DNA of 43,761 nt from a virus. Below the pieces are notes generated by a model. That model was not told where the DNA came from. It made no database searches and saw only the letters and a list, made by a program, of their open reading frames with translations. The DNA lies in IMG/VR virus record IMGVR_UViG_3300046010_007443, positions 1 through 43,761 of that record. One strand, written 5' to 3'. The translations under genes were made by a program, and so were the position numbers. Positions 1-43,761 of this stretch are shown here, piece after piece. How positions within the stretch are numbered: the stretch's first letter is position 1; each line of letters opens with the position of its first letter.

Positions 1-2
1 AA

Positions 3-155
3 CACGCATATGAAGAAGCACTCGATTTGGCCCAATATTTAAAAAAAGAAATCACAACGCTTAACACAATCCAGGATATGATCAAGAAATATCCTAATGA
101 TGCTGATTTGGGTGAAGCATTAAGACAGTTATATGGCCAAAAGCAAACTAAGTGA
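3..155 (+). CDS. C-terminal end of an unknown protein (5' partial)
   Basis: The frame is open from the left edge and stops with TGA at 153-155. The visible 50 residues are charged and helical (AYEEALDLAQYLKKEITTLN, ending GQKQTK). It overlaps the start of the nuclease gene by 23 bases, as is common in this compact window, which supports it as a real gene. I recognise no family. Confidence 0.7.
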   Translation, partial: HAYEEALDLAQYLKKEITTLNTIQDMIKKYPNDADLGEALRQLYGQKQTK

Positions 156-1077
156 GGTTGAGCTAAGAGTAAAGAACTTTACCCTACCAGAAATCAATCA
201 CTCATTTCAGCGTACTGTATCCTACTCTCAGTTTTCAATGTATTCAACGTGCCCACATCAGTGGTATTTAAGCTACGTTGAAAATAAACAACCATATCAA
301 GCTAGTATCCACACTGTATTTGGAACTTCATTCCATGAAACACTTCAAGAATACATTAATACAATGTATAATATAAGTGGAGCAGCAGCTGATAAGATGG
401 ATCTAGAAGCTCTATTCACTGAACGCTTTAGAGAAGTATATAGAAGAGAATATGAGAAAGTAGGAGAGCACTTTAGCAATCCACTTGAAATGAGAGACTT
501 CTTCGATGATGGAATAGCAATTCTAAGTTGGATTAAAGCAAGACGAAATAAATTATTTACAATACGTAAAGTAAAACTACTGGGTATAGAGTTACCTCTA
601 TTAGTAGGGGTAAGTAAAAACATATTTCTAAAAGGATTTATTGATTTTATCTTATACGATACTGAACTAAATAAAGTTTACATTTATGACATCAAAACCT
701 CGACGCGTGGATGGGGCGAAAGAGAAAAGAAGGACGATACTAAACTCTCTCAAATCCTCCTTTATAAAGAGTACTTTGCAAAACAATTCGGACTCGACGT
801 TGATCGAATCGAAGTTGAATACTTTATTGTCAAACGAAAAATTTGGGAAAACGAGGAATATCCAATTCCCAGGGTTCAATCCTTCAAGCCCGCTAGTGGA
901 AAAACCAAAAGACGACAAGCAGTAGATAACTTTAATGCTTTTGTACAAGATTGCTTTGATGAAAGTGGTAAACCGAAAATTAAGTCGTATCTTAAAAATG
1001 TAGGTGAAAGCAGCTGCAAATGGTGCCCCTATGCAGATAAACCAGATCTTTGCAATAAGGTTGCGTCTTCCATATAA
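133..1077 (+). CDS. PD-(D/E)XK nuclease, Cas4/RecB-like, with probable Fe-S cluster
   Basis: A 314-aa protein with the layout of Cas4/AddB/RecB-family nucleases. Near the N-terminus are a conserved cysteine (C40 in STCPHQW) and the GTSFHE motif with H68. The metal-binding core follows: D171 in GFIDFIL and the D186-x-K188 signature in YDIKTS. Three further cysteines close the protein (C295-x2-C298-x8-C307); with C40 they fit the four-cysteine 4Fe-4S clamp of Cas4-like enzymes. In phages such nucleases act in recombination or DNA-end processing. No cas1 or cas2 lies nearby, so a CRISPR role is not suggested. Family assignment is firm; the exact role is inferred. Confidence 0.85.
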   Translation: MAKSKLSEVELRVKNFTLPEINHSFQRTVSYSQFSMYSTCPHQWYLSYVENKQPYQASIHTVFGTSFHETLQEYINTMYNISGAAADKMDLEALFTERFREVYRREYEKVGEHFSNPLEMRDFFDDGIAILSWIKARRNKLFTIRKVKLLGIELPLLVGVSKNIFLKGFIDFILYDTELNKVYIYDIKTSTRGWGEREKKDDTKLSQILLYKEYFAKQFGLDVDRIEVEYFIVKRKIWENEEYPIPRVQSFKPASGKTKRRQAVDNFNAFVQDCFDESGKPKIKSYLKNVGESSCKWCPYADKPDLCNKVASSI

Positions 1078-1082
1078 ACGTA

Positions 1083-1090
1083 TATATTTA
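1083..1090 (+). promoter_or_regulatory. TATATTTA promoter box upstream of the glycan operon
   Basis: TATATTTA followed by T, 16 bases before the start codon at 1107, at the spacing seen before many other genes here. No clear GGCAAGAC box is present upstream. It is the best candidate promoter for the small DNA-binding gene and the long operon behind it. Confidence 0.5.
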
Positions 1091-1106
1091 TATCAAAATA
1101 TAGTAT

Positions 1107-1304
1107 ATGGCAAAGTCAAATATGCAATTAACAAGCGTAAAGATTCCTGAAGATTTATTTGAACAATTCAAAATTGCATGTGTAAAGTACAAATTTAGTG
1201 TGCAGAAATTAACAGAACGCTGCATGTTTATGTATTTAACAGATGAAGAATTTAGAAAACAAGTTCACAATCAATTAGACACTAATTTTACAGGAAGTAT
1301 TTAA
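1107..1304 (+). CDS. Small ribbon-helix-helix-like protein
   Basis: 65 aa. The N-terminal stretch MQLTSVKIPEDLFEQFKIAC has the strand-then-helix pattern of Arc/MetJ-type ribbon-helix-helix proteins, followed by a second helix (FSVQKLTERCMFMYL). Such proteins bind DNA as dimers through the N-terminal strand. It is the first gene after a promoter box and lies 9 bases upstream of the glycan island, so it could autoregulate this transcript. That role is inference from position, and the fold call is by pattern only. Confidence 0.55.
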   Translation: MAKSNMQLTSVKIPEDLFEQFKIACVKYKFSVQKLTERCMFMYLTDEEFRKQVHNQLDTNFTGSI

Positions 1305-1313
1305 AAAACAATT

Positions 1314-2771
1314 ATGAAAGAAGGTTACATTCCCCAAGCACAAAGAAAAAAAATTCTATTATTATGTGACGATATCCGAATGACATCAGGTATCTCCACA
1401 ATGGCTCGTGAAATCGTAGTAGGCACAGCTCATCATTACAACTGGGTTAACGTTGGTGGAGCTATTAATCATCCAGATCAAGGTAAACGTTTTGATTTAA
1501 ATGAGGATACTAATAAACATGCTGGTATTAATGATGCTAGTGTTATATTATATCCAATCAATGGATATGGTGATCCGATGTTTCTTAAACAGATGATTGC
1601 TCTGGAAAAACCAGATGCATTAATGATGTTTACTGACCCTCGCTATTGGGTTTGGTTATTTCAGATGGAGCATGAGATTAGAAAAACCATTCCTATTATT
1701 TATTTGAATATATGGGATGACTTACCTTACCCAATGTATAATAAGTCATTCTACGAATCGTGTGATGCTTTACTTGCAATCAGTAAACAAACAGAAAACA
1801 TCAATCGTTCAGTATTAGGAGTAGAATTATCAGCTGAAAAAGTAATTAAATATGTTCCCCATGGTATTAATGAAGATATGTTCTTCCCTATTACTAAAGA
1901 ACATCCTGAATGGTTAGCATTGCAAGATTTTAAGAAACAGTTATTTAAAGGAAAAGAATACGACTTTGTATTACACTACAATGCTAGAAATATCCGTCGT
2001 AAGTGTGTTCCTGATTTGATGTTAGCTTGGAAAATATTCATGGATAAATTATCTGATGATGCTAAGAAGAAATGTGCGTTTGTACTTCATACTCAACCAG
2101 TAGATGAAAACGGAACTGATTTATATGCTGTAAAGGATATGCTATTTGGTAATTATGAATACAATATTATATTTGAACAGAATCGTTACCCAACAAATAT
2201 AATGAATTTACTCTATAATGCTACAGACATTACAGCATTGATTTCATCTAATGAAGGTTGGGGATTATCACTTACAGAAGCAATGATGTGTGGTAAACCA
2301 ATCATCGCTACCGTAACAGGTGGTATGCAAGATCAACTGCGCTTTGAAGATGAAAATGGTGAATGGATTAAATTCACTGAAGAATTTGGATCTAACCACA
2401 GAGGTAAATATAAAAAAGCAGGCAAATGGGCTTATTCAGTATTTCCATCTAACCTTTCTCTTGTAGGATCAGTCCCAACACCTTATATCTTTGATGACAG
2501 AGCAGAACCATTTGATATTGCAGACCAAATCAGTCGTGCCTATATTGATAAAATGAGTGATCCTAAAGAATGGATTGAAAAAGGAAAAGCAGCTCGCGAA
2601 TGGGTTACTTCAGATGAATCAATGATGACAGCAAGATGGATGTGTAAAAACACTATTGATGGTATAGATGCTACTTTTGAAAAGTGGACTCCTCGTCATA
2701 GATTTGAACTCATTCAAATAGAAACTCGTAAACAACCTAAACATTTTATTAAACACGTTATCGCAAAATAA
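1314..2771 (+). CDS. GT-B glycosyltransferase (GT4-like)
   Basis: 485 aa. The C-terminal half carries the nucleotide-sugar-binding signature of GT4-type retaining enzymes: NEGWGLSLTEAMMCGKPIIA, the E-x7-E motif that holds the donor, followed by TGG. The N-terminal half starts with a Rossmann-like strand (KKILLLCDDIRMTSGIS) whose TSGIS segment matches the acceptor-side loop of GT-B enzymes. First enzyme of the glycan island, with another GT-B enzyme two bases downstream. Sugar specificity cannot be read. Confidence 0.85.
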   Translation: MKEGYIPQAQRKKILLLCDDIRMTSGISTMAREIVVGTAHHYNWVNVGGAINHPDQGKRFDLNEDTNKHAGINDASVILYPINGYGDPMFLKQMIALEKPDALMMFTDPRYWVWLFQMEHEIRKTIPIIYLNIWDDLPYPMYNKSFYESCDALLAISKQTENINRSVLGVELSAEKVIKYVPHGINEDMFFPITKEHPEWLALQDFKKQLFKGKEYDFVLHYNARNIRRKCVPDLMLAWKIFMDKLSDDAKKKCAFVLHTQPVDENGTDLYAVKDMLFGNYEYNIIFEQNRYPTNIMNLLYNATDITALISSNEGWGLSLTEAMMCGKPIIATVTGGMQDQLRFEDENGEWIKFTEEFGSNHRGKYKKAGKWAYSVFPSNLSLVGSVPTPYIFDDRAEPFDIADQISRAYIDKMSDPKEWIEKGKAAREWVTSDESMMTARWMCKNTIDGIDATFEKWTPRHRFELIQIETRKQPKHFIKHVIAK

Positions 2772-2772
2772 T

Positions 2773-4083
2773 ATGAAACAATTAGTAGTAATAAGTTGTC
2801 CTATTGACACATATTCTGGTTATGGTGCTCGCTCTAGAGATATTGTAAAAGCGCTTTTAAAAGCAGACAAATACGATATTAAAATTCTCCCACAAAGATG
2901 GGGTAGTACACCCTTTGGATTCTTACAAGCAGATAATCCTGAACATAAACAAATTTTAGATTGTTTCCTCCAACAACCTCAACTCCCACGCCAACCAGAC
3001 TGTTGGATTCAAATCACAGTACCAAATGAATTCCACCCAGTAGGAAAATATAACATTGGTATTACAGCAGGTATTGAAACAACAGTGTGCGACCCAAGCT
3101 GGATTGATGGTATTAATAAAATGAATTTAACATTAGTATCATCTGAACATGCTAAAAAGGTATTTGAACAATCAGTATTCGAACAACGCGACCAACAATC
3201 AGGTCAAGTTGTAAGACAAGTCAAACTTGAAAAACCAGTAGAGGTATTATTTGAAGGTGTTGATTCTAATATCTATCAAAAAATAGATGCTGTTAATGAT
3301 AGTGAAGTGTGGGATGTATTAGATTCAATTGAAGAAGAATTTAATTTCCTCTATGTTGGTCATTGGTTACAAGGTGAATTAGGACAAGATAGAAAAGACA
3401 CAGGTATGTTAGTTAAAACATTCCTTGAAACGTTCAAAGGCAAAGGTAAAAAACCTGGTCTTATTATGAAAACATCTTCTGCTACCTATTCAATTATGGA
3501 TAGAGAAGAGATTATTGATAAAATCAATAAAATTCGTGAATTTGTAGGAGATGAAAATTTACCTAATATCTATCTCTTCCATGGTGAATTAACAGATAAT
3601 GAAATAAATGAATTATACAACCATCCTAAAGTAAAAGCACACGTATCATTCACTAAAGGTGAAGGGTACGGTAGACCATTACTTGAAGCATCAATCAGCC
3701 AAAAACCAGTAATTGCTCCTAATTGGAGTGGACATATTGATTTCCTTGATGCTGAAATGTCAACATTACTTCCTGGTGAAGTAAGACAAATCCATCCATC
3801 AGCAGTAGTACAAAATATGCTTATTCCTGAATCAGGATGGTTTACAGTTAATTATAAAGTAGCTTCTGAAACATTAGAAGATGTTTATAAGAACTATAAG
3901 AAATATCTTGATGGTGCAAAGAGACAAGCGTATCGTTCACGTACTGAATTCAATTTAGATAAAATGGCTGAAAAGTTAAACACTATAATTGAAGAAAAAG
4001 TACCTAAACAAGTATCACTCAAATTACCTCAGCTGAAAAAGATCGAATTACCTAAACTTAAAAAGGTAGATGATGCAAAATAA
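2773..4083 (+). CDS. GT-B glycosyltransferase (GT4-like)
   Basis: 436 aa. The N-terminal Rossmann strand reaches a YSGYGARSRD loop, typical of GT4 enzymes. The donor-binding motif is KGEGYGRPLLEASISQKPVI (E-x7-E), followed by NWSGHIDFL. It starts one base after the previous stop, so the two are probably translated together. The tail (res ~410-436) is Lys/Pro/Leu-rich and looks like a linker. Acceptor and donor unknown. Confidence 0.85.
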   Translation: MKQLVVISCPIDTYSGYGARSRDIVKALLKADKYDIKILPQRWGSTPFGFLQADNPEHKQILDCFLQQPQLPRQPDCWIQITVPNEFHPVGKYNIGITAGIETTVCDPSWIDGINKMNLTLVSSEHAKKVFEQSVFEQRDQQSGQVVRQVKLEKPVEVLFEGVDSNIYQKIDAVNDSEVWDVLDSIEEEFNFLYVGHWLQGELGQDRKDTGMLVKTFLETFKGKGKKPGLIMKTSSATYSIMDREEIIDKINKIREFVGDENLPNIYLFHGELTDNEINELYNHPKVKAHVSFTKGEGYGRPLLEASISQKPVIAPNWSGHIDFLDAEMSTLLPGEVRQIHPSAVVQNMLIPESGWFTVNYKVASETLEDVYKNYKKYLDGAKRQAYRSRTEFNLDKMAEKLNTIIEEKVPKQVSLKLPQLKKIELPKLKKVDDAK

Positions 4084-4127
4084 TACAGGTGCTATAATCT
4101 ATACTTTTCAAAACAATACATTAAGTT

Positions 4128-4520
4128 ATGAAAGAATCACTTATCATCTGTCCTAGATGCGGCTCAAATGCTTGTCACGAGGCATCAAATGAAAAATTTA
4201 CAATGTGGAGCTGCTTTGGATGTGGGTTTACTTCTAACTCCACAATGATTGAAGCCAATATCCCAGAAACAGAAAAAGTACTTCCTGAATTATACAAAGC
4301 ACTAAAATTCAAAGATGAAAAGGGATATCATTGGTATCCAATTGCTTTAACATTTGATGATAAATCAATGGTATTTGCTGAAGGTACTTCAACTGCAGAC
4401 TGGAAATGGTCAGCAGTACAAGCCAAAGAAGGCAAACCAGATATGACAACTAAAAAAGAATTTGAAGAGCGTGACTTTATGGAAGCGCTTGATTATGTAG
4501 GTTATTTTAATCAAAAGTAA
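4128..4520 (+). CDS. Small zinc-ribbon protein
   Basis: 130 aa. An N-terminal zinc ribbon with two Cys pairs (ICPRCGS and SCFGCGF, about 20 residues apart), then a domain rich in Trp and Lys with no motif I recognise. It sits between glycosyltransferase genes and ends one base before the next start, so it is transcribed with them. The 44-base gap upstream contains a TATAAT-like sequence (4093-4098) that might be a secondary promoter. Function unknown. Confidence 0.65.
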   Translation: MKESLIICPRCGSNACHEASNEKFTMWSCFGCGFTSNSTMIEANIPETEKVLPELYKALKFKDEKGYHWYPIALTFDDKSMVFAEGTSTADWKWSAVQAKEGKPDMTTKKEFEERDFMEALDYVGYFNQK

Positions 4521-4521
4521 T

Positions 4522-5148
4522 ATGTCTACAATTAGTTTTGCAATTACAGCACACAACGAACACGTTGAATTAAAACGTTTATTAGATCAACTTGATTCAT
4601 TCATCAATCCACAAGATGAAATCATAGTTCAATTAGATAAAACGGCTACTAAAGAAGTACAAGATGTAGCAATGGGTTATGGAGTTGGATCTAAATATGA
4701 ATACCATAGAATATTCTCATCATTGGATAGTGATTTCGCATCATTTAAAAATACAGTTAAACGTCATTGTACTCGTGATTGGGTCTTCTTTATAGATGCC
4801 GATGAATATTTAAGTAATGGTTTAGCAGAAAACATCCACTCTATCCTAGATATGAATAAAGGTCTAGTTGATGTTATCGCATTACCTCGCATCAATACAG
4901 TTGAAGGATTAACTCGCATCCACATTGACAAATGGCGATGGTTTGTAGATGATAATGGTTGGGTTAACTACCCGGATTACCAAACGCGTATCTGCGCTAA
5001 TAAGCCCGAAATAATGTATATAAATAAAGTACACGAGCGCCTTACAGGTTGGAAGACAATAGCAAATTTACCTGAAGGATATGATTTAATACATCCTAAA
5101 ACAATTGAAAGACAAGAAAAACAGAATGCCCTTTATGAAACAATTTAA
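4522..5148 (+). CDS. GT2-family glycosyltransferase (GT-A fold)
   Basis: 208 aa. Starts with the GT2 strand (TISFAITAHNEHVELKRLL) and carries the metal-binding motif in DWVFFIDADEYL. The later segment INKVHERLTGW resembles the conserved VHE region of small GT2 enzymes of the WaaE/KdtX type. It is short but complete for that subgroup. It overlaps the following dehydrogenase gene by 14 bases. Confidence 0.8.
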   Translation: MSTISFAITAHNEHVELKRLLDQLDSFINPQDEIIVQLDKTATKEVQDVAMGYGVGSKYEYHRIFSSLDSDFASFKNTVKRHCTRDWVFFIDADEYLSNGLAENIHSILDMNKGLVDVIALPRINTVEGLTRIHIDKWRWFVDDNGWVNYPDYQTRICANKPEIMYINKVHERLTGWKTIANLPEGYDLIHPKTIERQEKQNALYETI

Positions 5149-5959
5149 AGTAGGTATCGTTGGAAATGGTTTCGTAGGTGAATCTCAAGCATATGCTTTC
5201 TCACCTATTGCTGATATTAAAATATTTGATATTGATCCTGTTAGATCAACTCATACATTGCTTGAGGTGTTATCTCAAGATTTTATATTTGTATGTTTAC
5301 CAACACCAATGAAAGAAAACGGTGAACAAGATATTTCATATATTGAAAATTTCTTTAAAACAATTCCAAATCAAAAAGCTATTTTCATTCTTAAATCAAC
5401 TGTATTACCAGGCACAACAAAAAAGCTACAGGATAAATACGGTGTAAAAATAGTATTTAGCCCTGAATTTTTAACTGAGAAAACAGCTAAACTAGATATG
5501 TTAACACAATCTAGAATTGTTTTGGGAGGAGAAAAACAGTGGTATTCTAAAGCTTTAAAATTATTTAAGGCTCGCTTTGGAGAAAAACATTATGTGTTAA
5601 CAGATAGTACAACAGCTGAATTAATTAAATACATGGCTAATACATTCTTAGCTGTTAAAGTATCTGTTGTAAATGAGTTTTATAGACTAGCTAATGAGTT
5701 AGGTGTTGAGTGGAATAAAGCATTAGAGGGATTTGTTTCTGATCCTCGTATTGGCAACTCACACACTCAAGTTCCCGGCCATGATGGTAAATTAGGATTT
5801 GGAGGAACATGTTTCCCTAAAGATATAAACGCCCTAATTACAATGGGTAAAGAATTAGGAGTAAATATGAATACACTTGAAGCAGCTTGGGAAACAAATC
5901 TAGAAGTCAGACCAGAACAAGATTGGAAAGAATTAATTGGTAGAGCTATTAGTAAATAA
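5135..5959 (+). CDS. UDP-glucose/GDP-mannose dehydrogenase-like enzyme, short form
   Basis: NAD-binding N-terminus (KVGIVGNGFVGESQAYAF), the KSTVLPGTTK and SPEFLTEKTA segments, and the catalytic-cysteine motif GFGGTCFPKD all match the UDP-glucose 6-dehydrogenase family. At about 274 aa it lacks the C-terminal UDP-binding domain of the usual ~400-aa enzyme, ending shortly after the central dimerisation helix. ATG codons at 5126 and 5135 are both possible; 5135 places the Rossmann strand at the usual distance. It could be a minimal enzyme, a partner-dependent one, or decayed. Confidence 0.8.
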   Translation: MKQFKVGIVGNGFVGESQAYAFSPIADIKIFDIDPVRSTHTLLEVLSQDFIFVCLPTPMKENGEQDISYIENFFKTIPNQKAIFILKSTVLPGTTKKLQDKYGVKIVFSPEFLTEKTAKLDMLTQSRIVLGGEKQWYSKALKLFKARFGEKHYVLTDSTTAELIKYMANTFLAVKVSVVNEFYRLANELGVEWNKALEGFVSDPRIGNSHTQVPGHDGKLGFGGTCFPKDINALITMGKELGVNMNTLEAAWETNLEVRPEQDWKELIGRAISK

Positions 5960-5966
5960 ACAATTT

Positions 5967-6995
5967 ATGAAAACAGCATTAGTATTAGGTGCAGGTGGAT
6001 TTATAGGCTCACATTTAGTAAAACGCCTCAAATCAGAAGGATATTGGGTACGTGGTGTTGATTTAAAATATCCTGAACATTGGGAAACAGCAGCAGACGA
6101 CTTTGTAATTGGTGATTTAAGAGACCCCCAGGTAGTAAGTCGAGTAATGTTTGCCCCTAACCAACGTTCATTAAGTGATAAAGAAAATTCATTTGATGAA
6201 GTATATCAATTAGCAGCGGATATGGGAGGTGCAGGATATATCTTCACAGGCAATAATGACGCAAATGTAATGCATAATTCAGCTTTGGTTAACTTAAATG
6301 TAGCTCACGAAGCAACTAAGCAAAATATCAAGCGTGTATTTTACAGTTCATCAGCCTGTATGTACCCTGAACACAATCAATTAGACCCAAACAACCCTAA
6401 CTGTGAAGAATCAAGTGCATACCCAGCAAACCCAGATTCAGAATATGGATGGGAAAAACTATTCAGTGAACGTTTATTCTTAGCTTTTAACCGCAATTAT
6501 GGTTTAGATGTCCGTATTGCTCGTTTCCACAATATATTCGGTCCCTATGGTACTTGGGTAGGTGGAAAAGAAAAAGCACCAGCAGCCATGTGCCGTAAAG
6601 CAGCTGAAACACCAGATGGAGGTGAGATTGAAGTATGGGGTGATGGTCAACAAACACGTTCATTCCTCTACATTGACGAGTGTATAGATGCAATATTACG
6701 TCTAATGAGACAAGATAGTTTCTTAGGTCCTGTAAATATTGGATCTGAAGAAATGGTTTCGATTAATCAACTCGCTCAAATGGCTATTGATGCTTCAGGT
6801 AAAAATATTACTATTAAGAATATCGATGGTGAGGAATTTAAAGCAAAATATGGCTTTAAATGCCCAACAGGAGTAAGAGGTAGAAACAGTGATAATAAAC
6901 TATATAAAGAAAAAATTGGATCAGATGTTTATTATCCCCTAGACAAAGGCATTGAACAAACATTTAAATGGATAAATAAACAAATAAATAAATAA
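5967..6995 (+). CDS. GDP-mannose 3,5-epimerase-like SDR enzyme
   Basis: 342 aa from ATG 5967, which places GAGGFIGSH at the usual distance from the N-terminus. The segments AADMGGAGYIFT, FYSSSACMYPE, RFHNIFGPYGTW, GGKEKAPAAMCRKA, WGDGQQTRSFLYIDEC and GVRGRNSDN closely follow plant-type GDP-mannose 3,5-epimerase. The SDR catalytic YxxxK is YGWEK. The family converts GDP-D-mannose to GDP-L-galactose or GDP-L-gulose. It lies 7 bases after the dehydrogenase gene. Substrate is inferred from motif similarity. Confidence 0.85.
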   Translation: MKTALVLGAGGFIGSHLVKRLKSEGYWVRGVDLKYPEHWETAADDFVIGDLRDPQVVSRVMFAPNQRSLSDKENSFDEVYQLAADMGGAGYIFTGNNDANVMHNSALVNLNVAHEATKQNIKRVFYSSSACMYPEHNQLDPNNPNCEESSAYPANPDSEYGWEKLFSERLFLAFNRNYGLDVRIARFHNIFGPYGTWVGGKEKAPAAMCRKAAETPDGGEIEVWGDGQQTRSFLYIDECIDAILRLMRQDSFLGPVNIGSEEMVSINQLAQMAIDASGKNITIKNIDGEEFKAKYGFKCPTGVRGRNSDNKLYKEKIGSDVYYPLDKGIEQTFKWINKQINK

Positions 6996-6997
6996 TT

Positions 6998-8914
6998 ATG
7001 TATAAAGTAGTTCATAAACCTTGGGGTAAGGAAGAATGGCTTGAGTTAAATGATGCTTACTGCTATAAAAGAATATATATTAATGCTGGATATAAGACAA
7101 GTTACCAATATCATCAGTTTAAAAAAGAAACCAACTACATTATAGAAGGAACAGCTGAAGTGTGGTTAGAAAATGATAAAGGAGTTGTTGAAAAGAAAAT
7201 AATGAAAGCAGGTGAATTCTTTAATGTAACACCCCCTAAAAAACATCGAGTAATAGCTATTACAGATATTATTTTACAAGAAGTATCTACTCCTCATGTC
7301 GATGATGTCTTTAGAATCAATGATGAATTTAATAGAGCAGATGGAAAAATAGAAGCAGAACACTCAACTCCCGCTGTATTGATATTATCAGCAGGGATTG
7401 GTTCTCGTTTAGGTGAACTTACTAAGAATATAAACAAAGCAATGTTACCTATTAATAATAAAGCTATTATTTCACATATTATAGAAAAATTCTCTAAAGA
7501 ATATGAATTCATAGTAACATTGGGATACAAAGGAGAAGAATTAAAAGAATACTGTGAATTAACCCACCCTAACCATAAGTTCCAGTTCGTAACTATTGAT
7601 AACATAGAGGGAAACGGGTCAGGACCTGGGTATTCTGCTTTACAATGTAAACAATATTTACAACGTCCTTTCTACTTTGTAACTGCAGATTGTATTGTTA
7701 ATTCTAAAATTCCTCATTTAGATGGTAATTGGTTAGGTGTTTATCCTACAGGATACCCTGAAAAATATTCTACTGTTAAGATTGATGAGCATGATACTAT
7801 TCTTGATCTTACAGGTAAAAACAATAATGGGTATGATAATGCTTTTATTGGGTTAGCTAGTATTTGGGATTATAGTATTTTCTGGGGCGAGTTAGAATCT
7901 AATATTAAGCAGGGTGAAATAGTATCTGCTTTTGAAACAGTATCTAAATATTCTAACTTTAAAGCTAAACACCTAAAGTGGCTTGATACTGGAAATATAG
8001 ATGATTTGAACAGAACTAAAGAGCATTTTAGAGATAACCCACTATCATTGTATAAAGTAACAGATGAAATTACTTATAAAAATGAGAAGTTTATTAAGTT
8101 TAATCCTAATACTGACTTTATTAAAAATAAAGCAAAACGTGCTTCTATTCTAGATAATTTGATTCCTTCTGGGTTTACAAATACTAAATACTTTATAGGA
8201 TATAAATGGGAACCCGGAGGAACATTATATAATTATGATTCTTTAGAATTATATACTTCATTTTTAGATTTCTATAAAAAAGTATTATCTAAAGCAGACA
8301 TGTACTCTGATAGTAAAGAAATATTCCATGAATTTTATAATAATAAAACAGAACAAAGAAAACAAAAATTCATAAATAGATTCGGATCCCATTATTACAC
8401 TCAGTCATTTAATATTAATGGAACAACATACAATTCTTTAGATAAAATATGGTCTTTAATTGATATAAATCAGTTAAGTTCTAATCCTTCTTATACTTTA
8501 TTCCATGGTGATCTGCAATTTGATAATATTATATACGACCCAGAAATAAATAAATTCATTTATATTGATTGGAGAGAATCGTTTGGTGGATCCACTAAAG
8601 GAGGAGATGTATATTATGATTTAGCTAAATTATATGGAGGATGCATTATTCCTTACAATTTAATGAAAGAAGAATCTTGGGTTAAGTTGTACGAAGGTTC
8701 ATCCGTTATCAATTATTCATATTCTGTTCCTGTTAACTTAACTAAGTTTAAAAACGAATATGAAAAATGGATAGTAGAAAATGGATTTGATTTAAATAGA
8801 GTGAAATTAATAACCGGATTAATATTCTTAAACATGTCTCCACTACATGATGAAAAGTTTGCTAAAATGTTGTGGTTTAAATCAATTGAAATATTAAGTG
8901 CTTTTAATAAATAA
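6998..8914 (+). CDS. Cupin / nucleotidyltransferase / APH-type kinase fusion
   Basis: 638 aa with three domains. Residues ~5-118 form a cupin like the mannose-6-phosphate isomerase type II barrel (YQYHQFKKETNYIIEGTAEV). Residues ~125-350 form a sugar-phosphate nucleotidyltransferase with the signature LSAGIGSRLGELTKNINKAM. Residues ~370-638 form a phosphotransferase of the aminoglycoside/choline kinase fold, with the catalytic loop FHGDLQFDN and metal-binding IDWRE. Kinase plus nucleotidyltransferase suggests one protein that phosphorylates and then activates a sugar or alcohol. The substrate cannot be read, and the added cupin is unusual. Confidence 0.85.
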   Translation: MYKVVHKPWGKEEWLELNDAYCYKRIYINAGYKTSYQYHQFKKETNYIIEGTAEVWLENDKGVVEKKIMKAGEFFNVTPPKKHRVIAITDIILQEVSTPHVDDVFRINDEFNRADGKIEAEHSTPAVLILSAGIGSRLGELTKNINKAMLPINNKAIISHIIEKFSKEYEFIVTLGYKGEELKEYCELTHPNHKFQFVTIDNIEGNGSGPGYSALQCKQYLQRPFYFVTADCIVNSKIPHLDGNWLGVYPTGYPEKYSTVKIDEHDTILDLTGKNNNGYDNAFIGLASIWDYSIFWGELESNIKQGEIVSAFETVSKYSNFKAKHLKWLDTGNIDDLNRTKEHFRDNPLSLYKVTDEITYKNEKFIKFNPNTDFIKNKAKRASILDNLIPSGFTNTKYFIGYKWEPGGTLYNYDSLELYTSFLDFYKKVLSKADMYSDSKEIFHEFYNNKTEQRKQKFINRFGSHYYTQSFNINGTTYNSLDKIWSLIDINQLSSNPSYTLFHGDLQFDNIIYDPEINKFIYIDWRESFGGSTKGGDVYYDLAKLYGGCIIPYNLMKEESWVKLYEGSSVINYSYSVPVNLTKFKNEYEKWIVENGFDLNRVKLITGLIFLNMSPLHDEKFAKMLWFKSIEILSAFNK

Positions 8915-9512
8915 AAATACAAAAATATACTGCTCATTCTCTTCCAATCCCGGAAATAATGGGTGTGTTTTCTTTAATAAGAAATTTCAAGAAAACAACA
9001 TAGATGCTATCTATAAGTCCTTCTATTCAGACAACATTAAAAAATCAGTAGAAGCCGTTAAAACACTAGGTATTTCTGGATTTGCTATTAGTATGCCTTT
9101 CAAAACAGAAATTTTAAAACATGTTGATGAAATAGATAATGCTATTCAAGAAATAGGAGCAGCTAATACTATTATCAACAATAATGGTTATTTAAAAGCA
9201 TATAATACTGATTGGATAGGGGTGAAGAAATATTTGGGTAGTATTTCCTCTCTTACTATATTGGGTAACGGAGGATTTAGTAAAGCTATTCAATATTGGT
9301 GTAAACAAGATAATATTAAATTTAAAGTAATAATAAGAAATGAATGGGACAGGGTAATTGATTTAGAAGATCTTGTATTCAATGCAACACCAGTAGATGT
9401 AAAAATAAAAGGAACATTAATAGATGGAAGACCACACACCTCAGATGGTAAAATTATAGCTAACCTGCAAGCAGAAGAACAATATAAACTTTATACTAAT
9501 GAGCAATATTAG
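8898..9512 (+). CDS. Shikimate dehydrogenase (AroE)-like protein
   Basis: 204 aa. The stretch ISMPFKTEI followed by IGAANTI and AYNTDWIGV is the AroE active site: the Lys of PFK and the Asp of NTD are the catalytic pair. A Rossmann strand (LTILGNGGFSKAI) and the NATPV segment follow. Usual AroE is about 270 aa; this one lacks part of the C-terminal region. I use GTG 8898, overlapping the previous gene by 17 bases. Inside a glycan island it probably acts on a sugar-derived or cyclitol-like keto compound rather than in aromatic synthesis; that is inference. Confidence 0.75.
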   Translation: MLLINKNTKIYCSFSSNPGNNGCVFFNKKFQENNIDAIYKSFYSDNIKKSVEAVKTLGISGFAISMPFKTEILKHVDEIDNAIQEIGAANTIINNNGYLKAYNTDWIGVKKYLGSISSLTILGNGGFSKAIQYWCKQDNIKFKVIIRNEWDRVIDLEDLVFNATPVDVKIKGTLIDGRPHTSDGKIIANLQAEEQYKLYTNEQY

Positions 9513-10476
9513 ATATTTCATAGGACCTATGTCTAAAAACATAGTAGACGCTATACTCGAATTTTGTGAAGAAACAAAAAACGAGATTGCTTTAATACCT
9601 TCTCGTCGTCAAGTAGAATGGGATGGAGGTTATGTAAACAATTGGACTACTAAAGAATTTAGTATACATGCTTTACCTCTCACATTACAACGCGACCATG
9701 CAGGACCAGGACAAGGCGCCACAGATGATGATGGGTATGAGTCATTAAAGCACGATTGTGAATATTTGGATTTAATTCATATTGACCCTTGGAAAAAATA
9801 CCCTGTATTTACTGATGGATTAGAAGAAACAATCAAAATGATTGAATGTTGCTACAAATTAAACCCAGAAATTCAATATGAGGTAGGAACAGAAGAAGCA
9901 ATTAGACGATTTGAGGCATATGAATTAGCTGACCTAATGCACCAACTCCAACATAGATTACCCTTAGAAGTATATAAACAAATTAAATATCTGGTAATCC
10001 AATCAGGAACCTCACTAAAAGGAACTAATCAAACGGGTACTTATGATTCAGAGCGATTAAAAGAAATGGTAGGGGTTTGTAAACAATTTAATATATTATC
10101 TAAAGAACACAATGGTGATTACATACCAGTATCAGTTATTCATGAAAAATTTAATTTAGGACTAGATGCAATTAATATAGCACCTGAATTTGGCTTAATT
10201 GAAACTCAGACGTATCTTGATGAAATAGGATCTGATGAAAAAATATTTGATCGTTTTTGGCAAATATGTTATGATTCTAAAAAATGGGTAAAATGGGTTA
10301 ATCCGGGATTTAATCCATATTACAATAAAAAAGAATTAGTCAAAATATGTGGACATTATGTTTTATCTAATCTTAACTTTCTAAATGAAATTAAATCCCA
10401 ATTTCCTGGAATTGATGATAAAATTAAAACTAATATTACAAATAAATTAAAACAACTTTATGGACACCAGGCCTAA
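9499..10476 (+). CDS. TIM-barrel protein resembling GatZ/KbaZ tagatose-bisphosphate aldolase subunits
   Basis: 325 aa. The order of motifs IPSRRQVEWDGGY, TTKEF, RDHAGPGQG, LIHIDPWKKYP and YEVGTEE parallels GatZ/KbaZ proteins (SNQVxxxGGY, GGDHxGP, KIHLDxS, YVIGTE). I infer a related (beta/alpha)8 barrel with a phosphosugar-handling role. The exact reaction is not readable, and other barrel aldolase families remain possible. It overlaps both its AroE-like and HAD neighbours by 14-17 bases, so the three are probably made together. Confidence 0.55.
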   Translation: MSNIRYFIGPMSKNIVDAILEFCEETKNEIALIPSRRQVEWDGGYVNNWTTKEFSIHALPLTLQRDHAGPGQGATDDDGYESLKHDCEYLDLIHIDPWKKYPVFTDGLEETIKMIECCYKLNPEIQYEVGTEEAIRRFEAYELADLMHQLQHRLPLEVYKQIKYLVIQSGTSLKGTNQTGTYDSERLKEMVGVCKQFNILSKEHNGDYIPVSVIHEKFNLGLDAINIAPEFGLIETQTYLDEIGSDEKIFDRFWQICYDSKKWVKWVNPGFNPYYNKKELVKICGHYVLSNLNFLNEIKSQFPGIDDKIKTNITNKLKQLYGHQA

Positions 10477-10819
10477 AACAATCATTTGTGATATTGATGG
10501 AACTTTAGTTCGTCATTTTCCCCCATTCATTTCTTCTCGTTTAGATACTAAATTAGAACTATTACCGGGTACATTAGAAAAATTATCTGAATGGGATTAT
10601 AAGGGATATAATATTATTCTCCTTACTGGTAGAAGAGAATCAATGAGAGAAGTAACAGAAAAACAACTAGCAGAATTAGGAATATTTTATGATCAATTAA
10701 TAATGGGGATAGGTGGTGGCCCCAGAATATTAATTAATGATAATAAACCAAATGGAGTTGAAACAGCATTTGCTATTAACATAGAACGCAATAAAGGAAT
10801 CAATGATATTATTCTGTAA
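10460..10819 (+). CDS. HAD-superfamily phosphatase
   Basis: 119 aa. Motif I is ICDIDGTLV (nucleophile Asp plus acid/base Asp), motif II is LLTGRRE, and the acidic motif IV is ILINDNKPNG. This minimal HAD fold is common in polysaccharide clusters, where it removes a phosphate from a sugar intermediate. It overlaps the barrel gene upstream and the next gene by 17 bases. Substrate inferred only from context. Confidence 0.8.
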   Translation: MDTRPKTIICDIDGTLVRHFPPFISSRLDTKLELLPGTLEKLSEWDYKGYNIILLTGRRESMREVTEKQLAELGIFYDQLIMGIGGGPRILINDNKPNGVETAFAINIERNKGINDIIL

Positions 10820-11915
10820 CACATTCATAACTGAAACTAAACCTCCTATTGGGAAAGGATTTGTATTTAGAGAAAACTTAAAAGCATTCTCTAATTTTGA
10901 TGTTTTTAAATATTCATTATCTAGTTTAGCAGTTGCTTATAATTGGAGTAAAGTTATTTTAAAAATATCTTTAGATGATATTTACAAGCACCGTCAACTA
11001 GAATTAGAACAGTTTATTAAAGATGAATTTGGTAAGTTTGATTTAATATTAGAGTGGCAACGTAACGAATATCAAAACGATTGGAAGAAAGACTATGAAT
11101 TGTTAAATGATAATCTAATTTGGTACTACTGCAATCATGACCATATATTCTTTGATTCCACACCAGACTATCTATCTACATTAGTAAATGATATTAAAGA
11201 TGAAAAGTTATGTACTGTTGCTTTCTCTCATTGGCCTGAGTGTATTAGAACAGTAAGGCAAGGGTACATATCACCTCCATTACAAAATCCCTCAATACAC
11301 CCAACATATAAGGTATGTAATAATTATTTATATTCTGAAAATACTAGTTGCGATAGTATTCAAATAATAACTAAAGATATATACTATGATTGGTGGTGTA
11401 CTGGAGAATTCAGTACAAGGTTACCTCGTCCTGATTTCTTTGGAATAGGGCTACCAGAAATAAAGCCTGTTCCTATCCATAAAACAATAACACCATTAAA
11501 AGAAATATGTCGCCACTTTGACGGTTATCAGCATGTCCAACCAGCTATAGATAATAGCCAATGCCCTGCAATAGATATCCCACCTGGTTTCTTTGAAAAT
11601 GATATCAAAATAAGATATGGGTATGATGATTATAAGGAAGGATGGGTAAACATTAATCCTAAAAACGAATATTATTACGCTCATAATAAAGCAGGAACTG
11701 ATTATAAATTTACACTAGATGATTTACCATTAGTTTGGAAAAATAAAATATCAGTTATAGATTCAAATCCGAATATTGATGAAGAAGAAATGCTTCAGCA
11801 TAGATTAAAGTCAGTATTAGAAATGATGTATACTTCTCCTTATTATATTATAGATAAAGAAGTAGAAGAAAAAGTATTAAATAAATATTTAGAAAATTTT
11901 AACTACACAGTATAA
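10803..11915 (+). CDS. Unknown glycan-island protein, possibly a glycosyltransferase
   Basis: 370 aa, no family recognised. A WYYCNHDHIFFDS segment near residue 110 could be a divergent metal-binding DxD-like site, and the protein is rich in Tyr and Asp like the look-alike transferases further down the operon. It shares an A with the next start (10803..11915 / 11915). Position among transferases is the main hint of function. Confidence 0.5.
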   Translation: MILFCNTFITETKPPIGKGFVFRENLKAFSNFDVFKYSLSSLAVAYNWSKVILKISLDDIYKHRQLELEQFIKDEFGKFDLILEWQRNEYQNDWKKDYELLNDNLIWYYCNHDHIFFDSTPDYLSTLVNDIKDEKLCTVAFSHWPECIRTVRQGYISPPLQNPSIHPTYKVCNNYLYSENTSCDSIQIITKDIYYDWWCTGEFSTRLPRPDFFGIGLPEIKPVPIHKTITPLKEICRHFDGYQHVQPAIDNSQCPAIDIPPGFFENDIKIRYGYDDYKEGWVNINPKNEYYYAHNKAGTDYKFTLDDLPLVWKNKISVIDSNPNIDEEEMLQHRLKSVLEMMYTSPYYIIDKEVEEKVLNKYLENFNYTV

Positions 11916-12775
11916 TGTTTAAAGTATATTCTAACTTTATAGGAGCAGATGAATTTGAAGCTGCTCTTACAGATGATTTAAAATCAAAACCAATCACTGT
12001 ATTTAATGACTATCCAGAAATAACTTTAGATAAGTTACAACTTAATAAGTATAATATTTTAATGGTATTAGAACCTAATCAGTTATTCGGTATTCATAAT
12101 TGGGCCATTCACAATCATCATTTATTTAGTCTTGTACTAACTTGGGGACAAGAGGTATTAGATAATTGCCCTAATGCTATGTTCTTTCCTATGGGTATTA
12201 GTTGGCTAGATAAAGAATATGTTGATAATGCAGATAAGATAGAAAAACAGTTTGAAGTATCGTTTCTATGTGGAGGTAAACAGCGTATTGAGGGCCATCA
12301 TTTAAGACATAGATTACATAAGCGTGAAAATGAAATAACCACTCCTAAACAATGGTATTATACCCTACCAGATTATGATTACAACGGAGGCCATCATACT
12401 ATCATAAAATATGAAGGTAAATCTCCTGGACATGAAAAGAAAAGATTGTGGAATAGTATGTTTACTATCGCTGTAGAAAATTCATCTAATAGAGGATATC
12501 ATACAGAAAAAGTTATTGATGCTTTTCTATCTAAAACATTCCCAATCTATTGGGGATGTCCAAATTTAGAAGAATTAGGATATGATCCAAATGGATTTAT
12601 CTATTGTAAAGATGAAGATGAAATTATAACTGCTGCTAATACACTAACTCCTGAATTATATGTTGAAAGAAAAGCAGCTATAGACTATAACTACGAACTG
12701 GCTAAACACTATGCAGATATATTTGGTCGATTTAGATCAGTTATGGAAGCAATAGTTGAAGAAAACAACATATAA
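11915..12775 (+). CDS. Glycosyltransferase family 10 (fucosyltransferase-like)
   Basis: 286 aa. The C-terminal donor-binding region FTIAVENSSNRGYHTEKVID followed by FPIYWGCPNLEE is the GT10 alpha-1,3/4-fucosyltransferase signature (AxENS, GYxTEK, PxYxG). The family uses GDP-fucose or related 6-deoxy sugars. No complete GDP-fucose pathway (Gmd plus Fcl) is seen here, so the donor may come from the host or be a different deoxy sugar. Confidence 0.8.
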   Translation: MFKVYSNFIGADEFEAALTDDLKSKPITVFNDYPEITLDKLQLNKYNILMVLEPNQLFGIHNWAIHNHHLFSLVLTWGQEVLDNCPNAMFFPMGISWLDKEYVDNADKIEKQFEVSFLCGGKQRIEGHHLRHRLHKRENEITTPKQWYYTLPDYDYNGGHHTIIKYEGKSPGHEKKRLWNSMFTIAVENSSNRGYHTEKVIDAFLSKTFPIYWGCPNLEELGYDPNGFIYCKDEDEIITAANTLTPELYVERKAAIDYNYELAKHYADIFGRFRSVMEAIVEENNI

Positions 12776-13887
12776 TGTACGATTATTTAATAGTAGGGTC
12801 TGGTTTCTTCGGGTCAATATGCGCTCGTGAATTAACTAATGCTGGTTATAAATGTTTAGTTTTAGAAAAACGAAACCACATTGGAGGAAACTGCTATACT
12901 GAAAATAGAGACGGAATTAATATCCATACCTATGGACCTCATATATTTCATACATCAAATGAAGAAGTATGGAGATGGATTAACCAATATGTTACATTCA
13001 ATAATTTTACTTTAAGACCATTAGCAATATATAAAGGTGAATCTTATTCTTTACCTTTTAGCATGTGGACATTTAATAAATTATGGGATGTAACTCATCC
13101 TCATCAAGCTAAACTTATAATTGAACAACAAAGTAAACATATTGGTGAACCTAAAAATTTAGAAGAACAAGCTATTAAATTAGTAGGTACAGATGTGTAT
13201 GAAAAACTGATTAAAGGTTATACTGCTAAACAATGGAGAAAACCATGTGATCAATTACCCAAAGAAATCATCAAACGTTTACCAGTTAGATTTACTTATG
13301 ATAATAATTACTTTAATGACAAATACCAAGGCATCCCAATTGGTGGATACACTCAGATATTTGAAAAATTATTAGATGGTATAGAGGTAAGATTAGGAGT
13401 AGATTATTTACAAAATAAAGAACATTGGGATAATCAAGCTACCAAAGTAATATATACTGGTCCTATTGATGCTTATTATAATTATCAATTTGGAGAACTA
13501 GAATACAAAACCACTAAATTCAAACACACTAAGAAAAATACAGACAACTGGCAAGGTGTTGCTATGGTGAATTATACTGATAGTGATATTGAGTATACTA
13601 GAATTATTGAACATAAACACTTTGAATTTGGCAATCAGCCTTATACTTGGATTACACATGAATATCCAACCGAATATAAAGCAGACAAAACTGAACCAAT
13701 GTATCCAGTAAATGACATTAAAAATAATTCCATGTATAAATTATACAAATGTTTGGCTGACCAGGAAAAAAATATTATATTCGGTGGACGACTTGCTGAA
13801 TACAAGTATTACGATATGCATCAAGTAATTGAATCAGCACTTAATTTTATAAAAAACAAATTAAATGAAAACACTAGCAGTTTTTAG
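12775..13887 (+). CDS. glf: UDP-galactopyranose mutase
   Basis: 370 aa, the usual length for Glf. The N-terminal FAD site (DYLIVGSGFFGSICARELTN) is followed by EKRNHIGGN, then the family motifs HTYGPHIFHTSNEEVW and KGYTAKQW. The C-terminal GGRLAEYKYYDMHQVI contains the FAD-closing region. The enzyme converts UDP-galactopyranose to UDP-galactofuranose, implying galactofuranose in the glycan. Its start overlaps the stop of the GT10 gene. Strong assignment. Confidence 0.95.
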   Translation: MYDYLIVGSGFFGSICARELTNAGYKCLVLEKRNHIGGNCYTENRDGINIHTYGPHIFHTSNEEVWRWINQYVTFNNFTLRPLAIYKGESYSLPFSMWTFNKLWDVTHPHQAKLIIEQQSKHIGEPKNLEEQAIKLVGTDVYEKLIKGYTAKQWRKPCDQLPKEIIKRLPVRFTYDNNYFNDKYQGIPIGGYTQIFEKLLDGIEVRLGVDYLQNKEHWDNQATKVIYTGPIDAYYNYQFGELEYKTTKFKHTKKNTDNWQGVAMVNYTDSDIEYTRIIEHKHFEFGNQPYTWITHEYPTEYKADKTEPMYPVNDIKNNSMYKLYKCLADQEKNIIFGGRLAEYKYYDMHQVIESALNFIKNKLNENTSSF

Positions 13888-14809
13888 TAATGTAACCACA
13901 AGTAAATTTCTTCATCATACTCAAACAATAGATAGGTTTACAGAATTAAATGTGTTACATGATCAAGATCAAACCCGATACAACGAATATGTAGAATGCT
14001 GTTTAAAAAGTTTTAGAAAATGGCATCCTGATATTGAGATGGTCTATATCAATGATGATAATTTAGAAGAATATTGGACTTTATTTGGTAATCCTAAGTT
14101 AATCAATTGTAGCGTTGCTCAAAAATTCGTAATTGCTTCTGAGGTTGCAAAATATTATAAAGTGGACAAATTAATAGTTTTAGATATTGATACTATTGTA
14201 TGCGCACGTTTTACAGAAATGTTAGAAGATAATGAACATGATATATTAGCAAGTCTAAACTATAATATCCAAGATAAAACAGAATACTTTGAAACTCCAT
14301 TCTATACATTAGAATTTGAAGATGGAACTATAATTCAAGATAGTGCCAATCTTAATTCAGGAGTAATATGTTTTAATAATGTTAAAGCATTAGAAAGATG
14401 TGTTGAACTAATGTTGGAACACCCAAATATTCTTGGAGAACAAGGAGCATTTAACGAATTAATTTGGGTAGAACAAACATATTCTACTAGAGTATTGGAT
14501 GGTCCTTATCCTGTAAGTGATATCGTATACAATGTTAGAGCTAAAGGTGTTAATTTTACTAATCACATATTTGATTTAGCATTAAACTCCCCTAACCAAG
14601 CGCCTATTAGTCATTATTATGTTAAAGATGGTAAATTATTTACTCATGATAATAAACATATTAAAGTATGGCATATTGCTGAAGGATTACATGGTCGTCC
14701 TAAAGAAGACTTTGATCGTTTAACTAATTTATACAAAACAAAATTATTTAATGCAGAAACTTTAAAATTCTTTAGAGAAGAATGTGACTGTGCTGAATTC
14801 TTTAGTTAA
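13865..14809 (+). CDS. GT8-like glycosyltransferase (GT-A fold)
   Basis: 314 aa. The DxD motif is in KLIVLDIDTIVCARF near residue 115, preceded by VAQKFVIASEVAKYYKVD and followed by NLNSGVICFNN, the order typical of GT8 and capsule-type GT-A enzymes. The late HIxxWHIAEGLHGRPKED segment provides a further metal-binding His. It overlaps glf by 23 bases. Donor unknown. Confidence 0.75.
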   Translation: MKTLAVFSNVTTSKFLHHTQTIDRFTELNVLHDQDQTRYNEYVECCLKSFRKWHPDIEMVYINDDNLEEYWTLFGNPKLINCSVAQKFVIASEVAKYYKVDKLIVLDIDTIVCARFTEMLEDNEHDILASLNYNIQDKTEYFETPFYTLEFEDGTIIQDSANLNSGVICFNNVKALERCVELMLEHPNILGEQGAFNELIWVEQTYSTRVLDGPYPVSDIVYNVRAKGVNFTNHIFDLALNSPNQAPISHYYVKDGKLFTHDNKHIKVWHIAEGLHGRPKEDFDRLTNLYKTKLFNAETLKFFREECDCAEFFS

Positions 14810-14819
14810 ATTTACCCAA

Positions 14820-16133
14820 ATGCAAGAAATATTAAAATTAGTAGACGAATATATTAGTAAAAAACATTCCGAGAAAACCTGGGAAGCAGGTAAGGACTGG
14901 GTACAATATGCCGGTCCGTATTTTGATTCACAAGAATACACAGCAGCTGTCAAAACACTACTTGGTGAGTGGTTAGTATTAGGAGCTGAAGCGATTAAAT
15001 TCGAAAATAAATTTCCTAAACTATTTGGAAAGAAATATGGGTTGATGGTTAATAGTGGATCAAGTGCTAACTTGTTAATGATGTTAGCTATGACCTCTAA
15101 ACGTGGTTATAATTTCCCTAAAGGAACTAAAGTAATCACTCCAATTGCGGGTTTCCCAACTACAATCAATCCCATTATCCAACTGGGATTTACACCTGTG
15201 TTTGTTGATATTGAATTAGAAACGCTTAATCTTGATCTAGATCAAGTAGAACAAGCGTGTATTGATAACCCTGATGCTAAGATTATTACATTCGCTCACG
15301 TATTAGGTAATCCACCCAATATGAATCGTTTAATGGAAATAATTGAAAAATACAAATTAATTCTGTTAGAAGATTGCTGCGATGCATTAGGTACTACATT
15401 TGAAGGTAAACCGCTTGGTTCATTTGGTGAAATGGCAAGTTGCTCATTCTACCCAGCCCACCACATTACAACAGGTGAGGGGGGATTCGTTGCTGTAAAC
15501 ACAATGGAAAACGAACGTATCATTCGCAGTTTTAGAGAATGGGGACGTGGTTGTTATTGTGTAGGTAAACAAAACCTACTTGAAAATGGATCATGTCAAT
15601 GCCGTTTTAGTAATTGGTTGCCTTCGCTTCCGAACGAAATATTTGATCACAAATACGTTTATGAAGAAATTGGATATAACTTAAAACCAATTGAATTACA
15701 GGCCTCTATCGGATTGGTACAGATGAAGAAGCTACCTGAGATTGGAGATAAACGTAAAGAAAACTATAAGAACTTATTTGCTGCTTTTAGTAAATATCCT
15801 CAATATTTCTATTTACATGAAGCACAACCTGGAGCAGATGTTGATTGGTTTGCCTTTCCAATAACTGTTAAAGACGGTGCTCCGTTCAAACGAGCTGATA
15901 TTTGTAAGTTCTTAGAAGCAAATAAAATCCAGACTCGTCCTTACTTTGCAGGTAACATCATGCTACAACCAGCATATACACACTTGATGGATTCTAAAGA
16001 GGTAATTGAAAAATATCCTGTAGCTAGAAAAGTAACTACTGATACTTTCTTCTTAGGTACTTCTCCTGTAATCAATAAAGAAAAAACAGATTATATTGAA
16101 ACAATATTAGATAAATTTATTTCCCAATTATGA
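14820..16133 (+). CDS. CDP-6-deoxyglucose 3-dehydratase E1 / RfbH-like PLP enzyme
   Basis: 438 aa from ATG 14820. It has the DegT/DnrJ/EryC1 fold, but the usual PLP-binding lysine is a histidine (YPAHHITTGEGG, H214). Four cysteines (C245, C247, C259, C261) fit the [2Fe-2S] ligand region of E1. Together these mark the 3-dehydratase (E1/AscC/RfbH) rather than an aminotransferase. It removes the C3 hydroxyl of a 4-keto-6-deoxyhexose to start 3,6-dideoxyhexose synthesis. The E3 reductase partner is not seen here and may come from the host. An upstream GTG at 14784 overlaps the previous gene and is less likely. Confidence 0.9.
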   Translation: MQEILKLVDEYISKKHSEKTWEAGKDWVQYAGPYFDSQEYTAAVKTLLGEWLVLGAEAIKFENKFPKLFGKKYGLMVNSGSSANLLMMLAMTSKRGYNFPKGTKVITPIAGFPTTINPIIQLGFTPVFVDIELETLNLDLDQVEQACIDNPDAKIITFAHVLGNPPNMNRLMEIIEKYKLILLEDCCDALGTTFEGKPLGSFGEMASCSFYPAHHITTGEGGFVAVNTMENERIIRSFREWGRGCYCVGKQNLLENGSCQCRFSNWLPSLPNEIFDHKYVYEEIGYNLKPIELQASIGLVQMKKLPEIGDKRKENYKNLFAAFSKYPQYFYLHEAQPGADVDWFAFPITVKDGAPFKRADICKFLEANKIQTRPYFAGNIMLQPAYTHLMDSKEVIEKYPVARKVTTDTFFLGTSPVINKEKTDYIETILDKFISQL

Positions 16134-17077
16134 AAATAGTATATATAACAGGTTGTTTAGGGTTTATAGGATCATATGTCACTAGAGCATGTTTAAATAA
16201 AGGATGGTATGTTAAAGGTGTAGATAAAATGACATATGCTGCTAATAAAGAATTATTAGATGAATTCGAACAATACCCTAATTTCTCATTTGTCCATTGT
16301 GATATCAATGAACTAACATTTTTATATGAGTGTGACTATGTTATCAACACAGCAGCTGAAACTCACGTAGGTAATTCAATTGCTAATAGTGATGAATTTG
16401 TACATTCTAATATAAACGGCGTTCATAATATACTTGAATTAATTAGAAATTATAGACAAGAAACTTCCAAAACACCAATATTACTCCACTTCAGTACAGA
16501 TGAGGTATATGGTGATATTGAGGAAGGAGCTCACATAGAAACAGACCTACTTAAACCAAGCAATCCATATTCAGCAACTAAAGCTGCTGCTGATATGCTA
16601 GTATTAGCTTGGAGCAGAACATATAATCTACCTTATGTTATTGTTAGACCAACTAACAACTATGGTATAGGACAATATGTTGAAAAATTAATTCCTAAAG
16701 CATGTAAATACCTTAAATTAGGAAAGAAAATTCCACTACATAATAACGGAACACCAATTCGCAACTGGTTACATGCTGCTGATACTGCTGAAGCAGTAAT
16801 TACCATCATTGAGAGTGGAGTTAAAAATGAAATATATAATATTGCTGGTGGGTTTGAACAATCAAACTGGGATACGGTTGAAAAGGTAATTAAAGAATAT
16901 TTTGGAGACGTTGATATAAAATCATACCTTGACTTATCCTATTCAAGAGCAGGACAAGATGTTCGTTATGCTTTAGATGATTCTAAATTAAGATCATTAG
17001 GGTGGGAACCTAAAGCAATATTTGATAAAGAATTACTATCTATTGTTGAATATTATAAGAGTAAATTTATATGGTAG
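16130..17077 (+). CDS. NDP-hexose 4,6-dehydratase (RfbB-like SDR)
   Basis: 315 aa. NAD-binding motif TGCLGFIGSY, then NTAAETHVGNSI, FSTDEVYGDI (catalytic Asp/Glu pair of 4,6-dehydratases), NPYSATKAAADMLV (YxxxK) and NNYGIGQYVEKLIP. These match dTDP-glucose 4,6-dehydratase and its relatives. It overlaps the E1 gene by 4 bases, so it probably makes the 4-keto-6-deoxy sugar that E1 uses. Whether the nucleotide is dTDP or CDP cannot be decided here. Confidence 0.85.
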   Translation: MKIVYITGCLGFIGSYVTRACLNKGWYVKGVDKMTYAANKELLDEFEQYPNFSFVHCDINELTFLYECDYVINTAAETHVGNSIANSDEFVHSNINGVHNILELIRNYRQETSKTPILLHFSTDEVYGDIEEGAHIETDLLKPSNPYSATKAAADMLVLAWSRTYNLPYVIVRPTNNYGIGQYVEKLIPKACKYLKLGKKIPLHNNGTPIRNWLHAADTAEAVITIIESGVKNEIYNIAGGFEQSNWDTVEKVIKEYFGDVDIKSYLDLSYSRAGQDVRYALDDSKLRSLGWEPKAIFDKELLSIVEYYKSKFIW

Positions 17078-17694
17078 AATTAAAAAAACGAATAGTTGAA
17101 ATTGCCTATAAACATAAACTAGGCCATCTAGGAAGTTATTTCTCAGCACTAGAAATTATTGATTCTATCTATCAAAAAATGAATAAGGACGATATATTCA
17201 TTTTATCTTCAGGACACGCTGCATTAGCATTATATGTTTGTTTAGAAAAATATAGAGGACAAGATGCTGAAGCATTGTTTATTAAGCATGGTGGTCATCC
17301 CCATTGGGACGAAGAAGCAGGTATTCATTGTTCAACAGGTAGTTTAGGGATGGGTATTGCTATTGCTTTAGGAAGAGCTATTGCTAATCCAAATAGAAAA
17401 GTATATGTTTTAATAAGTGATGGAGAATGTGCTGAAGGAAGTGTTTGGGAAGCACTTAAAACTATAGTAGAACAAAATATTAATAATATTGAAATACATG
17501 TTAATGTAAATGGGTATGCTGCTTATAGAGAAGTAGATGTAAACTATTTAACTAATAGATTAAAAACATTCCTACCTAATATTAATATTCATTTCACCAC
17601 AGTAGAACATTTTCCCTTTCTTAAAGGATTAAATGCTCATTACCATGTAATGAGAGAAAACGATTATCAAACAGCATTAGAACAATTGTCATGA
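17071..17694 (+). CDS. Transketolase-like N-terminal (TPP-binding) subunit
   Basis: 207 aa. It covers the pyrophosphate-binding domain of transketolase: KLGHLGSYFSALEIID, GHAALALYV, the STGSLGMGIAIALGRA segment and the GDG motif in SDGECAEGSVWEAL. The partner domain is encoded by the next gene, whose start overlaps this stop by 4 bases. Split transketolases are known. In a deoxysugar cluster a two-carbon transfer to a sugar is the obvious possibility. Confidence 0.85.
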   Translation: MVELKKRIVEIAYKHKLGHLGSYFSALEIIDSIYQKMNKDDIFILSSGHAALALYVCLEKYRGQDAEALFIKHGGHPHWDEEAGIHCSTGSLGMGIAIALGRAIANPNRKVYVLISDGECAEGSVWEALKTIVEQNINNIEIHVNVNGYAAYREVDVNYLTNRLKTFLPNINIHFTTVEHFPFLKGLNAHYHVMRENDYQTALEQLS

Positions 17695-18167
17695 GAAGAG
17701 ATTTAGCTAAATTATTATTCGATGCAATGGAATCTAATCCTAATATTTACCTGGTTACAGGTGACTTAGGATATGGTTTGTGGGATAATATTAGAGATAC
17801 TTATCCTAATAGATTCTTTAATGTTGGTTCATCTGAGATGGCTATGATGGGGATGGCTATTGGATTAGCTATGGATGGTAAAATTCCATTTGTATATTCA
17901 ATTACACCTTTTGCCATATATAGACCATTTGAAATGATTAGAAACTATATTAATCACGAAAATATTCCTGTAAAAATATTAGGGGGTGGTAGAGATGATG
18001 AGTATGGCTATTTAGGATTTTCTCATTGGGCTAGTGAAGATTTAGCAGCTCTAAGTGTATTTGAAAACCTCAAACTATTCAAACCCCATACTCAGAATGA
18101 ATTAGAAAACGCCTTTAGTTTCGCAATTAATAATGATTCCCCAGTTTATATAAACCTGAAAAAATGA
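17691..18167 (+). CDS. Transketolase-like C-terminal (pyrimidine-binding) subunit
   Basis: 158 aa. It matches the TPP pyrimidine-binding domain: DLGYG, then FNVGSSEMAMMGMAIGLAM, where the Glu activates the cofactor, then PFVYSITPFAIYRPFEMIRN and the GGGRDDEYGYLGFSHWASED loop. The third, C-terminal domain of full transketolase is missing, as in minimal split forms. It should assemble with the preceding subunit. Confidence 0.85.
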   Translation: MRRDLAKLLFDAMESNPNIYLVTGDLGYGLWDNIRDTYPNRFFNVGSSEMAMMGMAIGLAMDGKIPFVYSITPFAIYRPFEMIRNYINHENIPVKILGGGRDDEYGYLGFSHWASEDLAALSVFENLKLFKPHTQNELENAFSFAINNDSPVYINLKK

Positions 18168-18928
18168 GGATACTGATTACAGGAACAAATGGGTATGTAG
18201 GTAAATCACTATATAATGCTTTAAAAGATAAACATAATGTAACTGCTATTACTAGAAATGAATGTGATTTAAATAATTCTGAGTCAATTAATTTATTTTT
18301 CAAAGATAAAACATTTGATGTTGTTCTCCATTGTGCTGTTAAAGGTGGCAGTAGATTACAACAAGATGATTGGAGTATATTAGATACTAATCTTTCAATG
18401 TATTACAACCTGTATTCAAACAAAGATAAATTTAAAAAACTAATACATTTTGGATCAGGAGCTGAACTACATATGAGTGAAGAACCATATGGTTACAGTA
18501 AAAAAGTAATTAGAGAATCAGTGTTACATAATGATGGTTTCTATAATCTAAGAATATTTGGAGTATTTGATGAAAACGAATTAGATACTCGTTTTATTAA
18601 AGCAAATATTAAACATTATATTAATAAAGAACCAATGATTATCCATCAAAACAAAATGATGGACTTTATCTATATGTCTGATTTAGTTAAAATAGTAGAA
18701 TATTATATTAACAATGATGGGCCTAAAGAAATAAACTGCGTGTATAATGAGTTCTTTACTTTGGGAAAAATAGCACAAACTATAAACGAATTAGAAGAAT
18801 ATAAGGTTGATATAAAAACAGTAAATGAAAATGTAGGTAAATCTTATATAGGTAATTTTAAAGAATTAGGAATTAATTTTATAGGATTAGAACAAGGAAT
18901 TAAAGAAGTATATAATAAATTAAAATGA
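18164..18928 (+). CDS. NAD(P)-dependent SDR reductase/epimerase
   Basis: 254 aa. Extended SDR with TGTNGYVGKSL, then FDVVLHCAVKGGS, FGSGAE and catalytic YGYSKK. The proportions and the FIYMSDLVKIVEYY segment resemble GDP-fucose synthase and RmlD-type 4-keto reductases. It starts 4 bases inside the transketolase gene, so it may reduce the keto group of the branched product. Substrate not determined. Confidence 0.75.
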   Translation: MRILITGTNGYVGKSLYNALKDKHNVTAITRNECDLNNSESINLFFKDKTFDVVLHCAVKGGSRLQQDDWSILDTNLSMYYNLYSNKDKFKKLIHFGSGAELHMSEEPYGYSKKVIRESVLHNDGFYNLRIFGVFDENELDTRFIKANIKHYINKEPMIIHQNKMMDFIYMSDLVKIVEYYINNDGPKEINCVYNEFFTLGKIAQTINELEEYKVDIKTVNENVGKSYIGNFKELGINFIGLEQGIKEVYNKLK

Positions 18929-19821
18929 CTTATAAAATAAGATATCATATAATGCCTTGGGAAATAGATTTAGCTTTACTAACATATGATAGAATAGCTA
19001 AGTCTCTCCAATATATTAATGATGACATAATACTAGAATCACGCTTAAATCTCTCCAGTTATATTATAAATTGGAATGAATCTAGGTTACCTAAAGAATT
19101 CTTTATAGACAAATACAAGGATTTAGAAAAAATATTAACTGGGAGATTAACACACAATTCAAAAGTATACGATGGGGATCAATTATATGGTCACCTTGAC
19201 TTAGAGAAAGAAGCATATGACGAAAATATAGATGGGTATATTAATATATGCCCTGATATTTGGTTTAGTGAACAGGCATTATATTACATGATTGAAGCAT
19301 CTAAACAAATCCCAAATAAATATTTTGTTATTACTCCTCAGATAGCTAGACTATGGGATAATACATGGGATTCACTTGTTAATCCAATTTACCATAGTGT
19401 CCCTTATAATCAGTATACAGAACAAGATATATTCAATATTGCTTATAACCAAGCAACATCAACTCAAGAAATTGCTTTAAAACCAATCCAACACAGTAAA
19501 TATGCTGGTTGGTTTGATTTATATAGTAAATCATTTTATAATGATATAGCACCTGTTGGGGATAATTGGAGTGGATATGGTGGTTGGGATTTATATTCTA
19601 TGACTGTTGCTGATATATGCAAAGGTAGAGGATTAGATTACCAACAATATGTTTTAGAAGGACAAACAATATACGAACATGGAAAAATAGACTATACTTC
19701 ATTTTACAGAAGTCGCATAATATTAAACAACATCCCATCTCAAAAAGACATATTCAGAGAAAATACAGGACATTATATTCAAGAAAGAATTAACTACTTA
19801 TTAAATAATAAAACAATATGA
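18925..19821 (+). CDS. Unknown glycan-island protein, GT-A-like
   Basis: 298 aa with no family I can name. The C-terminal stretch WSGYGGWDLYSMTVADICKG resembles the conserved late region of GT-A enzymes, where a W-x-D sits near the catalytic base. A YINICPDIWFSEQALYYM segment could be the acidic region. Overlaps both neighbours by 4 bases. A glycosyltransferase role is plausible but unproven. Confidence 0.5.
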   Translation: MTYKIRYHIMPWEIDLALLTYDRIAKSLQYINDDIILESRLNLSSYIINWNESRLPKEFFIDKYKDLEKILTGRLTHNSKVYDGDQLYGHLDLEKEAYDENIDGYINICPDIWFSEQALYYMIEASKQIPNKYFVITPQIARLWDNTWDSLVNPIYHSVPYNQYTEQDIFNIAYNQATSTQEIALKPIQHSKYAGWFDLYSKSFYNDIAPVGDNWSGYGGWDLYSMTVADICKGRGLDYQQYVLEGQTIYEHGKIDYTSFYRSRIILNNIPSQKDIFRENTGHYIQERINYLLNNKTI

Positions 19822-20381
19822 ATTTATTTCCAATAGATGAAAAAGGTTCGTGGATAACAGATGACCCACAACATTGCTTCGATCAAGGATTAAATACTTC
19901 ACTTTTAAATTTTCTAAAAGGAAATTCAATATTTGATTTTGGATGTGGAGATGCAAATTATCTTAAACAACTAAAATCAGTATGCCCTAAAGTGAGTGGA
20001 TGTGATGGAAATCCCCATACAGAACAATTAACTGATGGGATTGGATTTACAGCTGATCTATCCCTTTCCCAATCATTTGGAGAATACGATTGGGTTACTT
20101 CATTTGAGGTTGGTGAACATATTCCTAAAGAATTTGAAGATGTGTTTATAGATAATCTATGTAACCATGCTAAAAAAGGGATAGTGATGAGTTGGGGTTA
20201 TCCTGGACAACCTGGAGAAGGTCATATTAATTGTCAAACATCAGAACATATTATTGAACAACTATATAAGCGTGGATTTCTAGTTGATTATTTTAAAAGT
20301 AATGAATTTAGAGATGCTACTGAAACTTGGTGGTTCCAAGCAAATTTATTAGTATTTTATAACATAAAAAATAATCTTTAA
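19818..20381 (+). CDS. Class I SAM-dependent methyltransferase
   Basis: 187 aa. Motif I is IFDFGCGDANYLKQL, the acidic motif II is VSGCDGNP, and a motif near FEVGEHIPKEF matches the post-II EVxEHIP signature of Methyltransf_11/23 families. Expected to methylate a sugar hydroxyl or amino group in this context. Begins 4 bases inside the previous gene. Confidence 0.8.
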   Translation: MNLFPIDEKGSWITDDPQHCFDQGLNTSLLNFLKGNSIFDFGCGDANYLKQLKSVCPKVSGCDGNPHTEQLTDGIGFTADLSLSQSFGEYDWVTSFEVGEHIPKEFEDVFIDNLCNHAKKGIVMSWGYPGQPGEGHINCQTSEHIIEQLYKRGFLVDYFKSNEFRDATETWWFQANLLVFYNIKNNL

Positions 20382-20382
20382 A

Positions 20383-20946
20383 ATGTCTACATTTGACCTA
20401 GAACAAACAGTAAACCACCTACATAGAACCCCTTCAGATATTAATGAACACTTTCCTGCCATAGTAAAATATGGGAGAGAATGTGAAACTATAACGGAAA
20501 TGGGGGTTAGATGGATTGTATCAACATGGGGATGGTTAGCTGCTCTTCCTAAAAAATTAACAAGCTATGATTTGAAAGATCCTTCAAATTGGGGAGCCAA
20601 TATACAAGATATATACGATACTGCTAAACACTATAACGTTGATTTTAAATTTATAGAAGTAAATGTGTTAGAAATTGAAATTGAAGAGACTGATCTTTTA
20701 TTTCTAGATACATTTCATACTTACGAGCAAGTAAAAGCTGAATTAAAACTACACGCTGGTAAAGTAAAAAAATACATTTGTTTTCATGATACGACATCGT
20801 TTGCTATTAATGGAGAAGATGGAAAACAAGGAACGGGTATTTGGCCTGCTATCGAAGAATTTTTAGAAGAAAAAAAAGATGAGTGGATTTTAAAAGAACG
20901 TTATTTAAATAATAATGGTTTCACTATTATAGAAAGAATAAAATGA
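20383..20946 (+). CDS. CmcI/Methyltransf_24-like SAM methyltransferase
   Basis: 187 aa. The motif order ITEMGVRWIVST (motif I, with G only), TSYDLKDPS (acidic loop) and DLLFLDTFHTYEQVKAELKL (the D-x-x-H-xY signature) fits the CmcI/Methyltransf_24 group found in glycan and antibiotic clusters. FHDTTSF would be the metal/acceptor loop. Acceptor unknown. Confidence 0.65.
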   Translation: MSTFDLEQTVNHLHRTPSDINEHFPAIVKYGRECETITEMGVRWIVSTWGWLAALPKKLTSYDLKDPSNWGANIQDIYDTAKHYNVDFKFIEVNVLEIEIEETDLLFLDTFHTYEQVKAELKLHAGKVKKYICFHDTTSFAINGEDGKQGTGIWPAIEEFLEEKKDEWILKERYLNNNGFTIIERIK

Positions 20947-21638
20947 AAATAAAAGTATTTGTAAGACATTGCAATTTCTCTTCCAATTCAGTTCATAAAA
21001 ATAGACCTGAATGGTTTTCAAGAGAAAAATGTTGGGATAGACTTAAATCCACTATTGGGCAGGGTGATGATATAACAGTGATGTTTGATGGTACTCCTAA
21101 TGATGAACACTTCTTATCTAAAGATAAAGAAGGATATAATTTAGTTTGCAAACATGGAGGTACAGATGGACATTCATTTCGTAATTTATTAGAATATGTT
21201 TACGAACAAAATATAGAAGATAATACTGTTCTGTATTTTTTAGAAGATGATTATTATCATCACCCACAATGGGCTAGTATATTGAAGGAAGGATTCGAAT
21301 ATATTGGAGCTGATTATATAACATTATATGACCATAATGATAAGTATTTCCTCCCGATGTATGAAGATTTACAAAGCAAAATAATAGCTACTCCTTCATG
21401 TCATTGGAGAACAGTACCTTCAACTACTAACACATATGCAATGTTATCTCAAACTTTTAAAAAGCACTATTCTATTCATTTAGAATACTGTGATTTAGAA
21501 AAAGGCTATACTAGAGATCATGATAAATTTCTCAGATTATGGAGCGAAGGATCAAATCTAATATCCAGTATACCTGGATACTCAACCCACTGTGAAGTTG
21601 AATATATGTCTCCTGTAGTAAAATGGAACAAAATATGA
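20943..21638 (+). CDS. GT-A-like protein with EDD motif
   Basis: 231 aa. A LYFLEDDYYHHPQWASIL segment looks like the acidic metal-binding site of GT-A transferases, and TNTYAMLSQTFKKHY occupies the usual acceptor region. The HDKFLRLW stretch is conserved-looking near the end. I cannot name the family. It overlaps the next GT2 gene by 16 bases. Confidence 0.55.
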   Translation: MKIKVFVRHCNFSSNSVHKNRPEWFSREKCWDRLKSTIGQGDDITVMFDGTPNDEHFLSKDKEGYNLVCKHGGTDGHSFRNLLEYVYEQNIEDNTVLYFLEDDYYHHPQWASILKEGFEYIGADYITLYDHNDKYFLPMYEDLQSKIIATPSCHWRTVPSTTNTYAMLSQTFKKHYSIHLEYCDLEKGYTRDHDKFLRLWSEGSNLISSIPGYSTHCEVEYMSPVVKWNKI

Positions 21639-22402
21639 TATCAGTAATAATACCAACATACAAAGAACCTGAGGTACTTGATTTATGTTTACGTTCTGCT
21701 ATTGAAGGGCAAATAAACAATAACCAAATTATAGTTGTAGTAGATGGTTATTATGATTTAAATAAAGAGGTATTAGAAAAATATAAAGATAAAATCGATA
21801 TACTCGATTTAGGTGAGAATCAAGGACTATGTAGAGCAACTAATTTAGGTGTTTACAATGCTTCAAACGAGTTGATTTTAATTGTTAATGATGATAATAT
21901 ATTCCCCTACGGATGGGATAAAGCACTAGAAACAGACTACACCCCCAATTCAGTAATATCTCCAAATCAAATTGAACCTACACCTAGTATGTTCAGACAA
22001 TTTCATATTAAGAATTTAGGACGTGATCCTAAAACGTTTGATTTAAAAGCATTTTGGGAATATGAAAAATCATTATCTATTTTACCAATAGACAATACAG
22101 GTTCAACACTCCCTATATTCATGGCTAAGAAAGACTACCTAAAAGTAGGTGGGTGGGATGAATCGTATCCAGGGCCGTGGGTTGTAGATTGGGAGTTCTT
22201 TATGAAATGTGAAATGAATGGAATGAAAATGCTACGAACATATAATTGTCATTTCTACCATTTTGTATCAGTAGGTACACGCACCCCTGATCAAATAACA
22301 AATAACCAGATTAAAGAACAAGCATGCCATGAATATTTCTATTATAAATGGGGAAGACCAGCAAGACATAATCCTGAAAATAATTCAAAGTTAATTTTTT
22401 GA
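21623..22402 (+). CDS. GT2-family glycosyltransferase
   Basis: 259 aa. SVIIPTYKEPEVLDLCLRSA starts the GT2 fold, VVDGYYD is the first acidic motif, NQGLCRATNLGVYNASNEL precedes the second acidic motif in LIVNDDNIFP, and GGWDESYPGPWVVDWEFFMK contains the (E/D)D catalytic region. Last gene of the glycan island; a promoter box for clpP overlaps its stop. ATG 21623 and ATG 21635 are both possible starts. Confidence 0.85.
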   Translation: MEQNMISVIIPTYKEPEVLDLCLRSAIEGQINNNQIIVVVDGYYDLNKEVLEKYKDKIDILDLGENQGLCRATNLGVYNASNELILIVNDDNIFPYGWDKALETDYTPNSVISPNQIEPTPSMFRQFHIKNLGRDPKTFDLKAFWEYEKSLSILPIDNTGSTLPIFMAKKDYLKVGGWDESYPGPWVVDWEFFMKCEMNGMKMLRTYNCHFYHFVSVGTRTPDQITNNQIKEQACHEYFYYKWGRPARHNPENNSKLIF

Positions 22403-22408
22403 TATTTA
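22384..22408 (+). promoter_or_regulatory. Promoter for the clpP unit
   Basis: A TTCAAAGT stretch, 9 bases, then GATATTTA, 15 bases before ATG 22424. It is a weaker version of the GGCAAGAC-N8-TATATTTA signal and overlaps the end of the last glycosyltransferase gene. Confidence 0.45.
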
Positions 22409-22423
22409 TAAGAAACCTTGTCT

Positions 22424-22963
22424 ATGCCTCGTCCACGTCGCTCTAAACTAGACCCAGTAAGTCGAATCATGACCCTCGGTGATATAGAAACCGAGAATAT
22501 AAATGATTTAATCTATACTATATACGAGATAAATGAGGAGGATGCTAAAAAACAAACAATAGAACCAATAAAACTAATAATCAACTCATCTGGAGGGGAA
22601 ATATACAGTGGATTAGCTTTAATTGATGTCATTGGTACTTCGTTGACCCCAGTTCATACAATATGTCATGGTGCAGCAATGTCAATGGGTTTAGTAATAT
22701 TCGCTGCTGGTCATCACCGAACAGCGAGCAACAATGCTACATTCATGTATCATGAAGCGATGTACGGCGTTGAAGGTAAAACGGCATATCATAGACAAGA
22801 AATGAAAGAAGCGAATCGCATTGATAAAATATGTGACGATTATTTATTGTCTCGTACTAAATTAACACAAAAGATATTAGATGATGTTAAAAATAGACAA
22901 GCAGAGTGGTATTTCGATGCGAAAACAGCGTTGAAATATGGTGTGGTAAATGAAATTCTATAA
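22424..22963 (+). CDS. clpP: ClpP-like serine protease
   Basis: 179 aa from ATG 22424 (a TTG two codons earlier is less likely). The LIINSSGGEIYSGLALID segment, the nucleophile in CHGAAMSMGLV (S87) and the His in FMYHEAMYG (H110) match the ClpP/crotonase-fold protease. At the usual acidic position, before the YFDAKTALKYGVVNE segment, there is a Glu instead of Asp as I align it. No Clp ATPase is in the window, so it may work with a host unfoldase or as a phage head-maturation protease. Confidence 0.85.
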   Translation: MPRPRRSKLDPVSRIMTLGDIETENINDLIYTIYEINEEDAKKQTIEPIKLIINSSGGEIYSGLALIDVIGTSLTPVHTICHGAAMSMGLVIFAAGHHRTASNNATFMYHEAMYGVEGKTAYHRQEMKEANRIDKICDDYLLSRTKLTQKILDDVKNRQAEWYFDAKTALKYGVVNEIL

Positions 22964-22969
22964 TATTTA
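22945..22969 (+). promoter_or_regulatory. Promoter box before the 96-aa gene
   Basis: GGTAAATG, 9 bases, then AATATTTA, 16 bases before ATG 22986. It matches the window's two-part signal loosely at the upstream box and well at the downstream box. Confidence 0.45.
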
Positions 22970-22985
22970 TATATAAACGACAATA

Positions 22986-23276
22986 ATGGCTAATCCTAAA
23001 CTTAGAGTAGACGTAAATCATAACCCAACCAAAAAGGGTATTAAAGTACAATTCGTAATGCCTGAAACATTAGAAGGTGATGCTAAAGCTGAGATGACTC
23101 AGAAATTGCAATCTAAGTTAAATCAAGGATTGTCTCAATATAACTTAACAGTTAGCCAAGACACAGATGTGCCTTATGCTAACGTAATTGGCTTCTTAAT
23201 CCCAATTGCTGATGTTAAGTTGATGATTAAGAATGCTATCACTGGTAAAAGTGGTGGTAACGAACCTGCAGTTTAA
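22986..23276 (+). CDS. Unknown 96-aa phage protein
   Basis: MANPKLRVDVNHNPTKKG at the start, then a predicted helix-strand protein without recognised motifs. It has its own promoter box and a short A-rich leader. It may be structural or DNA-associated, but nothing in the sequence decides this. Confidence 0.65.
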   Translation: MANPKLRVDVNHNPTKKGIKVQFVMPETLEGDAKAEMTQKLQSKLNQGLSQYNLTVSQDTDVPYANVIGFLIPIADVKLMIKNAITGKSGGNEPAV

Positions 23277-23291
23277 TTACTAAAAACGGTT

Positions 23292-23612
23292 ATGGCTAAA
23301 ATAAAACGTAAAATGAGGAGAAAAATCCCTGTGCTTCGCGTTAAAGTAGAACCAGGAGCAGATTATTCTCAATTAGCAGAAATACCAGAAGTTCAACAAG
23401 TAGTTATAGAAGAAGCAATATATGCCATTAAAGATGGTCTTGCTCGAAATAAATCTTCCATCTCTCTATTTGAAGTAGCCTATTCAGATTATTATATTGA
23501 GTTAGAAAAACCAAAATGGAAACCTACTCTTGAAAAGGTACTTGAATACTACGTCGAGAAAGAGGAGTATGATAAGTGTATCGAAACAAGAGATTTAATT
23601 AGTAAATTATGA
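23292..23612 (+). CDS. Unknown protein with UVR-like C-terminal motif (paralogue of the gene at 26483)
   Basis: 106 aa. Basic N-terminus (KIKRKMRRK), then a two-part domain ending in EYYVEKEEYDKCIETRDLIS, which resembles the UvrB/UvrC helical-hairpin motif. The gene at 26483 shares the same order: a helix, an ISLFEVAYS/IDIFDITFK strand, then EEYxxCxE. I infer a small two-member family of unknown function. It ends 4 bases inside the next gene. Confidence 0.65.
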   Translation: MAKIKRKMRRKIPVLRVKVEPGADYSQLAEIPEVQQVVIEEAIYAIKDGLARNKSSISLFEVAYSDYYIELEKPKWKPTLEKVLEYYVEKEEYDKCIETRDLISKL

Positions 23613-24043
23613 ATGAAGGAGAAAAACACGCTGAAGGAGTTAAAAACTCCATTGATGACATTATAGGTGTTGATACAACACTCAAATTAAAGAAGAAAAC
23701 AGAAGACGATATTCAAAGAGAAAAATTTGAACAAGTTATCCGTTTAGTACAAGAAATAGAAACACGTGGTGTATTAATGGCTGAGGAATTACAAGTTGAT
23801 TTCTCAACATACGATGAGAAATTCTATATGGCTATTGATTTAATGTTTGAATTGCATTTTGGAAAAGAAGCAGCTGAAATTATATTTTTCTACTTATATG
23901 AACGAACCAATCCTGATGGTTCCACTAATGATATATTGGATGCTAATGATTACCCTATCCCATTAGACACAGTTGCTGATCTATGGTCAATAGTTAAACT
24001 AACTCAAGCCAAACAAAAGCTTGGTAGGCAAAAAAAGAAATAA
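23609..24043 (+). CDS. Unknown 144-aa acidic phage protein
   Basis: Mostly helical, with a Lys-rich stretch (LKLKKKTED), a central aromatic segment AAEIIFFYLYERTNPDGS and a basic tail (AKQKLGRQKKK). The pattern is reminiscent of small virion or baseplate-associated proteins but I cannot name a family. It starts inside the preceding gene's stop, so the two are coupled. Confidence 0.6.
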   Translation: MNEGEKHAEGVKNSIDDIIGVDTTLKLKKKTEDDIQREKFEQVIRLVQEIETRGVLMAEELQVDFSTYDEKFYMAIDLMFELHFGKEAAEIIFFYLYERTNPDGSTNDILDANDYPIPLDTVADLWSIVKLTQAKQKLGRQKKK

Positions 24044-24051
24044 TATATTTA
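24027..24051 (+). promoter_or_regulatory. Promoter of the small lipoprotein gene
   Basis: GGCAAAAA, 9 bases, then TATATTTA, 11 bases before ATG 24063. It overlaps the end of the 144-aa gene. The transcript would be short, because a strong terminator follows the lipoprotein gene. Confidence 0.6.
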
Positions 24052-24062
24052 TCTAAACAAAA

Positions 24063-24248
24063 ATGAAGTATATGAAAAAGATGATCGCAGTTGCCATGAT
24101 CGCAACATTTGCTGTAGCTTGTACAAATGGTACAACTAACACAACTCCTGTTACTACTGATTCAACCTCAACAGTTGATAGTACTGTAGTAACTAACGAC
24201 ACCACTGCAGTAGTTGATACTACTACTCCTGATGTCAAAGTAAAATAA
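24063..24248 (+). CDS. Small Thr/Asp-rich lipoprotein
   Basis: 61 aa. A signal peptide (MKYMKKMIAVAMIATFAVAC) ends in a lipobox-like cysteine at residue 20. The mature part is almost entirely Thr, Val, Asp, Ser and Asn (for example STVDSTVVTNDTTAVV), the kind of flexible, acidic tether seen on surface lipoproteins. It is a one-gene unit with its own promoter and terminator, which suggests strong, separate expression. A function in surface exclusion is a guess from size and location. Confidence 0.75.
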   Translation: MKYMKKMIAVAMIATFAVACTNGTTNTTPVTTDSTSTVDSTVVTNDTTAVVDTTTPDVKVK

Positions 24249-24281
24249 TTAGTGGGGCTTCGGCCCCCTAATTTTATTTTT
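24247..24281 (+). terminator. Intrinsic terminator with UUCG tetraloop
   Basis: A GGGGC-TTCG-GCCCC hairpin, extended by AATTAG/CTAATT pairing around one bulged T, then runs of T (24272-24281). It ends the lipoprotein transcript. Confidence 0.9.
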
Positions 24282-24284
24282 GTT

Positions 24285-24887
24285 ATGCCTGCACCTAAAC
24301 CACTTACTAAAGACGATATCTTAAAAGCAATGCGATTCACAAAATCGAATCGTGCTGCGGCTAAGTATTTGGGTTGCTCGTATCAACATTACAAACCATT
24401 CGCTAAACTATTCCGAATAGATGAGGCTGATCCTAATTCGCCTACACTATTCGACTCCCATAAAAACCAATCAGGTAAAGGCATTCCCAAGTTCTTACCT
24501 AATCGAAAAAAAGAACCAAACGTCAAACTTATTTTCGAAACAGGGACGGGTTGGGAATCCTTCACACCTGAAAAAATTAAAGCAAGAGGTATTGCTGAGG
24601 GTTATTTAAAGGAAGAATGCTATCAATGTGGGTTCTGTGAGCGTAGAGTAACTGACTATAAAACACCTCTACTGCTTAATTTCAAGGATGGTAATAAGAA
24701 TAACTATCTACTTGACAATTTAGAATTATTATGCTATAACGATTATTTCCTACTTGTAGCTGACCCATTAACACCAGACCAAGTACGTCACATTGAAGAT
24801 AATCAAACACCTAAAGCAGTATCACACGATTGGGATTTAGATGAAGCACATTTAGAAAACATGAGGGCACTAGGATTATTGGATTAG
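24285..24887 (+). CDS. HNH-like protein with helix-turn-helix start, probably lacking the catalytic histidines
   Basis: 200 aa from ATG 24285 (the longer frame begins inside the terminator and is rejected). An N-terminal helix-turn-helix-like segment (TKDDILKAMRFTKSNRAAAK) precedes a zinc finger of HNH type. CYQCGFCE carries the first Cys pair, and LLNFKDGNKNNYLLDNLELL followed by CYNDYF matches the HNH core. However, the His of the HH/DG motif is Asn and the final HxxC is absent. It may bind DNA without cutting. The terminator lies just upstream, so expression may need read-through. Confidence 0.7.
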   Translation: MPAPKPLTKDDILKAMRFTKSNRAAAKYLGCSYQHYKPFAKLFRIDEADPNSPTLFDSHKNQSGKGIPKFLPNRKKEPNVKLIFETGTGWESFTPEKIKARGIAEGYLKEECYQCGFCERRVTDYKTPLLLNFKDGNKNNYLLDNLELLCYNDYFLLVADPLTPDQVRHIEDNQTPKAVSHDWDLDEAHLENMRALGLLD

Positions 24888-24909
24888 GCAAAATAAAATC
24901 GTATATTTA
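24887..24909 (+). promoter_or_regulatory. Promoter before the 97-aa gene
   Basis: GGCAAAAT, 7 bases, TATATTTA, then 15 A-rich bases to ATG 24925. The upstream box overlaps the stop codon of the HNH-like gene. Confidence 0.6.
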
Positions 24910-24924
24910 ACTAAATAAAATAAA

Positions 24925-25218
24925 ATGAACGGTTTACACAATCAATTTGCTGGGTTTGAATTACCCTCAGAAATGAAACAAATGTATCGAGCAGGTTTCC
25001 AACCATTTGGGCCTAAAAGCATAGCTAAATTGGCTCTATTCCTTCAGGAAAGCAAAGTAGATAACTTCAATGAAGTATATGACTACTATTCATCCCTCAA
25101 ACCACAACGTTTGGAAGGCGAGTCAGATGCTGAATTGAAAAATCGCTCCAACTTCACTAAAACAATTCAGAAATACAAATTATATTTCTATAATTATTCA
25201 GTATACGAAAACAAGTAA
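24925..25218 (+). CDS. Unknown 97-aa protein
   Basis: Helical, with an aromatic second half (KTIQKYKLYFYNYSVYENK) and no recognised motif. First gene of a unit that runs through the DUF4494 gene and possibly into the tRNA cluster. Own promoter box. Confidence 0.6.
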   Translation: MNGLHNQFAGFELPSEMKQMYRAGFQPFGPKSIAKLALFLQESKVDNFNEVYDYYSSLKPQRLEGESDAELKNRSNFTKTIQKYKLYFYNYSVYENK

Positions 25219-25219
25219 C

Positions 25220-25438
25220 ATGGCAACCTATTTTCAAGTTAAAGTACAGTTTACTGTTGAAGACAGTAAAGGTAAAGTAAAAAAACAAAACGTATTGTAT
25301 CTGGTAGATGCTCAGTCAGTGACTGAAGCTGAAGCCCGTACCGTTCAATTCTTAACCGCTAATGGCGAACAAGAATTTGAAGTGAAAGCCGCTTCGGAAT
25401 CTCCTATTGTACAGGTAGTTACATCAACACAGAAGTAA
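25220..25438 (+). CDS. DUF4494-family protein
   Basis: 72 aa. MATYFQVKVQFTV, then YLVDAQSVTEAEARTVQFL and a C-terminal EFEVKAASESPIVQVV strand match the small DUF4494 family widespread in Bacteroidota genomes. Function unknown. Its presence is one of the taxonomic clues to the host. One base separates it from the preceding stop. Confidence 0.75.
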   Translation: MATYFQVKVQFTVEDSKGKVKKQNVLYLVDAQSVTEAEARTVQFLTANGEQEFEVKAASESPIVQVVTSTQK

Positions 25439-25446
25439 CTGCTGAT

Positions 25447-25518
25447 GCTCAGTTCGTCTAATGGTTAGGACGCGTCCCTTTCACGGATGAAATACGGGTT
25501 CGACTCCCGTACCGAGTA
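25447..25518 (+). tRNA. tRNA-Glu (UUC)
   Basis: Clover-leaf with anticodon stem CGTCC/GGATG (one G-U), loop CTTTCAC giving anticodon TTC (25480-25482), and T-arm ACGGG-TTCGACT-CCCGT. The acceptor stem GCTCAGT/ACCGAGT has one A-C mismatch. The bases after the discriminator are CCT, so CCA is not fully encoded. Confidence 0.9.
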
Positions 25519-25553
25519 CCTGAAGACGGTGCGATAAGCATTGACGCCACGTC

Positions 25554-25653
25554 TGACCCTTAGCTCAGTAGGTTAGAGCAAGTTTATAGTACTCAAGGCT
25601 TATCAACCATGAGGAAATAAGTCGTGCCGCTGGTTCGATTCCAGCAGGGTCAG
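25554..25653 (+). tRNA. Oversized tRNA-like gene of unassigned isotype
   Basis: 100 bases. The acceptor stem (TGACCCT/AGGGTCA), D-arm (GCTC/GAGC) and T-arm (GCTGG-TTCGATT-CCAGC) are perfect, and the discriminator is G. The part between the D- and T-arms is 48-49 bases instead of ~22. It contains a 7-bp helix GGCTTAT/ATAAGTC around a 13-base loop with CAT near its centre, and a weak alternative stem AGT-TTATAGT-ACT. Neither gives a normal anticodon arm. It may carry an insertion or intron, have an exaggerated variable arm, or not act in decoding. Confidence 0.6.
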
Positions 25654-25672
25654 CAAATTGATCTTTGAAATT

Positions 25673-25759
25673 GGAGGTTTGGCAGAGCGGTCGAATGCGG
25701 TAGTCTTGAAAACTACTTTACGAGAAATTGTAACTGGGGTTCGAATCCCTAAGCCTCCG
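25673..25759 (+). tRNA. tRNA-Ser (UGA)
   Basis: 87 bases with a long variable arm. Acceptor stem GGAGGTT/AGCCTCC, anticodon stem GTAGT/ACTAC, loop CTTGAAA with anticodon TGA, T-arm CTGGGGTTCGAATCCCT region, discriminator G as in tRNA-Ser. Confidence 0.95.
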
Positions 25760-25765
25760 CAATAG

Positions 25766-25875
25766 ATCTTACCTTAGGCGGTGAAACCGTGCGATGGCCG
25801 ATGAATGAAAGTGAGGCGCTTAATGGCCGTGGCCCTTAAGAGGGGATAAAATATTCATCTGGTAAGTTTTATTTT
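25766..25875 (+). ncRNA. Unidentified structured RNA between tRNA-Ser and tRNA-Met
   Basis: A stretch without an open frame holds two nested perfect helices: CTTACC (25768-25773) with GGTAAG (25861-25866), and GATGAAT (25800-25806) with ATTCATC (25853-25859). Smaller hairpins lie inside (GCGGT-GAA-ACCGT and CCCTT-AAG-AGGGG). The outer helix is followed by TTTTATTTTT. It is not a clover-leaf and I recognise no RNA class; GC is much higher than the surroundings, as in the tRNAs. Confidence 0.55.
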
Positions 25876-25876
25876 T

Positions 25877-25951
25877 GGACCCTTAGCTCAGTTGGTTAGC
25901 AGCAGCGCGCTCATAACGCGAAGGTCGTAGGTTCAAGTCCTACAGGGTCCA
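25877..25951 (+). tRNA. tRNA-Met/Ile2 type (CAU)
   Basis: Acceptor GGACCCT/AGGGTCC, anticodon stem GCGCG/CGCG with loop CTCATAA (anticodon CAT), T-arm GTAGG-TTCAAGT-CCTAC. The D-stem is only three pairs (GCT/AGC). Elongator Met is most likely, but a lysidine-modified Ile (AUA) tRNA cannot be excluded from sequence. Confidence 0.9.
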
Positions 25952-25954
25952 CTC

Positions 25955-26026
25955 GGTCTCGTAGTTCAACGGATAGAACAACTGCCTTCTAAGCAGTGGA
26001 TCCAAGTTCGATTCTTGGCGGGACTA
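25955..26026 (+). tRNA. tRNA-Arg (UCU)
   Basis: Acceptor GGTCTCG/CGGGACT (with G-U pairs), anticodon stem ACTGC/GCAGT, loop CTTCTAA (anticodon TCT), T-arm CCAAG-TTCGATT-CTTGG. Only 3 bases after tRNA-Met, so co-transcribed. Reads AGA/AGG, fitting the A-rich codons of this genome. Confidence 0.93.
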
Positions 26027-26038
26027 CTAGATTTGGAA

Positions 26039-26063
26039 GCCAAGATATTAGTTCTTATATTTA
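26039..26063 (+). promoter_or_regulatory. Promoter for tRNA-Leu
   Basis: GCCAAGAT, 9 bases, TATATTTA, then 6 bases to the first tRNA base. The distance from box to RNA 5' end is what a -10-type element should show, which supports reading the repeated motif as a promoter rather than a translation signal. Confidence 0.6.
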
Positions 26064-26069
26064 ACGTAT

Positions 26070-26158
26070 GCCCTGGTGGTGAAATTGGTAGACACGCAAG
26101 ACTTAAAATCTTGTGATCCGCAACGATCGTGCCGGTTCGATTCCGGCCTGGGGCACCA
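26070..26158 (+). tRNA. tRNA-Leu (UAA)
   Basis: Acceptor GCCCTGG/CTGGGGC, anticodon stem CAAGA/TCTTG with loop CTTAAAA (anticodon TAA), long variable arm GATCCGCAACGATC, T-arm GCCGG-TTCGATT-CCGGC. Unlike its neighbours it encodes the 3' CCA (26156-26158). Confidence 0.95.
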
Positions 26159-26168
26159 TATTAGTTAC

Positions 26169-26180
26169 TGTTCTTTGACA
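26169..26180 (+). promoter_or_regulatory. boxA-like antitermination sequence
   Basis: TGTTCTTTGACA matches the E. coli rRNA boxA (TGCTCTTTAACA) at 10 of 12 positions. It follows tRNA-Leu immediately, where a NusB/NusE-binding site could let polymerase continue through the RNA cluster. It partly overlaps the left inverted-repeat arm. Inferred from sequence only. Confidence 0.4.
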
Positions 26181-26198
26181 TATAAGGAGAAATAAATC

Positions 26199-26441
26199 AT
26201 GGAAACACTATCATTCATTTTAGGGATAGCGTCTGTGGTAGTTATTGCTACGGCAATAGTTGCTGTTTATGCTTTCGTTAAGGTAAATCAACTAAAAAGA
26301 TATTTAGAAACTACAGAAAGATACACTAATACTGAAATAAGCAACATTTATAGAGAAATGGATGAACGTGTTAATGATGTTGTTCGTTCAGTAGATTCAC
26401 GTTGTGATAAATTAGAAAATAAATTAACTAACAAAAAATAA
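26199..26441 (+). CDS. Small membrane-anchored coiled-coil protein
   Basis: 80 aa. One N-terminal membrane segment (ILGIASVVVIATAIVAVYAF, res ~8-27), then a charged coiled-coil-like tail (YREMDERVNDVVRSVDSRCD). It has a strong Shine-Dalgarno site (AAGGAG, 10 bases before ATG), which is rare in this window, and is bracketed by the 17-bp inverted repeat. Both features set it apart from neighbouring genes and hint at separate acquisition. Function unknown. Confidence 0.75.
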   Translation: METLSFILGIASVVVIATAIVAVYAFVKVNQLKRYLETTERYTNTEISNIYREMDERVNDVVRSVDSRCDKLENKLTNKK

Positions 26442-26466
26442 AAAATAAAGTTAGAGAACAGTAACT

Positions 26467-26474
26467 AATATTTA
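26467..26474 (+). promoter_or_regulatory. AATATTTA promoter box before the 108-aa gene
   Basis: AATATTTA, 8 bases before ATG 26483, part of the palindrome TATTTATAAATA. No GGCAAGAC box is visible. It overlaps the right arm of the inverted repeat. Confidence 0.4.
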
Positions 26475-26482
26475 TAAATAAC

Positions 26483-26809
26483 ATGGCATGTCATTGTTTA
26501 CATTTAAGAGATTCAAAGGAGTTCTTCGCTTTATTAAAGCGACGTGACCCTGCTATAATCTCAAAGATGGTCAGATGCGTACTCAGTGCAGCCAAGCGAG
26601 GTAAAGATAAAATAGATATATTTGATATCACGTTTAAATCAATGGATGAACTAACATTTACCATTGATAAGTCTCAATACAGAGAAATGTTAAGTAACTG
26701 TATGGTAGATATGATTGCAGCAGAAGAATATGAATTGTGTGCTGAAATCAAAAAGGTATTAGATAAGAAACCTCGCAAAACGAGGAAGAAAAAAATAGAA
26801 GTTCTTTAA
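26483..26809 (+). CDS. Unknown protein, paralogue of the gene at 23292
   Basis: 108 aa. Helix plus strand (KIDIFDITFKSMDELTFTID), then MIAAEEYELCAEIKKVLDK, which parallels the UVR-like ending of the 106-aa protein at 23292, and a basic tail (KKPRKTRKKKIEVL). It begins with CHC near the N-terminus, so a metal site is possible. It stops 6 bases before the tmRNA. Confidence 0.65.
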   Translation: MACHCLHLRDSKEFFALLKRRDPAIISKMVRCVLSAAKRGKDKIDIFDITFKSMDELTFTIDKSQYREMLSNCMVDMIAAEEYELCAEIKKVLDKKPRKTRKKKIEVL

Positions 26810-26814
26810 TTTAT

Positions 26815-27239
26815 GGGGGAGCCAGGTATTGCTCCGTAATGTGAAGGTACCACTACATGCAGACGGTTGGTAGAAGTCGTCTCTAAACAAACTGCAAAAC
26901 AACAAACGACAACGAATTGTCAACTATGACCTTCGATGATGTAATGTCATTCGTAGGCGCCGATTACGCTCTTGCAGCCTGATCCGCAAGGGGCAGCTGA
27001 TAGCCTTGCAACAGAACAGCACTTTAGTTTTCTCTGTAGTCATAAAACAGAGTGGTGGATGGCACGCTGACCATAATTAGCGTCCCCAAAAATTACAGTA
27101 CAGAGCTGGTCGCAAGACTGATGGAGTAAAGAAGAGATAAAAGTCACTACCCACGTCTCTTACAATTCAGTACTAAGCATGTGATACGTTGGTGTTATTG
27201 TTCCTTACGGATACATCGGTTCGAATCCGATCTCCTCCA
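26815..27239 (+). ncRNA. ssrA: Transfer-messenger RNA (tmRNA)
   Basis: About 425 bases. The tRNA-like ends pair as GGGGGAG (26815-26821) with CTCCTCC (27232-27238). The T-arm is perfect (ATCGG-TTCGAAT-CCGAT, 27215-27231), and the P2-like helix CCGTAA/TTACGG lies where expected. A tag frame ends in GCC-GAT-TAC-GCT-CTT-GCA-GCC-TGA (26959-26982). With GGC at 26956 as the resume codon the tag is GADYALAA, a typical proteolysis tag ending and similar to the Gly-starting tags of Bacteroidota. The conserved 5' motif of most tmRNAs (around GGATTCGACG) is altered here. It rescues stalled ribosomes. No smpB is seen in the window. Confidence 0.88.
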
Positions 27240-27252
27240 CAATTTACTTAAG

Positions 27253-27278
27253 AGGCAATCAGAAATGATTGCCTTTTT
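27253..27278 (+). terminator. Intrinsic terminator after the tmRNA
   Basis: AGGCAATC - AGAAAT - GATTGCCT, a perfect 8-bp stem followed by TTTT. The T-run continues directly into the TATATTTA box of the next gene, so end and start of transcription are fused. Confidence 0.85.
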
Positions 27279-27285
27279 ATATTTA
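27278..27285 (+). promoter_or_regulatory. TATATTTA promoter of the export module
   Basis: TATATTTA followed by T, 18 bases before ATG 27304. It overlaps the last base of the terminator T-run. GGCAATC in the terminator stem is too far upstream (17 bases) to be the usual partner box. Confidence 0.5.
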
Positions 27286-27303
27286 TACCTGATTATTAAA
27301 AGT

Positions 27304-27819
27304 ATGAGAACCTTATTTACAGCAATATTGATATCATTATATACGGTACTGGCTGCTCAAAAAGCTGTTCCTGAGGGAGAAATAAATTCACTTACATCAC
27401 CTTTTGCCACAGTACATATTGGTACTGTTACTAATAAAGTTAAAATAGGTCCACTTACTGGAAATAAAAACTTAGCATTTGGTGTTAAAAATATAACTGA
27501 AGAAGCTATATTAGATAAAGGATATGATTTAATTGATAACTCAGAACTTAGATTAGATTTAGAAATAATTTATCTTGATATACAACAAACATCAACTGGT
27601 GTAAGTGTGTTTCATAAAACAGAAAACGAAACAATAATTAGAATAAAAGGTATTCTTTATATAAATAATAAAAAATCAAAAGAATACGTTGCGACAGGTA
27701 AGTCCTCCGAAATATCTACATCTACAATGATTATCGATGAAGGTGGTGGTTTTAATCAAGCATCAGCTCGTTCTGCACTTAAAAAAACCATTATTAACCT
27801 AATCGAAAAACTCCTATGA
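27304..27819 (+). CDS. Secreted protein, YajG/CsgG-like in outline
   Basis: 171 aa from ATG 27304; the longer frame starts inside the tmRNA and is rejected. Signal peptide MRTLFTAILISLYTVLAAQ. The body has alternating strands (LRLDLEIIYLDIQQ, ETIIRIKGILYINNK) and a closing helix (SARSALKKTIINLIEKLL). This resembles the overall outline of periplasmic YajG/LptE- and CsgG-type proteins; the link is weak. It overlaps the T9SS cargo gene by 4 bases and opens the export module. Confidence 0.6.
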   Translation: MRTLFTAILISLYTVLAAQKAVPEGEINSLTSPFATVHIGTVTNKVKIGPLTGNKNLAFGVKNITEEAILDKGYDLIDNSELRLDLEIIYLDIQQTSTGVSVFHKTENETIIRIKGILYINNKKSKEYVATGKSSEISTSTMIIDEGGGFNQASARSALKKTIINLIEKLL

Positions 27820-29711
27820 AAAAACTATTATTAGCATTTGCGCTTTTAATTAGTTACGTAACCACATTTGCCCAAACACCTGCAATTGGACATTTCCAGA
27901 CTCTAGCAACAGTTAGAAGAGGTGATACATTAGATGTAGCCTGGTATTACAGACCAGGATCTCCTGACATTCGTACATTTCAGGTGGACTTTCAGTACAA
28001 GAAAACATTATTAACTTATTTATCTACTACAGTTGATGCTACTGTTAACGGAATGACCCCAGCAGTAAGCTATAGAACTTGGGATAACTATAAGTATAAT
28101 AACTATTCAAACGGAACTTATACTTATTTAACTAATAACGATTGGGCTGTAGGTCGTAACTACTTAGTATTATCAAGCGGTAATACTATTAACTCTGGTG
28201 GTTACATTATCCATAACAAATATAAAATCAACGCTGTAGCTCCAAACTACGTTTCAGATACAATTACTGTAAACTGGGCTCGTATGTTTGATGTTAACGG
28301 TAATACAATTGGTGATAACGTAGCTCAACTTACAAACCAAAAATTAGCTATTAAATTATTAGGTAACTTAACCTTATCAGGTAAAGTGTGGTTAGGACCA
28401 CAAATAAACTTACGTCCTGTGGTTATCTGTACTCAAGCTAATAACGGTGCTTTTATAGATTCAATCACAGTAAATGCTGATGGTACTTATACCTTAGATA
28501 ATATCGATGAAAATACTCGTTATAAACTTGAACTTAAATTCCCAGCAGCACTCGCCTCAATTAGAGATAATGCTGTAACAATAGCTGATGCCGTTAAAAC
28601 ATACGACGAATACACTAATACAGATGTTAACCAAACATTCCCAAGAACATACTTAAAAAATGGATTAGCATATTTGATTGCTGATGTTAACAAAACAGGT
28701 ACATTAGATGGTGGTGATGCTTATTCAATCTATGCTTCAGTATCAGGTTTAAAACCAATTGATACAACTAAAGCATTAAATGTATTTAGTAAGAATGCTT
28801 ATGATTCATTAGCCTTGGGACAAGATCAATGGGTTGCATGGCCTGGTAGTATTAATGGTGTAAATCATATCTTTGATAGTGTAGGTACAGTTAACTTAAC
28901 AAACGTTGATATTAAGTACTTCATCTTAGGTGACGTTGATAGAACCCATTCATCCCCAGTATTTGATGCTAATGGAAACTTAGTAACTGCAGCTAGATAT
29001 ATTGGAACACTTGATGTTAATATTCCAAATGTAACTGCACCAACAGGTCAAGCAATGTATGCTAACTTTAATATCAATACAAATGGTATTAAAAATGACG
29101 GTTTGCAGTTCGAAATGAAATACGATCCAACTAAGGTTAAGTTTGAAGAAATAGTATCAAACATTCAAGGACCGTGGTTACAGTATTTAACTCATGATGA
29201 CGCCAATGGTATTATTCGTTTTGGAGGAATGAATAACCAAGTACTAGGATCATTAACAGGTAATGCTACTCCATTTAAATTAAAATTCTCTCCAATCGGC
29301 AATAACGATATTATGACTAACTTGTATGTTAGAAGCTTAATGGATGCTGCTGATAGAAATGGAGATCATTTCAATATCAATTTACAATCTGATTATGTAG
29401 TATTATCTTCAAGACGAACTGTAGTACAAACACCTGAAGGTGAGATCTCAGCTACAATCAGGCCAAACCCGACAAGCGGGTTCTTTGAATTGGTAGTAGT
29501 ATTCCCTAAAGCAAACATGGATGCTTTAGCTATGGTATATGATATTCAAGGTCGTAAAGTTAAAGACATCGGTAAAATATGGAGTGATCAATATGTAACT
29601 ACCGTTATTAAGCAGGTTGATTTGACGTCTGCAGCCAATGGCAATTATTTATTAGTAGTAAATAACTTAGAAGATAATAAACGCTTAGCAAAACAATTTA
29701 TTAAAATTTAA
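27816..29711 (+). CDS. Secreted multidomain protein with a type IX secretion C-terminal signal
   Basis: 631 aa. Signal peptide MKKLLLAFALLISYVTTFAQ. An N-terminal cohesin-like beta domain (res ~20-180), a carboxypeptidase-like repeat (LSGKVWLGPQ to res ~250), a dockerin/EF-hand-like loop (ADVNKTGTLDGGDAY), a second cohesin-like domain (YIGTLDVNI to res ~530), and finally a type A T9SS sorting domain (TIRPNPTSGFFELVV, VYDIQGRKV, NGNYLLVV and KQFIKI at the end). Such cargo crosses the outer membrane through the host type IX system and is attached to the surface or released. Unusual for a phage-like genome. Confidence 0.85.
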   Translation: MKKLLLAFALLISYVTTFAQTPAIGHFQTLATVRRGDTLDVAWYYRPGSPDIRTFQVDFQYKKTLLTYLSTTVDATVNGMTPAVSYRTWDNYKYNNYSNGTYTYLTNNDWAVGRNYLVLSSGNTINSGGYIIHNKYKINAVAPNYVSDTITVNWARMFDVNGNTIGDNVAQLTNQKLAIKLLGNLTLSGKVWLGPQINLRPVVICTQANNGAFIDSITVNADGTYTLDNIDENTRYKLELKFPAALASIRDNAVTIADAVKTYDEYTNTDVNQTFPRTYLKNGLAYLIADVNKTGTLDGGDAYSIYASVSGLKPIDTTKALNVFSKNAYDSLALGQDQWVAWPGSINGVNHIFDSVGTVNLTNVDIKYFILGDVDRTHSSPVFDANGNLVTAARYIGTLDVNIPNVTAPTGQAMYANFNINTNGIKNDGLQFEMKYDPTKVKFEEIVSNIQGPWLQYLTHDDANGIIRFGGMNNQVLGSLTGNATPFKLKFSPIGNNDIMTNLYVRSLMDAADRNGDHFNINLQSDYVVLSSRRTVVQTPEGEISATIRPNPTSGFFELVVVFPKANMDALAMVYDIQGRKVKDIGKIWSDQYVTTVIKQVDLTSAANGNYLLVVNNLEDNKRLAKQFIKI

Positions 29712-29723
29712 AAATCAAATATC

Positions 29724-30056
29724 ATGTCAGAAGAACAATCACAAGACCATAACGACGGAACTTGGTCAGGTCTTAAGAAAACAATCATTGGTACTATAAG
29801 TACAGCTGTATTAGGTGCTGGTACTTGGTTTACGACTACTTTCTTTGGTGGTCATAAAGAAGATAAAGAAGAACCTAAAACAGAACAAGCTGCTCCTGCT
29901 GCCCAACCAACTATTGTAATTAATAATACTCAACAGCAACAACAAGCTGCTGGTGGTGGAACTAAAGTAATTGAACGCGTAGTTGAAAAACCAGCTGCTA
30001 AACCAGCTGAACCCGCTCCAAAGAAAAAAGAATTTTCAGAAGAACCAAAATGGTAA
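29724..30056 (+). CDS. Membrane-anchored Gln/Ala/Pro-rich protein
   Basis: 110 aa. One hydrophobic segment (res ~18-41, KKTIIGTISTAVLGAGTWF) without cleavage site, then a charged linker, a Gln run and Pro/Ala/Lys repeats (EKPAAKPAEPAPKKK). This looks like a membrane anchor with a flexible spacer, comparable in make-up to the stem of TonB-like or spanin-like proteins. No family recognised. Confidence 0.65.
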   Translation: MSEEQSQDHNDGTWSGLKKTIIGTISTAVLGAGTWFTTTFFGGHKEDKEEPKTEQAAPAAQPTIVINNTQQQQQAAGGGTKVIERVVEKPAAKPAEPAPKKKEFSEEPKW

Positions 30057-30077
30057 TAACCCTTAAAAATTAAAAGT

Positions 30078-30341
30078 ATGAAATGGATGAAACAGTTGTT
30101 CGATGACAACAACACAATCAATGAAAAATCAGTTGTAGGATTTATCGCTTTCTTAATGATGGTAGTTGCCTTAGGCGTTGACATCTTTACAGGATTTGCT
30201 GGTAAAGAATTTGTTATTAATGAGTTTATCTTTGATGGCTTTATGGTAATTGTATTAGGTTCATTTGGTATTGGATCTATTGACAAGTTTATCAATGCTA
30301 AAAAAGGCAACAAATCAGAAGAAACTCCAACTGAAGAGTAA
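30078..30341 (+). CDS. Two-span membrane protein, possible holin
   Basis: 87 aa. Two membrane spans (VVGFIAFLMMVVALGVDIF and GFMVIVLGSFGIGSI) with a charged start and a Lys/Glu tail, the classic outline of small class II phage holins. It lies 5 kb from the NlpC/P60 lysis candidate, so the assignment is tentative. It is one base from the next start. Confidence 0.55.
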   Translation: MKWMKQLFDDNNTINEKSVVGFIAFLMMVVALGVDIFTGFAGKEFVINEFIFDGFMVIVLGSFGIGSIDKFINAKKGNKSEETPTEE

Positions 30342-30342
30342 A

Positions 30343-31095
30343 ATGGAAAAAAAGTCTAATATGATTAAAGCAATTATTAGTATAATTACGTATTTCATAT
30401 TGATGTTTATACTAGCTACTAAATGCAGTGCTCAAGTAGTAGGTAAAACTACAACTGAAGATTATAAAGCATCATTTGAGAAAAAATCAAATATTGACAG
30501 TTTATTAGACTATAATGGTCCTAAAATCCCAATTCAGATACTTAGCTTAGGCATCAGTGAAGATGTCTATGCTATGTATCCTGAATTAAAGGATAAGCGT
30601 GTTGGATTAGGTGTGACTAATATCGTAGTTGAATTCTTAGAAGAAACTAATCACTTTATCTTCACTGAAGACAAAACTGAAATTAAAAACAGAATGGTAA
30701 AGCAATTTCAGGCATCACAATCTGGAATTACTGAAGATAAATTAGACGGTAGAGGTAAAATTAGATTAGCTCACTACTTTGCTTACATTGAATGCTACGA
30801 TTTCTCAGTTTCAGAAGACGAAACAGTAAACATGAAAGACGGAGTTAAAAACACAGTTGTAACTCGTTTAGGTTTACAAGTTAAATTCGTTAACGCTGAA
30901 ACGGGAGAATATTTCACTGGTTCAGGTTTAGGTGAAGCTAAAACAGTTAGAGAATTAACATTAATGAATGATGATAACTTTAGTGAAGTTAAATTCAACC
31001 AATCAACAATAGGTACATCAACTAAAAAAGCACTTGAAATTGCAGCGGGTAAAATATTACTTCGTATGCATAAGAAAGGTATATTTAAAATGTAA
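30343..31095 (+). CDS. CsgG-like secretion-channel protein
   Basis: About 250 aa from ATG 30343 (ATG 30361 also possible). Signal sequence ending FILATKCSAQ. The body has the CsgG pattern: GLGVTNIVVEFLEETNHFIF, then KIRLAHYFAYIECYDF, a strand TRLGLQVKFVNAETGEYF, and QSTIGTSTKKALEIAAGKIL near the end. CsgG forms an outer-membrane pore that exports curli. The Cys may or may not be lipidated (Lys precedes it). With the Asn/Gly-rich protein downstream it could be a phage-borne export pair. Confidence 0.7.
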   Translation: MEKKSNMIKAIISIITYFILMFILATKCSAQVVGKTTTEDYKASFEKKSNIDSLLDYNGPKIPIQILSLGISEDVYAMYPELKDKRVGLGVTNIVVEFLEETNHFIFTEDKTEIKNRMVKQFQASQSGITEDKLDGRGKIRLAHYFAYIECYDFSVSEDETVNMKDGVKNTVVTRLGLQVKFVNAETGEYFTGSGLGEAKTVRELTLMNDDNFSEVKFNQSTIGTSTKKALEIAAGKILLRMHKKGIFKM

Positions 31096-31099
31096 TAAT

Positions 31100-31207
31100 A
31101 TGGCACGTTCTAAAAAGAAACATTACAATCAACGTAGTATAAAAGCAGGTCGTAAAACAGCTAAACGTATAGCAGCAAATCATAAGGTTTTAAAATCATT
31201 AAATTAA
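31100..31207 (+). CDS. Tiny basic protein (35 aa)
   Basis: Starts at ATG 31100, 4 bases after the CsgG-like stop. It begins MARSKKKHYNQRSIKAGRK and ends KVLKSLN. About 14 of 35 residues are Lys, Arg or His, which fits nucleic-acid or ribosome binding. No family recognised; coding is supported only by position and clean spacing. Confidence 0.5.
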   Translation: MARSKKKHYNQRSIKAGRKTAKRIAANHKVLKSLN

Positions 31208-31219
31208 AAACCCAAATGA

Positions 31220-32725
31220 TTGAAAAAATTAAGAATATATTTAAGTATATTACTTATCATCTGTCTCAGTTGGAGAGCTGAAGCACAGACACTTACTTAT
31301 TCATTTGTTGATCCTTGTACCAACCAAATAACTAATTTCTCAGTACCAGCTACAGGTACTGTGGTATATTTTTATGGTCAATCAAGACAATTTACATCAG
31401 CAGATGTTGCTAGTGGAGCGTTTGCTTCTTGGATAAATCAAGTATATTCTGATTATCGCAAAATATCACCTTGTGGACAACAACAAGGACAAGTAACCCA
31501 AAATCAAATCACATCTCAAATTATTAGTAACACAGTACAAAGTGTAGTTGGAAGTATAATGAGCCAAGCTCAATCAGCTGCATCTAGTACTATTACTGGT
31601 GTAGCTACATCAGCATCAACTTCTAATGCTTCATCAGCAGGAGGGAACTTAAATGCCTCTAAAAACAATAAAGATGGAGATAAAAAACCTAATCAAAATG
31701 GAAACAACAATAATAATAATGTTCCTAATGCTTCTAATAATAATAGTAGCAATGGGAGCAATACAAATGCTCCAGGAACTAATCAAAGTGGGAACAACAG
31801 TTCTGGAAGTAATAATGGGACTGGGACAGGGAATGGGAATAATACTAGTACTGGTGGGAGCAATAATAGTGGCTCTAATCAAGGAGGGAGCCCATCAACT
31901 AATAACTCTAATACACAATCCTCTCAAAACAATAAAACTGAAGAGAAAGGAGAAGAAGTAGCGGCTACAACTACAATGAATGTAGATCAACAAAATCAAA
32001 ATAGTTCTAAAGACGATAACAGTGGTGGTGGTGGTGGAGGTAAGGGTGGTAAAAACGGAGGTAAAAATGGAACAACTAATCCCCTAATAGTATCATCTGA
32101 TTTTACTACGGCTCAAAATTTAGACAAATCATTCACCCCTATACTTAATCTTAGTATGTCTCAATCTTCAATGACAGGAATGTCAAGTTGGGGATTAACA
32201 TCAATGATATGGTTTAACTTTAAACAATTTGCCTTATCAGGTAAATACACTAAAATTAACTTTAGTAAGAATGGTAAGTTAAAATGGGTACATAATATTA
32301 ATTTAACTGCTGTTTATTCATATGGTAATTTAATTGGATTTGTTGGATATAGTGGAATATTAAATGCAGGTAAATGGGGTGTGACTGGATTTAACACTAG
32401 TGCTGCTATGACATTAATAACTGGTGAACAGAAAAACACATTCATATCACCATCAATAACTGCATTCTATACTAAACCATTTAAAGCAAATAAACGTTTA
32501 ACTGTATCTCCTGAGTTATATATTATATCAACACCATTAATATATTCTACTGTAGAGAAAGTAACAACAACAGATAGAACATTTAGTGCGTTTATAGGTA
32601 GTGGGTTTGATTATCAAATAACTAAGCGATTTAAATTTAATATGAACTATAAAGCAAATTTGTCTACCAATCCAGATTTCCCTATATTGTCGTTCTTCCT
32701 AATCGGTAGTAAGATTAACCTATGA
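31220..32725 (+). CDS. Exported Asn/Gly/Ser-rich protein with C-terminal beta-barrel-like domain
   Basis: 501 aa from a TTG codon. Signal peptide MKKLRIYLSILLIICLSWRA. An N-terminal domain with two Cys is followed by a low-complexity region (res ~135-290) of Asn, Gly, Ser, Gln and Lys, ending in a Gly run. The last ~200 residues alternate hydrophobic and polar as in outer-membrane barrels (LALSGKYTKINF, GFVGYSGILN, RFKFNMNYKANL). The ATG at 31216 is in another frame and gives only 21 codons. The low-complexity part recalls self-assembling surface fibres; that is inference. Confidence 0.75.
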   Translation: MKKLRIYLSILLIICLSWRAEAQTLTYSFVDPCTNQITNFSVPATGTVVYFYGQSRQFTSADVASGAFASWINQVYSDYRKISPCGQQQGQVTQNQITSQIISNTVQSVVGSIMSQAQSAASSTITGVATSASTSNASSAGGNLNASKNNKDGDKKPNQNGNNNNNNVPNASNNNSSNGSNTNAPGTNQSGNNSSGSNNGTGTGNGNNTSTGGSNNSGSNQGGSPSTNNSNTQSSQNNKTEEKGEEVAATTTMNVDQQNQNSSKDDNSGGGGGGKGGKNGGKNGTTNPLIVSSDFTTAQNLDKSFTPILNLSMSQSSMTGMSSWGLTSMIWFNFKQFALSGKYTKINFSKNGKLKWVHNINLTAVYSYGNLIGFVGYSGILNAGKWGVTGFNTSAAMTLITGEQKNTFISPSITAFYTKPFKANKRLTVSPELYIISTPLIYSTVEKVTTTDRTFSAFIGSGFDYQITKRFKFNMNYKANLSTNPDFPILSFFLIGSKINL

Positions 32726-34152
32726 GACTATTGCTTGCTATATTGCTGTTTCCCTTTATCGTAATGGGACAATCAATAACTGCTCCACCAGGTAGAACTT
32801 ATCAGGTGAATGTTAGTGGACAAGATGCTAGTGGGTTTGTAATCAGTGGATTTGGAACTGAAACACTACTAACATCAATTAGTTTAGTTAATCCACCATC
32901 AGGTACAACATTTAATATAACCACAACAACAGGTCTAACAGCCGCAAGCGGATTTACTTTAACTGGAAATAAAACTCGTTTAGTATTTACAGGAACTATT
33001 ACTAATGTTAATAATGCGTTATCATCTTTAAAAGTTAACACTGGTTCAATACTTGGAAATGTTCAGATATCAGTAGCCACAACTGTAAACCCAGCAGGAT
33101 TTTTCTATAATGGTGTAAATGGACACTTTTATAGACCAATATCTGCTGGTAACACATACACTGGTGCACGAGCAGCAGCCTTGGCAACAACATTCAAAGG
33201 CCAGCAAGGATATTTAGTAACAATCACTTCAGCAGATGAAGATGCGTTTATTTTTAATAATGTACCACAAACTAATATATGGTTTGCATTAACGGATGAA
33301 GTGTCTGAAGGTATGTGGAGAATTAATGCAGGGCCTGAAAAGGGAACTCTAATAAAAACATCAAACGGACAATTTACAGGAAATATAGCTGGACAGTATA
33401 ATAACTGGGCACCTGGTGAACCAAACAATGCCGGTAATGAAGACTACGCAGTAACAAAATGGAATGGTTCTCAATGGAATGATTTACCAAATAATTTTAG
33501 TTGCGCCTATGTAATTGAATATGGAACATGGACTAATCCAGCTGATGCTACATTCACTGATTTCTATACAGCTAACACTATTAACACAGTAGCAATTACA
33601 AATACATTAACAGGTACAGTTTCAATACCAGCTGGATTAACATCAAGACCATTACTAACACTTTATAGAGTGGTAAATGGAGTTGATCAACTTGTAGATT
33701 ATAAAACAGTAGCTACAAACGGTACATATACATTTGTTTTACCAAATCAAAATTCAACATATAAATTAGTACCTTCATTAGATGTACAAGGTATAACATC
33801 AGCCGATTTTAATTTGGCTTGGGGGGAAGCACAAAATATAAGCGCTCCTAATAATTTAGCTCCCGGTTTAGTGATGACTGGAACTAAGCAATGGGCAGCT
33901 GCTGATGTAAATAGAAATGGAATCTTTGATTTAGGTGATGCTGCTTTAATATCATTTCATATTCATGGATGGAAAGCAATAAATAATGTGTTATGGTTTA
34001 CAGCTGCTAACTACGATCTAATAACTAGAACTAATTTTGCTACAATTACTCCTGTGACATCGTTTATACTTAATGTGACTACATCAGATATTACTCAAAA
34101 CATTAAATACTGTATATTAGGAGACGTTAATTTATCTCATTCATCTAATTAA
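32722..34152 (+). CDS. Secreted C-type lectin-domain protein
   Basis: 476 aa. Signal peptide MRLLLAILLFPFIVMGQ; beta-sandwich part (res ~20-120); then a C-type lectin-like domain (res ~135-275) with NIWFALTDEVSEGMW, YNNWAPGEPNNAGNEDYAV and NDLPNNFSCAYVIEY, including the W-x-G-E-P-N calcium/sugar-binding loop. Next come a fibronectin-like stretch and a dockerin/EF-hand-like loop (ADVNRNGIFDLGDAAL). It ends ILGDVNLSHSSN, a motif shared with the T9SS cargo protein, but without a sorting domain. It overlaps the previous gene by 4 bases. Confidence 0.8.
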   Translation: MRLLLAILLFPFIVMGQSITAPPGRTYQVNVSGQDASGFVISGFGTETLLTSISLVNPPSGTTFNITTTTGLTAASGFTLTGNKTRLVFTGTITNVNNALSSLKVNTGSILGNVQISVATTVNPAGFFYNGVNGHFYRPISAGNTYTGARAAALATTFKGQQGYLVTITSADEDAFIFNNVPQTNIWFALTDEVSEGMWRINAGPEKGTLIKTSNGQFTGNIAGQYNNWAPGEPNNAGNEDYAVTKWNGSQWNDLPNNFSCAYVIEYGTWTNPADATFTDFYTANTINTVAITNTLTGTVSIPAGLTSRPLLTLYRVVNGVDQLVDYKTVATNGTYTFVLPNQNSTYKLVPSLDVQGITSADFNLAWGEAQNISAPNNLAPGLVMTGTKQWAAADVNRNGIFDLGDAALISFHIHGWKAINNVLWFTAANYDLITRTNFATITPVTSFILNVTTSDITQNIKYCILGDVNLSHSSN

Positions 34153-34155
34153 ATA

Positions 34156-34204
34156 GGTAGTGATTGGGATGACTAATTTGGTTGTCCCAATCCTTTTCAC
34201 TATC
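34156..34204 (+). terminator. Bipartite hairpin / terminator closing the export module
   Basis: An inner helix GATTGGGATGAC/GTTGTCCCAATC (12 pairs, 7-base loop) followed by CTTTT. A competing outer arm GGTAGTGA/TCACTATC encloses it and ends at 34204, 8 bases before the next start. Confidence 0.8.
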
Positions 34205-34212
34205 TTGAGGTT

Positions 34213-34686
34213 ATGACGTTACAAGAAAAAATAGCCTCGTTTACTCCTGTAAAGTACAATCAATTTTATTGGTGGCGTCGTTTCAAGGCACGTGAAACAC
34301 TTTCCCATCGTAATACACTATATGAGAAAATCAGACACGGTGATTACGACATGAGTGATTATTTCTATCAGTTACAATGGGAAAAGAAACTAACAGAAGA
34401 AAAATTAGCCACCATTACTCATCCAGACGAAAAACTCGAAGCAACCAAGTTATGTATGGAGCGTCAAAGACGTCTTGCTGATGATTATGAGAAAGACGAA
34501 GCGAATATAATGAAAGAAATGAGTAAAGACTTCCGTGCTGTATTTGGAGTGGCCGAGGATGAATTAGAACGTTATATGGACAAATGTGAAGGTACATTGA
34601 TGGATTTATATAATATGATTAAACAAGATTATGTTCGTAAAAGACCTGACAAGCAACATATATTTCAGCACGAGACGAGTAATTAG
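34213..34686 (+). CDS. Unknown helical protein, 157 aa
   Basis: Strongly charged and helical (KLTEEKLATITHPDEKLEAT, QRRLADDYEKDEANIMKE), coiled-coil-like through most of its length. No motif recognised. It follows the module terminator and overlaps the next gene by 56 bases, the largest overlap in this part. Confidence 0.6.
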   Translation: MTLQEKIASFTPVKYNQFYWWRRFKARETLSHRNTLYEKIRHGDYDMSDYFYQLQWEKKLTEEKLATITHPDEKLEATKLCMERQRRLADDYEKDEANIMKEMSKDFRAVFGVAEDELERYMDKCEGTLMDLYNMIKQDYVRKRPDKQHIFQHETSN

Positions 34687-35023
34687 GAAAATCAAAAACG
34701 TATTTCGTTGGTTACCTATTATTTGGAGGGATGAGAATTGGGACCATTACTATATTTATGAGGTGTTGAAATGGAAAATCAAGTTCATGTCTGAAGCTAT
34801 TCGTAAGAATGGTATTCATACTATGGCTGAATATGATGCGGATCGAATGATGTTGGCTGTTAGGTTAATTGAGAAGGTACAGAATGAAGACTATCTAATA
34901 GAATTCATTAATGATGATGAAATAACCAAAGAGGCCATAGAAAAGGGAGTAGCTAAACACGATAAAGCAAAACGTATATTATTTAAATTACTTGAAAATT
35001 ATTCAGAAAGATGGTGGGATTAA
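34631..35023 (+). CDS. Phage hypothetical protein of the WWD-ending type
   Basis: 130 aa. FRWLPIIWRDENWDHYYIYE, then a long helix and an ending SERWWD. I recognise this arrangement as a small family common in phages with no assigned function. The start is uncertain: ATG 34631 overlaps the preceding gene by 56 bases, and a non-ATG start further in is possible. Confidence 0.6.
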   Translation: MFVKDLTSNIYFSTRRVIRKIKNVFRWLPIIWRDENWDHYYIYEVLKWKIKFMSEAIRKNGIHTMAEYDADRMMLAVRLIEKVQNEDYLIEFINDDEITKEAIEKGVAKHDKAKRILFKLLENYSERWWD

Positions 35024-35169
35024 TCATTATAGGTGTACTGGTACTAATAGTATCCTACGCCTGGGCAACAGCAATTAGTAATATGCATAAAAAACATCCT
35101 GATTATAAGGGGGAAGATTTTCTTGCTGATTGGGATGATGACAAAGTGCATACTGAAGATATATACTAA
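35011..35169 (+). CDS. 52-aa single-span membrane protein
   Basis: Begins at ATG 35011 inside the previous gene's last codons. One membrane span (VGLIIIGVLVLIVSYAWAT), then an acidic tail (DYKGEDFLADWDDDK). Together with the two tiny membrane proteins nearby it may belong to the lysis set. Supported by spacing and by the coherent hydrophobic profile. Confidence 0.55.
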   Translation: MVGLIIIGVLVLIVSYAWATAISNMHKKHPDYKGEDFLADWDDDKVHTEDIY

Positions 35170-35180
35170 AAATAAAATAT

Positions 35181-35492
35181 ATGATACAGTTCATTAAGAA
35201 TAATTCTAAACACTTAACTATTGGGGGTGCATTTACTTTACTTGTTATTTGCTATTTTCAGCAGAAACAAAATGCTAAATTAAGAAGTCAGCTCTATGTT
35301 CCTACAGTGAATGTTGATAGTGTAGTGAATGTTAATGATTCACTACAACACCGACTTGATTCACTTGATGCTGAAATGTTCCCAATGGAAATTGAACTTA
35401 ATCGTTATGAAATAGCATTCCGTATATTTACTGAACGTAATCCAAAAGCAGCAGAACAATACGGCAATATTATTTCTGATGAGACTGAATAA
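35181..35492 (+). CDS. Membrane-anchored coiled-coil protein, possible inner-membrane spanin
   Basis: 103 aa. One N-terminal span (HLTIGGAFTLLVICYF, res ~11-26), then a coiled-coil-like periplasmic part (VVNVNDSLQHRLDSLDAEMF). The layout matches Rz-type i-spanins and it sits just upstream of an NlpC/P60 hydrolase. It overlaps the next tiny gene by 14 bases. No sequence homology to a named spanin is visible. Confidence 0.55.
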   Translation: MIQFIKNNSKHLTIGGAFTLLVICYFQQKQNAKLRSQLYVPTVNVDSVVNVNDSLQHRLDSLDAEMFPMEIELNRYEIAFRIFTERNPKAAEQYGNIISDETE

Positions 35493-35583
35493 ATTTGTTA
35501 TATTTATTGGTGGCGCACTATTATTAGTTGTGTTATTCTACTATTTAGTAGATATATTTAAAACATTAATAGCAAACCAATGA
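35479..35583 (+). CDS. 34-aa single-span membrane peptide
   Basis: MRLNKFVIFIGGALLLVVLF followed by a second aromatic stretch. It starts inside the spanin-like gene and ends with an ATGA overlap into the hydrolase gene, so the three are coupled. Its size and profile are like holin or antiholin peptides. A TATATTTA sequence (35499-35506) lies inside it. Confidence 0.55.
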   Translation: MRLNKFVIFIGGALLLVVLFYYLVDIFKTLIANQ

Positions 35584-36032
35584 GAAAATTAATTTTAACT
35601 CTGTGTTTTATAGCATTATTTGGCTTCACACCTAGTATTGGAGGTTATTTTATCCTCAATCCAATAGAAGAAAAAATAGAAGCATTTATTAAAGAATGGT
35701 GGAATGTACCTTATGTTTATGGAGGTACTACTAAAAGTGGAATTGACTGTTCAGCATTTACTCAACGCTTCTATAAGGAAATATTTAATAAAAAAATACC
35801 TCGTACTGCTCGTAGCCAATACCAAGCAATGAATAAAGTAGAGAAAGATAGTATCCAAACAGGTGATTTAGTATTCTTCAGTAGCAAACTAAGTCCAAGT
35901 GGGTGGCATGTTGGTGTATACTTATGGAATGATAGCTTTGTTCATGCTGCCAATAGAAGAGAAGATATTAAGATAAGCGCTCTATCTGATTCTAATTATC
36001 AGAAATCATTTAAGGGGGCAAGACGATTTTAG
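35580..36032 (+). CDS. NlpC/P60-family peptidoglycan hydrolase
   Basis: 150 aa. Signal-like N-terminus (MRKLILTLCFIALFGF). The catalytic cysteine is C57 in SGIDCSAFTQ, the histidine H110 in GWHVGVYL, and H122 in FVHAANRR is the third polar residue. Core segments VPYVYGGTTKSG and TGDLVFF match the family, which cleaves peptide cross-links in peptidoglycan. The signal sequence indicates export, consistent with a signal-arrest or Sec-dependent endolysin. Confidence 0.85.
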   Translation: MRKLILTLCFIALFGFTPSIGGYFILNPIEEKIEAFIKEWWNVPYVYGGTTKSGIDCSAFTQRFYKEIFNKKIPRTARSQYQAMNKVEKDSIQTGDLVFFSSKLSPSGWHVGVYLWNDSFVHAANRREDIKISALSDSNYQKSFKGARRF

Positions 36033-36040
36033 TATATTTA
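36017..36040 (+). promoter_or_regulatory. Promoter before the 40-aa gene
   Basis: GGCAAGAC, exactly 8 bases, TATATTTA, then 18 bases to ATG 36059. One of the three best copies of the repeated signal. It starts inside the end of the hydrolase gene. Confidence 0.75.
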
Positions 36041-36058
36041 AGTCTAAATAAGTGTGTT

Positions 36059-36181
36059 ATGAATGATGATTATCAAGGTAAACGACCAAAACAAGTAGAA
36101 GACAGTGAACTAACATCAACATTAGCTTTAATCTGTCTTATTGTATCAATCATAGCTGCTGCAATAGCTAGTTTATTATGA
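36059..36181 (+). CDS. 40-aa C-tail membrane protein
   Basis: Charged start (MNDDYQGKRPKQVEDSE) and a C-terminal span (LALICLIVSIIAAAIASLL), the tail-anchored arrangement. Own strong promoter, and ATGA overlap with the phosphatase gene. Could be an antiholin or a membrane decoy; not determined. Confidence 0.6.
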   Translation: MNDDYQGKRPKQVEDSELTSTLALICLIVSIIAAAIASLL

Positions 36182-36903
36182 AAACAGTAGTTATAGGAGA
36201 CATTCATGGGAGATCGATCTGGAAGTTGATTGTCCATATGGAAAATCCTGATAGGGTTATCTTTATAGGAGACTACTTTGACTCATTCGATATTAAAGGA
36301 GAAGAGCAATTAAATAATTTCTTAGACATACTTGAATATAAAAAATCAAGTGGTAAGGAAGTTATAATGTTGATTGGTAATCATGATCACCATTATTACC
36401 CTGGGATAGGAGATACTGGTACTAGTGGTTATCAGAAAATATTTAGTTATCAAATTGAACCTACTATTGATGCTAATAGAGAACATCTACAAATAGCATA
36501 TCAAATGGATGAATTTCTATTTAGTCATGCTGGTGTTAGTAGTGTGTTTATGGATGAAGCGTTTGGGGTTAATGGTTGGCAAGTAGAAACCCTCACTGAC
36601 CAACTCAATGAGATGTTCATGTATCGTCCAGGAGTATTTTCATTCAATGGACTTGATCCTTATGGTGATGATGAATATCAAACGCCAATTTGGATTAGAC
36701 CTCGCTCATTAATGAAAGCAAATAAAAGTACATTACGTACTCGTTTCATTCAAGTAGTAGGACATACTCAAGTAAATAAACTTGATTTAGTAGGTGCTGA
36801 AAAAGCAGCTGGTGGTAGATATTATTTAATTGATTGTTTAGGAACTAGTGGTGAGTATTTGGTTATTCAAGATGGAGATCTTACCGTTGGACAAACAAGA
36901 TAA
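36178..36903 (+). CDS. Calcineurin-like metallophosphatase
   Basis: 241 aa. GDIHGR, GDYFDSFD and GNHDHH supply the di-metal ligands, with later histidines in FSHAGVS and VVGHTQ. This is the PPP/PPM-type fold of bacterial and phage protein phosphatases (lambda PP relatives). Substrates may be phosphoproteins or nucleotides such as Ap4A. Translationally coupled to the small membrane gene. Confidence 0.85.
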   Translation: MKTVVIGDIHGRSIWKLIVHMENPDRVIFIGDYFDSFDIKGEEQLNNFLDILEYKKSSGKEVIMLIGNHDHHYYPGIGDTGTSGYQKIFSYQIEPTIDANREHLQIAYQMDEFLFSHAGVSSVFMDEAFGVNGWQVETLTDQLNEMFMYRPGVFSFNGLDPYGDDEYQTPIWIRPRSLMKANKSTLRTRFIQVVGHTQVNKLDLVGAEKAAGGRYYLIDCLGTSGEYLVIQDGDLTVGQTR

Positions 36904-36905
36904 GT

Positions 36906-37112
36906 ATGCTAACAGGCAAGAAAGCCCCTAAACGTAAGGAATTCATTGTGATGAATTCTAAACTAGAATACTTTAGTGGACTGATGTATGGTGGACAATT
37001 AGTGTGGTGTAGTGACTACAACGAGGCTAAACCATTAGATGATGAAGCTAAATTCAGAACAATACAGTATATGTGTTGGGGCGAGGAACTCTTATTAGAT
37101 TACATATCATGA
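36906..37112 (+). CDS. Unknown 68-aa protein
   Basis: Basic start (TGKKAPKRKE), then a domain with Trp/Cys/Tyr (GGQLVWCSDYNEA). Starts 2 bases after the phosphatase stop and ends in an ATGA overlap. No family recognised. Confidence 0.6.
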   Translation: MLTGKKAPKRKEFIVMNSKLEYFSGLMYGGQLVWCSDYNEAKPLDDEAKFRTIQYMCWGEELLLDYIS

Positions 37113-37336
37113 GAACATTAGAAGAACGTTTAGCGAGTTATAGAGCAGCTTTCCTTGAAAAAGTAAAGCGTACTAATTGGGATGATGAGGAAGAATGCTC
37201 ATATAAACCTAGAGGCCGTAAACCAAAACAAGCGAAACCGGTTAGAGGTATGTATAGGAATGAAGCTGAAAAACGAGAATGGGAAAAACAACAGGCACAA
37301 CAACCACCCAAGAAACAAAAATATAACTGGTTCTAG
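37109..37336 (+). CDS. Small charged protein, 75 aa
   Basis: From ATG 37109, overlapping the previous stop by 4 bases; the upstream extension is rejected for that reason. A helical start (TLEERLASYRAAFLEKVKRT) leads into a Lys/Arg/Pro/Gln-rich tail (PRGRKPKQAKPV), probably disordered and nucleic-acid-binding. Confidence 0.6.
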   Translation: MRTLEERLASYRAAFLEKVKRTNWDDEEECSYKPRGRKPKQAKPVRGMYRNEAEKREWEKQQAQQPPKKQKYNWF

Positions 37337-37337
37337 T

Positions 37338-37706
37338 ATGAAAAATATAAAATCAGGAGCAGAATACGCTCAACTATTAATAGATCAAATTATTGAGGGT
37401 GAGAAGGAATTACCTACAGACGAACAAATGCCAATTAACTTACTCACTTATTGGTGTGAAGAAATTGAATCATATGCTGAAATAACGTATCATGAATATA
37501 TAATTGGTAAGCGTGAACATTTTTCATTTTATGAAAATGAATTTAAAGATCTGTTTGATAAAGCAGGAATGCGTTATACAGGAGATGTATTAGATGGGTT
37601 AGTTGAAAAGGAAATGGTAAAAATGAGTATTAGAGAAGATGGTGAAATAGTTTATAGTACAACAGATAAAGGAAAACAAACACTTAAAGACCATGGCATT
37701 GAATAA
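37338..37706 (+). CDS. Winged-helix-like protein
   Basis: 122 aa from ATG 37338, one base after the previous stop; the longer frame is rejected. The C-terminal half, DVLDGLVEKEMVKMSIREDG then EIVYSTTDKGKQTL, has the helix-turn-helix plus wing layout of small winged-helix proteins. It may be regulatory. It overlaps the following lipoprotein gene by 14 bases. Confidence 0.6.
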   Translation: MKNIKSGAEYAQLLIDQIIEGEKELPTDEQMPINLLTYWCEEIESYAEITYHEYIIGKREHFSFYENEFKDLFDKAGMRYTGDVLDGLVEKEMVKMSIREDGEIVYSTTDKGKQTLKDHGIE

Positions 37707-38025
37707 ATTATTATTATTACTATGTTTATTTTTTATTTCATGTCGTAAATATGGAGATAAATCTCATTTCTATTATTATCAAATAGAAACAACCTCACCA
37801 AATGTAACGGCTACTTATAAAACTATCTATGGTAATATGGTAACTACAAACAACATATTTAGTGGCTGGATTTATGGTTGGGTAAGTTCACTTAAAAAGG
37901 AAAAGTATTATATTCGTGTAGAAAATAAAGATAATATCGGACTAATTAAAGTCAGAATAATCAAAGATAAAGATACAATTCAAGAAATTATTACACCAGG
38001 TATAGCTACTATTTCTAATTACTAA
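37693..38025 (+). CDS. Small lipoprotein, 110 aa
   Basis: Short signal peptide with the lipobox-like end FFISC (C17), then a compact strand-rich domain with many Tyr and Ile. The terminal part (KVRIIKDKDTIQEI) forms likely beta strands. Probably anchored in the outer membrane. Unknown function. Confidence 0.65.
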   Translation: MALNKLLLLLCLFFISCRKYGDKSHFYYYQIETTSPNVTATYKTIYGNMVTTNNIFSGWIYGWVSSLKKEKYYIRVENKDNIGLIKVRIIKDKDTIQEIITPGIATISNY

Positions 38026-38034
38026 AATAAAACA

Positions 38035-38652
38035 ATGAATAAAGTAGAATTGTTAGGATATTATGGTTCAGATTTAGTTCATGCTCAATCAGCTTGGACA
38101 TCAACATCTAGAGATATAACTGATGAAAAAAAAGCTAGGGTAGGTAAACTACTTAAAATGTTAGCAAGTGAAGGACATCACACACCGTTTGAAAAATCAT
38201 CATTACATTTTCTAGTAACAGTAGAACAAGCAACACACATTCATCTAATTAAACACCGAATTGGAGTTAGTATTAATGGTGAGAGTGCTAGATATAAGGA
38301 ATTGAAGGAAGATAAGTATTATATTCCTGAGGATTGGGATAATCGTTGGGCAATAGCATTAAAAAACTTTACAGATAGAGCAAATGAATTATATCATGAA
38401 TGTTTAGAAGATCTAACACCAGTATTAGGTCGTAAACGTGCTAAAGAATCAGCTCGATTCTTCAAAACATTCAACTCACAAATCACAATGGATGTAATGT
38501 TCAACTGGCGTTCATTCTATCACTTCCAACAACTACGCAACAGCGAACATGCTCAGGTTGAGGTAAGACAATTAGCTCAAGACATGTTAGACCTGGTTAA
38601 ACAGATTGAAGGTAATCCGTTTAAAGAAACTATTGAAGCTTTTGAACTTTAG
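38035..38652 (+). CDS. thyX: Flavin-dependent thymidylate synthase
   Basis: 205 aa. The ThyX signature is present as KHRIGVSINGESARY (H74, R75, S84), with Lys in place of the first Arg and one more residue than the canonical RHR-x7-S spacing as I count it. The GHHTPFEKSSLHFLV segment and the C-terminal RSFYHFQQLRNSEHAQVEVR region match the FAD- and dUMP-binding parts. It makes dTMP from dUMP using FAD, NADPH and methylene-tetrahydrofolate; common in large phages. Confidence 0.93.
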   Translation: MNKVELLGYYGSDLVHAQSAWTSTSRDITDEKKARVGKLLKMLASEGHHTPFEKSSLHFLVTVEQATHIHLIKHRIGVSINGESARYKELKEDKYYIPEDWDNRWAIALKNFTDRANELYHECLEDLTPVLGRKRAKESARFFKTFNSQITMDVMFNWRSFYHFQQLRNSEHAQVEVRQLAQDMLDLVKQIEGNPFKETIEAFEL

Positions 38653-38696
38653 TTAGGCCACTTTACCGGTTTTGGAATCCCATAGTCATAAAATAA

Positions 38697-39482
38697 ATGA
38701 TTATGGAAACCAACAAAGCACTGCTAGACATTGTCTTTAGCCACAGAAACAAACAGTACGGCGCGTACGAGTTAAGATCAAACTACGCTAAACGAATAAA
38801 CAAAGCCCTACTAATCACCCTTGGGTTAGCAGGTGCTTTGGTTTCCGCTTATGCGTTTAAGGATGATAAGGAATTTACTAAACCAATCTATACTACTACT
38901 GAAATAACAATTACTGAGGTTAAGGAAAAGGAAGTAAAACCACCTCCTCCCCCTCCTCCACCTCAAGAGGTAACTACTACTGAAACTCAAGTAGTTAAAT
39001 ACACTGAGCCAATCATTGTAACTGAACCAACTGAGCCTATTCCAGCTCAAGTTGATCTTAGAGGTGCTGAGATAGGAACATTCGATAGGAAAGGTGATAC
39101 CTGTCAGATTGCTCCATTACCTGGAATAGATGGAGGTACTGGTATCATTGATGTACCTACTGAACCTGATATATTTGAGCGAGTTGAAATTGAAGCTGAG
39201 TTTCCAGGTGGGGTAAATAAATGGAGACAATACTTAGAGAGAAACCTAAGAGTAGATGATCAAGTACCTGAAGGTACCTATGCTGTACTCATTCAATTCG
39301 TAGTAGATAAGGATGGTAACATCAGCGATGTAATCGCCTTAACTGATCATGGCTATGGAATGGAAGACGAAGCTAAACGAGTAATTAAACGCGGACCTAA
39401 ATGGAACCCAGCAATCCAAAATGGACGTGAAGTTAAAGCTTATAGAAAACAATTAATTACATTCCAAATAGGAGGTGAGTAG
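38697..39482 (+). CDS. tonB: TonB energy-transducer protein
   Basis: 261 aa. RNKQYGAYELRSNYAKRINK precedes the membrane span (res ~36-53), as in Bacteroidota TonB. A proline run (res ~82-89) and a Pro/Thr/Glu spacer follow, then a TonB C-terminal domain (res ~165-260) with EFPGGVNKWRQYLERNL, GTYAVLIQFVVDKDGNISDV and GPKWNPAIQNG. TonB couples ExbB/ExbD to outer-membrane receptors; no exbB or exbD lies here, so host partners are needed. Start ATG 38697 or 38703. Confidence 0.9.
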   Translation: MIMETNKALLDIVFSHRNKQYGAYELRSNYAKRINKALLITLGLAGALVSAYAFKDDKEFTKPIYTTTEITITEVKEKEVKPPPPPPPPQEVTTTETQVVKYTEPIIVTEPTEPIPAQVDLRGAEIGTFDRKGDTCQIAPLPGIDGGTGIIDVPTEPDIFERVEIEAEFPGGVNKWRQYLERNLRVDDQVPEGTYAVLIQFVVDKDGNISDVIALTDHGYGMEDEAKRVIKRGPKWNPAIQNGREVKAYRKQLITFQIGGE

Positions 39483-39505
39483 GCAAGACCCAGGTCATAT
39501 ATTTA
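39482..39505 (+). promoter_or_regulatory. Promoter before the 66-aa gene
   Basis: GGCAAGAC, exactly 8 bases, TATATTTA, then 17 bases to ATG 39523. Perfect copy of the two-part signal, beginning at the last base of the tonB stop. Confidence 0.75.
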
Positions 39506-39522
39506 TTTCAAATAAGTAAAGT

Positions 39523-39723
39523 ATGACCAGAAAAACAAGTGCTGAAATACAGTTAAACTGTATGATGATTGAAGAGTTGGTTAAATCATTATTGATGAAA
39601 GGAATAAGTGATAATGAAAATCTGGTTGCAGCCGTAGATAGTGCATTTCAACCTCAAGACAACTGGGAAATGGAAATGTATTCCGATGCTATACTGTACG
39701 CTAAGTATGCTACTCTAAATTAG
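39523..39723 (+). CDS. Unknown 66-aa protein
   Basis: Acidic and helical (MIEELVKSLLMKGISDNENL) with an aromatic end (ILYAKYATLN). Single gene between two promoter copies. No family recognised. Confidence 0.6.
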   Translation: MTRKTSAEIQLNCMMIEELVKSLLMKGISDNENLVAAVDSAFQPQDNWEMEMYSDAILYAKYATLN

Positions 39724-39726
39724 AAG

Positions 39727-39750
39727 GGCAAAGTAAAGGTTGTAAATTTA
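39727..39750 (+). promoter_or_regulatory. Promoter before the DUF932 gene
   Basis: GGCAAAGT, exactly 8 bases, TAAATTTA, then 28 bases to ATG 39779. The leader is longer than usual and contains the left arm of the 13-bp inverted repeat. Confidence 0.6.
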
Positions 39751-39766
39751 AGTATTAAATAATTAA

Positions 39767-40577
39767 AAATCAAAGGTTATGCAAAATGAAATCAACACAG
39801 ACAGCATGATGTCGAATTATTCGCTCACGCTGGATCAAATCAAAGCAATTGCTCCTTCAGTATTCACTGAAGCTAAAGCATCTCACCTCACAGACAAGTA
39901 CATTCAAACTCCAACATCACGTGTTGTAGAGGACTTAATGAACTTGGGATGGCAAATAACTAAAGCCCAAGAGGTTAAATCTCGTAAGTACAAGGGATTC
40001 CAAAAACACATCGTTGTATTCCGTAACCCGGACATTATGATTAAGGGTAAAGATGGTGATGATGCGTTCCCTCAGATCCTACTTACCAACTCACATGATG
40101 GTAAATGTGCATTCAATTTCCGAGTAGGTATCTATCGCTTAATATGTTCTAATGGATTGGTAGTTGCCGATGCTGAATTTAGCGATGTATCCCTTCGACA
40201 CGTAAACTATACGTTTGAATCACTACAAGCTAAGGTTGCTGATTTGATCTCTAAATTGCCTGGATTGGTTCAGAAGATTAATCTATTCAAATCAACAACA
40301 CTGACTGAGGATCAAATGCGTGAATTCGCTTCTAAAGCAGCAGCGCTGCGAACTAAAGCACACGTTAATGTTGATGAATTACTTACATCAACTCGTACAC
40401 AAGACGAAGGCAGTGACTTGTGGGTTGTATTTAATCGCATTCAAGAGAAACTAGTGGGTGGAGGTTACACCTACAATAGAGGACGTAAAGCACGATCAGT
40501 GAAATCGTTCCAAAAAGACATTGAACTAAACGAACAGCTATTCGAGCTGGCTGGTTCATACCTTTAACCTTTGATTT
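39767..40577 (+). repeat. 13-bp inverted repeat framing the DUF932 gene
   Basis: AAATCAAAGGTTA (39767-39779) has its exact reverse complement at 40565-40577. The left arm ends at the start codon and the right arm begins at the stop codon. Exact pairing seen; chance is not excluded at this length in AT-rich DNA. Confidence 0.7.
39779..40567 (+). CDS. DUF932 phage/plasmid-like protein
   Basis: 262 aa. The central segment LLTNSHDGKCAFNFRVGIYR followed by LICSNGLVV is the hallmark of the DUF932/TIGR03299 family found in phages, plasmids and integrative elements. The flanking SRKYKGFQKHIVVFRNPD and the C-terminal KARSVKSFQKDIELNEQLFE fit. Function unknown; some members are linked to replication or DNA metabolism only by context. 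It has its own promoter and terminator. Confidence 0.85.
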   Translation: MQNEINTDSMMSNYSLTLDQIKAIAPSVFTEAKASHLTDKYIQTPTSRVVEDLMNLGWQITKAQEVKSRKYKGFQKHIVVFRNPDIMIKGKDGDDAFPQILLTNSHDGKCAFNFRVGIYRLICSNGLVVADAEFSDVSLRHVNYTFESLQAKVADLISKLPGLVQKINLFKSTTLTEDQMREFASKAAALRTKAHVNVDELLTSTRTQDEGSDLWVVFNRIQEKLVGGGYTYNRGRKARSVKSFQKDIELNEQLFELAGSYL

Positions 40578-40581
40578 ATAG

Positions 40582-40606
40582 GAGTTGGGGATGCAAGTCC
40601 CCTCTC
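40582..40606 (+). terminator. Hairpin terminator after DUF932
   Basis: GGGGA-TGCAAG-TCCCC with an outer GAG/CTC pair and a short T-rich tail. The loop sequence also forms the upstream box of the next promoter. Confidence 0.65.
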
Positions 40607-40615
40607 TTATATTCA
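40592..40615 (+). promoter_or_regulatory. Promoter embedded in the terminator
   Basis: TGCAAGTC, exactly 8 bases, TATATTCA, then 18 bases to ATG 40634. The upstream box lies in the terminator loop. Confidence 0.55.
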
Positions 40616-40633
40616 ATCTGAATAAAATAAGTT

Positions 40634-40831
40634 ATGAGACAAACCGCAGTAGACTATTTAATTGAAAGATTCTTATCAGGTGATGAAAATATTATGCAGG
40701 TTATGATTAAAGCTAAGCTTATGGAGAAAGAGCAGATAGAAGATGCTTATGACCAAATGCGGTGTGTTGGTAATTACGAAAATGGTAAACAATACTACAA
40801 CGAAACATATGAGACGAAGACCATCAAATGA
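40634..40831 (+). CDS. Small phage protein, QYYNETY type
   Basis: 65 aa. AVDYLIERFLSG at the start, AKLMEKEQIEDAYDQM in the middle and GKQYYNETYE at the end are the pattern of a small phage family often found in Bacteroidota phages. Function unknown. It overlaps the next gene by 23 bases. Confidence 0.65.
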   Translation: MRQTAVDYLIERFLSGDENIMQVMIKAKLMEKEQIEDAYDQMRCVGNYENGKQYYNETYETKTIK

Positions 40832-41084
40832 AGAAATAATTAGAACAGTAATCAATAAGATGTTTGAGATTGCTGGACATGATGTTACATTCGAACAAAT
40901 AGCAGGACGTAAAGACGCTTGGTATAGCGAATGGACAATGACTGTAGAACAGGATAATGAATGGAAAAAATGGATGAAAGAATACTTTAAAAAAGAATGT
41001 AAAATGCTCCCTAAATTAGCTGAACGTGAAGCAGCAATGTGTTCACTTAATTGGGGATTAAAACATAATAATTATGAGTTATAG
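40809..41084 (+). CDS. Phage hypothetical protein, 91 aa
   Basis: From ATG 40809. INKMFEIAGHDVTFEQIAGR, then DAWYSEWTMTVEQDNEWKKW and LAEREAAMCSLNWGL are the conserved blocks of a small family seen in phages next to the preceding and following genes. Function unknown. Confidence 0.65.
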   Translation: MRRRPSNEEIIRTVINKMFEIAGHDVTFEQIAGRKDAWYSEWTMTVEQDNEWKKWMKEYFKKECKMLPKLAEREAAMCSLNWGLKHNNYEL

Positions 41085-41451
41085 TAGATGGAGGAATAGC
41101 TATTGGTACACGTTTTGGAGCGGCAATTCAGCTAAAACCAAATTCAAATGGCCAACTAAAAAGCTTAAACGAGCTCAGGTATTTGAAATATGTGAAATAA
41201 GACCATTCTTCATCACCTATGGTGAGTTGGAAGATGAGGGAATGGGAAGGATAATTAGTAAAGTAAAGAAAGTATTTAGAAAAATTAATCCAAATTATCC
41301 TCCAACTGAAGAAGATATTCGTGAATTGATTGGTTATATTGATAGATGGAGAGAGGATGTGGATAGGCACTTTAAATTCAGTACGTTTATGTTGTTCGAA
41401 TGGTATTATCCGATTCGAAACAAAATAAACAGGTTATGGAAAAAACATTAG
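41074..41451 (+). CDS. Phage hypothetical protein, 125 aa
   Basis: SRWRNSYWYTFWSGNSAKTK at the start and KLKRAQVFEICEIRPFFITY in the middle; Trp-rich, with a helical tail. It belongs to a phage family that travels with the 65- and 91-aa genes. It overlaps both neighbours by 11-16 bases. Function unknown. Confidence 0.65.
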   Translation: MSYSRWRNSYWYTFWSGNSAKTKFKWPTKKLKRAQVFEICEIRPFFITYGELEDEGMGRIISKVKKVFRKINPNYPPTEEDIRELIGYIDRWREDVDRHFKFSTFMLFEWYYPIRNKINRLWKKH

Positions 41452-41978
41452 TAATACACCCCTACGATCCGACAACAGAGTTCCTTAAACCAATATATTC
41501 GGGCCTTGAGGGAGCTGTTGTTTTAAGAGGTAATTATACAAAGGACTACGTTAGACAAATGATTGAGGAATCAGATCGTGTCATAATGTTAGGACATGGT
41601 TCACCAAGTGGTTTGTTTAGCATTGGTAAATTTCAGTACTGCAATAATGGTTTAATCATTGATGAATCAATGGTTGCAGCATTAGGTAGAAAGAAAAACA
41701 ACATGTACATTTGGTGTAATGCAGATCAATTTGTTAATCGCTACCATCTAAATGGTTTCTACTCAGGTATGTTTATTTCAGAGTATGGTGAAGCTGATTA
41801 TTGTAGAGTACATGCTGAACGAGGTGAAGTAGAAAAATCAAACAATCTATTTGCTGAGGTAGTAGGTAAGAATGTTTTGAAAGAAGCTAAAGATCTCTGC
41901 TTTACTGCAAAATTAGATTATTATATTCCTGATAGTGAAGTAAATTATTACAATAACGAAAGATTATATTGGCAATGA
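41436..41978 (+). CDS. Unknown protein, possible caspase-fold (clan CD) protein
   Basis: 180 aa from ATG 41436. An alternating alpha/beta pattern contains DRVIMLGHGSPSGLF (H54-G55) and, 40 residues on, NMYIWCNADQFV (C94). A hydrophobic strand ending in HG and another ending in a Cys is the dyad arrangement of caspase-like proteases. No known family is recognisable and the usual basic or acidic pocket motifs are not evident, so the call is tentative. It overlaps the next gene by 4 bases. Confidence 0.5.
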   Translation: MEKTLVIHPYDPTTEFLKPIYSGLEGAVVLRGNYTKDYVRQMIEESDRVIMLGHGSPSGLFSIGKFQYCNNGLIIDESMVAALGRKKNNMYIWCNADQFVNRYHLNGFYSGMFISEYGEADYCRVHAERGEVEKSNNLFAEVVGKNVLKEAKDLCFTAKLDYYIPDSEVNYYNNERLYWQ

Positions 41979-42265
41979 TAGATAACATCAACATCAGTTC
42001 AGATTATATTAAAGTAAAAACTACAACATTGGTTGAAACTGAAGAGTATTTTCAGTTGCTTACCTTAGAGGGACCAATTGAATTCAAAGTTAAAATAACA
42101 GCTGACATGGCTGATATACCTGAGAAATATCATGAGGTTGCTTTGAATATGATTACCTCTAAATATATCAATAAAGTATCATTCGGTCACAATCCGTTTT
42201 CACAATGTAAACCACCTGTAAAACGTAAGTGGTATCAGTTTTGGAAGCGTCCTTGGTATAGTTAA
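41975..42265 (+). CDS. Unknown 96-aa protein
   Basis: From ATG 41975 with an ATGA overlap. Strand-rich start (YIKVKTTTLVETEEYFQLL), then a basic, Trp-rich tail (KRKWYQFWKRPWYS) that may bind membranes or nucleic acid. It is translated together with the possible caspase-fold protein. Confidence 0.6.
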   Translation: MIDNINISSDYIKVKTTTLVETEEYFQLLTLEGPIEFKVKITADMADIPEKYHEVALNMITSKYINKVSFGHNPFSQCKPPVKRKWYQFWKRPWYS

Positions 42266-42273
42266 TATATTTA
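42266..42273 (+). promoter_or_regulatory. TATATTTA promoter of the HNH gene
   Basis: TATATTTA followed by T, directly after the previous stop and 16 bases before ATG 42290. No upstream GGCAAGAC box. Confidence 0.5.
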
Positions 42274-42289
42274 TTGGAAACAATAAATT

Positions 42290-42883
42290 ATGAAAAAATG
42301 TTCTAAGTGTGATAAAATAAAATGTGAATCTGAATTTTATAGATCTTATTGTAAAATATGTTTTAAAAAATATCAAAAAGAACATTATCAACAAAATAAA
42401 GATAATAAAAAATGGTATGGATACGATAAAAATTATCAACAACAATATAGAGAAAATAATAAAGACTATTTTAAAGAATACGAACAACAGTATCATAAAA
42501 AAAATAAAAATAAAAGAAAACAATATAGAGAAAATAATATAGAAAAAAGAAAAGAATACTGGAAAAGAAGAAGACAAATACCAGAAGTAAGAATAATAAA
42601 TAGTATTAGGGCTTGCCATAGACAAGTATTAAAAGGTAAAACTAATACTACTAAAGGTTTAGGGTGTGATAGTAAATTTTTAAGAAAATGGATAGAACAA
42701 CAATGGAGTGAAGGAATGAATTGGGAAAATTATGGAAATAAAATAGGGAAGTGGTCAATAGATCATATATTACCCATAACTTTATTTTATACTCAACCTG
42801 AATTATTAAATAAATTAATTCATTATACTAATTTAAGACCAATGTGGCATTTAGATAATTTAAAAAAAGGAAATAAAATTTAA
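42290..42883 (+). CDS. HNH endonuclease, homing type
   Basis: 197 aa. An N-terminal zinc finger (MKKCSKCDKIKC and YCKICFKKYQ), a Lys/Asn/Tyr-rich linker with repeated QYRENN units, and a C-terminal HNH core: KWSIDHILPITLF, then NLRPMWHLDNLKKGNK. Base composition is extreme, nearly all AAA, AAT and ATA codons, unlike its neighbours. This points to recent arrival as a free-standing homing gene. No intron is seen around it. Confidence 0.85.
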   Translation: MKKCSKCDKIKCESEFYRSYCKICFKKYQKEHYQQNKDNKKWYGYDKNYQQQYRENNKDYFKEYEQQYHKKNKNKRKQYRENNIEKRKEYWKRRRQIPEVRIINSIRACHRQVLKGKTNTTKGLGCDSKFLRKWIEQQWSEGMNWENYGNKIGKWSIDHILPITLFYTQPELLNKLIHYTNLRPMWHLDNLKKGNKI

Positions 42884-42884
42884 A

Positions 42885-43154
42885 ATGATAATTATTCTCT
42901 CTATATTATTGGGAATCACAATGTTGTTTTTAGCTTCTGCTATTATTCACATTAAAAAAATACAACAGGAACTAATTGAATTAGATAAAGAACAACATAC
43001 TCAAAATAAAGACATTATTGAATTATTAAAGTATAGAGGCGAATCATCAGCAATGTTGCTACAACATACTTATGTTTTAGAATATCTTGCTGAACAGGAT
43101 GCTATAAAAAATAAAAATAAGTATCCAATCCCTAGTATTGTTGGCGAAGCGTAA
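42885..43154 (+). CDS. Single-span membrane protein with coiled coil
   Basis: 89 aa. The span MIIILSILLGITMLFLASAI opens the protein, then a coiled-coil-like region (KIQQELIELDKEQHTQNKDI). Starts one base after the HNH stop. Similar in layout to the 80-aa protein at 26199. Function unknown. Confidence 0.6.
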   Translation: MIIILSILLGITMLFLASAIIHIKKIQQELIELDKEQHTQNKDIIELLKYRGESSAMLLQHTYVLEYLAEQDAIKNKNKYPIPSIVGEA

Positions 43155-43162
43155 TATATTTA
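43155..43162 (+). promoter_or_regulatory. TATATTTA promoter before the 63-aa gene
   Basis: TATATTTA followed by T, directly after the previous stop and 23 bases before ATG 43186. The upstream box is unclear. Confidence 0.45.
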
Positions 43163-43185
43163 TCACAAATTAAACCCACACAAAC

Positions 43186-43377
43186 ATGGCTATCCAAACA
43201 ATGGATGATGCACAAAGCAAAGCAGACAGACGAGCAGATAGATCATTTAAGAAGAAGAAAAAACGAGTTCCATTAGGAGAAGAAAGCTGGGAAGATTTAG
43301 GTAATAGAGGAGCATCCTTAGCTGAGCAGTTTGAGTGGATTAAACTACAAAAAAATAAAAAAGATAGAATCAGATGA
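43186..43377 (+). CDS. Small basic protein, 63 aa
   Basis: Asp/Ala/Arg-rich start, a run of lysines (SFKKKKKRVPLGEESWEDLG), and a basic tail (KLQKNKKDRIR). Likely nucleic-acid-associated. ATGA overlap with the next gene. Confidence 0.55.
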   Translation: MAIQTMDDAQSKADRRADRSFKKKKKRVPLGEESWEDLGNRGASLAEQFEWIKLQKNKKDRIR

Positions 43378-43541
43378 GTGCTCAAACCGAAATGAAAGTA
43401 ATTGATGTGTTGCTTAGTGAGGCAATGGATCACGGATTAGAACTAGAAGTAATCTACAGCGCCTTAAAAGCAATGCGTGAAGATGAAACACTAACCCCAG
43501 CTCAAGCATTTCAGATTGCAATGGACGAGTGGGTAAAGTAA
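43374..43541 (+). CDS. 55-aa acidic helical protein
   Basis: Starts at ATG 43374 in the previous stop and ends at TAA 43541. Three helices with regular hydrophobic spacing (VIDVLLSEAMDHGLELEVIY, TPAQAFQIAMDEW). It probably pairs with the basic 63-aa protein, an arrangement like small toxin-antitoxin or adaptor pairs, but there is no family evidence. Confidence 0.6.
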   Translation: MSAQTEMKVIDVLLSEAMDHGLELEVIYSALKAMREDETLTPAQAFQIAMDEWVK

Positions 43542-43548
43542 GGGGGAA

Positions 43549-43572
43549 GGCAAGACCTTATTTGTATATTTA
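43549..43572 (+). promoter_or_regulatory. Promoter before the right-edge gene
   Basis: GGCAAGAC, exactly 8 bases, TATATTTA, then 15 bases to ATG 43588. Third perfect copy of the two-part signal. Confidence 0.75.
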
Positions 43573-43587
43573 TGCAAATTAAAGGTT

Positions 43588-43761
43588 ATGGTATTAATAG
43601 CAGAGAATAAAGCAGTAGTTCATAGTTTATACCCTCCAGTAGTATTTGATTCGATTCACGAACCGGGTAAGCGATACCTAATTGCTGATGGAAAATGGCA
43701 TGACATTCACGATGGTATTACTTACTCAAACGTCGTTTGGTTTAGGAGACCAAGCGTAAAT
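43588..43761 (+). CDS. Start of an unknown protein (3' partial)
   Basis: 58 codons open to the right edge from ATG 43588, preceded by a perfect promoter copy. Begins MVLIAENKAVVHSLYPPVVF with later GKRYLIADGKWHDIHD, a strand-rich start. No family recognised. Confidence 0.6.
   Translation, partial: MVLIAENKAVVHSLYPPVVFDSIHEPGKRYLIADGKWHDIHDGITYSNVVWFRRPSVN

Follow-up and report, generated by a model that had tools for sequence, protein, structure and literature searches.

Lytic phages would not be expected to invest in the surface of a cell that is soon to burst. A 43.8-kb virus record, here called the window and analysed over its whole length, raises the question of whether some of them do, since one of its genes ends in what looks like a sorting domain of the type IX secretion system (T9SS) of Bacteroidota. 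Is this domain genuine, does the gene belong to a phage, and what would a phage gain from it? The gene product, referred to below as the cargo, is here compared with its viral homologues, and the genes around it are considered with it.

The Sorting Domain

The preliminary description had assigned a type A T9SS sorting signal to the C-terminus of the cargo, and HMM searches bear this out. Taken alone, the C-terminal 88 residues pass the curated cut-offs of both models, TIGR04183 (27.5 bits, E = 2.2e-6; cut-off 23) and PF18962 (27.6 bits, E = 3.6e-6; cut-off 27). A six-frame TIGR04183 search of the record gave a single match, at 29460-29705, with 26.3 bits. When the full-length cargo was scanned, TIGR04183 was not listed and PF18962 scored 21.2 bits, below its cut-off, a mismatch with the isolated-domain scores that is due to query length.

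The domain is well kept among relatives. PF18962 matches all 28 aligned homologues and TIGR04183 matches 23 of them. In the family of 46 distinct sorting-domain (CTD) members, the P(N/V)P motif, the GxY motif and a lysine within the last 10 residues are each present in every member, and the entire motif order is found in 44. With a dN/dS of about 0.11, the domain is under purifying selection. A profile built from 17 phage copies matches solved T9SS sorting domains, among them 8glk_D (E = 1.1e-5, positions 5-86 of 87) and 8glj_D, both from the Flavobacterium johnsoniae study in which CTDs were trapped in the SprA translocon (PMC10994853). T9SS CTDs are seven-stranded sandwiches whose near-terminal lysine contacts PorV (PMC10994853), and the AF2 model of the cargo has seven strands in this domain. 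The gene thus probably encodes a genuine phage T9SS cargo, for which export by the host is predicted from sequence.

Layout of the Cargo

The order of domains in the cargo is a putative signal peptide, a cohesin-like domain, an SdrD/transthyretin-like domain, a dockerin-like region, a cohesin and the type A CTD (Table 1). The putative Sec signal peptide, MKKLLLAFALLISYVTTFAQ, was recognised by eye and is kept in 28 homologues. Two lineages of homologues are referred to below: lineage I, which carries the fused CTD, and lineage II, whose scaffold body stops before the sorting domain.

The preliminary description had also spoken of cohesin/dockerin-like domains, and its cohesin half stands. The PF00963 score of the window's cohesin 2 lies below the cut-off of 24.1 bits, and relatives exceed that value (36.6 bits in gene 15 of the cultured phage immuto, up to 43.2 bits in lineage II), so that the cohesin in the window cargo is best called real but weak. 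For the first, cohesin-like domain, the basis is that PF00963 matches homologues of lineage II in two stretches and that the cohesin dyad 3l8q is a PDB match. Cohesin structures are among the matches of the cargo AF2 model (e.g., 3ul4_A, TMt 0.75); Foldseek on the whole model gave low TM scores because the packing of the domains is unsure, and matches of the cohesin domains alone were used. A PDB sequence search with the full cargo profile returned nothing firm. The dockerin half is weaker. One F-hand loop, DVNKTGTLDGGD, at residues 290-301, is conserved (its regular expression matched in 34 of 35 homologues) and the second repeat is degenerate. Since the best PF00404 (Dockerin_1) score, 20.7 bits in locus L151, is under the cut-off of 22.9, the region is named dockerin-like.

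Table 1. Positions of the features discussed, in coordinates of the window.
Feature	Coordinates	Strand	Basis
Glycosyltransferase, sugar-nucleotide and aminotransferase genes (~20 kb)	1314-22402		
ClpP-like protease gene	22418-22963		PF00574 92.6 bits
Phage tmRNA gene	26815-27242		
small1, ~171 aa, exported, periplasmic-type	27304-27819	+	ORF; signal peptide by eye; immuto gene 19 homologue
T9SS cargo, 631 aa	27816-29711	+	ORF, domain scans, AF2 model
N-terminal beta-sandwich, cohesin-like 1 (residues 21-183)	27876-28364	+	AF2 strands
Dockerin-like region (residues 246-390)	28551-28985	+	F-hand loop
Cohesin 2 (residues 391-533)	28986-29414	+	PF00963 18.4 bits; structure matches
T9SS type A C-terminal sorting domain (residues 545-631)	29448-29708	+	TIGR04183, PF18962, PDB CTDs
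p110, one hydrophobic segment and Pro/Ala-rich tail	29724-30056	+	immuto gene 16, 57% over 54 aa
p87, 2-TM protein within the cluster, not core	30078-30341	+	immuto 43342-43677, 44%
CsgG-like exported protein	30343-31095	+	immuto gene 17, 53%; AF2 and Foldseek
Probable outer-membrane protein, low-complexity linker, barrel-like C-terminus	31220-32725	+	signal peptide by eye; immuto gene 18, 28%; syntenic
Exported C-type lectin, dockerin-like C-terminus	32722-34152	+	PF00059 27.9 bits (cut-off 22.6)
TonB C-terminal domain protein	38697-39482		PF03544 36.6 bits

Viral Origin and Phage Immuto

The window contains no hallmark structural gene, and its assignment to a phage comes from its status as a virus record and from its relatives. 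Homologues of the cargo occur at 57 other IMG/VR loci (54-96% identity), contigs of 137-321 kb among them. A 169-kb relative, G003, has a small1 97% identical and a cargo 82% identical to those of the window, and its terminase, portal gp20, capsid gp23, sheath and replication genes run collinear with those of the cultured Flavobacterium phage immuto; the structural genes of the two (terminase, portal, gp23 and sheath) are 49-59% identical. The collinear terminase, portal, gp23 and sheath genes identify G003, by sequence comparison, as an Immutovirus-like T4-type phage. Because the segment from 41 to 43.7 kb of the window maps to the start of G003, the G003 genome is circular or permuted. Terminase is present on five of nine large cargo-bearing contigs, and four contigs of 288-321 kb (L036, L115, L133 and L141) carry a gp23 capsid gene of the T4 type. 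A scan of 84,980 species genomes of bacteria and archaea with two short conserved patterns, a probe that very distant cellular relatives could escape, found nothing related to the cargo. The window contig is a phage fragment, as the preliminary description had held when it took the region to be viral and not chromosomal.

Phage immuto (vB_FspM_immuto, MW353176), cultured on Flavobacterium sp. LMO8, has the cargo and the genes around it in permuted order, placed among DNA-replication and nucleotide genes, far from the virion genes. Immuto genes 14 and 15 correspond to the two halves of the window cargo: gene 14 has the dockerin-like end, and gene 15 has the cohesin together with a T9SS CTD of 45.4 bits, stronger than that of the window copy. 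Gene 13 is a C-type lectin (Lectin_C, 58 bits). That the scaffold is split in immuto and fused in the window lineage suggests that its parts interact.

Other genes of the window deserve mention. Just upstream of the cargo cluster is the tmRNA gene, whose predicted tag, DNELSTMTFDDVMSFVGADYALAA, is unusually long; L003, L006, L009, L012 and L014 have near-identical tags. The TonB-domain protein is absent from the near relative G003, and no cellular relatives of it were found in a scan of genome contigs. The first of the sugar genes are conserved in immuto and the remainder are variable; their products may alter glycans on the host surface or glycosylate the virions. A ClpP-like protease gene follows them.

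A Six-Gene Envelope Module

Together with five neighbouring genes, the cargo gene makes up a conserved envelope module, in the order small1, cargo, p110, CsgG-like, outer-membrane protein and lectin. The CsgG-like protein is encoded at 503 or more viral loci; among the best 80 of these at least 503 loci, the scaffold body and the outer-membrane protein are each found in 76, p110 and small1 each in 72, and the lectin in 38. The module also occurs on the jumbo phage contigs L036, L115, L133 and L141, and so spans very different genome sizes. At L127, L134, L081 and L082, a CsgG-like gene is present and no scaffold body was recognised nearby; these may be further variant modules.

The small protein small1, syntenic in nearly all complete loci, has a weak Lipoprotein_16/YajG-like match (PF03923, 15.2 bits, below cut-off), and p110 is likely anchored in the inner membrane. 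For the CsgG-like protein, the top Foldseek matches of the AF2 model (pLDDT 70.9) are CsgG, with E = 1e-5, prob 1.00 and TM 0.38-0.48. No CsgG Pfam match was obtained in 27 members at E<=1, and a PDB sequence search with the family profile gave nothing firm. The lipidated N-terminal cysteine of CsgG is absent, as most of the signal peptides end in AQ with no lipobox cysteine. We thus regard this protein as related to CsgG by predicted fold only, from a moderately confident model. The lectin copies keep the WND motif in 33 of 33 and the EPN motif in 22 of 33, both Ca/sugar motifs, and the F-hand in 30 of 33; the score of the dockerin-like end for PF00404 (14.9 bits) is below the cut-off of 22.9. 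The retention of WND and EPN makes calcium-dependent sugar binding likely. A dockerin-like end is common to the lectin and immuto gene 14, so that docking onto a cohesin would be the simplest reading. The p87 gene was considered as a module part and rejected; its immuto homologue lies beside chitinase and holin genes, in the lysis region.

Exchange of Anchors

The scaffold body of lineage II is homologous to that of lineage I over its whole length (hhalign E = 8e-65) and stops short of the sorting domain. Directly after it comes a gene for a lipoprotein of about 120 residues with a sorting-domain-like fold. A lipobox is found in 34 of 35 of these lipoproteins, and all 35 have the cysteine with an acidic residue at positions +2 to +5. 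Surface lipoproteins of Bacteroidota carry an acidic lipoprotein export signal (LES) after the cysteine, with the F. johnsoniae consensus SDDFE (PMC5080379); those of lineage II usually have fewer acidic residues there than the published LES consensus. Comparison with the CTD (hhalign E = 2.9e-6) and PF18962 matches in 9 of 19 lipoproteins indicate that the lipoprotein domain and the T9SS CTD are homologous. None of the 35 lipoproteins keeps the PNP motif. These phages may offer natural cases in which a T9SS sorting domain became a lipoprotein, or the reverse. The lipoprotein profile also matched 9flp, a grappling hook protein, and this candidate was set aside, as no single stretch passed alone. 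A PDB sequence search with lineage II bodies gave nothing firm.

The two anchors exclude each other. At about 130 loci, the body and its downstream neighbour are both visible, and each locus has either a fused CTD or an adjacent lipoprotein; none has both. These counts take some contigs twice, and the distinct proteins are 46 with a CTD and 35 lipoproteins. Each of nine lineage I contigs has exactly one TIGR04183 match. TIGR04183 gave no match above cut-off on ten contigs of 66-132 kb with CTD-less loci (nine of the lipoprotein type and L081, in which no body was recognised). A single switch of anchor is not supported, as the CsgG tree requires three or more changes of anchor type. Modules or genes have therefore probably moved between lineages, and such exchange could account for the repeated swaps.

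We read this as a set of swappable surface anchors, predicted from their sequences, for a phage-encoded lectin complex. That both of the swapped parts are surface anchors speaks for surface placement as the trait that is retained. Since the lineage II body lacks a CTD, the T9SS cannot be the sole way out for homologous bodies. Export of the lineage II body is the weakest step in this account: it would fall either to the CsgG-like/outer-membrane platform or to the lipoprotein, as a carrier. The platform may contribute to export in lineage I as well.

Proposed Mechanism and Alternatives

On balance, we think it probable that the cargo is the T9SS-anchored scaffold of a phage envelope module that displays a lectin complex on the infected cell. 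The export, docking, topology and benefit that we infer would be as follows. During infection, Sec would export the module proteins. A T9SS is assumed for the host of the window phage; this system would recognise the type A sorting domain and move the cohesin/dockerin-like scaffold across the outer membrane, after which the scaffold would stay on the cell surface. The lectin would dock by its dockerin-like end onto a scaffold cohesin, and the infected cell would then present a complex that binds sugars in a calcium-dependent way. An outer-membrane platform for export or anchoring would be made up of the CsgG-like and barrel-like proteins together with the two small proteins, comparable to CsgG for curli. 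In the sister lineage, a separate surface-type lipoprotein would take the place of the T9SS anchor. The likeliest benefit, by conjecture, would be altered binding to the infected cell, leading to exclusion of competing phages or to aggregation with new hosts. Display of the cargo on the host surface, as the preliminary description had envisaged, is supported as a prediction, and further supported because the sister phages swap the anchor to a lipoprotein. It is tempting, with less than even confidence, to propose that a widespread group of Bacteroidota phages builds, on the surface of infected cells, a mini cellulosome-like adhesion complex in which a cohesin scaffold, anchored by the T9SS or by a lipoprotein, recruits a dockerin-tailed lectin. 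A similarly tentative extension is that recruitment proceeds through the CsgG-like outer-membrane platform and serves to aggregate hosts or exclude rivals.

The alternative that survives best, although we judge it unlikely, is that the module's own CsgG-like/outer-membrane platform accomplishes both export and display, the CTD-like domain being just an Ig-like structural or anchoring part that has ceased to use the T9SS. Lineage II retains the platform genes and the scaffold body without a T9SS signal, the CsgG-like fold would fit such export, and the lipoprotein domain indicates that a CTD fold can serve without T9SS targeting. However, lineage I keeps the fold-defining and lysine motifs of functional type A CTDs in 46 of 46 members under purifying selection, and the immuto CTD scores 45.4 bits. 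The PNP motif is lost in lineage II, as expected once targeting has been dropped.

Two further explanations seem improbable to us, and to the same degree. C-type lectin folds are known on phage tails, e.g., in Mtd, and Ig-like domains are common on virions, so the cargo and lectin might be virion components, such as tail-associated adhesins, in which the likeness to a CTD is incidental or an aid to assembly. Against this, the proteins have N-terminal signal peptides (by eye) and a full T9SS CTD or a lipoprotein anchor, and in both immuto and G003 the module lies tens of kb from the genes for capsid and tail. The other explanation is that the module forms a complex of the periplasm or envelope, serving lysis or the uptake of nutrients and not surface display. 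It would suit p110, which looks like an inner-membrane protein, the periplasmic small1 and the lysis-type p87 gene within the window cluster, but p87 is located elsewhere in immuto, and the EPN/WND lectin, the T9SS CTD and the LES-like lipoprotein all point outward. Finally, misbinned host sequence, suggested by a domain set typical of Bacteroidota surface proteins, has a negligible chance of being correct, given the terminase and gp23 genes on the same contigs, the cellular scan and, decisively, the complete genome of cultured immuto with the module.

For the display of a T9SS-anchored lectin scaffold, immuto and its culturable host, Flavobacterium sp. LMO8, make the module directly testable. 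That hundreds of contigs from Bacteroidota phages conserve a putative surface module, and that its two anchors can be exchanged, speaks for strong selection acting at the infected cell's surface.

Comparison with Known Systems

A phage-encoded T9SS cargo has precedent (PMC7468147, PMC6949934). Cryophage, described in 2020, encodes T9SS-CTD cargo, termed a unique occurrence (Bellas et al. 2020, PMC7468147). As in the window phage, type A sorting domains are found on phage proteins and hijacking of the host T9SS was proposed, but the Cryophage cargo consists of three variable single genes (endoglucanase, GH39 and PA14). In the window, in contrast, a single scaffold cargo is combined with a lectin and a CsgG-like protein in a conserved module of syntenic genes; cultured phages have it too, and there is an alternative lipoprotein anchor. 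The BACON proteins of crAss-like phages (PMC6949934) are likewise Bacteroidota phage ORFs that carry or adjoin T9SS sorting domains. They differ in being BACON-based and near head genes, with no cohesin/lectin/CsgG-like module described. In the open-access literature, we found no report that joins T9SS cargo, cohesin/dockerin-like parts, lectin and CsgG-like protein in phages, nor one of the anchor swap.

The curli operon (CsgF/CsgG) of pelagimyophages resembles the window module in that T4-like phages encode a CsgG-type protein with small partners; its purpose is unclear, and aggregation ("sibling capture") has been proposed (PMC7029224). There, CsgG is recognisable by sequence, T9SS cargo, cohesin and lectin are lacking, and the host is alphaproteobacterial. 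Immuto (MW353176) has the same module as the window and a genome collinear with the 169-kb relative, whereas its scaffold is in two genes and its module has moved beside the replication genes; the module is annotated in MW353176 only as lectin, "cohesin domain" and hypothetical proteins. The lineage II anchors, which are candidate LES lipoproteins, resemble the surface lipoproteins of Bacteroidota (PMC5080379) in having a lipobox followed by polar or acidic residues (e.g., SDLEK, against SDDFE in F. johnsoniae). Unlike those lipoproteins, they are small phage proteins with a T9SS-CTD-like fold and a predicted surface location.

Follow-up and report, generated by a model that had tools for sequence, protein, structure and literature searches.

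A complete TonB encoded by a large phage of freshwater-type Bacteroidota and its possible role in host import

Import across the outer membrane of Bacteroidota depends on TonB, and the receptors it serves are also entry doors for phages. A SusC-like TonB-dependent receptor has been reported in the megaphages Mar_Mega_1 and LR745206, where the authors propose boosted uptake, and the text of that paper makes no mention of a phage TonB (PMC9723777). ExbB has been described as an auxiliary metabolic gene of Lentisphaerae phages with a proposed role in uptake, the host being without ExbB according to the authors (PMC11361711). Further, three lambda-like viruses recovered from Crohn's metagenomes carry a tonB annotation (K03832); there the gene was read as a virulence gene and left unanalysed (PMC7288430). 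PHROGs holds no TonB family, and a search of the open-access literature returned no description of a phage-encoded TonB or TonB homolog. As the papers above cover only receptors, ExbB and an unanalysed tonB label, phage TonB is apparently unstudied. Here we describe a tonB gene in a window of 43,761 bases, a complete IMG/VR record and a linear fragment, from a large phage of freshwater-type Bacteroidota.

The gene encodes a complete TonB. A preliminary description of the DNA, made from its letters, had listed all parts of a Bacteroidota TonB, and we confirmed the lead-in, the span, the Pro-rich linker and the C-terminal domain (Table 1). Translation probably starts at 38703 (METNK...), as the relatives begin at METNK and are without the first two codons of the open reading frame. 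The Bacteroidota-type lead-in RNKxYGAYxLR is found ahead of the span as RNKQYGAYELR, and Y21, G22, A23, Y24 and R27 of it are invariant in the TonB alignment. There is one N-terminal span and none elsewhere; it covers residues 37-55 with a modest mean hydropathy (1.68), and AlphaFold (AF2) places a helix at residues 30-53 with low confidence. After the span, EITITEVKEKE aligns with EMTIQDVKQEE of host TonB; the segment lies at the place described for the ExbD-binding D-box strand of E. coli TonB (PMC10907165) and may bind ExbD. The linker opens with a run of eight prolines (PPPPPPPP, residues 82-89) and is disordered in the AlphaFold model, with pLDDT <60 over most of its length.

Table 1. Positions in the window of tonB, its parts and the adjoining elements
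Feature	Position	Strand	Basis or remark
thyX, FAD-dependent thymidylate synthase	38035..38652	+	PF02511, 117 bits
tonB	38697..39482	+	ORF of 261 aa; PF03544 match and phage relatives L002, L003, L054
Bacteroidota TonB lead-in RNKQYGAYELR	38745..38777	+	Residues 17-27; conserved with cellular TonBs
Single membrane span	38802..38861	+	About residues 36-55; sole hydrophobic window
Post-membrane segment PIYTTTEITITEVKEKEV	38883..38936	+	Position of the D-box (ExbD-binding strand); candidate, by alignment
Pro-rich periplasmic linker	38940..39167	+	Residues 82-157; sequence
TonB C-terminal domain	39168..39479	+	Residues 158-261; Pfam match and fold
Intergenic element TATATTTAT	39498..39506	+	Just after tonB; possible promoter of the genes to the right

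The C-terminal domain was recognised by Pfam as TonB_C (PF03544) at residues 197-257, scoring 36.6 bits where the curated cut-off is 24.6. The NCBIfam model tonB_Cterm (TIGR01352) gave no match to the protein at E 0.001, and the L002 and L003 copies scored 17.7-17.9 bits, under its cut-off of 27.1. As five of five Chitinophagales-type host TonBs tested were also below that cut-off (22.6-26.6 bits), it seems that TIGR01352 misses the whole subfamily and not the phage protein alone. In the AlphaFold model residues 171-260 have a pLDDT of 82-90, and the best Foldseek match of the domain was TonB in complex with FoxA (E 5e-4). Structure comparison gave Z 8.9 to the H. pylori TonB-CTD and Z 8.8 to FoxA-bound TonB (rmsd 2.9 and 2.5, respectively, over 86 residues); solved TonBs bound to FoxA and BtuB were the closest structures, with TolA domains next. 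The C-terminal beta-sheet, whose loss would have spoken against the preliminary description, is thus retained, and the model folds as TonB.

The gene order of the window follows that of Flavobacterium phage vB_FspM_immuto, a myovirus of 160 kb, and immuto counterparts were found for the nuclease and glycosylation block, the lectin/cohesin block and the DUF932 gene. No TonB_C match was detected in immuto, the nearest isolate, hence tonB was either gained within the immuto-like group or lost from part of it. The same TonB occurs in three more phage contigs, L002 (91% identity), L003 (contig G001, 88%) and L054 (contig G002, 64%), which excludes chance; it should be noted that all immuto-like TonB contigs are fragments. 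G001 encodes a tail tube, baseplate hub, tape measure, helicase, DNA polymerase and GroES/GroEL along with the same tonB, and its tail, replication and GroES/GroEL genes have immuto counterparts. Here a host-type gene lies inside a real phage genome, as expected of a phage auxiliary metabolic gene. Host contamination was ruled out by the four contigs with four gene orders and phage genes around tonB in each. The gene had been described as viral, and the immuto-like order, the viral flanking genes and the tail and replication genes of the sister contig bear this out.

Several other features of the window were recorded. Five tRNAs at 25447-26158 lie beside a tmRNA at 26815-27240 (Rfam RF00023, 54.3 bits against a gathering score of 47) with the tag DNELSTMTFDDVMSFVGADYALAA. 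The protein encoded at 27816-29711 combines a signal peptide with a cohesin-like part and a sorting tail for type IX secretion, the tail scoring below the Pfam cut-off, and a C-type lectin protein is encoded at 32722-34152; this cohesin/lectin block is 73-97% identical in L003, with distant counterparts in immuto. A sugar block at 1314-22402, partly collinear with immuto, holds glycosyltransferases, an aminotransferase and nucleotide-sugar epimerases, with a UDP-galactopyranose mutase at 12775-13887.

As the preliminary description stated, tonB sits between thyX and small phage genes: thyX ends 44 bp upstream, and a 66-aa open reading frame and a DUF932 gene, whose product has relatives in phages, lie downstream. 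A thymidylate synthase gene directly precedes tonB in three of the four immuto-like contigs, thyX in the window and L002 and thyA in L054; in L003 (G001) groEL takes this place. This thyX/thyA neighbourhood may simply be a shared nucleotide-metabolism region. The same description had placed phage-type promoters to the right of tonB, and this held in part. Sigma-70-like sites in the window were at chance level (38 against 32.8 +/- 5.1) and a scan for Bacteroidota-type promoters was near chance, but an element of the TATATTTA type is found at 39498. Eleven of its 16 plus-strand copies are intergenic, far more than expected from an intergenic space of 6.6% of the sequence, and we infer that TATATTTA is a candidate phage promoter. 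Copies are located at 1083, 24044, 24902, 35499, 36033, 39498, 42266, 43155 and 43565 of the window, and often a start codon is no more than about 50 bases away; no element of this type was found upstream of tonB itself.

To place the phage protein among host TonBs, as the preliminary description had suggested, we built trees of 106 and 92 TonBs by quick search. In both, the four phage copies formed one clade (support 97-99) nested within the TonBs of Chitinophagaceae and their kin, and the branch between the phage clade and the host TonBs was long. Searching bacterial genomes with the back-translated window protein alone found nothing, and bacterial relatives were instead retrieved with a broader C-terminal pattern. 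The best match in the Chitinophagaceae genome IBVUCB2 was the TonB of an exbB-exbD-exbD-tonB operon, at about 50-55% identity. From this match and the nesting, the host probably belongs to a Chitinophagaceae-type group.

The sequence comparisons indicate that tonB is under selective maintenance in immuto-like phages. Among the window, L002 and L003 copies dS was 0.42-0.61 with little protein change, and pairwise dN/dS, from three close pairs only, was 0.09-0.12 for the whole protein, falling to 0.03-0.07 when the C-terminal domain is taken by itself. Measured against 75 Chitinophagales-type TonBs, the phage proteins keep 27/27 of the host-conserved C-terminal columns (L054 25/27) and 15-18 of the 19 N-terminal columns, the window TonB keeping 15. 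By their total of conserved columns they rank close to the lower quartile of cellular TonBs, and several cellular paralogues score below them.

TonB was also detected in other phages. LR756501, a phage of 735 kb, and the related contig G003 carry a TonB from another branch of the family. A third type, without the YGAY lead-in, occurs in two podovirus contigs (L165 and L166) that also encode a portal, a terminase and a primase-helicase. A single origin of all phage TonBs was ruled out (p-AU 0.0036), and the trees thus indicate that phages have captured TonB at least twice; the number of captures beyond two is uncertain, since the branches that connect the huge-phage with the podovirus copies are long. 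Matches labelled 'Bacteriophage sp.' (MT83xxxx) were discarded as phage evidence, being unverified faecal contigs without annotation, and contig L006 bears bacterial-looking genes. A huge-phage TonB of 169 aa (L011 898-1407) is without the whole Pro-rich linker, in frame, relative to L004; it may be a genuine form that does not span, or the gap may have arisen in assembly. Secreted TonB_C proteins with an apparent signal peptide and no membrane anchor are encoded at L014 10979-12310, L162 3942-5204 and L163 3121-4122, the one in L014 having a long Ser/Tyr/Arg-rich tail.

Both podovirus contigs, at L165 3340-6027 and L166 1193-3529, have a ribonucleotide reductase gene about 190 bp downstream of tonB. 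The best NCBIfam model for this reductase was the adenosylcobalamin-dependent triphosphate reductase, with 258.6 bits and so below its cut-off of 340; it is probably B12-dependent, a wording we keep cautious as phage RNRs have been put in the wrong class in earlier work (PMC6370689). A TonB-dependent receptor together with PnuC was found in five records of huge Bacteroidota phages, including Prevotella Lak phages (L055 24-4048 of LR756501, L149 4321-12550 of G003, and L154, L155 and L156), and the two genes are adjacent in four of the five. In LR756501 and G003 a receptor with plug and barrel adjoins pnuC, with NAD synthase beside it, and this stretch of G003 also shows NadR-like and NAPRTase genes; in LR756502 and LR745206 the receptor adjoins pnuC, and in Lak-B8 both genes are about 7 kb apart. 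Receptor, PnuC and NAD genes possibly form a complete import route for nicotinamide riboside. No TonB was detected in the receptor-bearing LR756502, LR745206 and Lak-B8, which suggests that host TonB suffices for these phages. The window and its three sister contigs, all fragments, gave no TonB-dependent receptor, and none of the seven TonB-bearing phage records matched the ExbD family model. For immuto itself a connection with NAD or B12 genes was dropped, as its annotated 'NAD synthetase', 'NadR' and 'PduO' were not supported by Pfam. In NC_055915 at 101-118 kb (L143) the 'NAD synthetase' is a GIY-YIG endonuclease, and the 'PduO' annotation reads 'cob(I)alamin adenosyltransferase' with no such Pfam match.

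The reading we favour, at somewhat better than even chances, is that the gene encodes a working TonB which powers host import during infection. An N-terminal signal anchor in the inner membrane would join the host ExbB-ExbD motor, the Pro-rich linker would cross the periplasm, and the C-terminal domain would engage the Ton boxes of host TonB-dependent transporters. Made in infection, the phage TonB might then sustain or raise energized import of cofactors, iron or glycans over the outer membrane, at a time when the host's own synthesis is cut back and DNA precursors are needed by the phage. Here we infer the coupling to ExbBD, the engagement of transporters, the imported substrate and the benefit to the phage. 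The architecture is complete, and the constraint is strongest in the receptor-binding domain. The identity to the operon TonB of the likely host suggests that the partner interfaces are kept, and the missing phage ExbD is as expected of a part which plugs into the host motor. Nucleotide and cofactor genes are neighbours of tonB across independent captures. The preliminary description had offered three roles, boosted uptake, replacement of a degraded host TonB and a block on rival phages; the constraint on all parts, together with the gene neighbours across phages, makes us prefer an energizing TonB. Against it stand the receptor search without a match in the window and its sister contigs, all fragments, the huge phages with a receptor but no TonB, and the thyX/thyA neighbourhood with its possible simpler meaning and the exception of groEL in L003. 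Also, a competitor that binds both partners would be expected to show constraint at both ends.

Such a competitor could act in superinfection exclusion, by occupying ExbBD or Ton boxes and so barring TonB-dependent rival phages or toxins. Docking has pointed to TonB-dependent receptors as likely phage receptors in Bacteroidota (PMC10569736), and a protein of phage T5 blocks such a receptor (PMC9586334). The linker-less TonB of L011 and the anchor-less proteins of L014, L162 and L163 could only compete, and this keeps exclusion alive as a rival, since the TonB domains of other phages may be unable to transmit force. The window TonB, however, keeps the anchor, the linker and both partner regions at host-like length under purifying selection, nothing in it looks broken or altered towards a dead-end binder, and a blocker would also starve the infected cell. 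With no positive support from the window protein, we regard exclusion as unlikely here. We give similarly low odds to replacement, where host TonB is lost or not renewed and the phage copy restores the normal level. Mechanically this equals a working TonB without a gain over the uninfected cell; it shares the same molecular evidence, and sequence cannot separate the two. The phage does bring its own GroEL, tRNAs and tmRNA, a pattern of supplying host-type functions, but there is no evidence of host TonB degradation in infected Bacteroidota.

A role in the envelope without a transport cycle, as a spanin-like lysis protein spanning the periplasm or as a localiser of phage surface proteins, seems very improbable. 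TonB does span the periplasm and the phage has the T9SS-tail and C-type lectin proteins, yet constraint is strongest in the domain that binds Ton boxes (dN/dS 0.03-0.07), for which a spanin would have no use, and tonB lies beside thyX and not in a lysis cassette. The least probable reading of all is that of a passenger, either a host gene captured recently and to no benefit or a piece of host DNA wrongly assembled into a viral contig. It could be raised because tonB is a host-type gene and immuto is without it, but is already largely refuted by a clade of its own (support 97-99), by its presence in four contigs with four gene orders, all amid phage genes, and by the high synonymous divergence of even the closest copies (dS 0.4-0.6) with small protein change.

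For a working TonB the wider meaning is that a phage with its own coupler could change what the infected cell imports and which other phages enter. The independent uptake of tonB by unrelated phages makes the powering or steering of host import look like a recurring viral strategy, and captures beside dNTP and cofactor genes suggest that import of cofactors over the outer membrane may limit phage replication. Further, we speculate, as a possibility short of an even chance, that Bacteroidota phages repeatedly took TonB, and huge phages the receptor and PnuC too, to import scarce cofactors for the synthesis of phage DNA and NAD. With the same reserve, these cofactors may be such as B12 and nicotinamide riboside, and the whole would amount to viral control of host outer-membrane energy coupling.

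Phage phi80 integrates beside E. coli tonB, and the host flank is therefore a possible source of tonB in lambda-like viruses. Like the window, the Crohn's viral contigs carry tonB, but in lambda-like viruses (PMC7288430). The megaphage receptor is also a phage-encoded part of the Ton system, but it belongs to the outer membrane (PMC9723777), whereas the window TonB is an inner-membrane energy coupler by its sequence. The ExbB of Lentisphaerae phages is likewise a Ton-system part in a phage, but a motor subunit and not TonB (PMC11361711). The superinfection-exclusion protein of T5, acting on FhuA, is likewise a phage protein directed at the Ton system, in its case at a TonB-dependent receptor (PMC9586334). 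Unlike the T5 protein, that of the window is TonB-like and anchored in the inner membrane. The exclusion protein of T5 is an outer-membrane lipoprotein which acts on the receptor itself. A close cellular counterpart is the Bacteroidota TonB of the exbB-exbD-exbD-tonB operon, as in IBVUCB2 (L039 3491-4321). It shares every part with the window protein, from the lead-in and the span through the post-membrane segment and the poly-Pro linker to the C-terminal domain, and the two are 50% identical over their full length. Compared with it the window copy is phage-borne, without exbB/exbD, in a clade of its own and with a shorter linker, and three of the four phage copies lack the N-terminal ILSAD stretch that host TonBs have.
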